This document shows positions 1 to 64,000 of a stretch of DNA of 64,000 nt, piece by piece (position 1 is the first letter of the stretch; every line of letters begins with the position of its first letter). The position numbers were made by a program, and so were the translations under genes. Source of the DNA: Streptomyces wedmorensis (GTDB lineage Bacteria > Actinomycetota > Actinomycetes > Streptomycetales > Streptomycetaceae); contig NZ_JNWK01000033.1 in NCBI RefSeq assembly GCF_000716445.1, forward strand, positions 1-64,000, given 5' to 3'. The notes under the pieces are model-generated. The model did not search any database and was not told where the DNA came from. It saw only the letters and a program-made list of their open reading frames with translations.

Positions 1-121
1 CTTCAACGACACCGTCGGCAAGGCCTACGTCACCCCCACCAAGCTCACCGACGGCCTCAAGGCCTGGCAGGACGCCAGCGTCAAGTACGGCAACGACCAG
101 GGCTTCACCGTCAACAAGTAG
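1..121 (+). CDS. C-terminal end of an ABC transporter solute-binding protein (partial)
   Basis: The reading frame is open from the window edge to a TAG at 119-121 and gives the last 39 residues of a protein. The segment (LTDGLKAWQDASVKYGND, then a short FTVNK end) resembles the last helix of family 1 extracellular sugar-binding lipoproteins of actinobacteria. A hairpin follows directly, so the gene is probably last in its transcription unit. The signal peptide and binding lobes lie outside the window, so the substrate cannot be judged, and the family call itself rests on a short tail. Confidence 0.55.
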   Translation, partial: FNDTVGKAYVTPTKLTDGLKAWQDASVKYGNDQGFTVNK

Positions 122-137
122 TCTCCGAGCAGCCTCT

Positions 138-174
138 CGAATCCGGTCGCGGCCCTGGTCCACGGCCGGATTCG
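138..174. terminator. Intrinsic terminator-like hairpin
   Basis: Perfect 9-bp arms CGAATCCGG (138-146) and CCGGATTCG (166-174) lie 16 nt after the stop of the solute-binding protein gene. There is no U-tract, as is usual in Streptomyces. Confidence 0.7.
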
Positions 175-688
175 GCATGTCCGGCGGGTGGTCCGGCCCG
201 CACGGTGGACATTCGTGGTCGATCAGCACGTCAAGCGGCGGACGGCGCGCCATGGGGAACCACAGAACGCCCACTCGCCCAAATCCTGCTTCCGGCGGAC
301 TTCGGGGCAGCCCGGGCCTGGCCCGTCACTCCCCCGAAGGCCTCGCAACGGCGCCCGAGATCCGGACCGTTCCCGGTGCACGAAGTCGCCCGCGAGCCCG
401 CGGCAGGCGTGCGCACTGGCCAGAAGGGCCGGTTCGCATGCGCTGCTTGCAGTCGGAAAAGCCACTGGCCCCCACCTGGCACGCCTGATGACTCGTCGGC
501 AAAGTCGGCAAAAGGTCGGCATTCAGCTGATCAGACCTGCTCGCACGCGAGCCCACCACAGAAGCGCACCGCATCGGCTGCGCCACCAAGAGAGGTTGCG
601 AAACATCCCTCCTGGTGGCACGCCGAAAGCCGGAGGCATGGCCGGGCGAACCTCCTTCGGGCGTCGAGCACGAGAAGAAAACCCCAGT
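175..688. other. Gene-free stretch
   Basis: About 510 nt between the solute-binding protein terminator and the end of the convergent pirin gene. Reading frames exist on both strands, but they lack streptomycete third-position bias, recognisable motifs and Shine-Dalgarno sequences. I see no RNA gene or repeat. It could be decayed coding DNA. Confidence 0.5.
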
Positions 689-1654
689 TCAGCGCACTCG
701 ACCCCGCGCCTTCAGCTGGGTCGGGGGGACCTCCGGCGCGTCCAGGCGGTCGCCGTCGTAGCCCTTGACCTCGCCGAAGCGGTCAGACGTCATCCAGTCC
801 TCGCGGGCCTTGCGGATCTCGTCGTCGGTGCGGCCGACGAAGTTCCACCACATGACGAGTTCCTCTTCGAAGGGTTCGCCGCCGAGGAGCATGAGGGCGG
901 CGTCGGAGGGGGCGTGGAGGGGGAGTTCGGTGCGGCCGCAGCCGAGGTAGAGCATGGAGCCGGGGAGGAGAGGGACGCCGTCGACGTGGGCTTCGCCGGA
1001 CATGGAGAGGACGGCGTACTCGAAGTCGGGGTCGAGGGGGAGGCGGGTGTCGGCGCCGGCGGTGAGGGTGAGGTCGGCGCCGACGAGGGGGGTGTACGTG
1101 GTGCCGGGCGAGGTGGCGCCGTCGAGGGTGCCGAGGATGACGGTGGCGGTGAGGCCGGGGGCGGTGACGTGGGGCAGTTCGGCGTGGTGCTGGAAGTGGG
1201 GCTCCACGTGGCGGTGGGCGTCGGGGAGGGCGACCCAGAGCTGGGCGCCGTGCAGGAAGCGGGCGTGCGGGCGGGGGCTCTCCTCCGAGTGGGAGATCGC
1301 CCGGCCGGAGGTCATCAGGCCCAGTTCGCGCGGCCGGATGGTCTGGAGGCTGCCGGTGGAGTCGCGGTGCAGGACCTCGCCCTCGTGGAGCCAGCTGACC
1401 GTCTGGAGGCCCATGTGCGGGTGCGGCGGGACCTGCATGCCCGGTTCGTCGGCGATGTCGTCGGGGCCGTAGTGGTCGACGAAGGCCCAGGCGCCGACCA
1501 TGCGCCGGCCGAGGTTGGGGAGGAGCCGGCGCACCTCGGTCGACTCGCCGAGCTGGACGCGGCGGGGGCTGAGCAGCTCCCGTACCGGCTCGGCGACGAC
1601 GAAGCCGCGGCCGCCGCAGACGGTGGGCACGGCCTGACGATCAAGATTGCTCAT
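689..1654 (-). CDS. Pirin family protein (cupin iron protein)
   Basis: 321 residues, close to the usual pirin length. The N-terminal cupin carries the expected four iron ligands: H78 and H80 in HPHMGLQTVSW, and H122 and E124 in ISHSEES. Bacterial pirins bind Fe and some act as quercetin 2,3-dioxygenases or redox-sensitive partners of other proteins; which applies here cannot be read from sequence. The ATG at 1652-1654 is preferred because a GAGG lies about 10 nt upstream and the mature cupin starts just after. The frame stays open further upstream to 1738, but that extension crosses a palindromic operator. The gene stands alone, divergent from the TPR gene. Confidence 0.9.
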   Translation of the reverse strand: MSNLDRQAVPTVCGGRGFVVAEPVRELLSPRRVQLGESTEVRRLLPNLGRRMVGAWAFVDHYGPDDIADEPGMQVPPHPHMGLQTVSWLHEGEVLHRDSTGSLQTIRPRELGLMTSGRAISHSEESPRPHARFLHGAQLWVALPDAHRHVEPHFQHHAELPHVTAPGLTATVILGTLDGATSPGTTYTPLVGADLTLTAGADTRLPLDPDFEYAVLSMSGEAHVDGVPLLPGSMLYLGCGRTELPLHAPSDAALMLLGGEPFEEELVMWWNFVGRTDDEIRKAREDWMTSDRFGEVKGYDGDRLDAPEVPPTQLKARGRVR

Positions 1655-1718
1655 GGCGCTCGACCTCTTCCTGTCCGGGTTCCGGGCGCGGGGCGCTCCC
1701 GGGGAGGCAAGGCCGATC

Positions 1719-1738
1719 ATGGTGGAATGTTCAACCAT
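1719..1738. promoter_or_regulatory. Imperfect palindrome, likely operator of the pirin promoter
   Basis: ATGGTGGAAT / GTTCAACCAT form a 20-bp dyad (8 of 10 positions matched) about 65 nt upstream of the pirin start, in the region divergent with the TPR gene. Size and symmetry suit a MarR/HxlR-type dimer. No such regulator gene is adjacent, so the binding protein is unknown. Confidence 0.4.
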
Positions 1739-1806
1739 CTTGCCGTGTTGACGTGATCGACCACCCCACAGGGTGACAGATCCGGCACACGGGAGAGGGA
1801 CGGCAA

Positions 1807-2151
1807 GTGAGCGACACGTACTACGGGTTCGGAACGGCCGCAGAACGCTGGGACCGCGCCCGGCTGTTCTTCGAGGCCAAGGAGTACGGAACCGCCGTCC
1901 GCATCCTGGTCGGCCTCGTCGCCGAGCACCCGGAGCAGACGGCCCAGCGGCTCCTGCTCGCCCGCGCCTACTACCACTCCGCCCAGCTCTCCAAGGCCGA
2001 GACCGAGCTGCGGGCCGTCCTCGACCGCGACCCGGTCGAGCACTACGCCCGGCTCATGCTCGGACGCACCCTGGAGCGCCAGGGGCGCTCGGACGAGGCG
2101 GCGCCGCACCTGCGCCTGGCCGCCGCTATGACGGGCGAGCTCCCGTCCTGA
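1807..2151 (+). CDS. Small tetratricopeptide-repeat protein
   Basis: 114 residues made almost entirely of TPR-like helix pairs: about residues 10-45 (WDRARLFFEAKEYGTAVRIL), 45-80 (AQRLLLARAYYHSAQLSKAE) and 80-110 (ARLMLGRTLERQGRSDEAAP). There is no signal peptide, so it is cytoplasmic and probably a protein-protein adaptor. Starts at GTG 1807 behind a purine-rich GGGAGAGGGA. Similar single-domain TPR proteins are common in Streptomyces without known function. It is divergent from pirin and shares its promoter region. Confidence 0.8.
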   Translation: MSDTYYGFGTAAERWDRARLFFEAKEYGTAVRILVGLVAEHPEQTAQRLLLARAYYHSAQLSKAETELRAVLDRDPVEHYARLMLGRTLERQGRSDEAAPHLRLAAAMTGELPS

Positions 2152-2206
2152 CGCCGCGGCGCCGGGCCGGAGCCGGTCGGCGGGAGCGCGTCCTCACGCG
2201 GACCTG

Positions 2207-2223
2207 ATACCCCCGCACGGTAT
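2207..2223. promoter_or_regulatory. CsoR-like operator overlapping a -10 element
   Basis: ATACCCCCGCACGGTAT has outer dyad arms ATACC/GGTAT around a C-rich core, the general form of copper-sensing CsoR operators. TATATT at 2221-2226 could be the -10 of the downstream gene, so a bound repressor would block transcription. That this site answers to copper is an inference from the sequence form and the DUF305 gene downstream. Confidence 0.4.
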
Positions 2224-2248
2224 ATTCGGCGGCCAGGAGGTCCTGGCT

Positions 2249-2758
2249 GTGCCTGTACGACGAGCGGTACGCGACAGACGAGCGGGAGGTGCCCCGGGGC
2301 ACCTGCTGCTCGTCGTCGTGCTCGCGCTCGGCGTGTTCCTGATGCACGCCGTCGGCCACCCGGAGGGCTCCGGCGGCGGTACGGACTCCGCTTCCCGCGA
2401 CTCGTACGGGGCAGCCTCACACGTGCACGCCCAAAAGGCCGCCGCGTCGCACGGGGCAGCCTCGGATGCCGTGGGGACCGGTGGGGCGCACGGCTCCGCC
2501 GGCTCCGGCGGCCTGCACGGTTCCGCCGACCGGGACGGTGCCGACAGCCGGCACGACTCGGGTGCGGGGATGGACATGACCACCCTGTGCGTGGCCGTCC
2601 TCGGTGCCTGGCTGCTCGCCGGGCTCGTACGGGCCGCGCTCGGGCGCCGCCCCGACTGGCTCACCCTCCTCCTCGCACGGCTCACGTCCGTGCGGGTGCC
2701 GCACGCGCCACCGCGCCGACCCCCCGACCTCGCACGTCTGTCCGTCCTGCGGATCTAG
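2249..2758 (+). CDS. DUF6153-like small membrane protein
   Basis: 169 residues. A hydrophobic N-terminal segment (about 18-36, HLLLVVVLALGVFLMHAVGH) is followed by a His/Gly/Ser-rich extracytoplasmic linker with spaced His residues. A second hydrophobic segment (about 110-128, LCVAVLGAWLLAGLV) and a basic tail follow. The layout matches what I know as the DUF6153 family of actinobacteria, often found directly upstream of a DUF305 lipoprotein gene, as here. GTG 2249 is chosen because AGGAGG lies at 2234-2239. The His-rich loop could bind metal; function is otherwise unknown. Confidence 0.65.
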   Translation: MPVRRAVRDRRAGGAPGHLLLVVVLALGVFLMHAVGHPEGSGGGTDSASRDSYGAASHVHAQKAAASHGAASDAVGTGGAHGSAGSGGLHGSADRDGADSRHDSGAGMDMTTLCVAVLGAWLLAGLVRAALGRRPDWLTLLLARLTSVRVPHAPPRRPPDLARLSVLRI

Positions 2759-2851
2759 GCCGTCTCGCCGCCGCGGGCGCTTCGCGCTGCCCGTGGACGT
2801 CTTCGGCCTGCCCTTTTCCGTCAGTACGAGCAGCACACGAGGTATCACCAC

Positions 2852-3505
2852 ATGCGTGCCTTCACGAACCGCACCGCCAGGAAGTTCGCCCTTCTCGGCG
2901 CCACCGCCACCGCCGGACTCCTGCTCTCCGCCTGCGGCACCGACGACCCGATGAGCGGAATGGACCACGGCGGCACGTCCGCCACCGCCACCGCCACCGC
3001 TTCCGCTTCCGCGTCGGGGACCGCCCAGGCCGGCGCCCCCGGTGCCTTCAACGACGCGGACGTCATGTTCGCGCAGATGATGATCCCCCACCACGAGCAG
3101 GCCCTGGAGATGGCGGAGCTCGCCGACGGCCGGGCCGAGGACCCCGAGGTGAAGAGGCTGGTCGCCGCCGTCAAGGGAGCCCAGGACCCGGAGATCGCGA
3201 AGATGCGGGCCTGGCTCAAGGGGTGGGGCAAGCCCGAGTCCGCCGGTCACGGCTCCGGCTCCGGTCACGGCATGTCCGGGATGATGTCGGAGCAGGACAT
3301 GAAGGACCTCGCCGCCGTCAAGGGCAAGGCCTTCGACCGGAAGTTCGCCGAACTGATGATCGCCCATCACGAGGGGGCCGTCGCCATGGCCGAGGACGAG
3401 CGGAAGGACGGTGGCAACACCGCCGCCAAGGCCCTCGCCGACGACGTCGTCCGGACCCAGTCGGAGGAGATCGCCGCCCTGCGGAAGATCCTCGACCGGC
3501 TCTGA
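2852..3505 (+). CDS. DUF305 domain lipoprotein (probable metal-binding)
   Basis: 217 residues with a lipoprotein signal peptide ending in the lipobox LLSAC (acylated Cys28), then a Thr/Ala/Ser-rich spacer. Two DUF305 repeats follow, each headed by a paired-His motif: MMIPHHEQALEMAE near residue 75 and LMIAHHEGAVAMAED near 170. A Met/His/Gly-rich loop (GHGMSGMM) lies between them. The DUF305 protein CopM of Synechocystis is a periplasmic copper binder, so copper handling outside the membrane is a reasonable inference. GAGG at 2839-2842 serves the ATG. Probably co-transcribed with the DUF6153 gene 93 nt upstream. Confidence 0.85.
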   Translation: MRAFTNRTARKFALLGATATAGLLLSACGTDDPMSGMDHGGTSATATATASASASGTAQAGAPGAFNDADVMFAQMMIPHHEQALEMAELADGRAEDPEVKRLVAAVKGAQDPEIAKMRAWLKGWGKPESAGHGSGSGHGMSGMMSEQDMKDLAAVKGKAFDRKFAELMIAHHEGAVAMAEDERKDGGNTAAKALADDVVRTQSEEIAALRKILDRL

Positions 3506-3531
3506 TCCCACCGCGAAGGCCGACCTCGTGA

Positions 3532-3780
3532 GGCTCCACCCCGCGAGGTCCGCCCGCGAAGGCGGTCCACCCCGGAAAGGCGGACCGCTTCCGCGGCGGC
3601 GACGGGGGCGGTTCCTGGACCCGGGTCGCCGCCGTGCCGGGTGGCGCTCCGCAGGCGATGACGGTCGTGGACGCCCGTCGGGTGCTCGTCGCCACCCAGG
3701 ACGGGGGGTACGAGTCCCGGGACGCGGGCGGCCGGTTCGAACGGCGGATGGCGGTGACGTCCGGGAGGGGCGGCCACTGA
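3532..3780 (+). pseudogene. Remnant of a BNR-repeat (F510_1955-type) glycosylhydrolase gene
   Basis: From an in-frame TGA at 3529-3531 the frame runs open to TGA 3778-3780 with no good start or ribosome site. The part from about 3595 reads as a typical BNR/sialidase-like C-terminus (GGSWTRVAAVPGGAPQAMTV, VLVATQDGGYESRD, FERR). Such proteins are around 300 residues and, in my recollection of Streptomyces genomes, often follow the DUF6153-DUF305 pair. Here only about 60 residues of the 3' end survive, and the 5' part would have to fit in the 90 nt after the DUF305 stop, so an internal deletion is likely. Confidence 0.6.
3562..3588 (+). terminator. Hairpin after the DUF305 gene
   Basis: GCGGTCC (3562-3568) pairs with GGACCGC (3582-3588) over a 13-nt loop, 57 nt after the DUF305 stop codon. 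Plausible terminator, moderate stem. Confidence 0.45.
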
Positions 3781-3811
3781 CCGCGAGGGGGAGACGCGGG
3801 GGCGGGTTCCG

Positions 3812-5497
3812 TCAGGCCTCCCGGGGACGCCCGGCGGCCGGCTCTCCTCCCACGACCACCTCACCGCCCACGACGACGGTCTCGGCCGTGGTGCCCGGGA
3901 TCTCGTCGGGGGCGATGCGGAGGATGTCGCGGGAGAGGACGACGAGGTCGGCGAGTTTGCCCACCGTGAGCGAACCGCGTTCGTGGTCCAGGAAGTTGGC
4001 GTACGCGGATCCCATCGTGTAGCCCTCGACGGCGGTGGCGACGTCGATCGTCTCGCCGGCGGTCCACGCCTCTCCCCCGCCGGGCGGGCGCCGGGTGACG
4101 GCGGCGTGGATGCCGATCATGGGGTCCATCTCGGCGACGTTCCAGTCGCTGGAGAGGGCGAGGACCGCGCCGGCGGCGTGCAGGCTGCGCAGCGGCCAGG
4201 CCTTGTGCCAGCGGTCGGGGCCGACGTTCTCGGCCCAGTCCTGGCCGGGTCCGGCGATGTCGGGGGCCGCGTGGCGGGGCTGCATGCAGGCGACGACGCC
4301 GAGTTCGGCGAAGCGCGGGGTGTCGGCCGGGTCCAGGCATTCGACGTGGACGATCTGGTGGCGCGCGTCGCGCGGGCCGTTGGCGGCGCGGGCGCGGTCG
4401 ACGGCGTCGAGCACCGTGCGGATGCCCCGGTCGCCGGTGGCGTGGACGAAGCACTGGAAGCCGCGGGAGTCGAGGCGGGTGAGCAGCTCGGCGAACTCCT
4501 CGGGCGGGTAGAAGGTGTCGCCGCGGTGGTGGGAGCAGCCCGCGTACGGCTCCAGGAGCGCGGCGGTGCGCGGTTCCACGACGTCGTCGATGTACAGCTT
4601 GAGCGGGCCGACGCGCAGCCTGTCGTCCGCGAACCGCCGTGCGGCTTGCTCGAATTCGTCCAGGTCCTGGTCGGTCGTGCCGCGCGGGTGGAAGAGCGCT
4701 GCGACGATCCTGGAGCGGAGGCGGCCTTCGGCGCGGGCGCGCTGGAAGAGGGAGAGGTCGTCGAGGGAGTTCTGGGGTTCGACGACGGTGGTGATGCCGT
4801 AGCGGATGGCGTCGTCCAGGCTCTTGGCGAGCCGGCCGTACTGCCGGTCCGGGGAGGCCCAGGGAAGGCCGAGTTCGCGCAGGGCGCGGTGGCCGTCGCG
4901 GGAGAGTCCCTTGACGGCGAAGTCCTTGACGAATCCGGTGGGTTCGCCGGTGGCGGGGTCGGTGACGGCCCGCCCGAAGGGCAGGTCGGTGTGGTCGCGG
5001 TCGACGCCGAGGCGCCGCAGGGCGGCGGTGTTGAGCCAGGCGGTGTGGACGTCGTAGCTGAGGACGAGGGCGGGGGTGTCGCCGGTGGCGGGGTCGAGGT
5101 CGGCCGCGGTGGGCATGCGGCCGTCGGGGACGGCGGAGTAGTCGAAGGCCTCGGCCTCGATCCACCCGGCGTCGGGGTGGGCGGCGTGCCAGGCCCGGAT
5201 GCGTTCGTGGACGGCGTCGAGGGTGCGGGCGCCGGCGAGTTGGACGCAGGCGTCGTCGGAGCCGAGGCGGACGTGGTTGTGGGCGTCGACGAAGCCGGGC
5301 AGGACGAGCCGTCCGCGGGCGTCGAGGACCTCGGTGCCGGGGCCGGTCCAGGCCGCCGCCTCGGCGTCGGAGCCGATCCACGCGATGCGGCCGTCGCGGA
5401 CGGCGAGCGCCTGGGCTTCGGGAAGCGCCGGGTCGACGGTGTGGATGCGGGCCCCGGTGAGGACGAGGTCGGAGGGGGTGGGGGTGACGCTGTTCAT
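3812..5497 (-). CDS. Amidohydrolase family 3 protein (YtcJ-like)
   Basis: 561 residues, the usual length for amidohydrolase_3 enzymes. The metal-binding HxH sits in PGFVDAHNHVRLG near residue 72. Later landmarks are a His-containing FVHATGDRG, the HVECLDP strand, and the C-terminal DLVVLSRDI of the composite beta domain. Relatives hydrolyse amide or N-formyl bonds of small organic nitrogen compounds; the exact substrate is not predictable. It lies 64 nt downstream of an NCS1 permease on the same strand, which suggests uptake and hydrolysis of one nitrogenous compound under the TetR regulator at 7129. Confidence 0.85.
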   Translation of the reverse strand: MNSVTPTPSDLVLTGARIHTVDPALPEAQALAVRDGRIAWIGSDAEAAAWTGPGTEVLDARGRLVLPGFVDAHNHVRLGSDDACVQLAGARTLDAVHERIRAWHAAHPDAGWIEAEAFDYSAVPDGRMPTAADLDPATGDTPALVLSYDVHTAWLNTAALRRLGVDRDHTDLPFGRAVTDPATGEPTGFVKDFAVKGLSRDGHRALRELGLPWASPDRQYGRLAKSLDDAIRYGITTVVEPQNSLDDLSLFQRARAEGRLRSRIVAALFHPRGTTDQDLDEFEQAARRFADDRLRVGPLKLYIDDVVEPRTAALLEPYAGCSHHRGDTFYPPEEFAELLTRLDSRGFQCFVHATGDRGIRTVLDAVDRARAANGPRDARHQIVHVECLDPADTPRFAELGVVACMQPRHAAPDIAGPGQDWAENVGPDRWHKAWPLRSLHAAGAVLALSSDWNVAEMDPMIGIHAAVTRRPPGGGEAWTAGETIDVATAVEGYTMGSAYANFLDHERGSLTVGKLADLVVLSRDILRIAPDEIPGTTAETVVVGGEVVVGGEPAAGRPREA

Positions 5498-5561
5498 GCG
5501 GGGTGGCTCCGTGGCGTACGTGCGGGAAGGGCGGTGGTGTGCGGGGGGGGTGTCGGGCGGT

Positions 5562-6968
5562 TCAGGGGCGGACCGGGGTGACGCGCCCGCGGGCGAGGAG
5601 CACGTACACCAGGGCGGAGACGGCGGCGCCGAGGACGGTGAGGTCCGCGCCGCCGAGGGGGGCGACGAGGGGGCCGGTCCAGAGCTCGGAGTCGCAGGTG
5701 AGGGCGGAGAAGAGCAGGCCCGCGAGGAGCGCGGTCAGGCCGGCCGGGTGCCAGCCCGAGCGGTACCAGTAGGCCCCGCCCGGTCCCGTGTGCAGACCGG
5801 CGGAGTCGTAGGTGCAGCGGCGCAGGACCATGTCGGCGAGGAAGACCCCGCCCCAGGGGGCGAAGACGATGATCAGGAGGGAGAGGAAGGAGAGGAGCGA
5901 GGTGGTGAAGTCGGTGAGGAAGAGGGCGCCGAGGGAGCCCACTGCGGTGACGGCGGCGCTGATGACGATGGCGCGGGCCCGGTTCCAGGGGATGCCGAGG
6001 ACCTGGAGGTTCAGGCTCGACGAGTAGAGCGTGATGATCGAGTTGGTGACGGAGCCGCCGAGGACCAGGGCGAGGAAGAGGGGCTGGAACCAGCCGGGCA
6101 GGAGGCTTTCGGTGCCCGCGACGGCGTCGGTCATGTCGGCCTGGGTGGCGGCGGCCACACCGGCGACGCCGAGGGCGACGGAGGAGAGGAAGCCGCCCAG
6201 GGCACCGCTCCAGGTGACGGCCTTGAGGGAGGTCGTGCGGGGCAGGTAGCGGGTGTAGTCGGCGGGCATGGGGAGGTACGAGAACGGGCCGGCGAGCATG
6301 ACGACGAAGGCGAGGCTCCAGCCGGAGGCGCCGGGTGCGGAGGCGGGGGCGGAGGTGTCGGCGCCGGGCAGGACGAGGACGAGCAGGGCGGCGAAGCCGA
6401 CGGCGAGGACGTAGGCCATCCAGCGTTCGGCGAACTGGACGGTGGCGTGGCCCCAGAGGGCGACGGCGAAGGTCAGCGCGAGGGTGACGCCGAGGGCGAG
6501 GGCCCGGGAGGCGTGCCCACCGTGCCAGCCGAGGTCGGCGAAGAAGGCTTCGAGGGCGAGCGTGCCGACCACCGTGTTGACGATGGTGTAGCCGATGCTG
6601 ACGATCCAGTTGAGCAGTCCCGCGGGCCAGTTTCCCCGGATGCCGAAGGCGGCGCGGGAGATGACGAGGGTGGCGGTGCCGGTGCGCACGCCGCTGAGGC
6701 CGGCCGCGCCGATGGCGAGGAAGGACAGGCCGCCGATCACGACGACGGCGACGGCCTGCCAGAAGGAGAGCCCGAAGGCGACGGCGAGGGCGCCGTTGAT
6801 GACGTACGTGAAGGTGAGGTTCGAGCCGAACCACAGCCAGAACACGTCCTTGGCAGCGCCGTGGCGTTCCGCGTCGGGGATGGGGTCGATGCCGTGCTCC
6901 TCGACCTGGAAGACCTCGTCGGTCGCCGTCCGGCCCGTGCTCACGGGCTCCGTCTCGTGTCCGAGCAC
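5562..6968 (-). CDS. NCS1 family nucleobase/cation symporter (purine-cytosine permease type)
   Basis: About 468 residues with some twelve hydrophobic helices. The opening WLWFGSNLTFTYVINGALAV and the GTATLVISRAAFGIRGNW helix are characteristic of NCS1 transporters, which import nucleobases, hydantoins, allantoin or thiamine-like compounds. Two GTG codons are in tandem (6969-6971 and 6966-6968). The second sits 6 nt from AGGAG (6975-6979) and is preferred. The 39-bp palindrome begins just upstream, covering the promoter. First gene of an operon with the amidohydrolase. Confidence 0.88.
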   Translation of the reverse strand: MLGHETEPVSTGRTATDEVFQVEEHGIDPIPDAERHGAAKDVFWLWFGSNLTFTYVINGALAVAFGLSFWQAVAVVVIGGLSFLAIGAAGLSGVRTGTATLVISRAAFGIRGNWPAGLLNWIVSIGYTIVNTVVGTLALEAFFADLGWHGGHASRALALGVTLALTFAVALWGHATVQFAERWMAYVLAVGFAALLVLVLPGADTSAPASAPGASGWSLAFVVMLAGPFSYLPMPADYTRYLPRTTSLKAVTWSGALGGFLSSVALGVAGVAAATQADMTDAVAGTESLLPGWFQPLFLALVLGGSVTNSIITLYSSSLNLQVLGIPWNRARAIVISAAVTAVGSLGALFLTDFTTSLLSFLSLLIIVFAPWGGVFLADMVLRRCTYDSAGLHTGPGGAYWYRSGWHPAGLTALLAGLLFSALTCDSELWTGPLVAPLGGADLTVLGAAVSALVYVLLARGRVTPVRP

Positions 6969-6980
6969 CACGCGCTCCTG

Positions 6981-7019
6981 TCTTGAATGCCGTTCTAAGT
7001 GTTAGAACGGCATTCAAGA
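6981..7019. promoter_or_regulatory. 39-bp near-perfect palindrome, TetR-type operator
   Basis: Two 18-nt arms (left begins TCTTGAATGCCG, right ends CGGCATTCAAGA) match perfectly around a 3-nt centre (GTG at 6999-7001). The core is TTCTAA-GTG-TTAGAA. It lies between the NCS1 permease and the divergent TetR gene, about 10 nt upstream of the permease start. It probably binds that TetR protein, possibly as two dimers given its length. Confidence 0.75.
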
Positions 7020-7128
7020 TGTGCGATGAGTTCCGGCCACGTCAAGACCTTCGGAGGTTGCGGTTAAGGTCGGACTCGCGGACAGCGGACGCACAAGGAC
7101 ACGGAACGGCAGGACGGGGACGGCTGCG

Positions 7129-7773
7129 GTGGCAGGGTCGGCACGACGACGGGACGGACACGTCACCCAGGAGCGGATGCTCGAGGAGGCCATGACCGCG
7201 ATCGCGGAGGACGGCCTCGCCTCGCTCACCATGTCCGCGCTCGCGGAGCGGCTCGGCACCAGCGGCGGCCACATCCTGTACTACTTCGGCAGCAAGGACC
7301 TGCTGCTGCTCGCCGCGCTCCGCTGGAGCGAGGCCGCGCTCGCCGAGGAGCGGCGAGCGCTCCTCGCCCGCCGGACCACGGCCGAGCGCAAGCTCGACCT
7401 CTTCCTGCGGCTCTACCTGCCGCGCGGCACACGCGATCCGCGCTGGACGCTGTGGATCGAGCTGTGGGCCCGCACACCCGGCAACAGCGCGCTCCGCGAG
7501 GCCCAGGACGAACTGGACCGGGGCTGGCAGGAGGACCTGGAGGCCCTGCTGACGGCGGGCGTCGAACGCCGTCGCTTCGCCCCCCTGGACGCGGCCGCCC
7601 GCGCCTCCGAACTCCTGGCCCTGCTCGACGGGTTGAGCACCCGTGTCGTCCTGGGCCAGGAGTCCCGACGCGACCCGCGCCCCGCCCTCGAAGCGGCCCG
7701 CTCGGCGGCGCGGCTCCTGATCCCGCCCTACGCGGCGGAGGACGCCGACACGCCTGCGGCGGAAGCGAAGTGA
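7129..7773 (+). CDS. TetR family transcriptional regulator
   Basis: 214 residues. The N-terminal helix-turn-helix (about 15-60) has the TetR signature LTMSALAERLGTSGGHILYYFGSKDLLL. The rest is a helical ligand/dimer domain of the BetI/TetR_C_6 kind (WIELWARTPGNSALREAQDEL). It starts at GTG 7129, divergent from the NCS1-amidohydrolase operon, with the long palindrome between them. The simplest reading is a repressor of that operon and perhaps of itself, released by the transported compound or a breakdown product. Confidence 0.92.
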   Translation: MAGSARRRDGHVTQERMLEEAMTAIAEDGLASLTMSALAERLGTSGGHILYYFGSKDLLLLAALRWSEAALAEERRALLARRTTAERKLDLFLRLYLPRGTRDPRWTLWIELWARTPGNSALREAQDELDRGWQEDLEALLTAGVERRRFAPLDAAARASELLALLDGLSTRVVLGQESRRDPRPALEAARSAARLLIPPYAAEDADTPAAEAK

Positions 7774-7813
7774 CGGAGAGTGGCGGAACCGAAGTGACGG
7801 TGAGTCAGGACCG

Positions 7814-9265
7814 TCAGCCCCGATAGGCCTCCAGGAGGCGCAGCCAGGCCTCGCTCAGCGTCGGGTAGGACGGTACGGCGTGCCAGAGGCGGGCGATGGG
7901 GACCTCGCCTGCGATGGCGACCGTCGCCGAGTGGAGCAGCTCTCCGATGCCCCGGCCGACGAAGGTCGCGCCGAGGAGCACCTCGCGGTCGAGGTCCACG
8001 ACGATCCGGGCGTGCCCCCGGTAACCCTGCGCGTACAGGCCCGCCCCGGCGACCTGCCGCATGTCGAGGTCGACGGCCCGGACCCGGTACCCCGCGCGCT
8101 CGGCCTGCGCGAGGCCGAGACCGACCGCGGCCGCCTCGGGGTCGCTGAACACGACCTGGGGGACGGCCGCGTGGTCGGCGGTGGCCGCGTGCGCGCCCCA
8201 CCGGCCGGTGTCCAGGGACGCGTCGCCCCGCGCGCGGGCGGCGATCGCGGCCCCGGCGATGCGGGCCTGGTACTTGCCCTGGTGGGTCAGGAGCGCCCGG
8301 TGGTTGACGTCCCCCACCGCGTACAGCCAGTCGCTGCCGGTGACCCGCAGACTGTCGTCGACGTCGAGCCAGGAGCCCGGTGTCAGACCGACCTTCTCCA
8401 GGCCGATGTCGTCGGTGCGCGGGGCCCGGCCGGTCGCGAACAGCACCTCGTCCCCCTCGACGTGGTCGCCGCCCTCCAGGACCACGGTGACCGGGCCGGT
8501 GCCCCCGTCGCGTACCACCGCGGTGACGTCGGTGCCGGTACGGACGTCCACGCCGCGCGTCGCGAGGGCCTCGGCCACGTGCTCGCCGACGAAGGGCTCC
8601 ATGCGCGGCAGCAGGCCACCGCCCCGCACCAGCATGGTCACCTTCGCGCCGAGAGCCTGCCAGGCGGTGGCCATCTCCACGCCCACCACTCCCCCGCCGA
8701 CCACGATCAGCCGCTCGGGCACCCGGTCGGAGCTGGTCGCCTCACGGCTGGTCCACGGGTGCGCCCCGGGCAGACCGGGCAGCTCCGGGAGGACGGCGCG
8801 GGTGCCGGTGCAGACGGCCACCGCGTGCCGGGCGGTCAGCAGGTGGCGTTCGCCCTCCGGGCCCGCGACCTCCAGCCGGCGCGGCCCGACGAACCGGCCG
8901 TGGCCGCGGAAGACCCGGACGTCGATGGAGTCCAGCCAGTCCACCTGGCCGTCGTCCTTCCAGTGACCGACGACCGAGTCCCGGTGGGCGAGGACCTCCA
9001 TCGCGTCCAGCGGGCCGTAGACCGACTCGCGCAGCCCCGCCACCTTGCGGGCGTCGGAGCGGGCGAGCGCCGGGCGAAGGAGGGCCTTGCTGGGCATGCA
9101 GGCCCAGTACGAGCACTCGCCGCCCAGCAGCTCGCTCTCGACGATCGCGGCGCTCAGACCGGCCGCCCGCACCCGGTCGACGACGTTCTCGCCGACCGGA
9201 CCGGCCCCCAGGACCACCACGTCGTACGCATGCTCGGCTTCCACCGCATCCACCGTTCGTGTCAT
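7814..9265 (-). CDS. FAD-dependent pyridine nucleotide-disulfide oxidoreductase
   Basis: 483 residues of the class I disulfide reductase fold. FAD-binding VVVLGAGPVGENVVDR lies near residue 15 and the redox-active CxxxxC in GGECSYWACMPSK near 50. NAD(P)-binding VVGGGVVGVEMATAW is near 180, the second FAD motif LYAVGDVNHRALLTHQG near 310, and a dimerisation domain follows. The C-terminal His-x4-E pair typical of dihydrolipoamide dehydrogenase is not evident (ends WHAVPSYPTLSEAWLRLLEA, with one usable His). It may be a mercuric/quinone-reductase-like member rather than a true Lpd. ATG 9263-9265 begins MTRTVD; the longer upstream frame lacks features. Monocistronic. Confidence 0.85.
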   Translation of the reverse strand: MTRTVDAVEAEHAYDVVVLGAGPVGENVVDRVRAAGLSAAIVESELLGGECSYWACMPSKALLRPALARSDARKVAGLRESVYGPLDAMEVLAHRDSVVGHWKDDGQVDWLDSIDVRVFRGHGRFVGPRRLEVAGPEGERHLLTARHAVAVCTGTRAVLPELPGLPGAHPWTSREATSSDRVPERLIVVGGGVVGVEMATAWQALGAKVTMLVRGGGLLPRMEPFVGEHVAEALATRGVDVRTGTDVTAVVRDGGTGPVTVVLEGGDHVEGDEVLFATGRAPRTDDIGLEKVGLTPGSWLDVDDSLRVTGSDWLYAVGDVNHRALLTHQGKYQARIAGAAIAARARGDASLDTGRWGAHAATADHAAVPQVVFSDPEAAAVGLGLAQAERAGYRVRAVDLDMRQVAGAGLYAQGYRGHARIVVDLDREVLLGATFVGRGIGELLHSATVAIAGEVPIARLWHAVPSYPTLSEAWLRLLEAYRG

Positions 9266-9451
9266 GGGTCCCAGTCTGCTGGCAGCGGTCCGGAATGGCG
9301 CGGCTCGATACGCCGTCGCGCCGGGCGAGTCGCGGCTCAGCCGCACGGGCGGCGCCGGTGGCACCGCCGACGAGGCCCCGGCCCCGCGGAGCCCGCCGGC
9401 GTGAGGTACCGTCGGCGGGCCCCGCGTCGGCGGCCGGTCACGGTGACGCCG

Positions 9452-9540
9452 GAAGCGGACCTTCCCGTGCCTTCAGAAGCGGACCTTCCGGTGCCGTCAG
9501 CAGCGGGCCTTCCCCTGCCTTCAGAAACGGGCCTTCCCGC
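9452..9540. repeat. 24-bp minisatellite at the 3' end of the peptidase gene
   Basis: Nearly four tandem copies of a 24-nt unit beginning GAAGCGGACCTTCC: 9452-9475, 9476-9499, 9500-9523 and a partial copy 9524-9540, with a few substitutions. The stop codon of the minus-strand peptidase (9521-9523) lies inside the array, so the repeat supplies the last residues of that protein. Confidence 0.85.
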
Positions 9541-11230
9541 CCGGAAGAAGCCGCGGCGTCGGCAGCGGCAGCCGCGGCGAGTGCCCGGCCCCGGCGGCCG
9601 GGGTCCGGCACACCGTGTCCGCGGCCGGCAGCCTGCCCGTGGTCAGGTACGCGGTGGCGGTCGCGTCGGCGCAGGACTTCATCCCGTAGACGCCGTGACC
9701 CTGACCGCCCAGGACCGTCACCATCCGCGCCCCCTTCATGGCCCGGCGCAGTCCCTGGCCGCTGACCAGCGGTGTCTGGGAGTCCCATTCGTTCTGCAGG
9801 ATGAGGGCGCCGACGGAGTTGTTCACCCGGGTGGCGGGCTCGGAGCCGTGACCCCAGAACGCGCAGGGCTTGATGTGCGACGCGAAGTCCCCGTACAGCG
9901 GATACCTGGCCTTGTCACGGATCGCGTCGCGGCGGTACCGCTCCGGGTCCCGGGGCCAGGCACGGGTGTCCGCGCACACCACGGACCAGAACGCCGCGTC
10001 CATGTTGTCCGCCGGGACTGCCCCGGCGGAGGTTCCGGTCGCGATGCCGGTCGAGGCGCCGGTGCCGGTGCCCGCGCCTCCGCCCGTGCCCGTGCCCGTG
10101 CCGACCGGGATGAACGACGGGGGTACGGGGGCGGGTGGCGTGGCGCGCCCGGAGGACGAGGGGGTACGGCCGGCGGCGGCGTCCCTGAGGCGGGCGACCG
10201 TCTCCGCCGCGTACGCCACGTCGAAGAACATGGGCCTGCCGGCCCGGATGTCGTCGCCCGTGAGGGCGGTGCCGTCGAGCACGATCGGCTCGCGGTCCGC
10301 CCGGGCGACCAGCGCCCAGAACGTCGCGCGCACCTCGGCCGGGGTGCGACCGAGCGCGTACGTCTCGTCGCGGGCGGCGGTCCAGGTCGCCCACCGCGTG
10401 AACGCCGGTTCCGCGCCCTCGGCCCACACCTGGATCATGCCGCGCCAGATCCGCTCCGGGTCGACCGCGCTGTCCAGCACGAAACGGTCGGTTCGCCGGG
10501 GGAACATCTGCGTGTAGACGGCGCCCAGGTACGTGCCGTAGGAGTACCCGAGGTACGAGATCTTCTTCTCGCCGAGCACGGCGCGGATCACGTCCATGTC
10601 CCGTGCGGTGTTGCGGGTCGCGAGATGGGGCAGTACGGCTCCGTTCCCCGCCCGGCACTTGGCCGCCACGGTCTCGGCCCACCGGATGTCCCTGTCGAAC
10701 GTCGCCGCCTTGTAGGGGCGTTGCCAGTTCAGCTCGTCGCCGTTCAGGCCGCAGCTCACCGGGGCGCTCCGGCCCACGCCCCGCGGGTCGAAGCCGACGA
10801 GGTCGTACCGCTTCTTCACCTCGTCCGGCAGTTCCGGCGCCATCCACACCGGCATGTCCAGGCCCGATCCACCCGGCCCGCCGGGATTCAGCAGCAGCAC
10901 ACCGCGCCGGTCCTGGGCGCTGGTCGCCTTCGTCCGGGACACCGCGACGTCGAGCGTCCGGTCGCCGGGGCGGGAGTAGTCGAGCGGCACCTTGACGGTC
11001 GCGCACTCGAGATCGGCGGGGGTCTCGGCGCCGCAACGGTTCCAGTGCGGCTTCTGCCGCGTGTACCGCTCCAGCGCGTCGACCGTGGTGGAGACGGTGG
11101 TGGCGGTGGAGACAGTGATGGCGGTGGTTCCGGCTCGGGAGCCGGCCGCCGCGGCCGCGGGGGTGAGAGCGGGAAGGAGCGTCGCTAAGGCGCCGATGGC
11201 CACGACGGGTGCTGCTCGCATGCTTCGCAC
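9521..11230 (-). CDS. Secreted alpha/beta hydrolase, tripeptidyl aminopeptidase (SlpD/E) type
   Basis: 569 residues with an N-terminal signal peptide (hydrophobic run about 8-28, AAAAAG exit). The alpha/beta fold carries GVLLLNPGGPGGSG (oxyanion region), VGFDPRGVGRS, the nucleophile Ser in YLGYSYGTYLG, and a C-terminal TAP-like domain with LQNEWDSQTP (acid) and GGQGHGVY (His). The family releases N-terminal tripeptides outside the cell. A Gly/Thr-rich insertion of about 25 residues (VGTGTGTGGGAGTGTG...) interrupts the lid region. The last 20 residues are unlike the family and arise from the adjacent minisatellite. ATG at 11230; an in-frame ATG four codons later is an alternative. Confidence 0.88.
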   Translation of the reverse strand: MRSMRAAPVVAIGALATLLPALTPAAAAAGSRAGTTAITVSTATTVSTTVDALERYTRQKPHWNRCGAETPADLECATVKVPLDYSRPGDRTLDVAVSRTKATSAQDRRGVLLLNPGGPGGSGLDMPVWMAPELPDEVKKRYDLVGFDPRGVGRSAPVSCGLNGDELNWQRPYKAATFDRDIRWAETVAAKCRAGNGAVLPHLATRNTARDMDVIRAVLGEKKISYLGYSYGTYLGAVYTQMFPRRTDRFVLDSAVDPERIWRGMIQVWAEGAEPAFTRWATWTAARDETYALGRTPAEVRATFWALVARADREPIVLDGTALTGDDIRAGRPMFFDVAYAAETVARLRDAAAGRTPSSSGRATPPAPVPPSFIPVGTGTGTGGGAGTGTGASTGIATGTSAGAVPADNMDAAFWSVVCADTRAWPRDPERYRRDAIRDKARYPLYGDFASHIKPCAFWGHGSEPATRVNNSVGALILQNEWDSQTPLVSGQGLRRAMKGARMVTVLGGQGHGVYGMKSCADATATAYLTTGRLPAADTVCRTPAAGAGHSPRLPLPTPRLLPGGKARF

Positions 11231-11541
11231 AGTCGGTCAGGTCCTCGTGGAAGGGGAAGGATTGGTCTCAACCACCTTTGCTCAGAGGACAGTTCGGCGA
11301 ATCCTCCCTCAGACGGGCACCGTCTCCGACCCCGGGATGACCAGGCCCCCGGCCTCGCGCGCCGCCCGCCCCTGCACCGCGGGCCCCCACCCCGGCCTCC
11401 CGCGTCGCCGTTCGGGACGAACCGGCCGAAACGGCCGCGCGAAGTGGCCGGAATAGCTCGGCTCGATCCGCCGTTGTGTCGGTCGAGTCCCCAGGGGACC
11501 GTGAGGACACCGCCAGGAGACCCCGAAAGGTAGGCAGCAAC
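11231..11541. other. Divergent promoter region, no gene
   Basis: About 310 nt between the peptidase and thioredoxin starts. Its 3' part contains a perfect short dyad GTCCCC-A-GGGGAC (11487-11499), 43 nt before the thioredoxin ATG, which may be an operator. No RNA gene or credible coding frame seen. Confidence 0.4.
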
Positions 11542-11907
11542 ATGAGCACCGTAGAGCTCACCAAGGACAACTTCGACGAGGTCGTGAGCGGCAACGAATT
11601 CGTCCTGATCGACTTCTGGGCTTCCTGGTGCGGTCCCTGCCGTCAGTTCGGCCCCATCTTCGAGGCCGCGTCCGAGCGCCACGAGGACCTGGTCTTCGCG
11701 AAGGTCGACACCGAGGCCCAGCAGGAGCTGGCCGCCGCGTTCGAGATCCGCTCGATCCCGACGCTGATGATCGTCCGCGACAACGTGGCCGTGTTCGCGC
11801 AGCCGGGCGCGCTGCCGGAGGCGGCCCTGGAGGACGTCATCGGCCAGGCCCGGCAGCTGGACATGGACGAGGTGCGCAAGTCCATCGAGAGCGCCCTGGA
11901 GAAGTGA
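11542..11907 (+). CDS. Thioredoxin
   Basis: 121 residues, standard thioredoxin size. The redox motif WCGPC is near residue 32 in FVLIDFWASWCGPCRQFGPI, followed by the cis-Pro loop RSIPTLMIVRD near 76. It is a cytoplasmic disulfide reductase fed by thioredoxin reductase. The last 15 residues (QLDMDEVRKSIESALEK) form a longer C-terminal helix than E. coli TrxA. The ATG after GAAAGGTAGG is chosen; an upstream GTG in frame would add 22 basic residues of no thioredoxin character. No trxB is adjacent, so this is probably an accessory thioredoxin. Confidence 0.95.
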   Translation: MSTVELTKDNFDEVVSGNEFVLIDFWASWCGPCRQFGPIFEAASERHEDLVFAKVDTEAQQELAAAFEIRSIPTLMIVRDNVAVFAQPGALPEAALEDVIGQARQLDMDEVRKSIESALEK

Positions 11908-11914
11908 CCCACCG

Positions 11915-11951
11915 CGAGGGGGGTACGGGAGCCGATCCCGTACTCCCCTCG
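11915..11951. terminator. Bidirectional terminator between thioredoxin and thiolase genes
   Basis: Arms 11915-11929 (CGAGGGGGGTACGGG) and 11937-11951 pair with one mismatch over a 7-nt loop, between the convergent thioredoxin and thiolase genes. Confidence 0.8.
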
Positions 11952-11980
11952 TGTCGTACCCGGACGCGTCGTACCCGGGC

Positions 11981-13168
11981 TCAGCGCTCCAGGACCAGGG
12001 CGAGGCCCTGGCCGACGCCGATGCAGAGGGCGGCGAGGCCCGTGCCCGAACCCGCCGCCGCGAGCTGGTGGGCGACCGAACCGGCGAGGCGGGCGCCGGA
12101 CGCGCCGAGCGGGTGGCCGAGGGCGATGGCGCCGCCGCGCGGGTTCACGATCTCGGGGTCGAGATCCGGCCACTCGGCGAGGCAGCCGAGCGCCTGGGCG
12201 GCGAAGGCCTCGTTGAGCTCGAAGGTGCGCAGGTCCGCGAAGGAGCGGCCGGACTTCTCCAGCGCACGCCGGACCGCCGCGACCGGACCGAGGCCGAAGA
12301 GCTGGGGCTCGATGCCGGTGACCGCCGACGTGCGGATGCGGGCCAGCGGCTCCCGGCCCGTCTCGCGCAGCCCTTCCTCGTCGACGAGGAGCAGGGCGGC
12401 GGCGCCGTCGTTGAGCGGCGAGGAGTTGCCCGGGGTGACGGTGCCGCCCTCGGGACGGAACGCGGGCTTGAGCTTGGCGAGCGCCTCCATGGAGGTGGTG
12501 TCGCGGATGCACTCGTCGCGGGCCAGGTCCACCCCCGGGTAGGGGACGACCTCGTCGTCGTACAGGCCCTTGGCCCAGGCCTCGGCGGCCTTGCGGTGGC
12601 TCGCCAGGGCGAAGGCGTCCTGCTGCTCGCGGGTCAGGCCGTGCCGGTCCGCGACGAGCTCCGCGCCCTCGCCGAGCGCCACCGTCCACTCGGCGGGCAT
12701 CCTCGGGTTGGTCATGCGCCACCCGAGGGTCGTCGAGTGGAGCTGCTGGTGACCGGCGGGGAAGGCCCGCTCGGGCTTCTGCATGACCCAGGGCGCGCGG
12801 GTCATCGACTCCACTCCGCCGGCGATCGCCACCGAGGCGTCGCCGAGCGCGATCGCGCGGGCCGCCTGGATGACGGCCTCCAGGCCGGAACCGCAGAGGC
12901 GGTTGACCGTGACGCCGGGGACCGAGACGGGCAGCCCGGCGAGCAGCACGGCCATCCGCGCCACGTCGCGGTTGTCCTCGCCCGCGCCGTTCGCGTCGCC
13001 GAAGTACACGTCGTCGACGCGCGCCGGGTCCAGCGCGGGCGAGCGGTCGACGAGGGCCTTCACCGCATGGGCGGCGAGGTCGTCGGGACGCACCTGGGCG
13101 AGGGCGCCGCCGAACTTCCCGATCGGGGTGCGGACGGCGTCGACGATGTAGACGTCGCGGATGCTCAT
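11981..13168 (-). CDS. Acetyl-CoA C-acyltransferase (thiolase)
   Basis: 395 residues. The acyl-accepting Cys is in VNRLCGSGLEAV near residue 90, and the second-site motifs NEAFAAQAL (about 320) and GGAIALGHPLGASGAR (about 350) are intact. The ending CIGVGQGLALVLER replaces the more usual CxGxGxG context but keeps C and G-x-G. Such degradative thiolases split 3-ketoacyl-CoA or beta-ketoadipyl-CoA; sequence alone does not separate these. The closest feel is the PcaF/PaaJ group (PIGKFGGALAQVRPDDLAA). GGGAGAG serves the ATG. No beta-oxidation or aromatic genes adjoin. Confidence 0.9.
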   Translation of the reverse strand: MSIRDVYIVDAVRTPIGKFGGALAQVRPDDLAAHAVKALVDRSPALDPARVDDVYFGDANGAGEDNRDVARMAVLLAGLPVSVPGVTVNRLCGSGLEAVIQAARAIALGDASVAIAGGVESMTRAPWVMQKPERAFPAGHQQLHSTTLGWRMTNPRMPAEWTVALGEGAELVADRHGLTREQQDAFALASHRKAAEAWAKGLYDDEVVPYPGVDLARDECIRDTTSMEALAKLKPAFRPEGGTVTPGNSSPLNDGAAALLLVDEEGLRETGREPLARIRTSAVTGIEPQLFGLGPVAAVRRALEKSGRSFADLRTFELNEAFAAQALGCLAEWPDLDPEIVNPRGGAIALGHPLGASGARLAGSVAHQLAAAGSGTGLAALCIGVGQGLALVLER

Positions 13169-13313
13169 CGGTTCTCTCCCACGTGACCTTCGTGACCTTC
13201 GGAACGACTCTGTTCGCCTGGTGAAAAAATCTTCGCCAGCGTGCGCGCGCAGAGTCTGCGTCCGCCGGCCCGCCGTGTCAACGGGCCGGATCCGGACGCC
13301 CACGGCGGGAAGA

Positions 13314-13446
13314 CCGCACGTCGGGCGCGGTGGGGCGGGACGGGACGGCCGCACGTCGGGCGCGGTGGGGCGGGACGGGACGGCCGCACGTCGGGGCGCG
13401 GTGGGGCGGGACGGGACGGCCGCACGTCGGGGCGCGGTGGGGCGGG
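13314..13446. repeat. 35/36-bp intergenic minisatellite
   Basis: Almost four head-to-tail copies of a unit starting CCGCACGTCGGGCGCGGTGG: 13314-13348, 13349-13383, 13384-13419 (one extra G) and 13420-13446. Copies are nearly identical, so the expansion is recent. It lies between the thiolase promoter and a small convergent-side gene. Confidence 0.9.
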
Positions 13447-13461
13447 CGCGGGGGCCGTGTG

Positions 13462-13731
13462 TCACGGGCGGTCGGTCAGGCGGACGAGCGCCGTCAGGCC
13501 GTAGTCCAGTTCGCGCCCGTCGACGAGGATCGCCTCGACGGTGCGCGTCTCGGGGTCGATGTCCGCCCTGATGCCGTGCCCCTCGTAGATCGGGTATCCG
13601 GTCTCCCCGTGCCGTCCGGTGACCTCGACCACGGCCGAGCGGACGGCGCTGTCCGTCACCGAGGCGCCGCCCCGGTCCTCCACGTGCTCGGCCACCAGCA
13701 GGATCTCGAAACGCTTCGGAACAGTGCTCAT
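13462..13731 (-). CDS. Hypothetical protein, 89 residues
   Basis: Not recognised as a named family. The protein is hydrophilic, with a beta-rich pattern (RFEILLVAEHV, AVVEVTGRHGETGYP, GIRADIDPETRTVEAILVDG) that could be a small beta-barrel. No signal peptide, Cys or membrane segment. ATG at 13729-13731 has no clear Shine-Dalgarno. Codon third positions are strongly G/C, consistent with a real gene. It lies upstream of the thiolase on the same strand but is separated from it by the minisatellite. Confidence 0.6.
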   Translation of the reverse strand: MSTVPKRFEILLVAEHVEDRGGASVTDSAVRSAVVEVTGRHGETGYPIYEGHGIRADIDPETRTVEAILVDGRELDYGLTALVRLTDRP

Positions 13732-13817
13732 GCACCGACGCTAAGCGCTCGGCGGGACTCCCGCCGGGCGACCGGGGGTCTCGTCCGGATCCAGCCGTAC
13801 GACCCCGGCCGGCAGGG

Positions 13818-13883
13818 GGCTCGGCCGGACTCCGGACGCACGGCCCCGGCGGCTCGGCCGGACTCCGGACGTGCGGCTCCGGC
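13818..13883. repeat. 33-bp direct repeat, two copies
   Basis: GGCTCGGCCGGACTCCGGAC occurs at 13818 and again at 13851, each followed by a similar GC-rich tail (CGCACGGCCCCGGC, GTGCGGCTCCGGCC). It lies just after the LacI regulator stop, within a GC-rich stretch that may also act in termination. Confidence 0.7.
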
Positions 13884-13886
13884 CGG

Positions 13887-14921
13887 TCAGCTGGACTCCC
13901 TCCGTACGACGCGGGAGTCGAGGAGGGAACGGGAGAGGGGTGCCGTGTCGGGTTCGCGGACGGCGCGGTCGACGAGTTCGGCGAGCTCGCGGCCGAGCAC
14001 CATGTCGATGGCGACGGTGCTGAGCCGGGGCCGGAGCAGGCGGCCGAGGAGGAGGTCGTCGGCGCCGATGACGGCGGTCTCCTCGGGTACGGAGATCCCC
14101 TCGTCCTGGAGCGCGCGCATCAGGAGCATCGCGTACTCGTCGTTGTAGGCGAAGACTCCGTCGAGGTCCTCGTCGCGCCAGCGTGCGGCGAGCGCTCGCG
14201 CCGACTCCTCGTCGTACCGCAGCGGCAGGGGCACGACGGTGGCGCCGGTGCCCTCGGCCGCGCGGCGCGCACCTTCGAGGCGGGGCCCGGAGAACATGTC
14301 GAGCCCGGGTTCCTCCGGGATCACGACCCCGATGCGACGGCGGCCGGTCTCCACCAGGTGGGTGGCGGCGACCTCGCCGACCCGCCCCTGTTCCATGACG
14401 AGGGCGTGGGTGCCCTCCACGTTCTGGGTGCCGAGGGTGATCACGGCCCGGGCGCCCGACCGCTTGAGGATCTCGACGCCCTGCGCGGTCAGCTCGGCCT
14501 CGCCGAGCGAGACCACGGCGACCGGCCGCAGCTCGGCCCAGGCGCGGGCGGCCTCCTCGGCCCGCATGCCGACGCTGCCGTACTGGACCACCGTGTAGTC
14601 GAGCCGCCGCAGGGCCCACTGGAAGTCGTTGAAGAACTGGCTGTACAGGGGACCGACCGGGACGTGGGCGGTCGGCAGGAGCACCATCCGGCTGTGGCCG
14701 GCGCGCAGGCTGCGGGCGGCGGCGTGGGGGACGTACCCGAGTTCCTCGGCGGCTTCCCGGACCCGGCGGCGGGTGGGTTCGCTGATGCGGACGGCCGAGG
14801 TGTTGTTCAGGACGTACGAGACGGTGGCCCGGGAGACGCCCGCGAGGCGCGCGACGTCGGCGCTCGTAGGGACCGCGCGCCCGGCGGGGCGTTCGGGGGA
14901 CTGATCGGTTGACTGGCTCAT
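13887..14921 (-). CDS. LacI family transcriptional regulator
   Basis: 344 residues. The LacI helix-turn-helix and hinge are clear near residues 18-65: SADVARLAGVSRATVSYVLN, then AAEELGYVPHAAARSLR. A periplasmic-binding-like effector domain follows. ATG 14919-14921 is preferred; an upstream TTG in frame would add eight residues. It is divergent from the MFS transporter, with two dyads in the shared promoter region. It probably represses that transporter in response to a sugar-like ligand. No glycosidase gene adjoins to hint at the ligand. Confidence 0.9.
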   Translation of the reverse strand: MSQSTDQSPERPAGRAVPTSADVARLAGVSRATVSYVLNNTSAVRISEPTRRRVREAAEELGYVPHAAARSLRAGHSRMVLLPTAHVPVGPLYSQFFNDFQWALRRLDYTVVQYGSVGMRAEEAARAWAELRPVAVVSLGEAELTAQGVEILKRSGARAVITLGTQNVEGTHALVMEQGRVGEVAATHLVETGRRRIGVVIPEEPGLDMFSGPRLEGARRAAEGTGATVVPLPLRYDEESARALAARWRDEDLDGVFAYNDEYAMLLMRALQDEGISVPEETAVIGADDLLLGRLLRPRLSTVAIDMVLGRELAELVDRAVREPDTAPLSRSLLDSRVVRRESS

Positions 14922-14995
14922 CGCTTCGGCATCTTTCCAGAACAATCCGGCACGGGGTCTGGCGGATGGCCGGAATTGAATGCTACACAGTGCTC

Positions 14996-15028
14996 ACACG
15001 TGTCACTGACACGTGTAAACGAATCGTT
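14996..15028. promoter_or_regulatory. Two dyads, candidate LacI operators, between regulator and MFS gene
   Basis: First dyad ACACGTGTC-ACT-GACACGTGT (14996-15016), perfect 9-bp arms. The second, AACGA-A-TCGTT (15018-15028), follows directly and has the flanked central CG common in LacI-family sites. Both lie 50-80 nt before the MFS GTG start. Confidence 0.55.
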
Positions 15029-15076
15029 CAATCCGCCCCTCGCCCCCTCATCGGGCGATCTTCCCAGGAGGGCACC

Positions 15077-16351
15077 GTGGCCCTTTCCTCCTCCGGCACC
15101 GGCTCCGGCACCGCTACCCCCGGACCCGCCACCGGTACGGCGAACCCCACTGCCGCCGACCGGCCGACGCGCGGCCTGCTGCCCCTGCTGCTCGCCGGGA
15201 ACACCGCGATGTACGCCCTGTACATCGGCGTCCCCGGCATGCTCCTCGCGCTCCAGATCGAGGCCATCGATCCGGCGGACAAGGTGGCGAACTTCGGCCT
15301 CGTCTCCGGCATATCCGCGATCTTCGCGACCGTCTTCAACCCGGTCGCGGGGGCTCTGTCGGACCGCTCGGGACGGCGCAACCCGTGGATCCTCGCCGGC
15401 GGACTCCTGGCCGTCCCGGTGATGCTGCTGCTCGGCGGCGTCCACACGATCCTGCTGGTCACCATCGCCTGGTGCCTGGGGCAGGCCGTCATGAACGTCT
15501 ACCAGGCGGCCATCACCTCCGTGGTGCCCGACCGGGTGCCCGTCGCCTCGCGCGGCAAGGCGTCGGCCGCCGTCGGCCTCGGACTGCCCATCGGCTCGAC
15601 GATCGGCGCCCTCGTCGGCGCGGCCTTCTCCGAGGACTACCGCACCGGGTACCTGGTCTTCGGCGCGATCGTCGCGGCCACCGCCGTGCTCTTCACGGCC
15701 TGCGCCCGAGAGGAGCGCATGCCCCCGAAGGCGGCGCTGCCCGTCAAGGAGCAGATCGCGGCCTTCGGCAGCGCACTCAAGGACCACGACTTCCGCTGGG
15801 CGTTCATCGGACGCGCCCTCCTAGTCCTCGGCTACTTCGCGGTGGCCGGATTCCAGCTCTACATCCTCAAGGACCACACCGACCTGCCGGCCGGGCTCAC
15901 CCCCGAGGAGGCGGTGGCGATCCTCATGCCGCTCAACTCGGTGGCCATGGTGGTCTCCACGGTGCTCGGCGGCTGGCTGTCGGACCGCTTCGACCGGCGC
16001 AAGCTCTTCGTGGGCGCCTCCGCCGCGCTCGCCGCCGTCGCCCTGCTCATCCCGGCCGTCTCCACCGGCTGGACCGCGATGCTCGCCTTCTCCGTCGTCA
16101 ACGGCCTCGGCTTCGGCTGCTACATGGCGGTCGACACCGCCCTCGTCACCATGGTGCTGCCGAAGGCGGAGGACGCGGCCCGCGACATGGGCGTCCTCAA
16201 CGTCGCCAACGCCGGACCCCAGATCGTCGCCCCCTTCGTGGCCTCGCTCGTCGTCTCCCTCAGCGGCGGATACACGGCGCTCTTCCTGATCGCGGCCGTC
16301 CTGTCGGTACTCGGCGCAATCGCCGTACGCCCCATCCGCAGCGTCCGCTGA
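15077..16351 (+). CDS. MFS transporter, probably sugar-type
   Basis: 424 residues with about twelve transmembrane helices in two halves. MFS loop motifs are present as ALSDRSGRRNPW (loop 2-3, near residue 97) and WLSDRFDRRKLF (loop 8-9, near 300). GTG 15077 is chosen because AGGAGG lies at 15066-15071; the N-terminus is a Thr/Gly/Ala-rich cytoplasmic tail. The sequence style (GVPGMLLALQIEAIDPADKV) resembles transporters paired with LacI regulators in Streptomyces sugar loci. It is divergent from such a regulator. Direction and substrate unknown. Confidence 0.88.
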   Translation: MALSSSGTGSGTATPGPATGTANPTAADRPTRGLLPLLLAGNTAMYALYIGVPGMLLALQIEAIDPADKVANFGLVSGISAIFATVFNPVAGALSDRSGRRNPWILAGGLLAVPVMLLLGGVHTILLVTIAWCLGQAVMNVYQAAITSVVPDRVPVASRGKASAAVGLGLPIGSTIGALVGAAFSEDYRTGYLVFGAIVAATAVLFTACAREERMPPKAALPVKEQIAAFGSALKDHDFRWAFIGRALLVLGYFAVAGFQLYILKDHTDLPAGLTPEEAVAILMPLNSVAMVVSTVLGGWLSDRFDRRKLFVGASAALAAVALLIPAVSTGWTAMLAFSVVNGLGFGCYMAVDTALVTMVLPKAEDAARDMGVLNVANAGPQIVAPFVASLVVSLSGGYTALFLIAAVLSVLGAIAVRPIRSVR

Positions 16352-16463
16352 CCGCCCGGGGCCCCGGACCGCGGCCGGGTCAGGGCACACAGCGCCCCGG
16401 ACGACTTCGACCGGACGGGTTCATGTCCGCGCTGACCGGCGGGATCTGACGTACCGTTCAGTC

Positions 16464-16694
16464 ATGGACGACGCGTCGATGGACTCCGCGATGGTGGGAC
16501 TGCTCGGCCGGGTGACCGGCACCGTCGGCCCCGGCCTCGTCGGCGAGGTGATCGTCCGGATCCGGGGCGGCGCCGAGCACTTCCTCGCCCACCCGGCGAC
16601 TCCGAAGGAGCGGATCGAGATCGGAACGGTCGTGATGGTCATGGAACATCTCCCTCCACGCACCGTCTATGTCACAGCCGCGTACGACAGTTGA
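16464..16694 (+). CDS. Small NfeD-like/OB-fold protein preceding flotillin
   Basis: 76 residues. The segment LVGEVIVRIRGGAEHFLAH...RIEIGTVVMVMEHLPPRTVYV reads as a short beta-barrel like the soluble C-terminal domain of NfeD proteins, which are commonly encoded next to flotillins. The membrane part of NfeD is absent. There is no ribosome site; TACCGT at 16452-16457 ends 6 nt before the ATG, a spacing compatible with a leaderless mRNA. Two hairpins separate it from the flotillin gene. NfeD kinship is inferred from fold pattern and context. Confidence 0.6.
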   Translation: MDDASMDSAMVGLLGRVTGTVGPGLVGEVIVRIRGGAEHFLAHPATPKERIEIGTVVMVMEHLPPRTVYVTAAYDS

Positions 16695-16704
16695 CCGAAC
16701 CGTT

Positions 16705-16733
16705 GAGTGTGCGCCCGTCACGGGCGCACACTC
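16705..16733 (+). terminator. Strong hairpin in the flotillin leader
   Basis: GAGTGTGCGCCCGT / ACGGGCGCACACTC: perfect 14-bp arms around a single nt (functionally a 3-5 nt loop), 10 nt after the small NfeD-like gene. It could end that transcript or act as an attenuator ahead of flotillin. Confidence 0.8.
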
Positions 16734-16765
16734 CCTTCACCGGGTCCGCTCGGCCCCGGTGAAGG
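16734..16765 (+). promoter_or_regulatory. Second hairpin overlapping the flotillin ribosome site
   Basis: CCTTCACCGGG (16734-16744) pairs perfectly with CCCGGTGAAGG (16755-16765) over a 10-nt loop, starting on the base after the first hairpin. Its 3' arm includes the first bases of the AAGGGGG ribosome site (from 16762) of the flotillin gene, so folding would partly hide it. Confidence 0.6.
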
Positions 16766-16777
16766 GGGAACCTGCCC

Positions 16778-18199
16778 ATGGGCATCGGCATTCTGGCAGG
16801 CGTCGTCGTCGGCGCCGTCGTCGTTGTCATCACCGTCTTCAAGATGATGTGGCGCGTCGCGGAACCCAACGAGGCGCTGATCATCTCCGGTTCCAACCAC
16901 AAGAACGAGGGCCTCGGCGCGGGAATGGGATTCCGCATCGTCACCGGTCGCGGCACCCTCGTGCTCCCCGGCGTCCAGGCGGTCCGCAAGCTGTCGCTCG
17001 ACCTCAACGAGACGCAGCTGTCCGTCGAGTGCGTCACCCACCAGGGCATTCCGCTCAAGGTCCGCGGCGTGGTCATCTTCAAGGTCGGCGACGACTTCGT
17101 GTCGATCGCCAACGCCGCCCGCCGCTTCCTCGACCAGCAGAAACTCATGTCGGAGCGGGTGCACATCGTCTTCGCCGGTCATCTCCGCGCCATCGTCGGC
17201 GGGTTGACCGTCGAGGACATGATCCGTGACCGGGAGAAGCTGACCGGACAGGCCCGTTCGGCCTGTGGCACGGAGATGGAGAAGCTCGGCCTGATCGTCG
17301 ACTCGCTGCAGATCCACGAGATCGAGGACCCGACCGGCTACATCAAGAACCTCGCCGCCCCGCACGCCGCCGCCGTCCAGCGGGACGCCCGGATCGCGCA
17401 GGCCGAGGCCAACCGGCGGGCCACCGAGGCCGAGCAGCAGGCCGCGGCCCGCATGTCCGAGGCGACCCGCGACAGCGAGATCCTTCAGGCGGGCTACCAG
17501 GCCGAGCGGGACCAGGCCTCCGCCCGGGCCCGCCAGGCCGGCCCGCTCGCCGAGGCGGCCTCCCGCCAGGAGGTCGTCGTCCAGGAGACCCGCGTCGCCG
17601 AGCTGGAAGGACACCGCAAGGAACAGCAGCTCCAGGCAGAGGTCCGCAAGCCCGCCGACGCCATGGCCTACGAGACCCGGACGCTCGCCGCGGCCGAACG
17701 TGACGCCCGGATCTCCGCGGCCGAGGCCGAGGCCAAGGAGACCGAGCTCGCGAGCGCCGCCCAGGCCACGGCGACGCGGCTCACCGGTGAGGCCGAGGCG
17801 GCCGCCCAGCACGCCAAGGGCCTCGCAGTCGCCGAGGCCACCCGCGCGAAGGGTCTCGCCGAAGCCGAGGCGATCAAGGCGCGCGCCGCGGCGCTCGCCG
17901 AGAACCAGGAGGCCGTCGTCGCCCAGCAACTCGCCGAGAAGTGGCCGGAGATCGTCTCCGCCGGCGCCTCCGCCTTCGGCAACGTCGACCAGATGGTGCT
18001 CCTCAACGGCGCCGACGGCATGGCCGACGTCTTCGCCAAGGCCCTCACCATGGGCGGCACCGGCCTCGGCCTCGCCCGCCAACTCCTCGCCACCATGAAC
18101 CCGGCCGCCCAGGAGCGCCTCGGCGCGACGAACGTGCCGGCACCGTCGGCCGCACGGCCGGAGGAGAGCGTCGAGATCACCATCGGCGACGGCGCGTAG
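16778..18199 (+). CDS. Flotillin-like SPFH domain protein
   Basis: 473 residues. An N-terminal hydrophobic anchor (2-22, GIGILAGVVVGAVVVVITVF) leads into the SPFH/band 7 domain (about 30-190, ending GLIVDSLQIHEIEDPTGYIKNL). A long Ala/Glu/Arg coiled coil (about 195-385, with many AEA repeats) and a flotillin C-terminal segment (QLAEKWPEIVSAG...NVDQMVLLNG) follow. Flotillins oligomerise in membrane microdomains and organise signalling and cell-envelope enzymes. Reads as full length. Expression may be tuned by the two leader hairpins. A terminator follows at 18222. Confidence 0.92.
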   Translation: MGIGILAGVVVGAVVVVITVFKMMWRVAEPNEALIISGSNHKNEGLGAGMGFRIVTGRGTLVLPGVQAVRKLSLDLNETQLSVECVTHQGIPLKVRGVVIFKVGDDFVSIANAARRFLDQQKLMSERVHIVFAGHLRAIVGGLTVEDMIRDREKLTGQARSACGTEMEKLGLIVDSLQIHEIEDPTGYIKNLAAPHAAAVQRDARIAQAEANRRATEAEQQAAARMSEATRDSEILQAGYQAERDQASARARQAGPLAEAASRQEVVVQETRVAELEGHRKEQQLQAEVRKPADAMAYETRTLAAAERDARISAAEAEAKETELASAAQATATRLTGEAEAAAQHAKGLAVAEATRAKGLAEAEAIKARAAALAENQEAVVAQQLAEKWPEIVSAGASAFGNVDQMVLLNGADGMADVFAKALTMGGTGLGLARQLLATMNPAAQERLGATNVPAPSAARPEESVEITIGDGA

Positions 18200-18221
18200 T
18201 CAGCGCGGTTCCGGGAGTGAC

Positions 18222-18261
18222 GGACGGGGCCCGGCGCCTTCTCGGCGCCCGGGCCCCGTCC
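18222..18261 (+). terminator. Terminator after flotillin gene
   Basis: GGACGGGGCCCGGCGCC (18222-18238) pairs with 18244-18261 with a one-base bulge and a 5-nt loop, 23 nt after the flotillin stop. Confidence 0.85.
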
Positions 18262-18343
18262 TCGTACCCCCGTCGGCTCCCCTGCCCCGCTCACTGACCC
18301 CAGGTCGTCGCGCGGCCCGTCGGCTCCCGCCGGGTGACCGGCC

Positions 18344-18514
18344 TCAGTTGTGGCCGAACTTCCGTTCCTTCCGGTGCGACGCGTGCTCCACGAGGGGCAT
18401 CGAGGCCTCTCTCGGGGGTGCCGCCGCCTTCTGTTCCTTCGCGGCCGCCTCAGTACGGTGCTCATGACCGCCGGTACGGGCTCCCCGGTTCGTCCGGGTC
18501 TGTTTCTTGCCCAC
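18344..18514 (-). CDS. Small basic hydrophilic protein, 56 residues
   Basis: Start GTG 18512-18514 (GKKQTRTNRGARTGG) is chosen because GGGAGG (18522-18527) lies 7 nt upstream; the ATG five codons earlier overlaps that ribosome site. The product is lysine/arginine/histidine-rich, with an acidic-basic middle (EHRTEAAAKEQKAA) and no hydrophobic segment, so it is probably cytoplasmic and disordered. Similar short basic proteins occur in Streptomyces without known function. Confidence 0.6.
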   Translation of the reverse strand: MGKKQTRTNRGARTGGHEHRTEAAAKEQKAAAPPREASMPLVEHASHRKERKFGHN

Positions 18515-18618
18515 GATCGTGCCTCCCATAAGGGGTATCGGACTGTGGTCCGTATCTCCTCAGCGTGGCACGGGGGTGCGGGCGCCGCATGTCAGGCGGC
18601 CTCCCGCCGGCAACGGGT

Positions 18619-19449
18619 TCAGGCCGTACGGTCCAGCACCCGCGCGAACGCCGCGAGGGTCCTGCCGCCCGCGGAGCGGTCCAGCACGGCGAAGACGACC
18701 TCCTCGAAATGACCTGCGAAGCGTCCGTCCCCCGCGAGCAGCCCCCTGAAGGCGCCCGCGACGTCCTCCGGATCGTTCATGAAGACCCCACATCCCCACG
18801 CGCCGAGAACGAGCCGCCGATACCCGGCCGCCGCCGCCGTCTCCAGAACCCGTTCCGCACGCGAGGCGAGCACCCCGGGCAGCAGATGGGCCCGCTCGGG
18901 GGCGGTTCGCCGGACGACCCCCGCGTTCGGTGCCGGCGAAGTCAGGAAACCGACCGTGAACGGGTCGGTGAGCAGACCTCCCCGGTCGTCCCGGAAGACC
19001 GGCACACCCGGCGAGTGAATGACCCGGTCCGTGTAGAACGCGTCCCGCTCCGCCCGGTGATGCGCGTAGTACGCGGGCGCGCGCAGCAGGGTCGCGTGAA
19101 GGGCGGACGCGCGGCAGAGCGCCTCCTCCTGGGCCTGCGCCCCGTTCAGATAGCCCCCGCCCGGATTCCGCGCCGACGCGAAGTTCAGCACCGCCACAGG
19201 GCGGGAACCGTCGGCCGCCGTCATCCTCCGGGCGGCCGCCAAGCTGCTCTCGCCCGTCACCTCGAGTGTCGTCGCGCGATCCGTGTCCGGCGTGACCACG
19301 ACCGGGCCGGGGCCGTGAAGGCGGGTTCCGGACAAGGCGGCGGCCAGGTCTTCCGCGAGGGAGACGGTCCGGCCGTCCGGGGCCCTGTACCGGCCCTCGG
19401 CCACGATCTCCTCGGTGTGCCGCGCGATCGCGCGCAGTCGTGCGCTCAT
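18619..19449 (-). CDS. TIGR02452/DUF2263 protein, bacterial-type poly(ADP-ribose) glycohydrolase
   Basis: 276 residues. The macrodomain-like fold contains the PARG catalytic signature GGG-x7-QEE in NPGGGYLNGAQAQEEALCR near residue 105, with both catalytic-loop glutamates present. Flanking strands (PVAVLNFASARNP, LVLGAWGCGVFMNDP) are typical. Bacterial PARGs of this family (for example from Thermomonospora) cleave ribose-ribose bonds of poly(ADP-ribose). A glycohydrolase acting on ADP-ribosylated protein or nucleic acid is a strong family inference. ATG 19447-19449 begins MSARLRAIARHT; the longer upstream frame is repeat-derived. No ART or DarT-like partner gene is adjacent. Confidence 0.88.
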   Translation of the reverse strand: MSARLRAIARHTEEIVAEGRYRAPDGRTVSLAEDLAAALSGTRLHGPGPVVVTPDTDRATTLEVTGESSLAAARRMTAADGSRPVAVLNFASARNPGGGYLNGAQAQEEALCRASALHATLLRAPAYYAHHRAERDAFYTDRVIHSPGVPVFRDDRGGLLTDPFTVGFLTSPAPNAGVVRRTAPERAHLLPGVLASRAERVLETAAAAGYRRLVLGAWGCGVFMNDPEDVAGAFRGLLAGDGRFAGHFEEVVFAVLDRSAGGRTLAAFARVLDRTA

Positions 19450-20140
19450 GGCCCCCAGCGTGATCGTTTCGCCTCCCCCACGGCAACGGAATTTCCCGGA
19501 CCGCCCCACCCTCCGGCCGGCCGCGCCCGCCCTCGGACGGGCCGCGTCCCTTGGCCCCGCGCCCCGAAGGGCTGCGCCCCTTGCCCCGCACCCGTACGCG
19601 CCGCCGTGCGGGCCCGTCGCCCTCTGCCGTACGGCCTTCGCCCGCTGCCGTGTGGGCCTGCGCCCCGCCCCGTGCGGGCCTTCGCCCGCCGCACCCCCGT
19701 GTGGGCACACGGGACGGCACCCCGACCCACCCCCGCGTGAGCACGGGACGGCACCCGGCCCCCCACCGTGTGGGCACACGGGACGGCACCCGACCCACCC
19801 ACCGCGTGAGCCCACGGGACGGCACCCGACCCACCCACCGTGTGGGCACACGGGACGGCATCCCGGCCCACCCGCCGTGTGGGCAATCGTCCCGCTGGGG
19901 CGGGACGGGTGGGCACACGGGACGGCGCCCTCGGCGGCGCCTCCGCCCCTGTTGCCTTGGCCCGCACCCATTGCTCGGTGCGCACCGGGTGCGGGTTCGT
20001 AACGCGGGGCGAGGCGCGGCGGAGGGGTGGCCCGTGGCGCGGGGGTGGCTGGGGAGGTGGTCTTGCGTGGGGGTCGGGGGTGGCTTTAGGTGGAAGCAGC
20101 GACTTCCGGGGGCGTGGCCCCATGACGAGGAGGTGCAGGG
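19450..20140. other. Gene-free, repeat-rich stretch before egtA
   Basis: About 690 nt without a credible gene. From about 19560 it consists of degenerate copies of GC-rich units (CCGTGCGGGCC, CCGTGTGGGCC), grading into the clean array at 19698-19930. The last 200 nt hold the egtA promoter region. Confidence 0.6.
19698..19930. repeat. 34-36-bp minisatellite array
   Basis: Tandem units based on CCGTGTGGGCACACGGGACG followed by GCACCCGACCCACC. The GGGACGGC core recurs at 19711, 19745, 19780, 19816, 19852 and 19919, so the period is 34-36 nt with one longer, divergent unit at the end. Each unit has an internal dyad (GTGTGGGCACAC). More degenerate copies extend upstream to about 19560. Confidence 0.85.
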
Positions 20141-21400
20141 ATGGCGTCGAGCGGCATACCGCGTGGCGGGCCCCCTCTTGGTGAAGGGGAGGCGGAGGAC
20201 CTGCTGCGATGTATCTGCTTCAAGACGGGCCCGCCCCGGACGGTGGGGGCGGAGCTGGAGTGGCTGGTGCACGACCTGCGGGACGCGCGGACACCCGTAC
20301 GGCCGCCGAGGCTGGCGGCGGCCGTCGACACGGTGCGGTCACTGCCGCTGGTGTCGGCGCTGACGTTCGAACCCGGCGGGCAGCTGGAGCTCAGCTCGCA
20401 CCCGGCCGGTTCTCTCATGGAGTGTCTCGACTCGCTCGCGGCGGACCTGCGGGCGGTGCGGGGCGCGCTGGGGCCGCTGGGGCTCACGCTGAGCGGGTAC
20501 GGGGTGGATCCCTGGCACGCGCCGCGCGAGAGGGTGCTGCACGAGCCCCGTTACGACGCGATGGAAACGGCGCTCGGCCGCTCCGGCACGGCGGGGCGGG
20601 CGATGATGTGCGACTCGGCGTCGGTGCAGATCTGTCTCGACGCGGGTGTCGAGGAGCCGGGGCCGCTGGGTTATCACCGGCGTTGGCGGCTGGCTCATCT
20701 CCTGGGCGCGGTGCTCGTGGCGGCGTTCGCCAACTCTGCCGTGCACGGTGGTCGCCGGACCGGCTGGCGTTCGACGCGGCAGGCGCTCTGGGCGGACCTC
20801 GACCCCCGGCGGGCGCTGGCGCCCTCGGCCGACGGGGAGCCCCGCGCGGAGTGGGCGGCGCATGTTCTCGACACTCCGGTGTTGTGCGTGCGGACCGACG
20901 AGGGTCCGTGGGCGGTACCGGAGGGGCTGACGTTCCGGGAGTGGCTGCGTACGGGTCTGCCGCGTCCGGCCGATGCCGACGATCTCCGCTATCACATGAC
21001 GACGCTGTTCCCGCCGGTGCGGCCGCGCGGCCATCTGGAGCTGCGGATGGTCGACGCGCAGTCGGGCCACGACGGCTGGATGGTGCCGGTGGCCGTGACG
21101 ACGGCGGTGTTCGAGGACCCGGAGGCGGCGGAGACCGTGTACCGGTCGCTGAAGCATCTCGGGGAGCGGGCCGGTTCGGATCCCGCTCCGCGCAATCCGC
21201 TCTGGGTCGCGGCGGCCCGTGACGGCCTCGCCGATCCCGAGCTGCACGCCGCCGCGCGGACCGTGTTCGCCGTCGCCCTCGACGCGCTGCCCCGGGTCGG
21301 GGCGAGCGAGTCGGTCCGGCGCGCGGTCGCCGCCTTCCAGGAACGGTATGTGATTCCCGGGATCTGCCCGGCCGACGAGCTTCAGGCGGTGACGTCATGA
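20141..21400 (+). CDS. egtA: Glutamate-cysteine ligase EgtA (ergothioneine pathway)
   Basis: 419 residues of the GCS2 family. It forms gamma-glutamylcysteine, the sulfur donor for ergothioneine in actinobacteria. Diagnostic stretches include GAELEWLVHDLRD (about 35), FEPGGQLELSSHP (about 75, substrate and ATP loop), LGYGVDPWHAPRERV-like SGYGVDPWHAPRERV, and HLELRMVDAQSG (about 295). AGGAGG at 20128-20133 precedes the ATG. First gene of egtABCD; its stop overlaps the egtB start (ATGA). Confidence 0.95.
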   Translation: MASSGIPRGGPPLGEGEAEDLLRCICFKTGPPRTVGAELEWLVHDLRDARTPVRPPRLAAAVDTVRSLPLVSALTFEPGGQLELSSHPAGSLMECLDSLAADLRAVRGALGPLGLTLSGYGVDPWHAPRERVLHEPRYDAMETALGRSGTAGRAMMCDSASVQICLDAGVEEPGPLGYHRRWRLAHLLGAVLVAAFANSAVHGGRRTGWRSTRQALWADLDPRRALAPSADGEPRAEWAAHVLDTPVLCVRTDEGPWAVPEGLTFREWLRTGLPRPADADDLRYHMTTLFPPVRPRGHLELRMVDAQSGHDGWMVPVAVTTAVFEDPEAAETVYRSLKHLGERAGSDPAPRNPLWVAAARDGLADPELHAAARTVFAVALDALPRVGASESVRRAVAAFQERYVIPGICPADELQAVTS

Positions 21401-22767
21401 CCGGTGGGAAGGGAAGCGACAGTCGGGTGGCGGACGGGGGCGCGACCGGGGCCGGTGGCGAGGGCGATCCGGAGGCGTTGCGTACGCGTGCCCTGGAGGC
21501 GCTGACCGTCGCGCGGGAGCGGACCGCGCTGCTCACGTCCTGTGTGGAGGACGGCGAACTGACCGCGCAGCACTCTCCTTTGATGTCGCCGCTGGTCTGG
21601 GACCTGGCGCACATCGGCAACCAGGAGGAGCAGTGGCTGTGGCGGGCCGTCGCGGGGCGTGAGGCGCTGCGGCCCGAGATCGACTCGCTGTACGACGCGT
21701 TCGAGCATCCGCGGGCGACGCGCCCGTCCCTTCCGCTGCTGGCGCCGGGTGAGGCACGGGCCTACGCGGCGGACGTACGCGTCCGGGTGCTCGACGTCCT
21801 GGAGCGCACGCCTCTGGAGGGGCGGCCGCTGGTCGACGCGGGATTCGCGTTCGGCATGATCGCGCAGCACGAACAGCAGCACGACGAGACGATGTTGATC
21901 ACCCATCAGCTGCGGAAGGGCCCGGCCGCGCTGACCGCTCCCCCGCCGCCGGTCCGGCGGTCGGGACCGCTGCCGCCGGAAGTACTGGTTCCCGGGGGTC
22001 CGTTCACGATGGGGACCTCGGACGAGCCGTGGGCGCTGGACAACGAGCGGCCGGCGCACGCGCGTCTGGTGCCCGCGTTCCACATCGACACGACGCCGGT
22101 GACGAACGGCGCCTATCTGGCGTTCATGGCCGACGGCGGCTACACGGAGCGGCGCTGGTGGCGGCCGGAGGGCTGGGCGCAGATCAGGGAGCACTCCATC
22201 GAGGCGCCGTTGTTCTGGCGCCGGGAGGGCGGGCAGTGGCTGCGCCGCAGGTTCGGGGTGACGGAGCCGGTGCCGGAGGAGGAACCGGTGCTGCACGTGA
22301 GCTGGTACGAGGCGGACGCCTACGCGCGCTGGGCGGGCCGCCGGCTGCCGTCGGAGGCCGAGTGGGAGAAGGCCGCCCGGTACGACCCGGGGTCGGGGCG
22401 TTCACGGCGCTATCCGTGGGGTGACGCGGAGCCGGGTCCCGAGCACGCGAACCTCGGGCAGCGACACCTTCGGCCGGCGCCCGCGGGCAGCTATCCGGAG
22501 GGCGCTTCGCCGCTCGGTGTACGGCAGTTGATCGGCGACGTGTGGGAGTGGACGGCGAGCGACTTCCTGCCGTATCCGGGGTTCACGGCCTTCCCGTACA
22601 AGGAGTACTCGGAGGTGTTCTTCGGCCCCGACCACAAGGTGCTGCGCGGTGGATCGTTCGCGGTGGACCCGGTCGCCTGCCGGGGCACGTTCCGCAACTG
22701 GGACCTGCCGGTGCGGCGCCAGATCTTCTCCGGGTTCCGTACGGCGCGCAGCGCGGAGCTCGACTGA
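21397..22767 (+). CDS. egtB: Hercynylcysteine sulfoxide synthase EgtB
   Basis: 456 residues. The N-terminal DinB-like domain has iron ligands in WDLAHIGNQEEQW (about 68) and the HX3HXE motif HEQQHDE (about 155). The C-terminal formylglycine-generating-enzyme fold includes PGGPFTMGTSDEPWALDNE, SWYEADAYARWAGRRLPSEA, WEWTASDFLPYPGF and VLRGGSF. This non-heme iron enzyme uses O2 to join gamma-glutamylcysteine to hercynine. Overlaps egtA by 4 nt (ATGA) and egtC by 1 nt (TGATG), indicating translational coupling. Confidence 0.96.
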   Translation: MTGGKGSDSRVADGGATGAGGEGDPEALRTRALEALTVARERTALLTSCVEDGELTAQHSPLMSPLVWDLAHIGNQEEQWLWRAVAGREALRPEIDSLYDAFEHPRATRPSLPLLAPGEARAYAADVRVRVLDVLERTPLEGRPLVDAGFAFGMIAQHEQQHDETMLITHQLRKGPAALTAPPPPVRRSGPLPPEVLVPGGPFTMGTSDEPWALDNERPAHARLVPAFHIDTTPVTNGAYLAFMADGGYTERRWWRPEGWAQIREHSIEAPLFWRREGGQWLRRRFGVTEPVPEEEPVLHVSWYEADAYARWAGRRLPSEAEWEKAARYDPGSGRSRRYPWGDAEPGPEHANLGQRHLRPAPAGSYPEGASPLGVRQLIGDVWEWTASDFLPYPGFTAFPYKEYSEVFFGPDHKVLRGGSFAVDPVACRGTFRNWDLPVRRQIFSGFRTARSAELD

Positions 22768-23519
22768 TGTGCCGTCACATCGCCTTCGTGGGCGAGCCGG
22801 TGGCACTGGGCGAGCTCCTTCTCCGGCCGGGGCACGCGCTGCTGCGGCAGTCCTGGGAGCCCCGTACGCAGGCCAGCGGGGTGGTGAACGCCGACGGCTT
22901 CGGCGTGGGCTGGTACGCGGAGGGCGATCCGGTGCCCGCGCGGTACCGGCGGGCCGGGCCGATCTGGGGCGACCTGTCCTTCGCCGACCTCGCCCGGGTG
23001 GTGCGCTCGGGGGCGGCCCTCGCCGCCGTACGGAGTGCCACCCTGCCGGGTGCCGACGGGGAGGCGGCGGCGGCGCCGTTCGGCGGCGGGCCGTGGCTGT
23101 TCAGCCACAACGGCGCGGTAGCGGGCTGGCCGGGTTCGCTGGCGGCGACGGCCGGGACGCTCCCGGCCGAGGAGTTGCTGTCGCTCGAGGCGCGCACCGA
23201 CTCGGCGTTGCTGTGGGCGCTCGTGCTGCACCGGTTGCGGGCCGGGGACGCGCCGGGTCCGGCGCTCGCGGACACCGTGCGGGAAGCCGCCGCCGCGGCG
23301 CCCGGGTCCCGGCTGAACCTGCTGCTGACCGACGGCGTCACCATCGCCGCGACGACCTGGGGGGACAGCCTCTGGTACCTGACGGGCCCCGACCGGGTGG
23401 TCGTGGCCTCCGAACCGTACGACGCCGATCCGCGCTGGCGGGCGGTGCCCGAGCACACGCTCGTGACCGCCGACCGCGCCGACGTCACCCTCACCCCGCT
23501 CAAGGAGCCGTCCGCGTGA
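22767..23519 (+). CDS. egtC: Gamma-glutamyl hercynylcysteine S-oxide hydrolase EgtC
   Basis: 250 residues of the class II glutamine amidotransferase (Ntn) fold. The nucleophile is Cys2 (MCRHIAFVGEP), exposed after Met removal. NADGFGVGWYAEG (about 45), WLFSHNGAVAGW (about 112) and EARTDSALLWALVL (about 145) are the usual glutamine-site motifs. It removes the glutamyl group from the EgtB product. Starts within the egtB stop and overlaps the egtD GTG by 4 nt. Confidence 0.95.
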   Translation: MCRHIAFVGEPVALGELLLRPGHALLRQSWEPRTQASGVVNADGFGVGWYAEGDPVPARYRRAGPIWGDLSFADLARVVRSGAALAAVRSATLPGADGEAAAAPFGGGPWLFSHNGAVAGWPGSLAATAGTLPAEELLSLEARTDSALLWALVLHRLRAGDAPGPALADTVREAAAAAPGSRLNLLLTDGVTIAATTWGDSLWYLTGPDRVVVASEPYDADPRWRAVPEHTLVTADRADVTLTPLKEPSA

Positions 23520-24481
23520 GCCCGTTCCAGCTGACCCGTACCCTCGCCCCCGACGCCGCCGGCGCCGATCTGCGCGCCGATGTCCGGCACGGTCTGACCC
23601 GCTCCCCCAAGGAGCTGCCGCCGAAGTGGTTCTACGACGCGCGGGGCAGTGAGATCTTCGAGGAGATCACCCGGCTGCCCGAGTACTACCCGACGCGGGC
23701 GGAGCGGGAGATCCTGGCGGCGAGGGCTCCGGAGATCGCCGCCGCCACCGGGGCGAGGACCCTGGTGGAGCTGGGCTCGGGTTCCTCCGAGAAGACCCGG
23801 TTCCTGATCGACGCACTGCTTCCGGGCCTGGACAGCTACGTCCCCGTGGACGTGAGCGAGTCCGCGCTGACCGGGGCGGCCGAGTCGCTGCTCGCCGAGC
23901 GGCCGGAGCTGCGGGTGCACGCGCTGGTCGCCGACTTCACCCGGGGTCTCGGCCTTCCGGGGACGCCCGGGCCGCGGCTGGTCGCCTTCCTGGGCGGGAC
24001 GATCGGGAACCTGCTTCCGGCCGAGCGGCGGACGTTCCTCCGCTCGGTGCGGGCGATGCTCTCGCCGGGGGACGCGCTGCTGCTCGGCACGGACCTGGTG
24101 AAGGACGAGGCGACGCTCGTGGCCGCCTACGACGACGCGGCGGGGGTGACGGCCGCGTTCAACAAGAACGTGCTGTCCGTGATCGACCGGGAGCTGGGCG
24201 CCGACGCCGATCCGGACGCCTTCGACCACGTGGCGCTGTGGGACGCCGAGCGGGAGTGGATCGAGATGCGGCTGCGCGCCCGCCACGCGCTCACCGTGAA
24301 GATTCCCGAGCTGGACCTCGTGGTGCCGTTCGCGGCGGGCGAGGAGGTACGGACGGAGGTGTCGGCGAAGTTCCGTCAGGCGGGTGTCCGGGCGGAGCTG
24401 GCGGCGGCGGACCTCGATCTCGACCGCTGGTGGACGGACGCCGAGGGCAGGTTCGCGCTGTCGCTCGCGACCGCGCGCTGA
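23516..24481 (+). CDS. egtD: L-histidine N-alpha-trimethyltransferase EgtD
   Basis: 321 residues, the normal EgtD length. The family signature PPKWFYDARGSEIFEEITRLPEYYPTR is near residue 35 (described here in part), SAM-binding LVELGSGSSEKTR near 80, and LGGTIGNLLPAER near 155. It converts histidine to hercynine in three SAM-dependent steps. GTG 23516 overlaps the egtC stop (GTGA). No egtE (lyase) follows; as in other Streptomyces the C-S lyase is probably elsewhere. Its 3' end overlaps the convergent acyltransferase gene by about 106 nt. Confidence 0.96.
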   Translation: MSPFQLTRTLAPDAAGADLRADVRHGLTRSPKELPPKWFYDARGSEIFEEITRLPEYYPTRAEREILAARAPEIAAATGARTLVELGSGSSEKTRFLIDALLPGLDSYVPVDVSESALTGAAESLLAERPELRVHALVADFTRGLGLPGTPGPRLVAFLGGTIGNLLPAERRTFLRSVRAMLSPGDALLLGTDLVKDEATLVAAYDDAAGVTAAFNKNVLSVIDRELGADADPDAFDHVALWDAEREWIEMRLRARHALTVKIPELDLVVPFAAGEEVRTEVSAKFRQAGVRAELAAADLDLDRWWTDAEGRFALSLATAR

Positions 24482-25266
24482 GCGGCGGCGGCGAGGGACT
24501 TCCGGTCCGGGTGCCGGGCGGTGGGTATCCGCTCGGCCATCCGGACCTCGGCGGTGAGGCGGCGGGCGGTGACGACCCGCCACAGCGATGCGCCGAGCGG
24601 GTCGTCTCCGACGTAGGCGGCCGCTCCGGTGGGCCGGTAGTCGATCCGTACGGGCTGGACGTCGGCCCCGCTGTCGAGCGCGGCCTGGAACGCGGCCGGC
24701 CGGAAGCGGCCGGCCGCCCGGCCGCACCAGGTCGACCCTTCGGGGAAGACGACGACCCGACCGCCCCGCGCGAGCGCTCCGGTCATCTCCCGCACCGTCC
24801 CGGGCAGGGCGCGGAGCCCGTCCCGGTCGAGGAAGAGGGTGCCGCCGAGCGCGGCGAGCACGCCGAGGACCGGCCAGCCGCGCACTTCGGCCTTGGCGAC
24901 CATCCGGCCGGGCAGCAGGGCCGCGACGAGGGGGATGTCCAGCCAGGAGACGTGGTTGGCGACGACGAGGAGCGGACCGGCGGCAGGAGCCGTCCCTTCG
25001 TACCGAACGCGTACTCCGAAGGCGCGGACCACGGCCCGCACCCAGGTCCGGACGAGGCCGGGCCGGGCGGCGGGCGGGAGCAGTGCGGCGGCGGGTGCGA
25101 GGAGGATGCCGAGGAGGACGGTGCCGGTGCCGGCGGCCAGCCGCAGGACGGCGAGGGCGGTGCCGGCGGTGTCGTGGTCGCCGTCGGTGTGCGGGTGGGC
25201 GGCGCAGCGGTCCGGGGTGCAGGGTGCCGTGGGGAGCCACGGCGAGGGTGCCGTGGGGCGGTTCAC
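24376..25266 (-). CDS. Lysophospholipid acyltransferase, OlsA-like (PlsC family)
   Basis: 296 residues. A membrane segment (about 37-66) is followed by the acyltransferase domain with the catalytic NHVSWLD (H105-x4-D110) and the substrate motif VVVFPEGSTWCG (about 165). GTG 25264-25266 overlaps the upstream stop (GTGA), showing coupling to the OlsB-like gene. Together they fit ornithine-lipid synthesis, in which OlsA adds the second fatty acid to the lyso-ornithine lipid. A general 1-acylglycerol-3-phosphate acyltransferase is the alternative. The last 35 codons run antisense into egtD, giving an Arg/Ser/Ala-rich tail unlike the family. Confidence 0.78.
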   Translation of the reverse strand: MNRPTAPSPWLPTAPCTPDRCAAHPHTDGDHDTAGTALAVLRLAAGTGTVLLGILLAPAAALLPPAARPGLVRTWVRAVVRAFGVRVRYEGTAPAAGPLLVVANHVSWLDIPLVAALLPGRMVAKAEVRGWPVLGVLAALGGTLFLDRDGLRALPGTVREMTGALARGGRVVVFPEGSTWCGRAAGRFRPAAFQAALDSGADVQPVRIDYRPTGAAAYVGDDPLGASLWRVVTARRLTAEVRMAERIPTARHPDRKSLAAAAQRAVASDSANLPSASVHQRSRSRSAAASSARTPA

Positions 25267-26180
25267 CGCGTCGGGGCGAGCGACAGGAAGTGGTTGAGGT
25301 AGCGCGGGTTGGTGCGGCGCAGCGAGAGCAGGACGTAGAGGTCGGCGACGCCGAAGTCGGGGTCGTGTGCGGGGGCGCCGCAGACCCAGGCGCCGAGCCT
25401 GAGGTAGCCGCGCAGCAGCGGCGGGAGCTCGGTGCGGCCTTCGGGGCGGGTGACGCCGTCGGGGTTCCACAGCTTGTGCGGGGTGACCCAGTACTCCTCC
25501 GGGGCGAGGTGCTTGGCCTTGACGGTGTCCCAGGTGGCGGCGGCGAGGGTGCCGCCGTCGGCGAGCGGGAGGGAGCAGCAGCCGGCGAGCCAGTTGTGCC
25601 CGGTGTCGGTCATGTAGCGGGCGAGTCCGGCCCAGATGAGGGCGATGACGGCGCCGTTGCGGTGGGCGGGGTGGACGCAGGAGCGTCCGACCTCGACGAG
25701 GTCGTGCCGGACGGGCGCGAGCCGGGTGAGGTCGAACTCGGTCTCGGAGTAGAGGCGGCCGGCGACGGCGGCCCGCTCGGGCGGCAGGATGCGGTAGGTG
25801 CCGACGACCTCGCCGGTGTTCTCCTCCCGTACGAGGAGGTGGTCGCAGTACGCGTCGAAGGCGTCGGTGTCGAGGCCGGGCTCGGGCCCGTCGATGCGGG
25901 CGCCCATCTCGCCGGCGAAGACCAGGTGGCGCAGCCGCTGGGCTGCCCGTACGTCCTCCTGGTTGCGGGCGAGGCCGACGAGGTACCGGGGGCCGGGCTC
26001 GTGGTCCGCCCGGTCCGCGGGCTGTGCGGGGACGGCGGGCGCGGGTGTCGCGGTGGGGGCGGCGAGCGCCTGTGCGGGGACGGTCAGCGTGGGGACGGTC
26101 GGCGTGGGGACGGTCGGCGTGGGGACGGTCGGCGTGGGTGCCGGTGCGGGGACGGCGAGCGTGGGCGTCGGTGCGGTCAT
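25263..26180 (-). CDS. GNAT-fold N-acyltransferase, OlsB-like
   Basis: 305 residues. Residues 1-60 are a Pro/Thr/Val/Ala repeat (VPTPT units). The rest is the acyltransf_5/OlsB fold with LRHLVFAGEMGARIDG, VVGTYRILPPERA, VEVGRSCVHPAHRNGAV and LLRGYLRLGAWVCG, typical of L-ornithine N-alpha-acyltransferases. It would transfer a 3-hydroxyacyl chain from ACP to ornithine; membranes lacking phosphate often gain these lipids. Ribosome site GGAGGA lies 7 nt before ATG 26178-26180. Overlaps the OlsA-like gene by 4 nt. Assignment as OlsB rests on motif order and the gene pair. Confidence 0.78.
   Translation of the reverse strand: MTAPTPTLAVPAPAPTPTVPTPTVPTPTVPTLTVPAQALAAPTATPAPAVPAQPADRADHEPGPRYLVGLARNQEDVRAAQRLRHLVFAGEMGARIDGPEPGLDTDAFDAYCDHLLVREENTGEVVGTYRILPPERAAVAGRLYSETEFDLTRLAPVRHDLVEVGRSCVHPAHRNGAVIALIWAGLARYMTDTGHNWLAGCCSLPLADGGTLAAATWDTVKAKHLAPEEYWVTPHKLWNPDGVTRPEGRTELPPLLRGYLRLGAWVCGAPAHDPDFGVADLYVLLSLRRTNPRYLNHFLSLAPTR
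26089..26133. repeat. 15-bp tandem repeat inside the OlsB-like gene
   Basis: Three identical copies of GTGGGGACGGTCGGC (26089-26103, 26104-26118, 26119-26133), with diverged copies on both sides. Read on the minus strand they encode the repeated TPTVP units of the protein's N-terminus; 15 bp keeps the frame, so copy-number change would only alter linker length. Confidence 0.9.
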
Positions 26181-26217
26181 GGCGGGCTCCTCCGGCGGAC
26201 GGAAGGGGACGGGGCGG

Positions 26218-26244
26218 GCCGGGCCGCTTGCGCGGTGGCCCGGC
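26218..26244. terminator. Hairpin between sugar-binding protein gene and OlsB-like gene
   Basis: GCCGGGCC (26218-26225) and GGCCCGGC (26237-26244) pair over an 11-nt loop. It lies about 75 nt past the solute-binding protein stop and upstream of the OlsB-like start, so it probably terminates the former. Confidence 0.55.
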
Positions 26245-26317
26245 TCCCTACTTCTTCCGTGACCGGCTGGATTCGAGTTGACCGTCCGGGGGATCGCCGG
26301 TGTGCGAACGCTGAATG

Positions 26318-27568
26318 CTATTCGGCGAGCGTGTCCGTGATGGCGGCCGAGGCCTCCTTGGCCGCCTTCAGCGGGTCCTCTCCCATCAGGACGGCCGTCA
26401 TGTACGGCTTGATGGGGTTGTCCCCCTCGACGCTGGCCCACTGCGGGGAGTTGGGGGTGGCCCGGCCGCGCACGGCGCCCTTGGCCATGACGGCGGTGGC
26501 CTCCTGGTTGGCGACGACGGAGGCGAGGCTCTTCTTGTTGGGCACGTAGCCCATCGTGCGGGCGAGCTCGGACTGCCACTTCTCGCCCGCGAGCGCCTTG
26601 ACGACGTCGATGGCGGCGGTCCGCTCGGGCGCGTTCTCCGGGATGATGAGGTCGGAGCCGCCGGTGAAGACGGCGCAGGGCTGGCCGGCCCTCCCGCCGG
26701 GTATCGGGAAGTAGCCGAGCTTGTCCTTGAGCCCCGGGTTGGCCTTGAGGATGGCGGCGACGGCGCTGGGGGTGGCGATGAGCTGGGCCACGTCGCCCTT
26801 GGCGAAGACGTCGGCCTGCGGGGGGTTCTGCTCGTCCGCGTTCTTGGGGCCGGAGCCGAGGGACTGGAGCTCCTTGTAGTAGGCCATGCCGCGCCGGGCC
26901 GCGGGCGATTCGAGCGCGCCGGTCCACTCCCCGCCCTTGTCGACGGCGAGCTCGCCGCCCTCGTCCCAGATGAAGCCGGCGAGGGTGTACCAGTCCTGTC
27001 CGGCGAGGTAGATGCCCTGGTTGCCGTCGCGGTTGAGCTTCTCGGTGTCGGAGAGCCATTCGGCGCGGGTGGCCGGCGGCGCGTCGATGCCGGCGGCGCT
27101 GAACAGGTCCTTGTTGTAGATGACGATGCGGTTGGCCGCGTACCAGGGGATGCCGTACTGGGAGCCGCCGATGCTGCCGGGTTCGGCGAGGCCGGGCACC
27201 CAGTCCTCGCTGCCGAGGTCGCGCACGGACTCCAGGGTGAGGTCGAAGAGCTTCTCGGTGTCGGCGTACTGGGCGACCTGGGTGTTGCCGACCTCGATGA
27301 CGTCCGGGCCGCCGGAGCCCTCGATGGCCTCGGTGACCTTCTTCCCGATGCCGGTCCAGTCCTGGATGGTGACCTTGAGCTCGACGTCGTCGTGCTCGTC
27401 CTCGTACGCCTCCGTGAAGCGCGTGAGGAAGTCCTCGCTGACGCTGTCCCGCATCAGCCAGATGTTGACGGTCTTCGTCTGGCCGCCGCCACCCGGCAGC
27501 ATCCCGCAGCCGGCGAGGGCGAGTGCGAGGGCGGCTGCCAAGGGGCAGGCGAGATGGCGGTTCTTCAC
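26318..27568 (-). CDS. Orphan sugar ABC transporter substrate-binding lipoprotein
   Basis: 416 residues. The signal peptide ends in lipobox ALAGC (Cys about 21). The mature protein is a family 1 solute-binding protein: VNIWLMRDSVSEDF, GGPDVIEVGNTQVAQYA, YGIPWYAANRIVIYNKDLF, GGSDLIIPENAPERTAA, GYVPNKKSLASV. Start GTG 27566-27568 follows AGAAGGTGA and begins directly before the signal; earlier in-frame codons add a non-signal stretch. No permease or ATPase genes adjoin, so it must use components encoded elsewhere. The upstream DasR-like operator suggests an amino-sugar such as GlcNAc or chitobiose (inference). Confidence 0.88.
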   Translation of the reverse strand: MKNRHLACPLAAALALALAGCGMLPGGGGQTKTVNIWLMRDSVSEDFLTRFTEAYEDEHDDVELKVTIQDWTGIGKKVTEAIEGSGGPDVIEVGNTQVAQYADTEKLFDLTLESVRDLGSEDWVPGLAEPGSIGGSQYGIPWYAANRIVIYNKDLFSAAGIDAPPATRAEWLSDTEKLNRDGNQGIYLAGQDWYTLAGFIWDEGGELAVDKGGEWTGALESPAARRGMAYYKELQSLGSGPKNADEQNPPQADVFAKGDVAQLIATPSAVAAILKANPGLKDKLGYFPIPGGRAGQPCAVFTGGSDLIIPENAPERTAAIDVVKALAGEKWQSELARTMGYVPNKKSLASVVANQEATAVMAKGAVRGRATPNSPQWASVEGDNPIKPYMTAVLMGEDPLKAAKEASAAITDTLAE

Positions 27569-27673
27569 GTGGGTCACCTTCTGCGGGTTCAGCACAGGGG
27601 CGTGCGGCATGGGGGGCTGACCCGACATGGGGGGACCGAACGGGGTGTTCGCGCGGGTATGTGGCCTGGATTC

Positions 27674-27716
27674 TGGTCTGGACCAACGGGATGGTCAAGT
27701 CCTGGACCATCCCGTT
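27674..27716. promoter_or_regulatory. DasR-like (dre) operator plus adjoining inverted repeat
   Basis: TGGTCTGGACCA (27674-27685) matches the DasR dre core TGGTCTAGACCA at 11 of 12 positions, about 105 nt upstream of the sugar-binding lipoprotein start. It abuts a 12-bp inverted repeat AACGGGATGGTC / GACCATCCCGTT (27685-27696, 27705-27716; 8-nt loop) that contains further GGTC/GACC half-sites. Control by DasR or another GntR/HutC protein is an inference from this similarity. Confidence 0.5.
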
Positions 27717-27848
27717 CCGACCCGAGGTCGGGCAGCCGGATCCGTTACCTTCGGTAGCCCTCCGGGCACCGCCCGGCCGCCGTCGTGTCGCGCGCCGACG
27801 CACCCTGGGGCACCGTGGAGGGAACGCACCGAGAGGAGTTCGGCCCCC

Positions 27849-28064
27849 ATGTCGAATCACACCTACCGCGTCACCGAGATCGTCGGCACCTCCACCGAGG
27901 GCGTCGACGCGGCCATCCGCAACGGCATCAAGCGCGCCTCGCAGACGCTGCGGGGCCTCGACTGGTTCGAGGTCACGCAGGTACGCGGCCACATCGTCGA
28001 CGGCGCCATCGAGCACTACCAGGTCGGCCTCAAGGTCGGTTTCCGCCTGGAGGACGAGGGCTGA
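27849..28064 (+). CDS. Dodecin (flavin-storage protein)
   Basis: 71 residues, the full dodecin length. It has the expected single beta-alpha-beta2 fold: YRVTEIVGTSTEGVDAAIRN, a helix with KRASQTLRGLDWFEV (the Trp stacks on flavin), then GHIVDGAIEHYQVGLKVGFRLED. Dodecins form hollow dodecamers that bind riboflavin, FMN or CoA and buffer free flavin. GAGAGGAG lies about 10 nt before the ATG. Monocistronic, divergent from the sugar-binding lipoprotein. Confidence 0.93.
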   Translation: MSNHTYRVTEIVGTSTEGVDAAIRNGIKRASQTLRGLDWFEVTQVRGHIVDGAIEHYQVGLKVGFRLEDEG

Positions 28065-28112
28065 CGGACCCCGTTCCCGATACCGCCCGACAGCCGGCAC
28101 GGCCCACCGGGT

Positions 28113-28250
28113 CAGGCACGGCCCACCCGACAGGCACAGCCCACCCGTCAGGCACGGCCCGCCCGTCAGGCACGGCCCGAAGGTCAGGCACGGCCCGAAG
28201 GTCAGGCACGGCCCGAAGGTCAGGTCCGGCCCGAAGGTCAGGTCCGGCCC
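28113..28250. repeat. 18-bp minisatellite at the end of the HAD gene
   Basis: Nearly eight tandem copies of CAGGCACGGCCCGAAGGT with substitutions that increase toward the dodecin side; three central copies are identical (28167-28220). The stop codon of the minus-strand HAD phosphatase (28238-28240) falls in the penultimate copy. A longer, divergent copy precedes the array at 28091. Confidence 0.92.
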
Positions 28251-28726
28251 TCCTTCTCCTGGGCTTCCCGCAGTGCCTCGGAGGGCTCGGCCCACCGGGC
28301 GCGCACGACCCGGAAACCGGCCTCCTCCGCCGCGTCGCACACCGCCATGTCGTCGTCGACCAGCATCCTCACCGTGCGGTCGGCGGCGAGACGGCGCAGG
28401 ACCTCCACCTTGGTCACCCGGGCGGGCCGGAAGTCGCGATGGCGCCGCATGTGGACGGCCCCCTCGGGAAGTCCCTGCTCCGCCAGCCACTCCACCGTCG
28501 CCCGCCGGCAGCGCTCCGGCCGCCCCGTCAGGTACACCACCTCGCACTCCTCCGCCGCCTCACGGCACAGCCCGATGCCCTCGTCGAGCGGCGGGTCGTC
28601 GGGCGCCGCCGCGAAGAAGGCGTCCCAGTCCTTGGGCTTGCGCTCAAGGTAGTGCTGCCGGTGTGCGGTGGCGGCCAGCGTGTTGTCCAGGTCGAAGACG
28701 GCCAGGGGCCTGTTGTCCGATGTCAC
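28238..28726 (-). CDS. HAD-superfamily phosphatase (PNKP-phosphatase-like)
   Basis: 162 residues. HAD motif I is LAVFDLDNTLAATAHRQHYL (nucleophile and acid Asp near residue 12). Motif II is VVYLTGRPERCRRATVEWL (Thr near 66) and motif III/IV is VRMLVDDDMAVCDAAEEAG (about 125). The LTGRPE context is typical of HAD acid phosphatases and of the 3'-phosphatase domain of polynucleotide kinases; no kinase domain is present. GTG 28724-28726 is the first start that includes motif I. The C-terminus ends in the adjacent minisatellite. Confidence 0.82.
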   Translation of the reverse strand: MTSDNRPLAVFDLDNTLAATAHRQHYLERKPKDWDAFFAAAPDDPPLDEGIGLCREAAEECEVVYLTGRPERCRRATVEWLAEQGLPEGAVHMRRHRDFRPARVTKVEVLRRLAADRTVRMLVDDDMAVCDAAEEAGFRVVRARWAEPSEALREAQEKEGRT

Positions 28727-28833
28727 GGCCCCCAGCGTAGGAGCCGTACGCCGCGGGCACCGGGGGATTCCACGCCGAGTCCCGGCACGGGCCCCGGGCC
28801 CGGCGCCCGCTGACCCCGGCGTGGTCCCCCGGG

Positions 28834-31800
28834 TCAGCGGGGGTAGCCGAAGAGCGGGAGGTCGGTGGTGAGGGCGTCGGCCAGGATGGTCGTGCCGAGT
28901 TCGTTGGGATGGAAGGACTGCTGGCTCACCAGCGGGTTGAGACCGGGGAAGCCGCCCTTCGCGCCTTCGCCGCGCGTGGGCTTGGGAATGCCCGCGTTGA
29001 CCGCCTCGGGGTTTCCGCACACCCCTCGGGAGCCGAACCGCTCGATCGGGTCGGTGAAGTGGACGTCCATCCGGTCGGGCCACTCGCGGAGTTCCTTGAC
29101 CACCGACGCGAGTGTGTCGCGCAGGTGGAGGGCGATCTTCCCCATCCACTCGACCTCTCCGGCCTCCGGGTTGTAGAAGGCGGTCTGACCGGGCTGGGAC
29201 GTCGTGTCGCAGGAGGCGGTGAACAGCTTCACGTAGCCCATGAGGACGATCTTGGCGTTGGGGGCGGCCTGGGCGATCTGTTGCAGGGCCGTCTTCACGG
29301 AGGGCCCGACCTTGTCCGTGATCCGCTTCCTCGTCGTGGCGTCCAGGTTCAGGACGAAGTTCTCGTGACAGGCGTCCGTGGCGAAGCAGGAGGCGATGAT
29401 GTCGGCGAAACCGGCGTCGTTGCCTCCGATGGACAGCAGGACCAGCGTCGTGTTCTCGTCGAGGAACCCCTTGTCCAGCTGCGGGGGTTCGAGGTGCTGG
29501 CCCTCGGCCGCCAGTCCGAAGGCGTTGCGCACCGGCTCCTGACCGGGCGCGGCCGTCGGCAGGAGCATCTGCGTGCGGGCGCCGCTGCACGCCAGGAGGT
29601 GCGCGTCGACCTCGGGATCCCAGACGTCCGTCCGGTAGCCGAGGGTGTGCCGGCTGCCGGGCAGCCGGGTCTTGCGGGACCAGGCGGCGTACGAGCGGTG
29701 GCAGGCGTTGGCGTAGGCCGTCAGGCCCATGCGGTCGGACTCCGGGTAGTACTTCGCGCCGTCGACCGGCGACGCGCCCTCGCCGGCCGCGAAGGAGTCG
29801 CCGAGGACGACGACCTGGTGCCGGGGTTTGCCGGGCAGCGGCTGGAACGCGACCGCGTCGAAGGCGATGTCCTCCTTGCCGTCCGGCTTGCCGCCGGTGA
29901 CCGAGGACAGCTCGACCCGCGGCCGCCCCGTGAACCGGAAGGCGCCCAGCGGCACCCAGCGGTTCTCCTCCGTGCGCTGGAGCAGCGTGCGCCGCTTGGG
30001 CCCGTCCGCGGTGTGCACGGTGTACGCGGCCTGCTGGGTGTGGGCGCCGTGGTTCGGCATGTGGACCATGACCCGGGCCCAGCCGTCCAACTCGCGGCCG
30101 AGTTCCCAGCGTCCGGTCACCTTCAGACGGTCGCCGAGGGCCCCGGCGCGGCTGTGGGTGAACCAGAAGTGCCCGCCGAATCCGCCGCCGATCTGGTGGA
30201 GGTCGGCCTTGGAGAGGTAGTCCCCGGTCTGTCCGTCCTTGGCGAAGTCGAAGGCGAAGGTGCCGTCGCTGCGCCGCGGGCAGGCGGTCGGCGTGATCGC
30301 GGGCACGTCGGCGGGGACGTCGTCCACGACGAGGACGCCCTGGGGCAGGTCCTCGGCCTGGCAGTTCGGCTGGTGGACCGACACGTCGGGCGGATTGCCG
30401 TGCTCTCCCGCGTTGAACCGGATCTTCTCGTTGCCGCACTCGGTGGCGCAGTCGTCCTTCCATTCCACCGACCCGTGCCACCAGCACTTCAGGTCGTACT
30501 TTCCGGTGGCCGGGTTGATGTGACCGCAGTGGCTGGGCGGTTCGGGCTTCTCCCCCGGTTTCGAGGGCATCACCGACGGGTCGTCGGGCACGAACGTGCG
30601 GCGCTGGTCGCAGTCGTTGGCCTCCACCAGGCAGAACAGGAAGCGCGGCGGCTTGACCTGGGCGCGCTGCTCGGGGGTGTTCCACCAGGCGGGCTGGAAC
30701 CCGGCCCCTTTGTTCCCGGTGGTCTTGCCGATGGAGTGCGCGGCCCAGCCCAGGACCTTCTCCGGGTAGGGCCAGTCCTGGGGGTGGGAGGCGTCGCTGG
30801 GCCGGCCGTCGAGGAACGGGTGCCGGTTCTCGGAGTAGTGGGCGTTGGCCGGGTTGTTCAACCAGCCGAGCCCCCAGGGGACGCCCGCTCCCTCCCTGGC
30901 GTAGAAGCCGCTGTTGTACGCCCAGACCGCCATGAACCAGTTCTCGGGGCGGGCGGGGTCCCCGTCGTGGACCTTCATGCCGTACGCGGCCTGCTCGTTC
31001 CACTTCTCGGCGAGGATGCGGGCGCCCGCCGCGAGGTTCGCGGCGTAGTCCACGGCGATGGCCCGCTGCCGGTCGGGCGGCAGGGCGACCTCGCCGGGCT
31101 TGGTGCGGCCGGCCATCCGCATGCCGTCGGTGACCTGGGTGATGCCGTAGCCGCAGTCCGCGTGCGTCCAGTCGACGTCCCACTTGTTCTCGTCGGCGGC
31201 GACCTTGAACGGGATGCCGTAGTAGTTCCCGATCAGCGGGTTGCCGGTCAGCCCTTCGACGGTGTGGCGGGACGCCTGCCACATGTTGGACTCCTGGGCG
31301 GTGATGCCGAGCAGGATCTGCGCGGGGATCCGTCCGCCGCCCGCGAGGGGGACGGGAGGGAACATGCGGTTCGGCGCGTAGGCGGGCAGGCCGGAGCCCT
31401 TCCAGTTCGCCGGCCGCTCCAGGTCGAGACGTCCTTGGGCGAGCATGTCGGCGGCCCACTCCACCTGGTGGGGGGTCGGCTGGTAGACCTGCGTGCGGAC
31501 GTCGCTCCGGGCGACGGAGCAGGTGCGGTCGGCGTCGACGGGATCGTGCGGGTCCTCGGCCGCGCGCGGTCCTGCCACGGCGCGCGCCGTGAGGCGCGGG
31601 GACGGGGCGTGTCCCTGTTCCGGGCGGGCGGGCGTCCGCCGCTCCACGGGGACGTGGGCCACGCTCTGTCGTCCGGTGCCCACGGTCACCGTCGTGACGC
31701 GCGGCCCGTCGGCGGTCCGACGGCCCGGTCCGAGCTCCGTGTCGGTCACGGCGATCGCGCCGGTGGAGGAGGGCGTCGCCGTGGCCGGCACGGCGAGCCG

Positions 31801-32715
31801 GGACGCGGTCGCCGGCAGTGCCCCTTCCGTCTCCCCTGGTACCGCGGCGGTCTTCGGAGCGCGCGTTTCGCCGGGAAGTCCCGTGAGGAACACCCGGCCG
31901 CCGGCCCCCGGGGACAGGCCCACGCGGCCGGTCTCGCCGACCGCGTAGGAGTGGGTGCCGCCCTGGTGGTGCCGGCGGACGCGCACCTGGTCGGCCGTGT
32001 GGTCCATGAACCAGACGCCGCCTTCGCGGTCGGGGTGGAGCTCGAACGGTGTGCCCGTCGATCGGGCAAGGGTGCGCAGGGATCCGTCGGGGTCGATCCG
32101 CACCACCCGGGGGCCCGACGCCGCCACCAGCCCCTGCGAGGTCGGCACGGCGGACGTGACCTGACCGGCCGCCGTCACGGGATCGCCGAGGGTGCCCGAG
32201 GCGGTGTCCAGGCGCATCAGCCGGGTCTGCCCGAGGTCGGTGTCACCCGCCTGGGTGAGCACGGCTTCCTCGCCCGCGCCGCATCCCGGGTTGTAGTACG
32301 CGAGGGTCGTCCGCACCGGCAGTTTGCGCACGGCGCCGGTGTCCAGGTCCACGACCGCCGAGAAGCCGCCCCGCAGGAAGAGTTCGGGCCGGTTGGTGAA
32401 CGTCCGGGGCGCGTAGACGACCACGAGTCTGCGTCCGGAGGCCGTCAGGCAGGCGTTGCCGATCCATCGGTCGGTGTCGATCCCGGGCTCGGAGAGGGAG
32501 GTGACGGTTCGCCAGGCATGCCCCTCCGACTTCCGGGCCACGAGGACGTGGAAGCCTTCCTCGTCGCCGACGCCGGTCCACGCGAGGTCGCCGCCGGGTT
32601 CCACGGCCGTCGCGGAGGCCGGCCGTGGGCTGACTCCGGGAGCGGGTTCGGGGATCGAGGGCGCGACGAGTCCGATCGCGGCCGCGCACGCGAGGGCAGC
32701 GGCGAACAGGCGCAT
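28834..32715 (-). CDS. Large secreted multidomain protein: propeller, lytic-transglycosylase-like and SGNH hydrolase domains
   Basis: 1293 residues with an N-terminal signal peptide (MRLFAAALACAAAIGLVAPS). About 35-290 reads as repeated beta strands of a propeller; a Pro/Thr-rich linker follows. About 415-620 resembles a lysozyme/transglycosylase fold (QILLGITAQESNMWQAS with candidate Glu, YGITQVTDGMRMAG, WAYNSGFYAREG). A Cys-containing spacer and a golvesin-like jelly roll (about 830-950, GGGFGGHFWFTHS) come next. A C-terminal SGNH/GDSL hydrolase (about 985-1290) has VVLGDSFAAGEGAS, LLSIGGNDAGFADI and a late SFHPNELG holding the catalytic His. It probably remodels or degrades cell wall or polymer outside the cell. 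Alone in its transcription unit. Confidence 0.82.
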   Translation of the reverse strand: MRLFAAALACAAAIGLVAPSIPEPAPGVSPRPASATAVEPGGDLAWTGVGDEEGFHVLVARKSEGHAWRTVTSLSEPGIDTDRWIGNACLTASGRRLVVVYAPRTFTNRPELFLRGGFSAVVDLDTGAVRKLPVRTTLAYYNPGCGAGEEAVLTQAGDTDLGQTRLMRLDTASGTLGDPVTAAGQVTSAVPTSQGLVAASGPRVVRIDPDGSLRTLARSTGTPFELHPDREGGVWFMDHTADQVRVRRHHQGGTHSYAVGETGRVGLSPGAGGRVFLTGLPGETRAPKTAAVPGETEGALPATASRLAVPATATPSSTGAIAVTDTELGPGRRTADGPRVTTVTVGTGRQSVAHVPVERRTPARPEQGHAPSPRLTARAVAGPRAAEDPHDPVDADRTCSVARSDVRTQVYQPTPHQVEWAADMLAQGRLDLERPANWKGSGLPAYAPNRMFPPVPLAGGGRIPAQILLGITAQESNMWQASRHTVEGLTGNPLIGNYYGIPFKVAADENKWDVDWTHADCGYGITQVTDGMRMAGRTKPGEVALPPDRQRAIAVDYAANLAAGARILAEKWNEQAAYGMKVHDGDPARPENWFMAVWAYNSGFYAREGAGVPWGLGWLNNPANAHYSENRHPFLDGRPSDASHPQDWPYPEKVLGWAAHSIGKTTGNKGAGFQPAWWNTPEQRAQVKPPRFLFCLVEANDCDQRRTFVPDDPSVMPSKPGEKPEPPSHCGHINPATGKYDLKCWWHGSVEWKDDCATECGNEKIRFNAGEHGNPPDVSVHQPNCQAEDLPQGVLVVDDVPADVPAITPTACPRRSDGTFAFDFAKDGQTGDYLSKADLHQIGGGFGGHFWFTHSRAGALGDRLKVTGRWELGRELDGWARVMVHMPNHGAHTQQAAYTVHTADGPKRRTLLQRTEENRWVPLGAFRFTGRPRVELSSVTGGKPDGKEDIAFDAVAFQPLPGKPRHQVVVLGDSFAAGEGASPVDGAKYYPESDRMGLTAYANACHRSYAAWSRKTRLPGSRHTLGYRTDVWDPEVDAHLLACSGARTQMLLPTAAPGQEPVRNAFGLAAEGQHLEPPQLDKGFLDENTTLVLLSIGGNDAGFADIIASCFATDACHENFVLNLDATTRKRITDKVGPSVKTALQQIAQAAPNAKIVLMGYVKLFTASCDTTSQPGQTAFYNPEAGEVEWMGKIALHLRDTLASVVKELREWPDRMDVHFTDPIERFGSRGVCGNPEAVNAGIPKPTRGEGAKGGFPGLNPLVSQQSFHPNELGTTILADALTTDLPLFGYPR

Positions 32716-32754
32716 GGGGACCTCCAGGGACGAGCACCGTGATCACCGACAACG

Positions 32755-32767
32755 TTACGCAGCGTAA
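32755..32767. promoter_or_regulatory. Short perfect dyad upstream of the multidomain hydrolase gene
   Basis: TTACGC-A-GCGTAA lies 40 nt upstream of the ATG at 32713-32715. It is a plausible operator; I do not recognise the regulator. Confidence 0.4.
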
Positions 32768-32847
32768 TCATCCCTGGCCATCCTCCACAGGGGTGGCCGT
32801 GTGGCGAGTTCTCGCCGCGCCGGCGGCGGCGCGCCTCCCGACCGGCG

Positions 32848-32885
32848 GCCCGGTCCCGGCCGCACTGCCGCGGCCGGGACCGGGC
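32848..32885. terminator. Strong terminator after the lectin gene
   Basis: Perfect 15-bp arms (32848-32862, GCCCGGTCCCGGCCG; 32871-32885) over an 8-nt loop, about 70 nt past the lectin stop on the minus strand. It insulates the downstream hydrolase promoter. Confidence 0.85.
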
Positions 32886-32956
32886 CCTGCCGCGGCGGTG
32901 CGGCCGGTAACCCCGCACAGCTCCCCGGCGCCACCGGCCCCGGGACGGCCTGTGAC

Positions 32957-33556
32957 TCAGAAGTCCCAGCTCATGTGATTAGGAACGATGTAGGGAACCG
33001 ACCACTGCTGCGCCCGGGCCCCGTTGGCCCGCGAGCCGTCGGCGATCTCCAGGGCCTTGCCGCTGTTCCAGTTGTAGATCATCGTCCGCCGGTAGCTGGC
33101 GTACGGGAAGTCCCAGATCTGGGAGGCGACGTCGGCACACGTCCACTGCTGGGCACGGGCGCCGTCGGCACGCGAGAAGTCCGCGATCTCCAGGCACTTG
33201 CCGCTCTCGACGTTGATCAGGCGGTAGTTGTGGCGCTCCTGCTCCCACTGGTCGTACCAGACTCCCCTGAGTTCCCACCGCCAGGACTGGTGCCGGACCC
33301 CCACGCAGTCCCACTGCTGTGCGCGGGCGCCGTCCGCGTGCGAACCGTCCGCGATCTCGAGGCACTTGCCCGTCCCGACGTTCACGAGGCGTCCGACGTG
33401 TCCGTCGGGCGGGAAGATCGACGGGAGCGCCCTTCCGCTCCCCGCCGATCCGGAGTCGACGGGCTCGGCCGTCGCCGGGGCGACGGAGAAGGCGGCGAGC
33501 AGGGCGGCGCAGGCGAGTGCGCGCAGCACCCTGGGCAGCCGGACACGATGCGACAC
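32957..33556 (-). CDS. Secreted ricin-type beta-trefoil lectin-like protein
   Basis: 199 residues. The signal peptide (about 1-30, LRALACAALLAAFSVAPATA) is followed by a single RICIN domain. Its three lobes each contain the repeat GKCLEIADxSxADGARAQQW (third lobe GKALEIADGSRANG), with QxW-type AQQW ends. GTG 33554-33556 follows GAGGAG at 5 nt; the upstream frame carries no signal. It has no catalytic domain, so it is probably a stand-alone carbohydrate binder or a disordered-tail inhibitor-like lectin. Loss of the Cys in lobe three (GKAL for GKCL) removes one conserved position. Confidence 0.85.
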   Translation of the reverse strand: MSHRVRLPRVLRALACAALLAAFSVAPATAEPVDSGSAGSGRALPSIFPPDGHVGRLVNVGTGKCLEIADGSHADGARAQQWDCVGVRHQSWRWELRGVWYDQWEQERHNYRLINVESGKCLEIADFSRADGARAQQWTCADVASQIWDFPYASYRRTMIYNWNSGKALEIADGSRANGARAQQWSVPYIVPNHMSWDF

Positions 33557-33931
33557 GGTGACTCCTCGGAGCGGGGGAGGCAAGATCGGGAACGGCGAAT
33601 GTACTGACGCGGGGCGAGAAGGGGCATCGGCCGTCCGTGTGGTCCCGGCGCGCGCCGGGACGTCCGGTACTCCCCCGAACGGGAACCGTGCGCCCCCACG
33701 CGGCCACCCGAGGCGAAGCGGGACGACCACCCACGGTGACGGGGAGGCGGCGTCGGCCCGCGCCGACGCACCGGCCGGTCCGGGCGGGAACGTCATCTAA
33801 AATTGCCGCGGGCCGCGGCCGACGTCGATCAGAGAATCCCGGGGAATCGCGTGACCACCGTGTGTCACAGGGGCGCGGGAAGCCCGGCTCCCCGCCCACG
33901 AACAAGAAGAACTCCCAGGGAGAAGTGAGGT
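33557..33931. other. Intergenic region between lectin and deoxynucleoside kinase genes
   Basis: About 375 nt with promoter material only. TAAAAT at 33798-33803 is an A/T-rich -10-like hexamer, rare in this DNA, about 130 nt before the kinase start. No RNA gene or coding frame with proper bias seen. Confidence 0.4.
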
Positions 33932-34597
33932 ATGCCGGTGATCTGCGTCGGAGGCATGATCGGAATCGGCAAGACGAGTGTGGCCGAGCTGCTCGCCAAG
34001 GAGCTGGGCAGCGAGGTCTTCTACGAGAGCGTGGAGGACAACCCGATCCTTCCGCTCTTCTACTCGGCGAGTCCCGAGGAGATAGAGGCGAAGCGCTACC
34101 CCTTCCTCCTCCAGCTCTACTTCCTGCAGACGAGGTTCGCCGCCATCAAGGAGGCGTACAAGCAGGGCGACAACGTGCTCGACCGGTCCATCTACGAGGA
34201 CTGGTACTTCGCCAAGGTCAACCACGAGCTGGGCCGGATCAGCTCCCTCGAGATGCAGGTGTACGAGGGGCTGCTCGAGGAGATGATGCGCGAGATCGAC
34301 GGCCTGCCGTACCGCAAGGCCCCCGATCTCATGGTCTACCTCAAGGCGGACTTCGAGACGGTCATGCACCGCATCGGGCTGCGGGGACGCGATTTCGAGC
34401 AGGACGCGGGGCTCGTCGAGTACTACCGCACGCTGTGGTCCGGCTACGACGACTGGGTGCACGAGCACTACTCGGCCAGCGACGTCCTCGTCGTCGACAT
34501 GAACCACACGGACGTGGTGAACAACCCGGACGACGCGGCCCGGGTGGCGCGCGAGGTCAAGGAAGCCCTGGCGGAGAGCGGACGCCGCGTGCTCTGA
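33932..34597 (+). CDS. Deoxynucleoside kinase (dAdo/dGuo kinase family)
   Basis: 221 residues. P-loop GGMIGIGKTS is near residue 7, the ERS/DRS motif LDRSIYEDWYF near 88 and the Arg-rich lid GLRGRDFEQ near 150, the standard dNK plan. It phosphorylates deoxynucleosides for salvage, most likely purine deoxynucleosides by similarity to Gram-positive dAK/dGK. GGGAGAAG precedes the ATG. The neighbours (lectin, lanthipeptide genes) give no functional link. It is convergent with lanM, with only 25 nt between stops. Confidence 0.87.
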   Translation: MPVICVGGMIGIGKTSVAELLAKELGSEVFYESVEDNPILPLFYSASPEEIEAKRYPFLLQLYFLQTRFAAIKEAYKQGDNVLDRSIYEDWYFAKVNHELGRISSLEMQVYEGLLEEMMREIDGLPYRKAPDLMVYLKADFETVMHRIGLRGRDFEQDAGLVEYYRTLWSGYDDWVHEHYSASDVLVVDMNHTDVVNNPDDAARVAREVKEALAESGRRVL

Positions 34598-34622
34598 CCG
34601 GCGCCCGCCCGCGTGCCCTCTC

Positions 34623-37460
34623 CTATGCCGGGGGGAGGGCCAGGAGGAGCGGTGAGCTCAGCCTGGCGTCCGGATGCATCCGCAGGAGCTGGTGGACGAC
34701 TCCGGACAGCCCCGGGAGCAGTCCCGGGGCGAAGGCCTCCTTGGCGAGGCCGCCGACGGGGCCGCGCTGCTCGATGCCGGTGAGCAGCTCCGCGTCCGCC
34801 TGGGCTGCGGACGGCCCCTCGTAGCCGTTCAGGCCGCGCAGGCGGTGGAGGATCTCCCAGAGTCCGAGGTCGCCGTGGCAGAGGGTGTGGCTCCAGCCGA
34901 AGCCCTCGCGCAGGCCGGCCGGGCCCGAGCGGAGCGCGGTGTCCAGGTGGCGCGGGTCGCCGGTGCGCTCGTGGAGGTCGACGGCGGCCAGGCCTATGCC
35001 GGTGCTGCCGTGACACCACGCGGTGGGATGGTCGACCTCTCCCCCGCCCCGCGCGTCGGCCCAGGCCCGTTCGCCGGGCGAGTACAGCGACTCCTCGAAG
35101 TCGTGGGCCAGGGAGCCGAGTTCGTACCACCGGCGCCGTTCGGTCGGGCTGCCGGCGGTGGAGAGGGCGAGCCTGGTGAGCGCCCAGCCGGCGCCGGTGG
35201 AGCCATGGGCGAATCCGCCGATGCCCTCGGGGAACATCACCGTGGACCAGCGTGCTCCGCGGTCGTCGACGACCGCGGTCGCCTCCAGTCGCCGCCCGGC
35301 TTCGGCGGCGACGTCCGACCACCTTTCCCTGCCGGTGAGTTCGGCGAGGTCGAGCAGGGGGACGATCACGCCCGCCACGCCGCCGAGCACGTCGAGCACC
35401 CGGTCCTCGGCGATGAGCTCCGGGGTCAGCAGCGCGGCCCTGGCGCGGGCGCGGTCGAGCGCTTCGGACGTCCCGAGGACTCGGTGGAGGGCTGCCCAGG
35501 TCCACACCTGCGAGGCGATCCCGGTGAACCCGCCGAGCTGGCGGGTCGGTGTGGTGTCCTCGGTGGCTGCCAGCACCTCCAGGGCGCCGGCCAGCACGGT
35601 CTCGACGCCGTCCACCGGGTCGGCCCGGCCCGCCCGCTGCTCCCGTACGTACTCGGCGAGGGCGAGGGCGACGCCGCCCTGGCCGGTGTAGAGGTCCGCG
35701 CCGAGCGGGCGGACGGCCCAGCCGTACTCCGTGAGCACCGGACTGATCCACGTCGCGGTGGCGTCGGTGCCGCGTACGGCCGCCGCGCGGATCGTCTCCA
35801 CGGCCGCGGCCGCCAGGGCGCGACGGCGCCGGTCCAGGTCATCGGTGCTCGGTGACCTGGCGGGCGTCCGCACCCGGTCGGGGAGCTGCCGTTCGTTCAG
35901 ATAGGCACCGACCAGCGCGCTGCGGATGGTGTCGCGCTCGCGGGTGAGGTCCGCCTGCCGCCATCCGGTCAGGAAGGCGGCCGACCGCTGTTCGTCCACC
36001 CGCTCGACGAACACGGGGACGTCACCGACGAGCAGGTCCGCGATCTCCCCGTCGATCACCGCGGGTTCGCGGGGCGCGCCCGGAGCGGCGAGGGCGTTGC
36101 GGTGGAGGATGTCCCGTGCCCGCGCCAGGCCGGCTTCCGGGTCATGCAGCGAGGCCGGGTGCCAGAGCATCCGGCCGATGTCCGTGTACGCCTGCGTGGG
36201 CCGGCGGATCCTGCGGACGGCACATCCGTCGAACACCTTGATCAGCGTGCCGAGTTCACCGCTCGCGTCGAGTTCGGCGAGCGTCCCGGTGAGCGTGTCG
36301 AAACCGGTCAGCACCTGGTCCCAGTGGCGGATCAGGACCGGCTCGGGGCTGGGGTGGTTGCCGGCCGGCGGCAGGTCCACCACGCCGACCTCCATGCGGG
36401 CGGTGTCCAGCCCCCCGTCCGCGATGACCGGGACACGGATCCTCGGCTGCTGGCCGGGCAGCCCGCCCGCGGCCGACAGGTCCACGCCGGCGAGGGCGTA
36501 GCCGTCGGTGCGCAGCGGCAGGATGCCGGTGCGCAGTACGGTGTTGCGGATCGTCCGGGCCGCCTGGTCGACGGCGTCGCCGCGCCCGCTGGGCGGGACC
36601 TCGACGTCGGGCGTGAAGAGGGCCTCGGCGTCGACCACGGCGGGCACCGGGCCGTGGGCCACGAGGTTCTCGGCGTGCAGGTCGGTCCCGCCGAGGAGTC
36701 GCATCACCGCCAGCCATCCGCCCAGGGCGCGGTAGAAGCGGGCGAGTTCCGCCTCGTCCCGGCAGTAGTGGTGGCCGAGGTGCTCGGCCCATCCGTAGCC
36801 GTCCCGGAGCACCACCCTCGGCACGCCCAGGTCCTCGGCGCCGGGGACGGCGGCGACGAAGGAGCGCAGCGCGGCGTCCACTTCCGCCGGCCGCGGCTTG
36901 TACATGACGCTGCCCGTCTCGAAGAGCACCCGGGCCACCGCCCGCCCTCCGTGGTGGGTGTCCCCGCGCGCGAGCTCCAGGGCGCGCAGGGGGCCCGGAT
37001 CGTCGCCGAGCAGGCCGACGACGGCCTCCCTGTCGGCGGCGAGCCGGGTTCCGAGTTCCAGCGCGCCTTCGACGAGGAGGCGCCCGGAGGCGAAGACCCG
37101 TTCACGCAGCGCCGGGTACCGGCGGTGCAGGGTCTCGGCGAAGTCCGGGGCGGAGGCGTGCCGGATGAAGGCGCCCCAGCGGGCGGCCGAGTCCGCACCG
37201 GGCAGTTCGCCGGCGAGGGCGGCGGCCCGCAGTTCCAGCAGGAGCACCCGGTTGAGCCGGAGTTGCAGCGTACGGCCGAGGGCCTCGCGCGTCGCCTTGC
37301 GTAGTACCGCCCGCTCGTCTGCGGACAGCCCGGCGATCTCCGGGATCCGGTCCCCCAGCTCGGCGTACAGGGGGGCGACGAAGGCGTCCACCGGGGCCGC
37401 GAACCATCCCTCGGGTGGTGTTCCGTCGGCCGAGCGGGCCGCTGCCACCGGTTCCACCAT
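34623..37460 (-). CDS. lanM: Class II lanthipeptide synthetase LanM
   Basis: 945 residues, normal LanM size. The N-terminal dehydratase (DUF4135, about 110-480) has GSVMYKPRPAEV (about 185), GTDLHAENLVAHG (about 265) and the late DGCAVRRIRRPTQAY. The C-terminal LanC-like cyclase (about 610-945) has GFAHGSTG (about 750) and the zinc ligands in WCHG (Cys about 816) and LCHGD (Cys861, His862). It would phosphorylate and eliminate Ser/Thr in the precursor, then add Cys to form (methyl)lanthionine rings. AGGAGAGGA lies 7 nt before ATG 37458-37460. It sits 209 nt downstream of the precursor gene. No LanT, protease or immunity gene adjoins. Confidence 0.95.
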   Translation of the reverse strand: MVEPVAAARSADGTPPEGWFAAPVDAFVAPLYAELGDRIPEIAGLSADERAVLRKATREALGRTLQLRLNRVLLLELRAAALAGELPGADSAARWGAFIRHASAPDFAETLHRRYPALRERVFASGRLLVEGALELGTRLAADREAVVGLLGDDPGPLRALELARGDTHHGGRAVARVLFETGSVMYKPRPAEVDAALRSFVAAVPGAEDLGVPRVVLRDGYGWAEHLGHHYCRDEAELARFYRALGGWLAVMRLLGGTDLHAENLVAHGPVPAVVDAEALFTPDVEVPPSGRGDAVDQAARTIRNTVLRTGILPLRTDGYALAGVDLSAAGGLPGQQPRIRVPVIADGGLDTARMEVGVVDLPPAGNHPSPEPVLIRHWDQVLTGFDTLTGTLAELDASGELGTLIKVFDGCAVRRIRRPTQAYTDIGRMLWHPASLHDPEAGLARARDILHRNALAAPGAPREPAVIDGEIADLLVGDVPVFVERVDEQRSAAFLTGWRQADLTRERDTIRSALVGAYLNERQLPDRVRTPARSPSTDDLDRRRRALAAAAVETIRAAAVRGTDATATWISPVLTEYGWAVRPLGADLYTGQGGVALALAEYVREQRAGRADPVDGVETVLAGALEVLAATEDTTPTRQLGGFTGIASQVWTWAALHRVLGTSEALDRARARAALLTPELIAEDRVLDVLGGVAGVIVPLLDLAELTGRERWSDVAAEAGRRLEATAVVDDRGARWSTVMFPEGIGGFAHGSTGAGWALTRLALSTAGSPTERRRWYELGSLAHDFEESLYSPGERAWADARGGGEVDHPTAWCHGSTGIGLAAVDLHERTGDPRHLDTALRSGPAGLREGFGWSHTLCHGDLGLWEILHRLRGLNGYEGPSAAQADAELLTGIEQRGPVGGLAKEAFAPGLLPGLSGVVHQLLRMHPDARLSSPLLLALPPA

Positions 37461-37612
37461 GCTGGGTCCTCTCCTGACGACGGGTGCACGTGATCCGGCC
37501 CGGGCCGGTGGCGCGTCCCCGCGAGCCGCTCCGGCCGGACGCGTCCGGTCGCGGGCGCCCGGATCCCGGCCGCGCGGACCGGGTCGGGTCGGCGTCGGGT
37601 CGGCGTCGCGGG

Positions 37613-37639
37613 CCGGGGGACCCTTCAGGGGTCCCCCGG
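37613..37639 (-). terminator. Terminator/attenuator between lanA and lanM
   Basis: CCGGGGGACCC (37613-37623) pairs perfectly with GGGTCCCCCGG (37629-37639) over TTCAG, starting 30 nt after the lanA stop. A leaky terminator here would give more precursor than synthetase transcript, as in many lantibiotic operons. Confidence 0.75.
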
Positions 37640-37669
37640 GTGTTGCGTGTGGTGCCGTACGGCGGTTCG

Positions 37670-37873
37670 TCAGCAGCAGTAGCTGTGCCACGAGCCGGTA
37701 CAGCTGCTGCACCCGGTGAGCAGCGCCTCGGTGGCGTCGGTCAGCGCGGCCTCTCCGGCCGCTCCGCCCACGTAGAGCGGGCCGGCCGGGTTGTCGGCGC
37801 CGAAGGCCGTCTCGGCCCCCCGGAGCCAGGCGGTGACGATCTCGTCGGTACGGCTGGCGGACATGACGGGCAT
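37670..37873 (-). CDS. lanA: Class II lanthipeptide precursor LanA (mersacidin/lichenicidin-type leader)
   Basis: 67 residues. The leader has the family marks DEIVTAW (about 10-16) and NPAG (28-31), followed by an acidic/Leu segment ALTDATEALLTG. Cleavage is most likely after LLTG (Gly54), giving the 13-residue core CSSCTGSWHSYCC, with four Cys, four Ser and one Thr. Cleavage at the VGG (residue 37) is the alternative and would give a 30-residue peptide. AGGAGG (37880-37885) lies 6 nt before ATG 37871-37873; a second in-frame ATG is at 37862-37864. lanM lies downstream on the same strand. The core is much shorter than mersacidin-group cores, and the first Cys has no Ser/Thr before it. Confidence 0.88.
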   Translation of the reverse strand: MPVMSASRTDEIVTAWLRGAETAFGADNPAGPLYVGGAAGEAALTDATEALLTGCSSCTGSWHSYCC

Positions 37874-38186
37874 GCGGTTCCTCCTACGAATCGCAGGGAA
37901 TGCGCGGAAATACAGAATCCACCGGAGGATGTCCGTCCGAGACCTGCCAGAACCGGTCATTTTTCATTCAGGTGTTCGGTCGCGTCCGGAGATCGCCGAC
38001 GCGCCGCGGGACCCGTGTCCGCCGATCCGTGCGCCGGGACGCGAGCCGAGGTGAGTGGCGGTGCCCCGCCCCGTACGTCCCGGTCCGACGCATCCGCCCG
38101 GACGGAGGCGCCTCGGACGGCGACCGGGCCCGTCAAGTGGCGTCGTGCTCACACATTCGGCCATTCGCCGGCCGCGGCCCGCCGCC
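37874..38186. other. lanA upstream region
   Basis: About 310 nt between the end of the ATP-binding protein gene (38187) and lanA. It holds an AT-rich island (37950-37980, GTCATTTTTCATTCAGG) and, nearer lanA, a candidate -10 (TGTATT on the minus strand, about 37910-37915), but no convincing -35. No transporter, immunity or second precursor frame was found here. Confidence 0.4.
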
Positions 38187-38954
38187 TCAGTGAGCGGGGT
38201 CGTGATCGTGTTCCGGCCCTTGGGTCCCGGTGCCGAGGTAGGCCTCGCGCACGGCGGGGTTCGCGTGGATCTCGGCAGGCGTGCCTTCGGCGAGGACGTG
38301 TCCGAGGTCGAGTACGACGACGCGGGAGCAGAGGTCCATCACGAAGGCCACGTTGTGCTCGACGAGGAGCACGGCGCAGTCGTCGTCGGTGGCCGTGCGG
38401 CGGATGAGGGAGGCGAGTCGCCGGCGCTCTTCTGGGGTGGTGCCGGAGGCGGGTTCGTCCAGGAGGAGGACGCGGGGCGGGTCGGCGAGGGCGCGGGCCA
38501 GCTCGACCATGCGGGCCTGGCCGACGGGCAGGCCGCCCGCGTACGAGTCGGCGAGCGCGTCGAGTCCGCAGTCGTGGAGCACGGCGGCGGCCCGCTGCCG
38601 GTGACGGCCCGCGGAGGGGCGTACGCCGCCGCGCCAGTCCTGTGCGACGACGAGGTTGTCCGTGACGGTCAACTGGCCGAAGAGCTGCTGGCGTTGGAAG
38701 GTGCGGCGGATGCCGTGCCGGGCTCGCCAGGACGGCGGGCGGCGGGTGATGTCCGTGCCGTCGTACGCGATGGCGCCGGCGTCCGGTCGCCGCATGCCCG
38801 ACAGCACGTCGAAGAGTGTCGTCTTGCCCGCGCCGTTCGGGCCTATGAGGCCGCAGACCTCGCCGGGGCGCACGGAGACGGTCACGCCGCGCAGGGCGTG
38901 GACGCCGCCGAAGCGGACGTCGATCCCGCTCGCGTGGAGCAGAGGCTGGTTCAT
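38187..38954 (-). CDS. LivG-type ABC transporter ATP-binding protein
   Basis: 255 residues. Walker A GPNGAGKTT near residue 38; signature replaced by PVGQARMVELARAL (about 155); Walker B VLLLDEPASGT (about 170); H-loop VEHNVAFVM (about 208). The segment IRRTFQRQQLFGQLTVTDNLVV and the ending AEGTPAEIHANPAVREAYLG are typical of LivG ATPases for branched-chain amino acids, urea or amides. ATG overlaps the stop of the permease-ATPase fusion (ATGA). The LSGGQ-like motif is PVGQA, a conservative drift seen in this family. The C-terminus ends in an acidic/His tail. Confidence 0.9.
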   Translation of the reverse strand: MNQPLLHASGIDVRFGGVHALRGVTVSVRPGEVCGLIGPNGAGKTTLFDVLSGMRRPDAGAIAYDGTDITRRPPSWRARHGIRRTFQRQQLFGQLTVTDNLVVAQDWRGGVRPSAGRHRQRAAAVLHDCGLDALADSYAGGLPVGQARMVELARALADPPRVLLLDEPASGTTPEERRRLASLIRRTATDDDCAVLLVEHNVAFVMDLCSRVVVLDLGHVLAEGTPAEIHANPAVREAYLGTGTQGPEHDHDPAH

Positions 38955-41668
38955 CGGCGGACTCCCGTCCCCAGGTACGCCTCGGCGAGCCGGTCCCTGT
39001 CCACTTCGGATCGCGGCCCTGACCAGGCGATCTCGCCCTGTGCGAGGTACGCGACGGTGTCGGCGGCGCCGAGCGCGTCGGCGGCCTTCTCCTCGACGAG
39101 GAGGAGCGCGGTGCCGTGGTCGCGGAGTTCGGTCAGGAGCTGGAAGACCTCGTCCACGACGCGGGGCGCGAGGCCGAGGGACGGCTCGTCGGCGACGAGG
39201 ACGGCCGGTGGTCGCTGGAGGAGCGGGGCGAGGGCGAGGAGTTGCTGCTCGCCCCCGGAGAGGGACCCGGCGACGACGGTGCGGCGGGCGGCGAGCCCGG
39301 GGAACCGCGCGTACACGGCGTCGCGGTCCTCGGCCTCCGTCAGCTGCAGGGCCAGGTTCGCCTCGATCGAGAGCCCGGGGAAGACACCCCGCCCTTCGGG
39401 AGCGAGCCGTACCCCGCGACGCGCCCGGGCGACGGCCGTGTCGCGGGTGGCGTCCTCGCCCCGGACCCGTACGACTCCGTCGGCGGGCCGCAGCAGGCCC
39501 GCCGCCACCCGGCAGAGGGTGGACTTCCCGGCCCCGTTGGGTCCGAGCAGTACCAGCACCTCTCCCGGGCGCACCGCGAGGTCCACCCCGTGCAGCACGG
39601 GCGCGCCGCCGTACCCGGCGCGTACGCCGCTCAGCCGGAGCGCGCTCGGCGTCTCGCCGGGGCCGCCGTCCGTTCCCGGGGCGGTGTTCCCGGCGCCGGT
39701 GGCGTACGCGTCGGCCGTCCGCGCGCGGGGTGGCGCGGACGAGCGGTCACCGGCCCGTGTCGCGGCGCGCCGGGCCGCTCGCCTGGACGGCAGCGCGGCG
39801 CAGTACCCGTCCGGGTCGTTCGCCAGCGCGAGCCCCGCCAGGCCGAAGAGGATCACCGGAAGGTGCGCGGACTCCGTCACGTACGTCGTCATCAGGTGCG
39901 GGACCACGGCGAAGACGAGCCCCGCCACCACCGCGAACTGCGGCCTGCGCACTCCCGCGGCGACCACGACCGCCAGCCACACCAGGCCGGTCATCGCGGT
40001 GAAGTCCGTGGCCGTGATGCGGGTGTTGTACGAGGCGTAGAGCACTCCTCCGAGGCCCGCGAGGCCCGCGGACACGGTGAACAGCAGGAGTTTGGTCCGC
40101 ACCACCGACACCCCGGACGCCGCGGCGGCCTCCGGGGCCGAGCGGACCGCGAGCATGGCCCGGCCCCAGCGGGAGCCGCGCAACCGGGTCAGCAGCGCGA
40201 CGAGCACCGCGCTGAGCAGTACGAGGGCGAGCCCCATCGCCCGGTCGTCGGCCAGGTCCACGGGGCCGGCCACCGGCCGGGGTATCTCCCAGCCGGTGTC
40301 GCCGTTGCGGAGCCGGCCGAGCTGGAAGAGCACCTGGTCCGCCAGGAAGGCGAGCGCGAGCGTGGCCAGGGCCAGTGATCTGCCGCCGAGCCGCAGGGCG
40401 GGCAGTGCGACGACCGCGCCGAGCAGGGCTGCCGCGGCGGTGCCGGCCGCCGCCGCGGCGACGAAGGGCCAGCCGTGACTCATCAGCAGCCCCGCGACCA
40501 GAGCGGCGCCGGTCACGAACGTCGCCTGGGCCAGGGACACCATCGCGCCGAGGCCGGTGACGACCGTGAACGACATGAACACGAGCCCGATCGCGAGGCC
40601 TTGGGCCAGGATCCCGCTCCAGAAGGGCGTGGTGACGGTGTAGAACGCCGTGCCGAGCAGGGCGCCGGCGACGACCCACCCGCCCCAGCGGCGGCCCCAC
40701 CCCTTTCCGGCGAGGTAGTCGACCGGTGGCGGGTCCGCGGCCGCCGTGCCCGCCGCACGCTGCCGCCGGACCAGGACGACGAGCCCGGCGAAGAGGACGA
40801 GGAACGGCACGGCCGTGCGGAAGCCGGTGATGTCGTCCGTGAAGGACGCGTACCCCGCAACCAGGTTCTGGAGCACGCCGAGCCCGAGGCCGCCCGCGAA
40901 GGCGAGGGGCACCGACACGAAGCGCCCGAGGACCGCCGCGGTGGCCGAGACGAACAGGAACAGCGTGTAGTCGTGCGCGGAGAGGCCGAGGAGCGGGGTG
41001 GCGAGGACACCGGCGAGGCCCGCGAGACCGGACGACAGCATCCACGCCATGGAGGACAGCCGGTCCGCGCTGATGCCCCGCAGCTCGGTCAGGGTGCGGT
41101 CGTCGACCGCCGCCCGCAGTCGCAGTCCGAGGTGGGTGTGCCGCATCAGGGCCCACAGTCCGGCCGCCGCGACGGCCGTGGTGATCCAGGTGATCAGCTG
41201 GTCGGAGTCGACGCCCACACCGTCGATCGGCTGCCAGGACACGGCTGGGCTCGGCCCGACGCCGGGCAGCCCGAACTGGTTCTCGGCGGGCAGGACGGGG
41301 GCGCCTGCCCGCTCCAGGAGTTCGACCGTCCACCGCCCGGCCGCGGGCAGCGCGACCAGCAGACCGATCGTGGCCACGATCTGCGCCGTCTGGCCGACCC
41401 CGGCCAGTTTCCTGAACATCAGCCGGTCCAGGACACCGCCGAGGCCGGGCGCCACCACGCACACCAGGAGCAGCGCGGTGGGGACGGCCGGCCAGCCGAA
41501 GCCGGAGTGGAGCTCGTAGTACGCCAGCGCGCACAGGTAGGCGGTGGAGCCGTGCGCGAAGTTGAACACCCCGGAGGCGGAGTACGACAGCACGAGGCCG
41601 GTCGCGAGCAGCGCGTACAAAGCGCCGGAGACCAGTCCGCTCAGGACGAAGCCCAGCAGGTCACCCAC
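38951..41668 (-). CDS. LivH-LivM-LivF fusion: two permeases plus ATPase of a branched-chain-type ABC transporter
   Basis: 905 residues in one frame without an internal stop. About 1-300 is a LivH permease (GALYALLATGLVLSYSASGV, FNFAHGSTAYLCA). About 325-630 is a LivM permease (GLAIGLVFMSFTVVTGLGAM, SLAQATFVTGAALVAGLL, GVSVVRTKLLLFTVSAGLAG). After a Thr/Ala/Gly linker, about 665-905 is a LivF ATPase: Walker A GPNGAGKST, signature LSGGEQQLLALAPLL, Walker B VLVADEPSLGL, ending LAEAYLGTGVRR. Normally these are three genes; two-part LivH-LivM fusions are known, but the triple fusion is unusual. GTG 41666-41668, 12 nt after the binding-protein stop. Confidence 0.9.
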   Translation of the reverse strand: MGDLLGFVLSGLVSGALYALLATGLVLSYSASGVFNFAHGSTAYLCALAYYELHSGFGWPAVPTALLLVCVVAPGLGGVLDRLMFRKLAGVGQTAQIVATIGLLVALPAAGRWTVELLERAGAPVLPAENQFGLPGVGPSPAVSWQPIDGVGVDSDQLITWITTAVAAAGLWALMRHTHLGLRLRAAVDDRTLTELRGISADRLSSMAWMLSSGLAGLAGVLATPLLGLSAHDYTLFLFVSATAAVLGRFVSVPLAFAGGLGLGVLQNLVAGYASFTDDITGFRTAVPFLVLFAGLVVLVRRQRAAGTAAADPPPVDYLAGKGWGRRWGGWVVAGALLGTAFYTVTTPFWSGILAQGLAIGLVFMSFTVVTGLGAMVSLAQATFVTGAALVAGLLMSHGWPFVAAAAAGTAAAALLGAVVALPALRLGGRSLALATLALAFLADQVLFQLGRLRNGDTGWEIPRPVAGPVDLADDRAMGLALVLLSAVLVALLTRLRGSRWGRAMLAVRSAPEAAAASGVSVVRTKLLLFTVSAGLAGLGGVLYASYNTRITATDFTAMTGLVWLAVVVAAGVRRPQFAVVAGLVFAVVPHLMTTYVTESAHLPVILFGLAGLALANDPDGYCAALPSRRAARRAATRAGDRSSAPPRARTADAYATGAGNTAPGTDGGPGETPSALRLSGVRAGYGGAPVLHGVDLAVRPGEVLVLLGPNGAGKSTLCRVAAGLLRPADGVVRVRGEDATRDTAVARARRGVRLAPEGRGVFPGLSIEANLALQLTEAEDRDAVYARFPGLAARRTVVAGSLSGGEQQLLALAPLLQRPPAVLVADEPSLGLAPRVVDEVFQLLTELRDHGTALLLVEEKAADALGAADTVAYLAQGEIAWSGPRSEVDRDRLAEAYLGTGVRR

Positions 41669-41680
41669 GTGACGCGCCCC

Positions 41681-42925
41681 TCAGCCGAACGGGATGGGCG
41701 GGTAGCACTTGAAGGGCACCGCCACCTCGTACCGCCCGTTCTTCAGCCGGACGAGCGCCCCGCAGCCGAAGCTCTCCTTCTTCCCCTTGGGTTCGGCGCG
41801 GTCGCCCACGAGCGTGCCGCTGTCGGAGAATCCGGCCGCGGCGTTCTGGAAGGACTCCACGGTGAGGTCCTTGCCCGCCTTCCGGGCGATCGAGAGGAAG
41901 AGGTCGGCGCTCATGTACCCCGTCATCATGTGCATGTTGAGAGGCACGTCCTTGCCGGCGGCCTTCTTGATGTCGTCCTTGAACTGCCGCATCGCGGGGC
42001 TGTCCGACTCGAAGGGCTGGAACTGCAGCAGCACGTGCACTCCGTCCAAAGCCTGCTTCGTCGCGTCCTTCGCGAGCAGCCCCGGGTCGTAGTCCGTCGG
42101 GTCGGTGATGAGCCCCTTGTAGCCGGACCGTTTGAGTGCGGTGAACAGGCCGATGTTGTACGGCGTCTGCATCACGGAGACCACGGCGTCGGGCGCGCCG
42201 CCGCCGGGGCCGGATCGGAGGATCTCCTTGGTGTACGCGGACCAGTCGCTGGGCATCGAGGTCGCCGGGACCACGGCCTTGGCGTACGCGACCTGGAAGC
42301 CGGCCGCCTTGAAGCCCCGGGTGAAGGTACGGATGCCGAACTTGCCGGCGTCGTTGTCGCCGGCGATCAGCGCGACCGACTTTCCGCGCGCGCCGCCGAG
42401 GACGGCCGCGAGGCTCTCGGGCCAGGTCTGGTTGAGCGTGCCGCCGGGTGTCGGGACGAGGCAGCCGTTGAAGCCGTAGATGTGCGCCGGTCCGCAGAAC
42501 GAGGGGAGGGTGCCCCAGCCCACCGTCGGGACCTTCTGACCGTCGAGGAAGTCGGCGCCGGCGAAGGTGACCGAGCTCATGGGCGAGACGGCGAAGACCT
42601 CGTCCTGCTGGACGAGCTTGCGGGCCGCGGCCAGGTTCCTGGCCGGGTCCTGGCCGTCGTCCTCGGCCCCCAGGTACTGGATCTTCCGCCCGTTGACGCC
42701 GCCCTCGGCGTTGGCCCGGTCGTAGCGGGCCCGGGCGCCCAGGTCGGTGTCCTTCTTGGAGTAGCCGCTGGCGGTCGTCATGGAGACGATGCCGCCGACC
42801 TTGATCGCGTCGGCGGTGACTCCGCGTACGGACGAAGGCGTGCTTCCGCCGCTGGAGGCGGAGTTGCAGGCGGTGACAAGGAGCAACGCGAACGCGGCGG
42901 CGATGACGCGCAACGGTCGAGGCAC
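41681..42925 (-). CDS. LivK-type ABC transporter substrate-binding lipoprotein
   Basis: 414 residues. Lipoprotein signal with lipobox VTAC (Cys about 20). The type I periplasmic-binding fold of the LivJ/LivK family: IKVGGIVSMTTASGYSKKDT, YDRANAEGGVNGRKIQYLGA, ARKLVQQDEVFAVSPMSS, then VAGFQVAYAK-like GFQVAYAKAVVPATSM. GGAGGG lies 7 nt before GTG 42923-42925. First gene of livK-livHMF-livG. The ligand may be an amino acid, amide or aromatic acid; the binding residues do not settle it by eye. Confidence 0.9.
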   Translation of the reverse strand: MPRPLRVIAAAFALLLVTACNSASSGGSTPSSVRGVTADAIKVGGIVSMTTASGYSKKDTDLGARARYDRANAEGGVNGRKIQYLGAEDDGQDPARNLAAARKLVQQDEVFAVSPMSSVTFAGADFLDGQKVPTVGWGTLPSFCGPAHIYGFNGCLVPTPGGTLNQTWPESLAAVLGGARGKSVALIAGDNDAGKFGIRTFTRGFKAAGFQVAYAKAVVPATSMPSDWSAYTKEILRSGPGGGAPDAVVSVMQTPYNIGLFTALKRSGYKGLITDPTDYDPGLLAKDATKQALDGVHVLLQFQPFESDSPAMRQFKDDIKKAAGKDVPLNMHMMTGYMSADLFLSIARKAGKDLTVESFQNAAAGFSDSGTLVGDRAEPKGKKESFGCGALVRLKNGRYEVAVPFKCYPPIPFG

Positions 42926-42992
42926 GGGCGATCCCTCCGTCGGGTGACCCGCATTCTGCGACCGAACTGATGAGCCGTCAATAACTGATGCA

Positions 42993-43009
42993 GCATCATT
43001 TGATGATGC
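42993..43009. promoter_or_regulatory. Dyad in the divergent livK/LLM promoter region
   Basis: GCATCAT-TTG-ATGATGC, perfect 7-bp arms, about 70 nt upstream of livK, in a locally AT-rich stretch with several CTGATG/TGATGC half-sites from 42966 onward. Candidate operator for a GntR- or MarR-like protein; none is encoded nearby. Confidence 0.5.
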
Positions 43010-43092
43010 GTCAGGCACACTGCGCCGCCGACGCGGCCGGCCGCCCACCGGGCCGCGGGGAATCCCTCCCGCCCCCGCTTGTTGAAGCCTGT

Positions 43093-44112
43093 GTGAGCAC
43101 CTTCCTCGACGGCATCCGCTTCTCCGTCCTCGACCGCTCCCGGACCCGGGACGGCGAGGACGCCCCTCAGGCGCTGCGCGCGACCGTGGCCCTCGCCCGG
43201 GAGGTGGAGGCCCTCGGCTACCACCGCTTCTGGGTGTCGGAGCACCACGGAGTGCCCGGTGTCGCCGGATCGGCGCCCACGGTGCTCGCCGCCGCCGTCG
43301 CCGCCGCGACCTCCACCATCCGGGTCGGGACGGGAGGGGTGATGCTCCCGAACCACCGGCCGCTGGTCGTGGCCGAGCAGGTCGGAGTGCTGGAGTCCCT
43401 CTTCCCCGGCCGGATCGACATGGGGATCGGCCGCTCGGTGGGGTTCACGGACGGCGTCCGCCGCGCCCTCGGCCGGGAGAAGGACGAGGCCGACAGGTTC
43501 GGGGAGCAGCTCACCGAGCTCCTCGGCTGGTTCACCGGCGAGCAGACGGCGCACCCGCGGGTGCACGCCCGGCCCGCCGAGGGACTGCGGGTGCCGCCCT
43601 TCGTGCTCGCGACCGGGGAGGGTGCCGGGATCGCCGCGGCGGCCGGGCTGCCCTTGGTCATCGGCGACCTGCGCGGCCGGGACCGGCTGCTGAAGTCCGT
43701 CGACGCGTACCGCGCCGCCTTCCGCCCGTCCTCCTGGGCGGAGGAGCCGTACGTGGTCGTCGCCGGGACGGTCGCGGTGGCCGGCACCGAGGCTGAGGCA
43801 CGGCGGCTGCTGGTTCCGGAGGCCTGGTCGCTCGCGTACTCGCGGACCCACGGCGAGTTCCCGCCACTCGCCCCGCCCGATCGGATCGAGGGCCTGCGGA
43901 TGACGGAGAAGCAGCGCGGCTTCTACGAGGCGGGGCTCGACGGGCATGTGCACGGCACGGAGGAACAGGTGGCCGGAGCGCTGGAGCGGGCGGTGAAGGA
44001 GACCGGGGCGCAGGAGCTGCTGGTCACCACGAGCACGTACGACCGGGCGGCGCTGAGCGAGTCGTACCGTCGGCTCGCCCGGGCCGCCGGCCTGACGCCG
44101 CGGCCCGCCTGA
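43093..44112 (+). CDS. Luciferase-like (LLM) flavin-dependent oxidoreductase
   Basis: 339 residues. A TIM-barrel of the MsnO8-type LLM group: RFSVLDRSRTRDGEDAPQAL at the start, LGYHRFWVSEHHGVPGVAGS (about 42), IRVGTGGVMLPNHRPLVVAEQ (about 78), GRIDMGIGRSVGF (about 108), and ELLVTTSTYDRAALSESYRRLA at the end. It uses FMNH2 and O2 on an unknown substrate. GTG 43093 is preferred to the longer frame, whose extra 35 residues cross the operator dyad. No flavin reductase adjoins. A hairpin at 44156 follows. Confidence 0.88.
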   Translation: MSTFLDGIRFSVLDRSRTRDGEDAPQALRATVALAREVEALGYHRFWVSEHHGVPGVAGSAPTVLAAAVAAATSTIRVGTGGVMLPNHRPLVVAEQVGVLESLFPGRIDMGIGRSVGFTDGVRRALGREKDEADRFGEQLTELLGWFTGEQTAHPRVHARPAEGLRVPPFVLATGEGAGIAAAAGLPLVIGDLRGRDRLLKSVDAYRAAFRPSSWAEEPYVVVAGTVAVAGTEAEARRLLVPEAWSLAYSRTHGEFPPLAPPDRIEGLRMTEKQRGFYEAGLDGHVHGTEEQVAGALERAVKETGAQELLVTTSTYDRAALSESYRRLARAAGLTPRPA

Positions 44113-44155
44113 CGCCACCGGAGCGGGTCCGCCGGCGTCCGCCGAGGTCGTCCGG

Positions 44156-44176
44156 GCCCTGGGGAGGCACCAGGGC
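44156..44176 (+). terminator. Short hairpin after the LLM gene
   Basis: GCCCTGG / CCAGGGC, perfect 7-bp arms with a 7-nt loop, 43 nt after the LLM stop and 30 nt before the UvrA-like start. Confidence 0.55.
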
Positions 44177-44205
44177 GAAAACGGACCATTCGATAAAGTC
44201 ACCCC

Positions 44206-46596
44206 ATGCGAGACACCCCCCACGATCCGTACGTCCGCGTCCGTGGCGCCCGCGAGCACAACCTCGACGGGGTCGACGTCGACATCCCGCGCGACGCGCT
44301 CGTCGTGTTCACCGGGGTCTCCGGCTCCGGGAAGTCGTCGCTGGCCTTCGGGACGATCTACGCCGAGGCCCAGCGCCGCTACTTCGAGTCGGTGGCGCCC
44401 TACGCGCGGCGGCTGATCCACCAGGTGGGGGCGCCGGCGGTCGGCGAGATCACGGGACTGCCGCCGGCGGTCTCCCTGGAGCAGCGCCGGTCCTCGCCGA
44501 ACGCCCGCTCCTCCGTCGGTACGGTGACCACGCTCTCGAACTCCCTGCGGATGCTGTTCTCGCGGGCCGGGCGCTACCCGGAGGGCGCGGAGCGGCTCGA
44601 CTCCGACGCGTTCTCCCCCAACACGGCGGCGGGCGCGTGCCCTTCGTGTCACGGCCTCGGCCTGATCCACGACACGACCGAGGAGCTCCTCGTGCCGGAT
44701 CCGGACCTGTCGATCCGCGAGGGCGCGATCGCCGCCTGGCCCGGTGCGTGGCAGGGGAAGAACCTGCGGGACGTCCTCGACACCCTCGGCCACGACGTCG
44801 ACCGGCCGTGGCGGGAGCTCGACGCGAAGGACCGGGAGTGGATCCTGTTCACGGACGAGCAACCGGTCGTCACCGTCCATCCGGTGCGGGAGGCGGACCG
44901 GATCCAACGCCCCTACCAGGGCACGTACATGAGCGCCCGCCGCTACGTCATGCGGACCTTCTCCGACTCGAAGAGCCCGACCCTGCGCGCGAAGGCCGAG
45001 CGTTTCCTCACGAGCGCGCCCTGCCCGGTGTGCGGCGGCGGACGGCTGCGGCCGGAGGCACTGGCGGTCACCTTCGGGGGCCGGACCATCGCCGAGCTCG
45101 CCTCACTGCCGCTGACGGCCCTGTCCGAGCTGCTCTCGAGGACGACGGAAGCCTCCGCGGGGACGGCGGCCGCCACGCCGGACAACGGGGAGACCGCGCG
45201 GGTGCTCACGGACGACCTGGTGGCCCGGATCGCCACCGTCACCGAACTCGGCCTCGGCTACCTCAGCCTGGACCGCGCCACCCCCACGCTCTCCAGCGGC
45301 GAGCTCCAGCGGCTTCGGCTCGCGACCCAGCTCCGCTCCGGCCTCTTCGGCGTGGTGTACGTCCTCGACGAGCCGTCCGCCGGTCTGCACCCCGCCGACA
45401 CGGAGGCGCTGCTCGTCGTCCTCGACCGGCTCAAGGCCGCCGGCAACTCGGTGTTCGTCGTCGAACACCACCTCGACGTCGTACGGCACGCGGACTGGCT
45501 GGTGGACGTCGGCCCGCGCGCCGGAGTGCACGGCGGACGGGTGCTGCACAGCGGTCCGCCGAGCGGCCTCGCGGACGTCGAGGCGTCCGCGACCCGGCGG
45601 TTCCTGTTCGACCGGGCACCCGCGCCCGCGCGGGCGGTGCGCTCCCCCGCCGGCTGGCTGCGGACCGGTACGGTCACCCGTCACAACCTCCGGGCGGTGG
45701 ACGCGGCCTTCCCGGTGGGCGTCCTCACCGCCGTGACCGGCGTCTCGGGCTCGGGGAAGTCGACCCTCGTGGGCGCACTGGCCGAAGGGGTCTCCGGCGC
45801 GGGCCGGCTCGTGACGGTGGACCAGCGGCCGATCGGCCGGACACCGCGCTCGAACCTGGCCACGTACACGGGCCTGTTCGACGTCGTGCGGAAGCTGTTC
45901 ACGGAGACGGAGGAGGCGAAGGCCCACGGCTACAAGGCGGGGCGGTTCTCCTTCAACGTGGCGGGCGGACGCTGCGAGACCTGCCAGGGCGAGGGGTTCG
46001 TCTCGGTCGAGCTCCTCTTCCTGCCGAGCACGTACGCGCCCTGCCCGGACTGCCACGGCGCGCGCTACAACCCGGAGACGCTCCGGGTGCGGCTGCGCGG
46101 GCTGACGATCGCCGAGGTCCTGGACCTGACCGTCGAGTCCGCCGCCGTGTTCTTCGAGGACACCCCGGCGGCCGCGCGGAGCCTGCGGACGCTCCTCGAC
46201 GTCGGACTCGGCTACCTGCGGCTCGGTCAGCCAGCCACCGAACTGTCCGGCGGCGAGGCCCAGCGCATCAAGCTCGCCTCCGAGCTCCAGCGGCCGCACC
46301 GCTCCCCCACCCTGTACGTCCTCGACGAGCCGACGACCGGGCTGCACCCGGCCGACGTCGAGGTCCTGATGCGCCAGCTGCACGGCCTGGTGGACGCCGG
46401 CCATTCGGTGATCGTCGTCGAGCACGACATGGACGTCGTCGCCACCGCCGACTGGGTCGTCGACCTCGGGCCGGGTGGTGGCGACGAGGGCGGCCGGGTG
46501 GTGGCGGCGGGTCCCCCGGACCAGGTGGCGCGGGCGGCGGGCAGCCGCACCGCACCGTATCTGGCCCGGGCGCTGGGGTTCGACGGGCGACGCTGA
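44206..46596 (+). CDS. UvrA-like ABC ATPase (UvrA2/DrrC-type)
   Basis: 796 residues, about 150 shorter than UvrA. Two ATP sites: Walker [10 protein letters not shown] (about 37) with [15 protein letters not shown] and [13 protein letters not shown], then GVSGSGKST (about 515) with [15 protein letters not shown] and [13 protein letters not shown]. Zinc modules are CPSCHG...CPVCGGG in the first half and CETCQGEGF...[11 protein letters not shown] in the second. The UvrB-binding part of the insert is reduced. Such class II UvrA proteins protect producers from DNA-intercalating drugs or aid non-canonical repair. Monocistronic, convergent with melC. Confidence 0.9.
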
Positions 46597-46622
46597 ACCC
46601 CTGCAGGACGTTCCCTACGGGA

Positions 46623-47450
46623 TCAGGCCGCCGTGTCGAAGGTGTAGTGGCGGGTGTGGTCCAGCATGTCGGCCGGGGTCACGTCGTTCCACGGGCGCAT
46701 GGTGTCGCCGAGGTCGACGACGTTCGCGGTGCCGGCGGCCGGCAGGTACGTCGACCGGGGGTGGCGGGCCTGCCAGTCGGCCCACAGCTTGTCGACGAAC
46801 GCGTGGTGCAGCCAGAACACGGGGTCGTTGGGCGAGGCTCCGGTGCCCATCTGCCCGCCGACCCAGACGTGGACGCGGTTGTGGAGGTTCACCCCGCGCC
46901 ACCCCTCCAGGTGGTTGCGGAAGCCGTCCGAGGCGCTGTTCCAGGGGGCCGTGTCGTAGGTCTCCATGGCGAGGGCGGATTCCACCTCGGCGCGGGTGGG
47001 CAGCTGGCGGCCGCCCGCGCCGAGGTCGCGCCGGAGGTAGTCGCGGCCGTCGACCCTGACGTTGATCGTCCAGCGGTTGCCGCCGCGGGCGAACGGCCCG
47101 TCCGTCACCTGGCCGTCGCGGGCCCGCCCGGTGCCGCCGAGGAAGTCGGGCGCCCAGAGCGAGGAGCGGGAGGTGCGGTCGGCCGTCCAGTCCCAGTACG
47201 GGAGGGTGACGGCCGGATCGACGGACCGCAGGGCCTCCTCGAACTGGATGAGGAAGCGCCGGTGCCAGGGCAGGAACGAGGGAGACCGGTGGCCGACGCG
47301 GTCGCCGTTGTCGGTGTCGCTCATGATGAAGGCGTTGTGCGTGGTGACGAAGGTGTCGTACCGCCCGGAGCGCTTGAGCTCCAGGAGGGCGTTGACGAAG
47401 CGCCGCTTCTCGTCGGCGCTGAGGGTGGCCTGGTTCTTGCGTACGGTCAT
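46623..47450 (-). CDS. melC2: Tyrosinase MelC2
   Basis: 275 residues, the usual Streptomyces tyrosinase size. CuA ligands: His in FVTTHNAFI (about 38), GHRSPSFLPWHRRFL (about 54 and 63). CuB ligands: LHNRVHVWVGG (about 190 and 194) and DPVFWLHHAFVDKLW (about 216). It oxidises tyrosine and L-DOPA toward melanin. No signal peptide: it is exported in complex with MelC1, whose gene ends 24 nt upstream. A full set of six copper His is present, so it should be active. Confidence 0.96.
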   Translation of the reverse strand: MTVRKNQATLSADEKRRFVNALLELKRSGRYDTFVTTHNAFIMSDTDNGDRVGHRSPSFLPWHRRFLIQFEEALRSVDPAVTLPYWDWTADRTSRSSLWAPDFLGGTGRARDGQVTDGPFARGGNRWTINVRVDGRDYLRRDLGAGGRQLPTRAEVESALAMETYDTAPWNSASDGFRNHLEGWRGVNLHNRVHVWVGGQMGTGASPNDPVFWLHHAFVDKLWADWQARHPRSTYLPAAGTANVVDLGDTMRPWNDVTPADMLDHTRHYTFDTAA

Positions 47451-47473
47451 GGTGGTGCGGCTCCGGGTTCGGA

Positions 47474-47866
47474 TCAGGCGAGGGTGAGGGGTACGAGCGG
47501 GGCGCCCTGGAGTTCCCGGACGGCCGCGCGGGCCAGCGCCCTGGGCGTGGCGACGGGCTCGTAGTGGTTGATCACGCTGATCCAGGTGCCGTCGGCGTTC
47601 CGCATGACGTGCAGTTCCCGGCCGTCGATCGTCACGGAGTAGCCGCCTCCGTGGTGTCCCCCGTGGTGGTCGCCGCCGTGCGACGGTCCGCCCTTGATGC
47701 GGCGGCCCTGGTAGACCTCGTCGAAGGAGGCCGGGGCCGGTTCGGCCTCGGGCGCGGTGGCCCGGGGAGCGGCGGCGGTGGCGGAGCCGGCCGCGGCGAG
47801 GCCGGCGGCGGCGCCTGCCGCGCCGGCGGCGACGCCGAGGGCCCGGCGACGGGTGATGCTGGACAT
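47474..47866 (-). CDS. melC1: Tyrosinase co-factor/chaperone MelC1
   Basis: 130 residues. Tat signal [20 protein letters not shown] (twin Arg at about 6-8, alanine-rich core). The mature part has a His-rich loop ([12 protein letters not shown]) and [39 protein letters not shown], the MelC1 family core. It delivers copper to MelC2 and carries it through the Tat pathway. ATG 47864-47866 follows GGGGG. A hairpin in the leader at 47891-47918 may regulate the melC operon. Confidence 0.95.
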
Positions 47867-47890
47867 GAAACCCCCAGGTGGCCTGTGCGA

Positions 47891-47918
47891 CCGGGGGGTC
47901 TGGTCGTGTACCCCCCGG
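47891..47918. promoter_or_regulatory. Hairpin in the melC leader
   Basis: CCGGGGGGT (47891-47899) pairs with ACCCCCCGG (47910-47918), 10-nt loop, 25 nt upstream of melC1. As DNA its GGGGGGT/ACCCCCC halves also recall C-rich copper-regulator sites; either role is unproven. Confidence 0.4.
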
Positions 47919-48158
47919 CGGCCCTCATCAGTACCCGGGGGTGTCGGCGCGGCGGAAATCACCGCCGGCCGGTTGGCCGTGAAGTGGACAACCTGCCACA
48001 TTGAGTACAGGTTCGAACGAAGTTGATCTTGCTGTCGCACGGGGTGGAGGCACCCCGGAGCGAAGATCTTACGGAGAAGATGATCATTCCGTGAACGATC
48101 TTCGGTTCCGGGGTGTGCGGTGTGGTCCGGACCACGCCGTCAGACTGTCCTGATCCGG

Positions 48159-48904
48159 TCAGCCCCGGGACGCCTTCCGCCGCGCCCGCAGCCACTCCCT
48201 GTTCATCGCCGAGATCGACGGCAGCGGGATGCCCTTCGGGCACGCGGTCGCACACTCCCCGGTCAGCGTGCAGCCGCCGAAGCCCTCCGCGTCCATCTGG
48301 GCCACCATGTCGAGGACGCGGGTCTCGCGCTCCGGTGAGCCCTGGGGCAGGACGTTGAGGTGGTTGATCTTGGCCGAGGTGAAGAGCATCGCGGAGCCGT
48401 TGGGGCAGGCCGCCACGCAGGCGCCGCAGCCGATGCACTCGGCGTGCTCGAAGGCGGAGTCCGCGTCGGCCTTCGGGACCGGGGTGGCGTGCGCCTCGGG
48501 CGCCGATCCGGTGGGGGCGGTGATGTAGCCGCCGGCCTGGATGACCCGGTCGAAGGCGCCGCGGTCGACGACGAGGTCCTTGACGACGGGGAAGGCCGAC
48601 GCGCGCCAGGGTTCGACGTCGATCGTGTCGCCGTCGCGGAAGGAGCGCATGTGGAGCTGGCACGTGGTGGTGCGCTCGGGGCCGTGGGCGTCGCCGTTGA
48701 TGACGAGGCTGCACGCGCCGCAGATGCCCTCGCGGCAGTCGTGGTCGAAGGCGACGGGGTCCTCGCCGCGCAGGATGAGGTCCTCGTTGAGGGTGTCGAG
48801 CATCTCCAGGAAGGACATGTCGGCGGAGATGCCGTCCACCTCGTAGGTGGCCATGGCGCCCTCGGCGGCGCCGTTCTTCTGGCGCCAGACGCGCAGGTTG
48901 AGCC

Positions 48905-48908
<4 letters not shown>
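48159..48908 (-). CDS. sdhB: Succinate dehydrogenase iron-sulfur subunit
   Basis: 249 residues. [2Fe-2S] ligands in [18 protein letters not shown] with a later Cys in TTTCQL; the [4Fe-4S]/[3Fe-4S] ferredoxin-like part has [13 protein letters not shown] (about 150) and [13 protein letters not shown] (about 225). It passes electrons from SdhA flavin to the membrane quinone site. ATG overlaps the sdhA stop (ATGA). Last gene of sdhCAB. The distinct SdhB length and the single cytochrome subunit place it with Bacillus/Wolinella-type rather than four-subunit enzymes. Confidence 0.95.
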
Positions 48909-50848
<1,940 letters not shown>

Positions 50849-50850
50849 GG

Positions 50851-51576
50851 TCAGCTCACCACTCCGGTCATGACGGCGACGGGGACGGAGACGAAACCCG
50901 CGGTCAGGACGAGCGCGAGGGTGTTCGCGAGGGCCCGCAGCAGGCGCTCGCGGCGGGCGTTGCCGACGCCGAGGGTCTGGGCGGCGCTCCAGAAGCCGTG
51001 GCGGACGTGCAGGCCGACGGCGAGCATGGCGACGATGTAGACGACGTTGCCGTACCAGGTGGAGAAGGTGTCGACCACGTTCTGGTAGGGCCTGCCCTCC
51101 TCGAAGCCGCCGGGGTGGACGGTGCCGGTGGTCAGGTCGAGGACGTGCCAGACGATGAAGAGGGCGAGGACGATCCCGCCCCAGCGCATGGTGCGGGTGG
51201 CGTACGAGGCGCGCCTGCGGCGGTGGACGTACGCCGTGGGGCGGGCCTTCAGGTCGCGCCGGCTGAGCTGGTACGCGGAGACGGCGTGCGCCACGACGGC
51301 GGCGACCAGCACGATCCGGACGAGCCAGAGGGCCCACTCGTGGTGCAGGACGGGGGCGCCCATGACCCGCAGCCAGTGGCCGTAGGCGTTGAACTCCTCG
51401 GGGCCGAAGAAGACCTTCAGGTTGCCGGCGACATGGGCGACGAGATAGCCGAGCATGATCAGCCCGCTGACGGCCATGACCGTCTTCTTGCCGAGGGTCG
51501 ACGACCGGAATCCGCGTGACGGTGTGGGGGACGGCGGGCGGCCCGCCGTGCGGTCCCTCGTGGGTGCCAGAGCCAT
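50851..51576 (-). CDS. sdhC: Succinate dehydrogenase cytochrome b subunit
   Basis: 241 residues with five hydrophobic helices ([91 protein letters not shown]). Four helix-borne His (HVAGN, HAVSA, WHVLD, LHVRHG) can hold two hemes, the diheme single-subunit anchor of type B enzymes. ATG 51574-51576 is chosen; the frame extends upstream but without membrane or cytochrome features. First gene of the operon, divergent from a LysR gene. Confidence 0.93.
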
Positions 51577-51634
51577 GCGTACGACGCTAGGGCCGAAGGA
51601 CCCGAGAGGTCCAAGACATGGTCCGGCTGATCTC

Positions 51635-51651
51635 GATAGGTCGTGCCTATC
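51635..51651. promoter_or_regulatory. LysR-type dyad between sdhC and the LysR gene
   Basis: GATAGG-TCGTG-CCTATC, 6-bp arms with a 5-nt centre, 21 nt upstream of the LysR ATG and about 60 nt upstream of sdhC. A second ATAG-like half (CCATATC) follows. Likely site for the divergent LysR protein. Confidence 0.6.
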
Positions 51652-51672
51652 CATATCGCCTACGCTGGGACC

Positions 51673-52560
51673 ATGCAGTTCCAGCAGCTCCTCTACTTCG
51701 TCGCCGTCGCCGAGACCCGCCACTTCACCCGGGCCGCCGAGCGCGTCCACGTCTCGCAGCCCTCGCTCTCCCAGCAGATCAAGGCGCTGGAGCAGGAGTT
51801 GGGCGCGGAACTCTTCAGCCGGGCCCGGGGGAACATCACGCTCACCGACGCCGGCGAGGCGCTGCTGCCGCTCGCACGCCGCATCCTCGCCGACACCGAG
51901 ACGGCCCGCCTCGAAGTGCAGGAGCTGGCCCAGCTCAAGCGGGGCCGGGTGAGGCTCGGCGCGACGCCCAGCCTGTGCACGGGCCTGCTGCCGGACGTCC
52001 TGCGCACCTTCCACGACCTGCACCCGGGGATCGAGCTGCTCATCGAGGAGGGCGGTTCGCACGACCTCGTACGGGAGCTGGCGCGCGGAGCGCTCGACCT
52101 GGCGCTCGTCGTGCTTCCGCTGCCCTCCCCGTCACCGGCGCTGACCACGGTCGAGCTGCTCCGGGAGGACCTCGTGGTGGTCTCCAGCGCCTCGGCCCCG
52201 CCGCCGCGCCGGCCGGTGCGCATCACGGACCTGCGCGACCAGCCACTCGTCATGTTCCGCCACGGCTACGACCTGCGGGAACTCACCGTCGGGGCCTGCC
52301 GGGCGGCCGGCTTCGAGCCCACCTTCACCGTGGAGGGCGGCGAGCTGGACGCGGTCCTCGGCTTCGTACGGGCCGGCCTCGGGCTGGCGGTGGTGCCGAC
52401 GATGGTCGCGGCGCGCGCCGGCCGCGACCTGCGGGTGACGGCCCTGGCCCGGCCCGGCCTGCGCCGCACCATCGCCCTGGCCCACCGCAGCGACGTGGCG
52501 CCGCCGAGGGCGGCGCGTGAGCTCCAGCGGCTGCTCATGGCCTCCCGCCGGGGCGCCTGA
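51673..52560 (+). CDS. LysR family regulator, probably of the sdh operon
   Basis: 295 residues. N-terminal winged helix MQFQQLLYFVAVAETRHFTR...VSQPSLSQQIKALEQELGAELF, then a substrate-binding domain with RLGATPSLCTGLLPDVLRTF, GLRGL-like ALDLALVVLPLP, and EGGELDAVLGFVRAGLGLAVVP. ATG 51673 gives the canonical family N-terminus. Divergent position and the shared dyad point to control of sdhCAB and itself; the co-inducer is unknown. Confidence 0.9.
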   Translation: MQFQQLLYFVAVAETRHFTRAAERVHVSQPSLSQQIKALEQELGAELFSRARGNITLTDAGEALLPLARRILADTETARLEVQELAQLKRGRVRLGATPSLCTGLLPDVLRTFHDLHPGIELLIEEGGSHDLVRELARGALDLALVVLPLPSPSPALTTVELLREDLVVVSSASAPPPRRPVRITDLRDQPLVMFRHGYDLRELTVGACRAAGFEPTFTVEGGELDAVLGFVRAGLGLAVVPTMVAARAGRDLRVTALARPGLRRTIALAHRSDVAPPRAARELQRLLMASRRGA

Positions 52561-52572
52561 CGCCCCCGGCCG

Positions 52573-53160
52573 TCACCGGCCCGGGGCCTCTCCGGCGGAT
52601 CCGGGGCGGACGGCGCGGACGAGGGCGACGGCCTCGTCCGTACGGCCCGCGCCGCAGACCCGGAGGATCTCGGCGAGTCCGGGGTGGTCCGCGTCGAGGA
52701 GTCGGGCCGCGTCGAGGATGTCGAGGGCGCTCGCGCGACCGGTGAGGAGCTCGCGCAGGCGCAGGGCGAAGCGCAGGTCGGAGTCGGGGTCCGCCGGAGG
52801 GGTCTCGCCCGCCTGGTGCGGGGTCACGGCGGCACCGAGGGAGTCCTGGCCCGGCGTCCTGCTGGCACGGATCTCGGCGAGGGCCCGGGGGGCGTCCCCG
52901 GCCGGCACCCCTCCGGCGCGGACGCCCTGGGCGAGGTGGAGGACGGCGGAGAGCCGGGCGGCGGCGTCGGGGTTGGCGATCCTCGCGCGCTGCCCGCGCA
53001 TGACGAGGCTCAGCATGGCGGGGGAGATTCCCAGGGTCTCGGCGAGTCCGGACTGGGTCAGGCCGAACAGGCCGCACACGTCCCGGCAGAGGTCGCCGAG
53101 CGGAGCTCCGTACCACTGGCGCTGGAGCTCCTGGTTGCGGGCGACGGTGGTCTCGTCCAT
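52573..53160 (-). CDS. XRE-type helix-turn-helix regulator
   Basis: 195 residues. HTH near residues 20-55: LCRDVCGLFGLTQSGLAETLGISPAMLSLVMRGQ (read in part), followed by GQRARIANPDAAARL. The C-terminal half is helical (LRFALRLRELLTGRASALDILDAARLL) with no recognised sensor domain. ATG 53158-53160 has no Shine-Dalgarno; two similar dyads lie 23-56 nt upstream. Proteins of this form occur in Streptomyces next to Ser/Thr kinase and lipoprotein genes, as here. Probably autoregulatory and controlling the divergent lipoprotein gene. Confidence 0.82.
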   Translation of the reverse strand: MDETTVARNQELQRQWYGAPLGDLCRDVCGLFGLTQSGLAETLGISPAMLSLVMRGQRARIANPDAAARLSAVLHLAQGVRAGGVPAGDAPRALAEIRASRTPGQDSLGAAVTPHQAGETPPADPDSDLRFALRLRELLTGRASALDILDAARLLDADHPGLAEILRVCGAGRTDEAVALVRAVRPGSAGEAPGR

Positions 53161-53182
53161 GCACAGGACGCTAGGGCGGCAA

Positions 53183-53216
53183 TTGACACTTGTCAAAGGG
53201 AGTTTTCATATGTCAA
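53183..53216. promoter_or_regulatory. Paired operator-like dyads, two helical turns apart
   Basis: TTGACA-CT-TGTCAA (53183-53196) is a perfect dyad; TTTTCA-TA-TGTCAA (53203-53216) repeats its right arm and 4 of 6 bases of the left. Centres are 20 bp apart, on the same DNA face. They lie between the XRE regulator and the divergent lipoprotein gene, and TTGACA can also serve as a -35. Confidence 0.6.
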
Positions 53217-53268
53217 TCTCCTCGCCGGAAGGCACGACCTCACCCACCCTCACTGATGGGACGTCACC

Positions 53269-53715
53269 ATGACCTGGAAGCGCACCACTTCGCTCGCCGC
53301 CGTCGCCGCCCTCGCCGTCCTCGGACTCACCGCCTGCCAGTCGGAGGGCAGCGACGCCAAGGGCGGCGCCACCGCCACCGCGACCACCCAGGCCCCGGCC
53401 GACGGCTCCGGCGGCGCCGGCACCGCGACCCCGGACGCGCCCGCCGACGGCGTGAAGAAGCCGGACGACCTGCCCGCCGACCTGCCGCTGCCGTCCGGGG
53501 AGCTGACGTCCGTGACCGGCGGCACCGGCGGCTACGTCATGACGTACGCCGCCACGGACCCGAAGGGCGTCCTCGCCGAGTACCGCAAGGCCCTGGAAGG
53601 CGCCCAGTACACGGTGGTGGACATCGCGGGCGTCTTCACCGCCACCTCGGACAAGACCTCCGTCTCGGTCGTCACCACCGCCGACACCGTCGTCCTCACG
53701 CTGGCCACCCTCTGA
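53269..53715 (+). CDS. Secreted lipoprotein of unknown function
   Basis: 148 residues. Signal peptide with lipobox LTAC (Cys about 23), a Thr/Ala/Gly/Pro-rich spacer to about 65, then a compact domain (LPLPSGELTSVTGGTGGYVM, DPKGVLAEYRKALEGAQYTVVD, KTSVSVVTTADTVVLTLATL). The LPLPxG and xYRxALExAGY patterns recall small secreted domains seen beside actinobacterial kinases. It precedes a Ser/Thr kinase by 31 nt and is divergent from the XRE gene. A stress or envelope signalling role is inferred from context only. Confidence 0.8.
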   Translation: MTWKRTTSLAAVAALAVLGLTACQSEGSDAKGGATATATTQAPADGSGGAGTATPDAPADGVKKPDDLPADLPLPSGELTSVTGGTGGYVMTYAATDPKGVLAEYRKALEGAQYTVVDIAGVFTATSDKTSVSVVTTADTVVLTLATL

Positions 53716-53739
53716 CCCGCCGCGCCGCGGAGGTACTCT
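53712..53739 (+). promoter_or_regulatory. Candidate leaderless promoter of the kinase gene
   Basis: CTGACC (53712-53717) and TACTCT (53734-53739) are spaced by 16 nt, and the -10 ends 7 nt before the kinase ATG, the geometry of a leaderless transcript. The GGAGG at 53729 is too far (13 nt) for ideal initiation. Confidence 0.35.
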
Positions 53740-53746
53740 GCGGCGC

Positions 53747-54958
53747 ATGGAAGCAGGGGGGATGCTCGCCGGGCGGTACCGGCTCGTGGCGCCGGTGGCA
53801 CGCGGAGCGCAGGGCGCGGTGTGGCGGGCCGTCGACACGCACGGCGGCACGGAAGTGGCCGTGAAGGTGTCCGGGAGCGCGGACCTGGAGTCGTTGCTGC
53901 GGCTCGTCTGCGAGCAGTCGGTCCGTCTCGGCCACCCCCATGTCCTCACCCCCGTCGACTGGTTCGTCCGCGAGGGCGAGGCCTGGCTGGTGCTGCCGCT
54001 GGTACGCGGCGGCACCCTCGCCGGACTCCTCGCCGACTACGGCGAACTCCCCATCGAGGCGGGGCTTTTGATCGCCCAGCAGCTGATGGAGGCACTGGTC
54101 GCCGTGCACGGGGCGGGGCTCGTGCACCGTGACGTGAAGCCCTCCAACCTGCTGCTCGCGGCGAGCGGACCCGGCCGCCCGTGCCTGTACCTGAGCGACT
54201 TCGGCCTGGCCCGGGTGCTGCCCCATCTGCGGCTCACCTCGACGAGGTTCGTCGCGGGCACCCCGGACTACCTGGCCCCGGAGGTCCGCGCCGGGTCGGG
54301 CGGCGGTCCCGAACAGGACGTCTACGCGGCGGGGCTCGTACTCCGCGAGCTCGGGGCGCCCGCCGCCCTCGTGGCCGCGATGACCGCCGACGCCCCCGGC
54401 GACCGCCCGACGGCTCGCGAGGCCCGCGACGAACTGGCCCGCCGCCGGGCCGCCTCGGGACCCGTGCGGTGGCCCGTCCTGTGGGACGGCGAACCCTTCC
54501 TGATTCCGGACCAGTTCACGGACGAACCGCTGCCCCGGGTGGAGCCGCCCCGGCCCGCCGCGCCGGCCTCCACCCCGTCCGTGCCCGCCGCGCCCGCGTT
54601 CGCGCAGGCGGCAACGCCCCCGGCGGTGCGCCGTCGCCGGGGGCGGGTGGCGCTCGGGGCGGCCGTCCTGGGGGCCGTGGCCCTCACCGCCGCCGCGATG
54701 ACGGCCTTCGCCGCGCTCACCTCGGAGGCCGGGGCCGGAGGCGCTCCGGCCGGCTCCTCGCCGGCCCCGGTCCGCACGGTGCCGCCCCACGCCGAGGAGG
54801 GGCCTCCCGACCCCGCGGGACCCGCCGTGTTCGCCCCGTGCGCCCCGGAGGAGGCGCTCGCCGTCTCCTTCAGCCCCGAGGGGTACCTCCTGGTCTGCGA
54901 CCACGTGCCGGCCACCGCCCGCTACGAGTGGACCCCGCAGCTCTCCGAGGAGTACTAG
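53747..54958 (+). CDS. Receptor-like Ser/Thr protein kinase
   Basis: 403 residues. Kinase domain about 5-235: G-loop APVARGAQGAVWRAVD, Lys in VAVKVSG, catalytic loop GLVHRDVKPSNLLL, DFG in YLSDFGLARV, and TPDYLAPEVRAG. A shortened C-lobe follows. A Pro/Ala linker, one membrane helix (about 300-322, VALGAAVLGAVALTAAAMTAF) and a small extracellular tail with two Cys (FAPCAPEEAL, YLLVCDHVP) complete a PknB-type topology. It lacks PASTA repeats. Possibly senses the envelope together with the lipoprotein encoded upstream. Convergent with the c-di-GMP gene. Confidence 0.88.
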   Translation: MEAGGMLAGRYRLVAPVARGAQGAVWRAVDTHGGTEVAVKVSGSADLESLLRLVCEQSVRLGHPHVLTPVDWFVREGEAWLVLPLVRGGTLAGLLADYGELPIEAGLLIAQQLMEALVAVHGAGLVHRDVKPSNLLLAASGPGRPCLYLSDFGLARVLPHLRLTSTRFVAGTPDYLAPEVRAGSGGGPEQDVYAAGLVLRELGAPAALVAAMTADAPGDRPTAREARDELARRRAASGPVRWPVLWDGEPFLIPDQFTDEPLPRVEPPRPAAPASTPSVPAAPAFAQAATPPAVRRRRGRVALGAAVLGAVALTAAAMTAFAALTSEAGAGGAPAGSSPAPVRTVPPHAEEGPPDPAGPAVFAPCAPEEALAVSFSPEGYLLVCDHVPATARYEWTPQLSEEY

Positions 54959-54986
54959 GCCCTGTCCGGGTCGGGGGCCGCCGGGT

Positions 54987-57152
54987 TCAGACCGCGTCCG
55001 CCAGGAGGAGGGAGTGGATGCGGTCCGGGGCGCCGGGGCGGGCGTAGTACCAGCCCTGGGCGGTGTCGCAGCCGAGGTCGCGGAGTCGGCGGGCCTGGGC
55101 GCCGGTCTCGACGCCCTCGACGGTGACGGCGAGTTCGAGGCTGTGGGCCAGGGAGACGATCCCTTCGACGATCTTCAGGTCGACCGGGTCCACGGGGTGC
55201 TGCTGCATGCCCCGGGTGAAGGAGCGGTCGAGCTTGAGGACGCTCACCGGAAGCCGGCGGAGGTTGGCGAGGTTCGAGTAGCCGGTGCCGAAGTCGTCGA
55301 GCGCGATGTCGACGCCCATCTCGGCCAGCTGCCGCAGCGGCTTCAGGAGGTCCTCGTCGGCGCCGATCAGGGCGGACTCGGTGACTTCGAGGCAGAGCGC
55401 GCCGGGTTCGAGTCCCGAGCGCTCCAGGACGTCGACGGTGTCGGCGACCAGACGCGGATGGTGCAGCTGGGTCGGCGAGAGGTTCACGTTGATCCGCAGC
55501 GGGCCGCCGTCGGCGTGCCGGGTCTGCCAGAAGCGGGCCTGGCGCACGGCCTCCTGGAGCACCCAGCGGCCGAGGGGCACGATGAGGCCGGTGTCCTCGG
55601 CGAGCGGGATGAAGCGGTCGGGGCCGAGCACCCCGTGCTGCGGGTGGCACCAGCGTACGAGCGCCTCCGCGCCGTGCACGCTGCCGTCGTCGAGGTGGAC
55701 GAGCGGCTGGTACTCGATGAAGAACTCGCCGCGTTCCAGGGCGGTGGGCAGGGCCGTGGTGAGTCCGTGCCGGGTGATGGCGCGGGCGTCGGCCTCCGGG
55801 TCGGCGAGCTCGAAGCGGTTGCCGCCCGCGGACTTGGCCCGGTACATGGTGATGTCGGCGCTGCGGAGGACCTCGGCGGGGGTCCGCTCCCCCGCCGGTC
55901 CCTCGACGACGCCGAGGCTGCCGCGGACGGTCAGTTCGCGGCCGTCGATGCGGAGGGGGGTGGCGAGGGCGGCGAGGATGCGGTCGGCGAGTTCGGTGAC
56001 GTCCCGTTCGCCGCCGGGGGCGGTGGTGAGGGCGACGAACTCGTCGCCGCCGAGTCGGGCCACCATCTCGCCCGCGCCCGTGACGCAGCTCTGCAGCCGG
56101 TCGGCGACCTCGACGAGCAGCCGGTCGCCGGCGGAGTGGCCGAGGCTGTCGTTGATGACCTTGAATCCGTCGAGGTCGAGGTAGCAGAGGCCGAAGCGGG
56201 CGTTGTCGCCGGGCGCGAGGGCCTTCTCCAGGCGTTCGAAGAACAGGGTCCGGTTGGGCAGCCCGGTGAGCGCGTCGTGGGTCGCCTCGTACCGCAGGCG
56301 CAGGTGGAGCAGGCGCCGTTCGGTGGTGTCCTCCAGGAGGGCGAGCTGGTACTGGGGCCGGCCCTCGGCGTCGCGGAGGAGCGAGACCGTGAGGTTGGTC
56401 CACAGAACCGTTCCGTCACCCCGGTAGTAGGGCTTCTCGACGCGGTAGTGCTCGCGCTCGCCGCGGACCAGCTCCTCGTACAGCTTCCAGACGTGCGGCC
56501 CGTCCTCCGGGTGGGCCCACTCGCTGACGTTCTTGCTGCGGACCTGGCCCTCCATGCCGCCGAACATGCGGGTGAGGGTCTCGTTGATCTCCAGGACGTT
56601 GCCGTCGAGGTCGGCGATGCCGATGCCGATCGCCGCGCCGTCGAAGACCGCGCGGAAGCGGCTCTCGGTGGCGTGCAGGGCGATCTCGGCGGCGCTGCGG
56701 GCGGTGAGCGCCGAGCGGGCGATGGCCTCCTGCTCGGCGCGGGTCCGCTCGCGCAGGGCCTGCGCGTAGCCGGTGGCCATGGCGTGCTGGAGCCGGGCGC
56801 AGCGGGCACGGAGTTCCTCGGCCGGCAGGTCCGACTCCGTGCCGCAGTAGAGCACCAGGTACGAATCGACCACGCCGAGGCTGCGGCCGAGCGCGTCCGG
56901 GTCGGTGCAGTGGGCGGCGATCAGGTCCGCGCCGGTGCGCTGGGCCGGGGCCGTGTCGAAGGGCCGGGCGTGCAGCGCGTCGCACAGGGTGCGGGCCAGC
57001 GGCAGCAGGTGCACCTCGAATTCGGCGCGGGTCAGCGAGGTGGCCGTCACCGGGAAGATGGCGCGGCTCCAGATGGTGACGAAGCGCCTGAGCCTGTCCT
57101 CCGGGCCGTCGGCCTCCGCGATTGCGCCGGTCGGCTGCGACGGGACCTTCAC
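54987..57152 (-). CDS. rmdA: PAS-GGDEF-EAL cyclic di-GMP enzyme, RmdA-like
   Basis: 721 residues, no membrane segment. An N-terminal helical region (1-160), PAS/PAC (about 165-285, FRAVFDGAAIGIGIADLDGN, FLLEDTTERR-like ALLEDTTERRLL), GGDEF (about 285-455, intact ARLGGDEFVAL and DLDGFKVINDSLGH) and EAL (about 470-715, GAEALVRW, NVNLSPTQL, LEVTESALI, DDFGTGYSNL, VEGVET) follow in order. Active-site residues of both output domains are present. The domain order matches RmdA of S. coelicolor, a c-di-GMP phosphodiesterase needed for normal aerial growth; orthology is inferred. GTG overlaps the methyltransferase stop (GTGA). Confidence 0.85.
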   Translation of the reverse strand: MKVPSQPTGAIAEADGPEDRLRRFVTIWSRAIFPVTATSLTRAEFEVHLLPLARTLCDALHARPFDTAPAQRTGADLIAAHCTDPDALGRSLGVVDSYLVLYCGTESDLPAEELRARCARLQHAMATGYAQALRERTRAEQEAIARSALTARSAAEIALHATESRFRAVFDGAAIGIGIADLDGNVLEINETLTRMFGGMEGQVRSKNVSEWAHPEDGPHVWKLYEELVRGEREHYRVEKPYYRGDGTVLWTNLTVSLLRDAEGRPQYQLALLEDTTERRLLHLRLRYEATHDALTGLPNRTLFFERLEKALAPGDNARFGLCYLDLDGFKVINDSLGHSAGDRLLVEVADRLQSCVTGAGEMVARLGGDEFVALTTAPGGERDVTELADRILAALATPLRIDGRELTVRGSLGVVEGPAGERTPAEVLRSADITMYRAKSAGGNRFELADPEADARAITRHGLTTALPTALERGEFFIEYQPLVHLDDGSVHGAEALVRWCHPQHGVLGPDRFIPLAEDTGLIVPLGRWVLQEAVRQARFWQTRHADGGPLRINVNLSPTQLHHPRLVADTVDVLERSGLEPGALCLEVTESALIGADEDLLKPLRQLAEMGVDIALDDFGTGYSNLANLRRLPVSVLKLDRSFTRGMQQHPVDPVDLKIVEGIVSLAHSLELAVTVEGVETGAQARRLRDLGCDTAQGWYYARPGAPDRIHSLLLADAV

Positions 57153-57961
57153 GCTGTGCGCCCCACCCCTGCGAAGCCGGAGAAGGCGTAGGGATCCTCC
57201 TCCTCGACCGGGCTCTCCGGTCGCCAGAGGGGCATCGGGACGAGGCCGGGCTCGACCATCTCGGTGCCCTCGAAGAAGCGGGCGATCTCGCCGCTGGACC
57301 GCATCACCAGGGGGTTGCGGATGTTCCGGTAGACGCCCACGGTGCCGTCCGCCTCGTCCTCCAGGAGCGGGATGCCCTCGTAGGAGGCGTGGGTGACGAC
57401 GACGAGGCTGCCGGGGGCGAGGGCGCCGAGCAGTTCGGCGACGGCCTCGTACGGGCGGTCCTCGTCCTCCAGGAAGTGCAGGACGGCGACGAGGAGGAGG
57501 GCGACCGGCCGGTTCAGGTCGAGCAGTCGGGAGACCTCGGGGCTGTAGAGGATCTCGGCCGGCTTGCGCAGGTCGGCGGCGACGACCGCGGCGGCCTCGT
57601 CGCCCTCCAGGACGGCGCGGCTGTGGGCGACGGCGACCGGGTCGTGGTCGACGTAGACGACGCGCGCGGCGGGGTCGGCCTTCCGGGCGACCTCGTGCAC
57701 GTTGCCGAAGGTGGGTATGCCGGAGCCGATGTCCAGGAACTGGGTGACGTCGTTGTCAACGGCGTAGCGGACGGCGCGCCGCATGAAGGCACGGTTCGCC
57801 TGCATGATCTTCGGCAGGCCCGGCATGAACTCCATGGCCTTGCGCGCCGCTTCCCGGTCCACTTCGAAGTTGTGCGAGCCGCCCAGATAGAAGTCGTACA
57901 TACGGGACACGCTCGGTACCGAGATGTCGATACCAGGCGGAGCCCAGGCGGGACGCTCCAT
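57149..57961 (-). CDS. DUF574 SAM-dependent methyltransferase
   Basis: 270 residues of the actinobacterial Methyltransf_19/DUF574 family. WAPPGIDISVPSVSRMYDFY-LGGSHNFEVDR at the start is the family hallmark (given in two parts). SAM-binding LDIGSGIPTFGNVHEVA (about 78), VVYVDHDPVAVAHSRAVL (about 100) and LLLVAVLHFLED (about 155) follow. The substrate is unknown. ATG 57959-57961 has GGAG 8 nt upstream; the frame extends 77 residues further without family similarity. Translationally coupled to the c-di-GMP gene by a 4-nt overlap. Confidence 0.88.
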   Translation of the reverse strand: MERPAWAPPGIDISVPSVSRMYDFYLGGSHNFEVDREAARKAMEFMPGLPKIMQANRAFMRRAVRYAVDNDVTQFLDIGSGIPTFGNVHEVARKADPAARVVYVDHDPVAVAHSRAVLEGDEAAAVVAADLRKPAEILYSPEVSRLLDLNRPVALLLVAVLHFLEDEDRPYEAVAELLGALAPGSLVVVTHASYEGIPLLEDEADGTVGVYRNIRNPLVMRSSGEIARFFEGTEMVEPGLVPMPLWRPESPVEEEDPYAFSGFAGVGRTA

Positions 57962-58456
57962 CAATGTCTCCAACAAGTCGCCATGGGATGCGGCCATGTG
58001 TTCGCGGCCGGTGTTCGAGGTGAGGCTACTGATCGCCCGCCGGGAGAGCGAGTAGAAACGGAAATTAGCGGTCCGTTCTTGGTCACACGCCATTGGCACG
58101 TGCTCCCGGAACGCAGAGTTCACGCCTTCAGGCTGTGCAAATTCACGTGCATATGATCGTGCGTCGGCTACACCGGCGACGCCGCTCACCATCCGACGGT
58201 GGCCCAGGTCCCGCCCGTACCTCGGCCGTTGCCGTTGTCAGGACCCGGTCGCCGGTGCAGGATGCCCCGTTGACGGCCCGATCCGACAGGGCGACAACCG
58301 GACAGTTCTCGATCCGGAGGCCGGAACGGACCTTCTCGGCCCCCGTCCGGAATCACGCGGTCGGCGATACCGGGCATTGAGCCGAATCCGAGTCCGACAC
58401 ACGGCGAAACGTCAAGCCCGCACAACCGGAGATCCCCTCCATCCGGCGAATCCGCC
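57962..58456. other. Intergenic region, divergent promoters
   Basis: About 495 nt between the methyltransferase and the His/Pro-rich protein genes. It holds an AT-richer patch at 58055-58160 (GAAATTAGCGG; TTCACGTGCATATGATCGTG) likely to contain the methyltransferase promoter. No coding frame with proper codon bias, no RNA gene seen. Confidence 0.4.
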
Positions 58457-59212
58457 GTGATTCCGCCCCGGCGCGCGCCTCATGTGATCAAGCTCGACGG
58501 CGTGTCTCTGTACGGATCACTCCTCGCGCGGCCGGTGGCGGCCCTGGGACTGGTGTGGCTGCTCGCCTCGCCCGTGCCCGCCGCCGCCGACGCCTGCGCC
58601 TACGCCTCCACCGACCAGGACGGCTCGAACATCGCGGTGGCCGTCGCCGGCGGCGGCCACAGCCACGGCCACGACGGTGACGGCGACGACGGCCGCGGCA
58701 AGGGCCACCACCAGCACGGCAAGGGCAAAGGCAAGGGCCACGACCACCACCACCCGAAGCCCTGCCCTCCCAAGCCGCCCCCGCCGTGCCCGTCGCCCAC
58801 GCCCACGCCCACGCCCACGCCGACGCCCACTCCCTCCCCCACACCGAAGCCCGAACCGCCGAAGCCCTCCCCGTCCCCGACGCCGACGCCGGAGCCGCCC
58901 CCGCCGCCACCCACGCCCGAGCCGCCCCCGCCGCGTCCCGTACCGAAGCCGCCGGCCGTCCGCCCCGCGCCGCGTCCGGAGCCGCCGAAGCCCGCGCCGC
59001 CGACCACGAGGCCGCCTGAACCCGCGCCCGCGCCGCCGCCTCCGCCGACCGTGCGCCCGCGTCGCCCGGCCCCCACGCCCGTGGCGCTGCCCCACTACCG
59101 ACCGGCCACGCAGGCCAAGCGGGAGGGCGGCACCTCCGTCGTCACCGCGACGCTGATGATCACGGCCCCGGCCGTGCTCGCGACGGCGATCCTGCGCCCC
59201 CGGTCCAAATGA
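58457..59212 (+). CDS. Secreted His-rich, Pro-rich surface protein with C-terminal anchor
   Basis: 251 residues from GTG 58457; GTG 58484 (VIKLDGVSLYG) is also possible and neither has a clear ribosome site. Signal peptide (about 20-45, LARPVAALGLVWLLASPVPAAADA). A His/Gly/Lys/Asp-rich stretch (about 65-100, many HGH and HHH) could bind metal. About 110 residues of Pro-rich repeats (PTPTPTPT, PEPPKP, PEPPPPPP) form an extended wall-spanning rod. A final hydrophobic helix (VVTATLMITAPAVLATAIL) and RPRSK tail anchor it. No LPXTG. Real coding is supported by the signal and anchor; no catalytic domain. Confidence 0.75.
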   Translation: MIPPRRAPHVIKLDGVSLYGSLLARPVAALGLVWLLASPVPAAADACAYASTDQDGSNIAVAVAGGGHSHGHDGDGDDGRGKGHHQHGKGKGKGHDHHHPKPCPPKPPPPCPSPTPTPTPTPTPTPSPTPKPEPPKPSPSPTPTPEPPPPPPTPEPPPPRPVPKPPAVRPAPRPEPPKPAPPTTRPPEPAPAPPPPPTVRPRRPAPTPVALPHYRPATQAKREGGTSVVTATLMITAPAVLATAILRPRSK

Positions 59213-59303
59213 CCCGCCGCCGCACCGGTCGCCCTACGCGCCGGACAGCCGTCCCGCTGCCCTCCCGTCCCCTTCACCCGCCGAGTCCCGCCGGAGAGCT
59301 TTC

Positions 59304-60068
59304 ATGTCCGAATGGCTTGTTCTGACCCTTGCGATGGCGGCCGCCTGCGCCGTCGTCCTGACCATCGTCGTCATCAACAACCGCCGGATCCCCGAGGACG
59401 ACGACCCCAGCGAGACCCCCGACGTCATCGAGTACATGACGATGATGATCGGCGTGATCTACGCGATCGTCCTCGGTCTGGCCATCGCCGGCGTCTGGGA
59501 GGCCCGCGGGGCCGCCCAGGAGACCGTCCGGCAGGAGGCCCAGGCGATGCACGAGATCTCGGCCCGCGCCGAGGTGTATCCGCAGGCGGTCCGGGAGGGC
59601 ATCCGCGCCGACGTCGACGCGTACGTCTCGTACGTGGTCCACGACGAGTGGACGTACATGTCCGAGCACGGCGAGCTGAGCGACGAGGGGACCGCGCTCC
59701 TGGAGCGGGTCCGGCGCAGCGTCACCGACTACCAGCCCGCCAACGACTTCGAGGGGCAGGCCTACCAGCCGCTGGTCGACCGGGTGGCGGCGGCCGACGA
59801 CGCCCGGGGGGCCCGCGGGCAGAGCGCGGGGGCGACCATGCCGGGGGTGGTGTGGTTCGGCCTGATCATCGGCGCCCTGGTGACGGTCGGCCTGATCTTC
59901 ACGCTCCAGATCCGCAGGACCGGGCGGGAGTTGCTGCTCGCCGGGCTCTTCAGCGTCCTGATCGCGTTCCTGCTGTTCCTCATCTGGGACTTCGACGCGC
60001 CGTTCGGCCGGGGCATCTCGGCCACCGCCACGCCGTTCACCGATCTGTTCCCGCAGCTCACACGGTGA
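59304..60068 (+). CDS. DUF4239 membrane protein
   Basis: 254 residues. Four hydrophobic helices in two pairs: 4-24 (LVLTLAMAAACAVVLTIVVI), 46-64 (MMIGVIYAIVLGLAIAGVW), 180-200 (VWFGLIIGALVTVGLIFTL) and 210-228 (LLAGLFSVLIAFLLFLIWD). Between the pairs lies a soluble helical loop of about 110 residues with conserved EARGAAQETVRQEAQAM. This is the DUF4239 pattern; function is unknown. GGAGAG lies before the ATG. An imperfect hairpin at 60081-60115 (GAATGGG...CCCCATTC) follows and may terminate. Confidence 0.85.
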   Translation: MSEWLVLTLAMAAACAVVLTIVVINNRRIPEDDDPSETPDVIEYMTMMIGVIYAIVLGLAIAGVWEARGAAQETVRQEAQAMHEISARAEVYPQAVREGIRADVDAYVSYVVHDEWTYMSEHGELSDEGTALLERVRRSVTDYQPANDFEGQAYQPLVDRVAAADDARGARGQSAGATMPGVVWFGLIIGALVTVGLIFTLQIRRTGRELLLAGLFSVLIAFLLFLIWDFDAPFGRGISATATPFTDLFPQLTR

Positions 60069-60235
60069 TCCAGGCCGTCCGAATGGGCCGCACGGGGGAC
60101 AATCGTGCCCCATTCGCACGCCTGGGATCGCGGCTGTGGTAGTGCGCTCCTAGCGTGTCCGGCATCGAGGTGTACGCAAGGCGTTCGGCGGAAACCCCCT
60201 TCCGCGGCTGCCCCTCGGGACCCGGAGGATTCACC

Positions 60236-60802
60236 ATGCGCGCGATACGTGCCGCTACCACTGCCCTGCTGGGGGCGGCCGCCCTCGCCCTGGCCGCCCC
60301 CACCGCCGTCGCGGCGGACGACACTCCCGCCAACGGCCCGCGGGCACCGAAGGCCAAGGCCCCGGGCGACTTCGTCGTGTCGCCCGGGGTCGTCGCCCCC
60401 GGCGGCCGGGTGACGCTCAGCGCGCCCGGCTGCGCCAGTACGGCGACGGCCTCGGCCGGCATCTTCGACACCGTCGTCATCGCACCGGGCTCGGCGGCCA
60501 CCGCCCTCGTGGACATCGACGCCAAGCGCGGCGCCGTGTACACGGTGTCGTTCAACTGCACCGGCGGAGTCCAGGACACCGTCGACCTCAGCATCAGCGG
60601 CACCCCCGCCCCCACCGCCACCCCGACCATCAGCGCCACGATCCTCACCCCCCCGCGCGGGGTACGGGGAGGTCTCGGAGGGTCGGTGGACAGCGGCGTC
60701 GAACCCCTGGAGCTGGCGGCCGGCGGCGCGCTGGTCGTGGCCGGGGCCACCGGCGTCGTGTACGTGGTGCGCCGCCGCAACGGCTCGGCCCGGCGCCACT
60801 GA
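60236..60802 (+). CDS. Secreted protein with GGLGG tail (paralogue A)
   Basis: 188 residues. Signal peptide (1-28, ALLGAAALALAAPTAVAADD). An Ig-like beta domain (about 45-125) has GGRVTLSAPGCASTATAS and YTVSFNCTGGVQ, two Cys probably bridged. The Pro/Thr linker leads to RGGLGGSVDSG, a hydrophobic helix (LELAAGGALVVAGATGVVYV) and VRRRNGSARRH. The tail has the three-part form of a sortase signal but no LPXTG. GGAGG (60223-60227) precedes the ATG. It shares architecture and the GGLGGS tail with the convergent gene at 60911, and a class F sortase lies 1.1 kb away. Confidence 0.82.
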   Translation: MRAIRAATTALLGAAALALAAPTAVAADDTPANGPRAPKAKAPGDFVVSPGVVAPGGRVTLSAPGCASTATASAGIFDTVVIAPGSAATALVDIDAKRGAVYTVSFNCTGGVQDTVDLSISGTPAPTATPTISATILTPPRGVRGGLGGSVDSGVEPLELAAGGALVVAGATGVVYVVRRRNGSARRH

Positions 60803-60837
60803 CCGGGCGTCGCGGCCGGACCGGTGGGCGCCACGGA

Positions 60838-60882
60838 CGCCCGCCGCCCCCGGGTCCCAGCGGGACTCGGGGGCGGCGGGCG
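60838..60882. terminator. Bidirectional terminator between the paralogous secreted-protein genes
   Basis: 21-bp arms (60838-60858 and 60862-60882) pair with a single G-T position over a 3-nt loop, exactly between the two convergent stops. Confidence 0.92.
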
Positions 60883-60910
60883 CAGCGGGCCGACCGGGAG
60901 GTTCGACCGG

Positions 60911-61435
60911 TCAGACTCCCGCGCCGGTCATACGGCGACGGCGGGCGATGAAGACCCCGCCGCCGAGCGCGGCCGCGGCGACCAGGCTGCCGCCCACGGC
61001 CATCTCGGTGGAGCTGGGCGCGAGCGAGCCTCCGAGACCGCCCTGCGCGCCCTGGCCGGCCAGGACCCGGAACGGCTGGGTCAGGGTGCGGCCGTTGCAC
61101 TGGACGGCCAGGTTGTACTGGCCGGGCGTGGCGTTGTTGAAGATGCGGGGGGTGGCGGTCGACACGCCGTTGACGGCGGCGGGGAGCGTGGTCGTCGGGA
61201 AGGCGTTCGACGTGACCGTGCCACCCGCGCAGCCGCGGACGGTGATCGTGAGGATCGCGCCCTGGTGGACCGCGAAGGGGGACACGGTGACGCCGTTGGA
61301 ACCGTCTCCGCCCCGCTCGGTCTGGAGAGGGACCGTCACGTTGCTGGGCCCGTTGGTTGCGGTGGCGAGGGGGGCCGCGAGTCCGAGCGCCGCGAACGCG
61401 GTCGCCGTCACCGCCAGAGTGCGTGCAGCACGCAT
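60911..61435 (-). CDS. Secreted protein with GGLGG tail (paralogue B)
   Basis: 174 residues. Signal peptide (1-26, RTLAVTATAFAALGLAAPLA), an Ig-like domain with ILTITVRGCAGGTVTSNAF and YNLAVQCNGRTL (Cys pair as in paralogue A). The tail is QGGLGGSLAPSST, a hydrophobic helix (MAVGGSLVAAAALGGGVFI) and ARRRRMTGAGV. AGGAGG lies 7 nt before ATG 61433-61435. The two paralogues are convergent, suggesting an old inverted duplication. Both look like wall- or membrane-anchored adaptor proteins and are candidate substrates of the nearby class F sortase. Confidence 0.82.
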   Translation of the reverse strand: MRAARTLAVTATAFAALGLAAPLATATNGPSNVTVPLQTERGGDGSNGVTVSPFAVHQGAILTITVRGCAGGTVTSNAFPTTTLPAAVNGVSTATPRIFNNATPGQYNLAVQCNGRTLTQPFRVLAGQGAQGGLGGSLAPSSTEMAVGGSLVAAAALGGGVFIARRRRMTGAGV

Positions 61436-61916
61436 GGTTGAACCTCCTGTGGAAGACGCCCCAAAGCGGTGCTCCGGGAGATTCGACGAGTACGCCTTCC
61501 ATGACGAACCATCACCAGTCGGTGCGAGCCGTGCACGTCGGCACTGGGCCACCCCGGTGAGGCGACACGCCGAGGGAAGAGCCCCCTGAGGCAACGGAGC
61601 CGCAGGTCAAAGGCGTTCGGGATGCTTATCCGACGATTACTCGGATGGGTCAGCCCCGACGTCACCCGGCTGCACCCCGGCCGCGCTTCGGCACGGGCTG
61701 CCGGGCTCGCCCCTCACCCGCCCCGCCGCCGCCTCCACGCATACCCCCCGCGCCGCCTCCGGCCCGCGCCTCGGCCGGGGCCGTCCGCGCCCGTCCCGTA
61801 GGCCGCCGACGGCCCTGACACCCGTCCGGCGGCGGGCCCTCACCCGTTCGCGCCGTCCGGCGCGACGGCGCGCGCGACCGGCTTTACCGTTCTGACGACG
61901 CCGAGAAGGGAGAACC
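61436..61916. other. Intergenic region between paralogue B and the class F sortase
   Basis: About 480 nt. It contains a dyad ATCCGA-N7-TCGGAT (61628-61646), a likely promoter/operator for one of the divergent genes, then about 200 nt of extremely C-rich DNA without a credible frame. No RNA gene seen. Confidence 0.4.
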
Positions 61917-62579
61917 ATGCCCCCGAAGGACTTCCGCGTCTTCGATCGCAGGAGACGCCGACCCTGGGGCGTCCTGGCCCTCGCCATGCTGTCCGGACTC
62001 GCGATGATGCGCAACGGGGTGGACATCGCCGACGGGCCGCCTCAACCCGCCGCCGCCGCCCGGCCGGTGGCACATCCGGTCGCCCCGCCACCGCCCGCCG
62101 CGACCACCGGTCTGGAGCCGCTGCCCTTCGCACCGGCGTCCCGGATCAAGATCCCGGCGATCCAGGTGGCGGCCCCCATCATGGACGTGGGCCTGGACGC
62201 GGACGACTGGGTGGCGGCCCCGCCGCCGGAGGACCCCAACCTCGCCGGCTGGTACCAGAACGGCATCGCCCCCGGCCAGCGCGGCACCTCCGTCATCGTC
62301 GGCCACGTCGACAACGCGAAGGGACCGGCGGTCTTCTACGGCCTGGGCTCGCTCCAGAAGGGCCAGCACGTCGAGGTCGAGCGGTACGACGGCCGGGTCG
62401 CGGTCTTCGAGATCTACGGCGTCGAGGTGTACGCCAAGGACAACTTCCCCGGCGTGCAGGTCTACGCCGACAACGGGGAGCCGGAACTCCGGGTGATCAC
62501 CTGCGGCGGCGGCTACACGCGCGCGCGTGGCTACGACGGGAACGTCGTCGTCTACGCGCGCATGGTCGGCTCGCGCTAG
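61917..62579 (+). CDS. Class F sortase
   Basis: 220 residues. An N-terminal basic stretch and membrane anchor (about 15-33), a Pro/Ala linker, then the sortase barrel (about 75-220). Catalytic residues are in place: His in SVIVGHVDNAKG (about 125), Cys in LRVITCGGGY (about 198) and Arg in TRARGYDGNVVVYA (about 205). The RIKIPAIQVAAPIMDVGLD start is typical of class F enzymes of actinobacteria. It would attach surface proteins to the wall or to each other. GAAGGGAG precedes ATG 61917. Terminator at 62591. Confidence 0.93.
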   Translation: MPPKDFRVFDRRRRRPWGVLALAMLSGLAMMRNGVDIADGPPQPAAAARPVAHPVAPPPPAATTGLEPLPFAPASRIKIPAIQVAAPIMDVGLDADDWVAAPPPEDPNLAGWYQNGIAPGQRGTSVIVGHVDNAKGPAVFYGLGSLQKGQHVEVERYDGRVAVFEIYGVEVYAKDNFPGVQVYADNGEPELRVITCGGGYTRARGYDGNVVVYARMVGSR

Positions 62580-62590
62580 CGGCCCCGCAC

Positions 62591-62623
62591 GAAGGGCCCC
62601 GGCACCAGATGCCGGGGCCCTTC
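62591..62623. terminator. Terminator between sortase and deacetylase genes
   Basis: GAAGGGCCCCGGCA (62591-62604) and its complement (62610-62623) form a perfect 14-bp stem with a 5-nt loop between convergent genes. Confidence 0.92.
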
Positions 62624-62639
62624 CGCCGTACCCGGGCGC

Positions 62640-63524
62640 TCAGCGCCGCGGCACGGTGATCCGGTAGCCGGCGTCGAGGAGTTCGGGCAGGTAGCGGCGG
62701 AGCGCGGCGACGCTCTGCGAGCGGTTGCCGCCGGCGTCGTGGGAGAGCACGACGGTGCCGGGCGCGGCGCCGTCGAGGACGCGGCGGACGATGGAGTCGG
62801 TGCCCGGTTCCTTCCAGTCGAGGGTGTCGACGGTCCAGGCGAGCGGCTCCATGCCCAGTTCGGCGCCGATCTCGAAGGAGTGCCGGTTCCAGGCGCCGTA
62901 GGGGGCCCGGTACCAGAGCGGCGCCGTGCCGAGCGTCCGCTCGACGACCTCGCTGGTGGAGCCGAGCTCGTCGCGGATGCGGGAGGGCCGCAGCTTGGGG
63001 ATGAGGGGATGGGACCAGGAGTGGTTGCCGACGACGTGTCCGTCCTCGGCCATCTCCCGCAGCAGGTCCTGGTTGTCGACGGCCATCTCGCCGCAGACGA
63101 AGAACATGGCCCGGCAGTCGTAGCGGCGGAGGGTCTCCAGGATGGCCGGGGTGTAGCGGGGGTCGGGCCCGTCGTCGAAGGTCAGCACCATCGAGCGGCC
63201 GACCCCCGACATGCTCAGGAACGGCCGCTGCCGGACCGGGGGCAGCGCGCGGCGGAACGCCGGCGGCGCGTACGCGGTCATCGGCTGGAGCCGGTAGGCC
63301 GTCGGCCGCAGCCGGGTGGACCCGGCGGCCTGGGGTCCGGCGGCCGACCCCACTCCCCCGTGCCCCGCGCCCGGCGCTCCCTGGGGTGCGGAAGCGGTGC
63401 CGGCGACGGGTCCGGGGGTGCCGAACCGGTCCGCCGCGAGGACGCCGACGGTGGCGGTGGCGCCGAGGGCGGCGGCGAGGCGCAGCACCGCCCGGCGGCC
63501 ACTGTTCATCTGATCGTTTTTCAT
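62640..63524 (-). CDS. Secreted polysaccharide deacetylase (CE4, NodB domain)
   Basis: 294 residues from ATG 63522-63524; a second ATG at 63507-63509 (MNSGRRAVLRL) is possible and neither has a strong ribosome site. Signal or anchor about 6-32 with RR before the hydrophobic core. NodB motifs: MVLTFDDGPDP (about 110, catalytic base and metal Asp), GNHSWSHPLIP (about 165, His metal ligands), LWYRAPYGAWN (about 200), WTVDTLDW (about 230) and VVLSHDAGGNRSQ (about 262). It removes N-acetyl groups from peptidoglycan, chitin oligomers or a surface glycan. It is in the same cell-surface neighbourhood as the sortase and the CapA-like gene. Confidence 0.92.
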   Translation of the reverse strand: MKNDQMNSGRRAVLRLAAALGATATVGVLAADRFGTPGPVAGTASAPQGAPGAGHGGVGSAAGPQAAGSTRLRPTAYRLQPMTAYAPPAFRRALPPVRQRPFLSMSGVGRSMVLTFDDGPDPRYTPAILETLRRYDCRAMFFVCGEMAVDNQDLLREMAEDGHVVGNHSWSHPLIPKLRPSRIRDELGSTSEVVERTLGTAPLWYRAPYGAWNRHSFEIGAELGMEPLAWTVDTLDWKEPGTDSIVRRVLDGAAPGTVVLSHDAGGNRSQSVAALRRYLPELLDAGYRITVPRR

Positions 63525-63637
63525 GACCAATGGTTCGTACGGGCGGGGCCCGCCGCAGCCCATCGACACCGGCCACCCGTCCGAAAACACCCGATGAGCC
63601 GATCGCCCGAGGCGTTTCGGGAACGGGTGCGGGCGGC

Positions 63638-64000
63638 CTACTTCCCCATCACCAGGCCGTCCTTGTCGGCGCCGCGGCTGAGCACCACCCGCCGGATCGT
63701 GTCGCGGATCTCGGCGTGGCGCGCGTTGCTCCCGTCGGCGGCGCCGAGGTTGACGACCCGGCCGCGTGCGGTGTCGAACCACTGGGGGATGAACTCGGCC
63801 TTGGTGACCTCCCACCGCGCGCCGGGGGTGCGGGGCGGCGCGAAGGTGAAGCGGCCGAGGGTGCCCTGGTTGCCGCGCGGGTCGTAGGCGCCCTCGTGGT
63901 TGATCATGTCGCCCGCGATCTGGTCGCCCATGCCGTAGACGACCCAGGTGCCGTTGACCTTCTCGTAAGCCTGCGGGATATGGGCATGTGTACCGACCAG
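63638..64000 (-). CDS. CapA family (poly-gamma-glutamate synthesis/metallophosphatase-like) protein, C-terminal part
   Basis: The frame is open to the window edge; 120 C-terminal residues are visible. LVGTHAHIPQAYEKVNGTWV with VVYGMGDQIAGDM is the conserved CapA ending, where GTHAH holds metal-binding His. A family-typical C-terminal strand block follows (RWEVTKAEFIPQWFDT, VVNLGAADGS). Such proteins occur in wall and capsule loci. The start lies beyond the window, so the signal peptide and first metal motifs cannot be judged. 113 nt upstream of the deacetylase on the same strand. Confidence 0.85.
   Translation of the reverse strand: MVGTHAHIPQAYEKVNGTWVVYGMGDQIAGDMINHEGAYDPRGNQGTLGRFTFAPPRTPGARWEVTKAEFIPQWFDTARGRVVNLGAADGSNARHAEIRDTIRRVVLSRGADKDGLVMGK

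Follow-up and report, generated by a model that had tools for sequence, protein, structure and literature searches.

The window, by which we mean the whole 64,000-nucleotide stretch of Streptomyces wedmorensis DNA that was analysed, carries on its minus strand a pair of genes, lanA and, downstream of a 209 nt gap, lanM. The larger gene, lanM (34623..37460, minus strand), starts with an ATG at 37460, has a stop codon ending at 34623 and encodes a class II lanthipeptide synthetase of 945 aa. Searching with 34623-37463 gave a score of 486.7 bits against TIGR03897 (lanti_2_LanM), for which the cut-off is 304, and profile search matched both PF13575 and PF05147. LanM can be aligned to its solved relatives LicM2 and CylM, and it contains the motifs KPR, DLHxEN, WCHG and a second CHG. 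It therefore has the class II architecture of a dehydratase domain fused to a LanC-like cyclase with its zinc motifs present, and the intact dehydratase and zinc-cyclase motifs claimed in a preliminary description of this DNA are borne out.

The smaller gene, lanA (37670..37873, minus strand), runs from an ATG at 37873 to a stop codon ending at 37670, is preceded by an AGGAGG ribosome-binding site read from the sequence (37880..37885, minus strand), and encodes a 67-aa lanthipeptide precursor with the C-terminal end CSSCTGSWHSYCC. The product is a member of the DUF6229 (PF19740) family, scoring 97 bits against a gathering score of 25 (E 6.1e-28), with residues 7-67 aligned to positions 2-62 of the 62-position profile. 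Because this match runs to the final residue, the frame is more than a chance reading. The leader reads DEIVTAW...NPAGPLYVGG...EAALTD. The preliminary description had placed a 67-residue precursor 209 nt upstream of LanM, and this is the arrangement found (37873-37670 versus 37460-34623). The two genes share a strand and the precursor has a Ser/Thr/Cys-rich C-terminus, as expected of a class II lanthipeptide locus.

Between the two genes lies a GC-rich hairpin with an 11 bp stem and no T-run (37613..37639, minus strand), which could possibly act as an attenuator or mRNA stabiliser. Folding against shuffled sequences showed 8/40 shuffles to be as stable as the window's own hairpin. For 9 of the 12 type A spacers and 24 of the 35 of type B (the types are defined below), no more than 2/40 were equally stable; the excess stability is a feature of the family and not of the window taken alone. 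No terminator pattern was found in the spacer or the locus, and promoter and Rfam scans at the locus found nothing.

Distribution and borders of the lanA-lanM pair

LanM was detected (E <= 1e-80) in 24/392 genomes of the genus, and PF19740 exceeded its cut-off in the identical set of 24, from which one further genome (G180), with a weak match below the cut-off and without NPAG or CC, was excluded. The preliminary description had proposed that relatives keeping lanM without the precursor frame would count against it; all 24 LanM genomes keep the precursor. At the level of loci, lanM lies directly downstream of the precursor in 50/50, counting two loci truncated at contig ends and one that is fragmented. 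The precursor frame is kept in 49 named relatives (48 by pattern, L099 by eye), a count true by construction since the relatives were found via the precursor. Otherwise the surroundings of the pair are unshared among the 50 loci, with neighbour genes in relatives called by a crude GC-frame gene finder. With LanM, an adjoining precursor, 50/50 loci and the same 24/392 genomes, the proposal of a minimal class II lanthipeptide locus is well founded.

The borders of the pair were located by comparison with a relative of the same genus (G015), in which both flanks are present at 89-90% identity and the lanA-lanM pair is missing. By blastn of the window against L115, the unit absent from this relative spans about 3.65 kb (34573..38226). 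A repeat scan (at least 16 nt, 34400-38400) found pairs within the cassette only and none at its two ends. In PLSDB there was no match to the window precursor, and LanM matched only at <60% identity, the best matches being Embleya replicons. One of these, NZ_CP108777.1 (3.13 Mb, linear, listed as a plasmid), carries a distant DUF6229 precursor just before its LanM; distant relatives are thus carried on large secondary replicons.

Phylogenetic analysis of LanM gave clades that agree with two core types, CSSC (type A) and CSSP (type B). The type A (11 rows) and type B (34 rows) branches each appear in 100% of bootstrap trees, in a midpoint-rooted tree that leaves out L056 (in pieces) and L062 and L076 (contig-end cuts); two rows with a core of neither type have long branches. 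KPR, DLHxEN, WCHG and two CHG occur in 47/47 LanMs examined from the 50 loci, and the pattern [VI]D[AL]E in 44/47. The lanM of carrier G224 (L056), a draft assembly, has in-frame stops or shifts, and six further carriers have one TGA within the matched LanM stretch. On the precursor side, dN/dS among eight close type A precursors was 0.19 in the leader and 0.17 in the last 13 residues, and among 36 type B precursors 0.18 and 0.06, indicative of purifying selection in both groups. Over all 12 type A loci the ratios were 0.61 and 0.44 at low synonymous divergence (0.19-0.20), which makes the estimate of selection in type A a weak one.

Likely modified region and predicted rings

The commonest residues of the last 13 positions in the family give the pattern C-S-S-[CP]-[ST]-[GA]-S-x-x-[ST]-[YWF]-C-C, with CC at the C-terminus in 115/120 members. 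Position 5 is Ser/Thr and position 7 is Ser in 90/90 proteins that were chosen because they have C at -13, S/G/T at -12 and CC at the end; this choice drops 30/120 and leaves only positions 3-11 informative. The preliminary description had taken these 13 residues as the core. That guess finds no support in the family, where 0/120 proteins have GG, GA, GS or AG just before the Cys55 position. Its corollary, that the first Cys has no Ser/Thr before it, is true only under the same guess; Thr48 and Thr53 lie upstream in LanA, and the argument is further undercut because 89 of the 90 family proteins (among 120) with Cys-Ser at this position have a Ser/Thr among the seven preceding residues.

Since the similarity of LanA to its Dyella relatives breaks after about EAALTD in the family alignment, the modified region is suggested to span about 21 residues. 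Placed by this alignment and by column counts, the likely region, with its inferred boundary, is Ala47-Cys67 (37673..37735, minus strand) and holds seven Ser/Thr and four Cys. Further upstream, GG stands at positions 36-37 in 97 of the 119 members where the site is readable and EG or GA in the other 22; 30 residues separate the site from the C-terminus in 93/119.

We interpret lanA-lanM as a two-gene class II lanthipeptide cassette in which LanM modifies LanA, rings form and processing takes place in trans. We assign this reading a probability of roughly 0.87, starting from the genes, their family, co-occurrence, linkage and cassette borders; from these we infer modification, rings, processing and function. 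LanM would bind the LanA leader, then phosphorylate and dehydrate Ser/Thr in the last ~21 residues, with Ser56, Thr59 and Ser61 the most likely targets and Ser57 and Ser64 perhaps also affected. It would next add Cys thiols to the dehydrated residues, yielding (methyl)lanthionine rings. Cys66 and Cys67 would most likely close onto two of Ser56, Thr59 and Ser61. The partner of Cys55 would most likely be a Thr upstream of it or a dehydrated residue downstream, the latter as in rhodanocin (Cys8-Ser14). The resulting peptide is most likely secreted and weakly antibacterial or signalling.

Leader removal, export and alternative readings

Profile scanning of the window identified the neighbours of the pair as branched-chain-type ABC transporter genes (38187-43048, on the same strand as lanA and directly upstream of it), a deoxynucleoside kinase (33932-34597, next to lanM) and a lectin. 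No LanT, LanP or LanFEG adjoins the pair among these scanned neighbours, in agreement with the preliminary description, which had seen no adjacent LanT, protease or immunity gene. Of the 132 families found in 87 neighbours of relatives (50 loci), the 25 most frequent include no recurrent protease or exporter family either. The hallmarks of canonical class II processing, a clustered LanT-C39 or LanP and GG/GA at the core boundary, were not found here, and the upstream GG remains a candidate site. C39 peptidases were detected in 17/24 carrier genomes and not found in 7/24, nor in 6/22 of those with >=90% completeness and <=5% contamination. Because no protease or LanT adjoins the pair and C39 is not found in these seven carriers, the leader is probably cut off by a protease encoded at an unlinked site; as no protease or exporter travels with lanA-lanM, both leader removal and export would fall to proteins encoded elsewhere. 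The pair is a practical case for studying how class II lanthipeptides mature when neither LanT nor LanP is linked, and having just two genes and a clean border in one relative, it should be easy to express.

The position and strand of the transporter genes would suit a part in the system. Even so, we give practically no credence to the idea that transporter and kinase belong to it as exporter or modifying enzyme, and rejected both as parts of it, given that G015 has them without the lanA-lanM pair and that neither exceeds 50% identity in six other type A loci checked. Moreover, the transporter is of the substrate-binding-protein type, and branched-chain transporters with such a protein are importers. 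The lack of a recurrent exporter or protease family next to the pair in the 50 loci, together with the nearly constant CC end, would also suit a LanM-modified peptide that stays in the cell as a redox or metal-binding peptide with vicinal Cys-Cys and is not a secreted product. We consider this very unlikely: thioether rings that use up the Cys are the better fit to the constant Ser/Thr positions and to the conservation of the cyclase motifs in LanM, and in the Dyella product every Cys is in a ring (PMC9576775).

Somewhat less improbable, though still unlikely, is that a C39 LanT encoded in a different lanthipeptide cluster of this genome cuts LanA at GG 36-37 and exports it, which would release a 30-residue product. 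The genome does hold two other full LanM matches and two C39 peptidases on another contig, C5, no C39 peptidase having been found in it elsewhere, and the prevalence of GG, the steady spacing behind it and the C39-positive carriers fit this route. The C39-negative carriers and the members with EG or GA speak against it, as does the finding that LahT150 failed to cleave a Dyella DUF6229 peptide at a possible double-Gly (PMC9576775). Doubtful as a whole is a more specific version of the two-gene reading: a mobile cassette of ~3.65 kb without protease or exporter, relying on a general host protease, in which CC closes two overlapping rings and the first Cys closes in the opposite direction, with a role for the small peptide that may be signalling or intracellular rather than antibiotic.

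Comparison with known lanthipeptides

The peptide is not an isolated case: DUF6229 proteins were identified as class II lanthipeptide precursors, the rhodanocins, in 2022 (PMC9576775), and LanA-LanM is an uncharacterised member of this already recognised family. The view in the preliminary description that no peptide with this core is known to have been described holds for the literature searched, which yielded neither a description of the core nor any work devoted to the peptide. DUF6229 represents one leader type across Actinomycetota, Myxococcota and Gammaproteobacteria, and of the products covered by the two papers found to name DUF6229, the one from Dyella alone has had its structure determined.

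The label mersacidin/lichenicidin, also given earlier, stayed unconfirmed, as no NCBIfam model matched the window precursor, even with E allowed to reach 10, in a search whose HMMER filters discard most matches beyond about 0.1; 17 members of set A2 matched two unrelated chance families only. In UniRef a single type B relative, P0068, bears the name mersacidin/lichenicidin, and the preliminary description likened the LanA leader to those of that group by its EIVxAW and NPAG marks. The group shares the LanM class with our pair and differs in that lanA-lanM has no adjoining LanT or LanP and LanA lacks TxTxEC, the mersacidin motif (PMC7268733).

The rhodanocins share with LanA the PF19740 family and modification by LanM (PMC9576775). 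Dyella relatives also share its leader plan (W, NPAGPLY, EAALT) and CC end. The Dyella member has three (methyl)lanthionines determined by MS and NMR (PMC9576775); this rhodanocin (LanII, Dyella sp. 333MFSha) has a 23-residue core with rings T6-C11, T12-C23 and C8-S14 (PMC9576775). Its ring pattern does not seem to fit the CSSCTGSWHSYCC end, in which the order of Ser, Thr and Cys differs from that description; the 333MFSha core was compared by description, the aligned sequences being other Dyella proteins. Since the characterised member has another core, its ring pattern is not transferable to LanA. In Lysobacter, 21/27 unique class II precursors are reported as DUF6229, and several families with differing expected topologies are described (PMC11451712). 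Lysobacter P0098, of the same family, ends in CSSCSASGGGYCC, close to type A; it has a shorter N-terminus than LanA, and its leader carries EG where LanA has GG. Finally, LanII-56 of Streptomyces sp. NRRL S-350, a class II product with three dehydrations and three rings after GluC cleavage, was inactive against an ESKAPE panel (PMC9576775); by description only, its numbers of dehydrations and rings would fit a three-Cys precursor of the CSSP type.

A precursor gene and its synthetase

The preliminary description had placed a small precursor gene beside an intact LanM at this locus, and profile matches and structural alignment bear it out. The precursor gene lanA lies at 37873-37670 on the minus strand (67 codons), preceded on that strand by a strong ribosome site, AGGAGG, at 37885-37880, and the class II lanthipeptide synthetase gene lanM follows 209 nt downstream at 37460-34623, also on the minus strand (945 codons). 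Against Pfam DUF6229 (PF19740), whose cut-off is 25 bits, the lanA product scores 97, and the match runs from residue 7 through to the C-terminal residue; against TIGR03897 (cut-off 304), LanM reaches 486.7 bits. LanM can also be aligned with the solved structures of LicM2 (6st5) and CylM (5dzt), and its KPR, DLHxEN, WCHG and CHG motifs are all intact.

PF19740 scored over its cut-off in 24 of 392 genus genomes and in none of the 14 controls; in a sample drawn from across the class, own genome included, it did so in 6 of 394. A LanM-only search (E <= 1e-80) returned 24 of the 392 genus genomes, a set identical to that of the precursor search, which strengthens the link between the two genes. 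A GTDB genome scan yielded 49 named loci, mostly from Streptomyces (S. gardneri, S. narbonensis, S. bambusae, S. echinatus and others), with Kitasatospora, Wenjunlia, Amycolatopsis and Kutzneria also represented. In these and in the window, lanM stands downstream of the precursor on the same strand; among the 50 loci, two LanMs run into a contig end and one is fragmented, while for one locus (L099) the precursor was read by eye. A protein search found 22 relatives and a profile search 199, the family counts resting on the 120 listed of these, whose named sources include Streptomyces, Kitasatospora, Streptacidiphilus, Embleya, Archangium, Myxococcus, Lysobacter and Dyella. In one genome from another family (G422, contig C14, 322516-322929; L117, L122), two DUF6229 matches start 240 bases apart on one strand, apparently as tandem precursors.

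A GC-rich hairpin lies between lanA and lanM. In dinucleotide shuffling (40 per spacer), no more than 2 shuffles were as stable for 9 of 12 spacers of core type A and 24 of 35 of type B; the window's own spacer was equalled by 8 of its 40, and no T-run was found at its hairpin. A role in keeping lanA mRNA above that of lanM is plausible, if unproven.

Extent and mobility of the pair

A relative of the same genus (G015) keeps the surroundings of the pair: identity is 90.5% across 702 bases around the kinase and 88.9% across 4,791 bases of the ABC genes. At the lanAM place (L115:10584-13078) it bears genes for a methyltransferase (PF08241) and for a lamin-tail-domain protein (PF00932). Since the flanks are kept and other genes occupy the place, lanAM is gained or lost as a single unit of about 3.65 kb. 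The ABC transporter and the kinase were considered as parts of the system and rejected, as G015 keeps both without lanAM. This place may be a point of frequent insertion; the own genome holds no close copy of the G015 methyltransferase (best 41% over about 110 residues). No repeats were found at the cassette ends by a repeat scan of the locus, and no close plasmid copy of the pair in a plasmid collection. A 3.13 Mb linear replicon of Embleya sp. NBC_00896 (L149, NZ_CP108777.1), listed as a plasmid, bears a distant precursor-LanM pair (DUF6229 motif 3532-3654, LanM 4001-6604), whose precursor ends in CGTACSGSRTRPCC.

Crude gene prediction over the 50 loci, taking in as much as 6 kb of flank and less where a contig ends, gave 408 genes. 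Clustered at >=35% identity with 60% coverage of the longer protein, these formed no family besides lanM and lanA that occurred in more than three loci. Among 87 immediate-neighbour proteins from 47 loci, leaving out those over 900 aa or cut, the commonest Pfam families (of the 25 commonest of 132) were APH with 5 proteins, TetR with 4 and ABC_tran with 3.

As to the neighbours in the window, the kinase at 33932-34597 (plus strand) is a deoxynucleoside kinase (dNK, PF01712); in the relatives sample it is present in 4 of the 24 other genomes of the genus and in none of the 16 more distant ones. A single 905-aa open frame at 38951-41668 (minus strand) combines an ABC ATPase domain with two matches to branched-chain permeases, and on either side of it lie a further ATPase (38187-38954) and a substrate-binding protein (41681-43048).

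The probable modified region and its predicted rings

The preliminary description had proposed a 13-residue core starting at Cys55, which lacked an upstream Ser/Thr partner. The family argues against both points. GG, GA, GS or AG precedes that position in 0 of the 120 proteins listed of 199; among the matches listed, GG stands further upstream in 97 of 119 (EG in 21, GA in one), with 30 residues following that position in 93 of 119. In the family alignment, similarity to the Dyella relatives stops after EAALTD. Taken together, these features make a modified region of about 21 residues, Ala47-Cys67 (7 Ser/Thr, 4 Cys), more likely than one of 13. Cys55 need not lack an upstream partner either, since 89 of the 90 listed proteins with Cys-Ser at its position carry Ser/Thr within the seven residues before it, 57 of them at -2.

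Two core types were recognised, type A (CSSC[TS][GA]S....CC) and type B (CSSP[ST]GS.GS[WYF]CC), and two LanM groups match them (11 and 34 rows, respectively), each group forming one branch with 100% bootstrap support. Residues were counted by position in 90 of the 120 listed proteins, selected as having C at -13, S/G/T at -12 and CC at the end. All 90 carry Ser/Thr at position 5 and Ser at position 7, and 70 carry Ser/Thr at position 10. Position 4 holds Cys in 57 of them and Pro in 31, so Cys4 is dispensable; this favours three putative thioether rings for type B precursors and as many as four for type A.

Leader removal and known DUF6229 lanthipeptides

Removal of the leader by an unlinked protease is our best inference. 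About one third of lanthipeptide clusters reportedly lack protease genes (PMC8960859), and unlinked proteases are known for lanthipeptides (PMC8960859, PMC10885120). C39 peptidases were detected in 17 of the 24 carrier genomes, those with precursor and LanM, and not found in seven, one of which (G224) is only 88% complete. Contig C5 of the own genome carries, at about 166-178 kb (L116), a further class II system, possibly a two-component lantibiotic, with two LanM genes and a pair of LanT-like proteins bearing C39 domains; these peptidases could act in trans on the lanA product. On contig C10, at about 7.5-8.6 kb (L103), a LanC-like match follows a stretch that partly matches class IV/III synthetase models (NF038150, 545 bits against 650, a 342-aa piece), a putative further lanthipeptide synthetase.

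Outside the actinomycetes, a Dyella DUF6229 precursor co-produced with its own LanM in E. coli is described as undergoing four dehydrations and forming three (methyl)lanthionines, Thr6-Cys11, Thr12-Cys23 and Cys8-Ser14 (PMC9576775). According to the same source, the protease LahT150 did not cut the peptide despite a possible double-Gly, and its AspN product was weakly active on Klebsiella (126 uM). Its authors concluded that DUF6229 proteins are lanthipeptide precursors and named the Rhodanobacteraceae group rhodanocins; in Lysobacter, DUF6229 is reported to account for 21 of 27 unique class II precursors (PMC11451712). A search of the open-licence literature with the core-end strings of type A and type B precursors returned no relevant description. 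The kind is thus already known, while the window peptide appears undescribed within the open-licence papers searched; it may stand in the tables of a large-scale listing of lanthipeptide precursors (PMC7268733). Set beside these systems, lanAM is a real, conserved DUF6229 class II lanthipeptide pair, ordinary in kind, with an uncharacterised product; what is unusual is that in every locus examined it comprises two genes only, with neither protease nor exporter, and that its family keeps a constant Cys-rich end.
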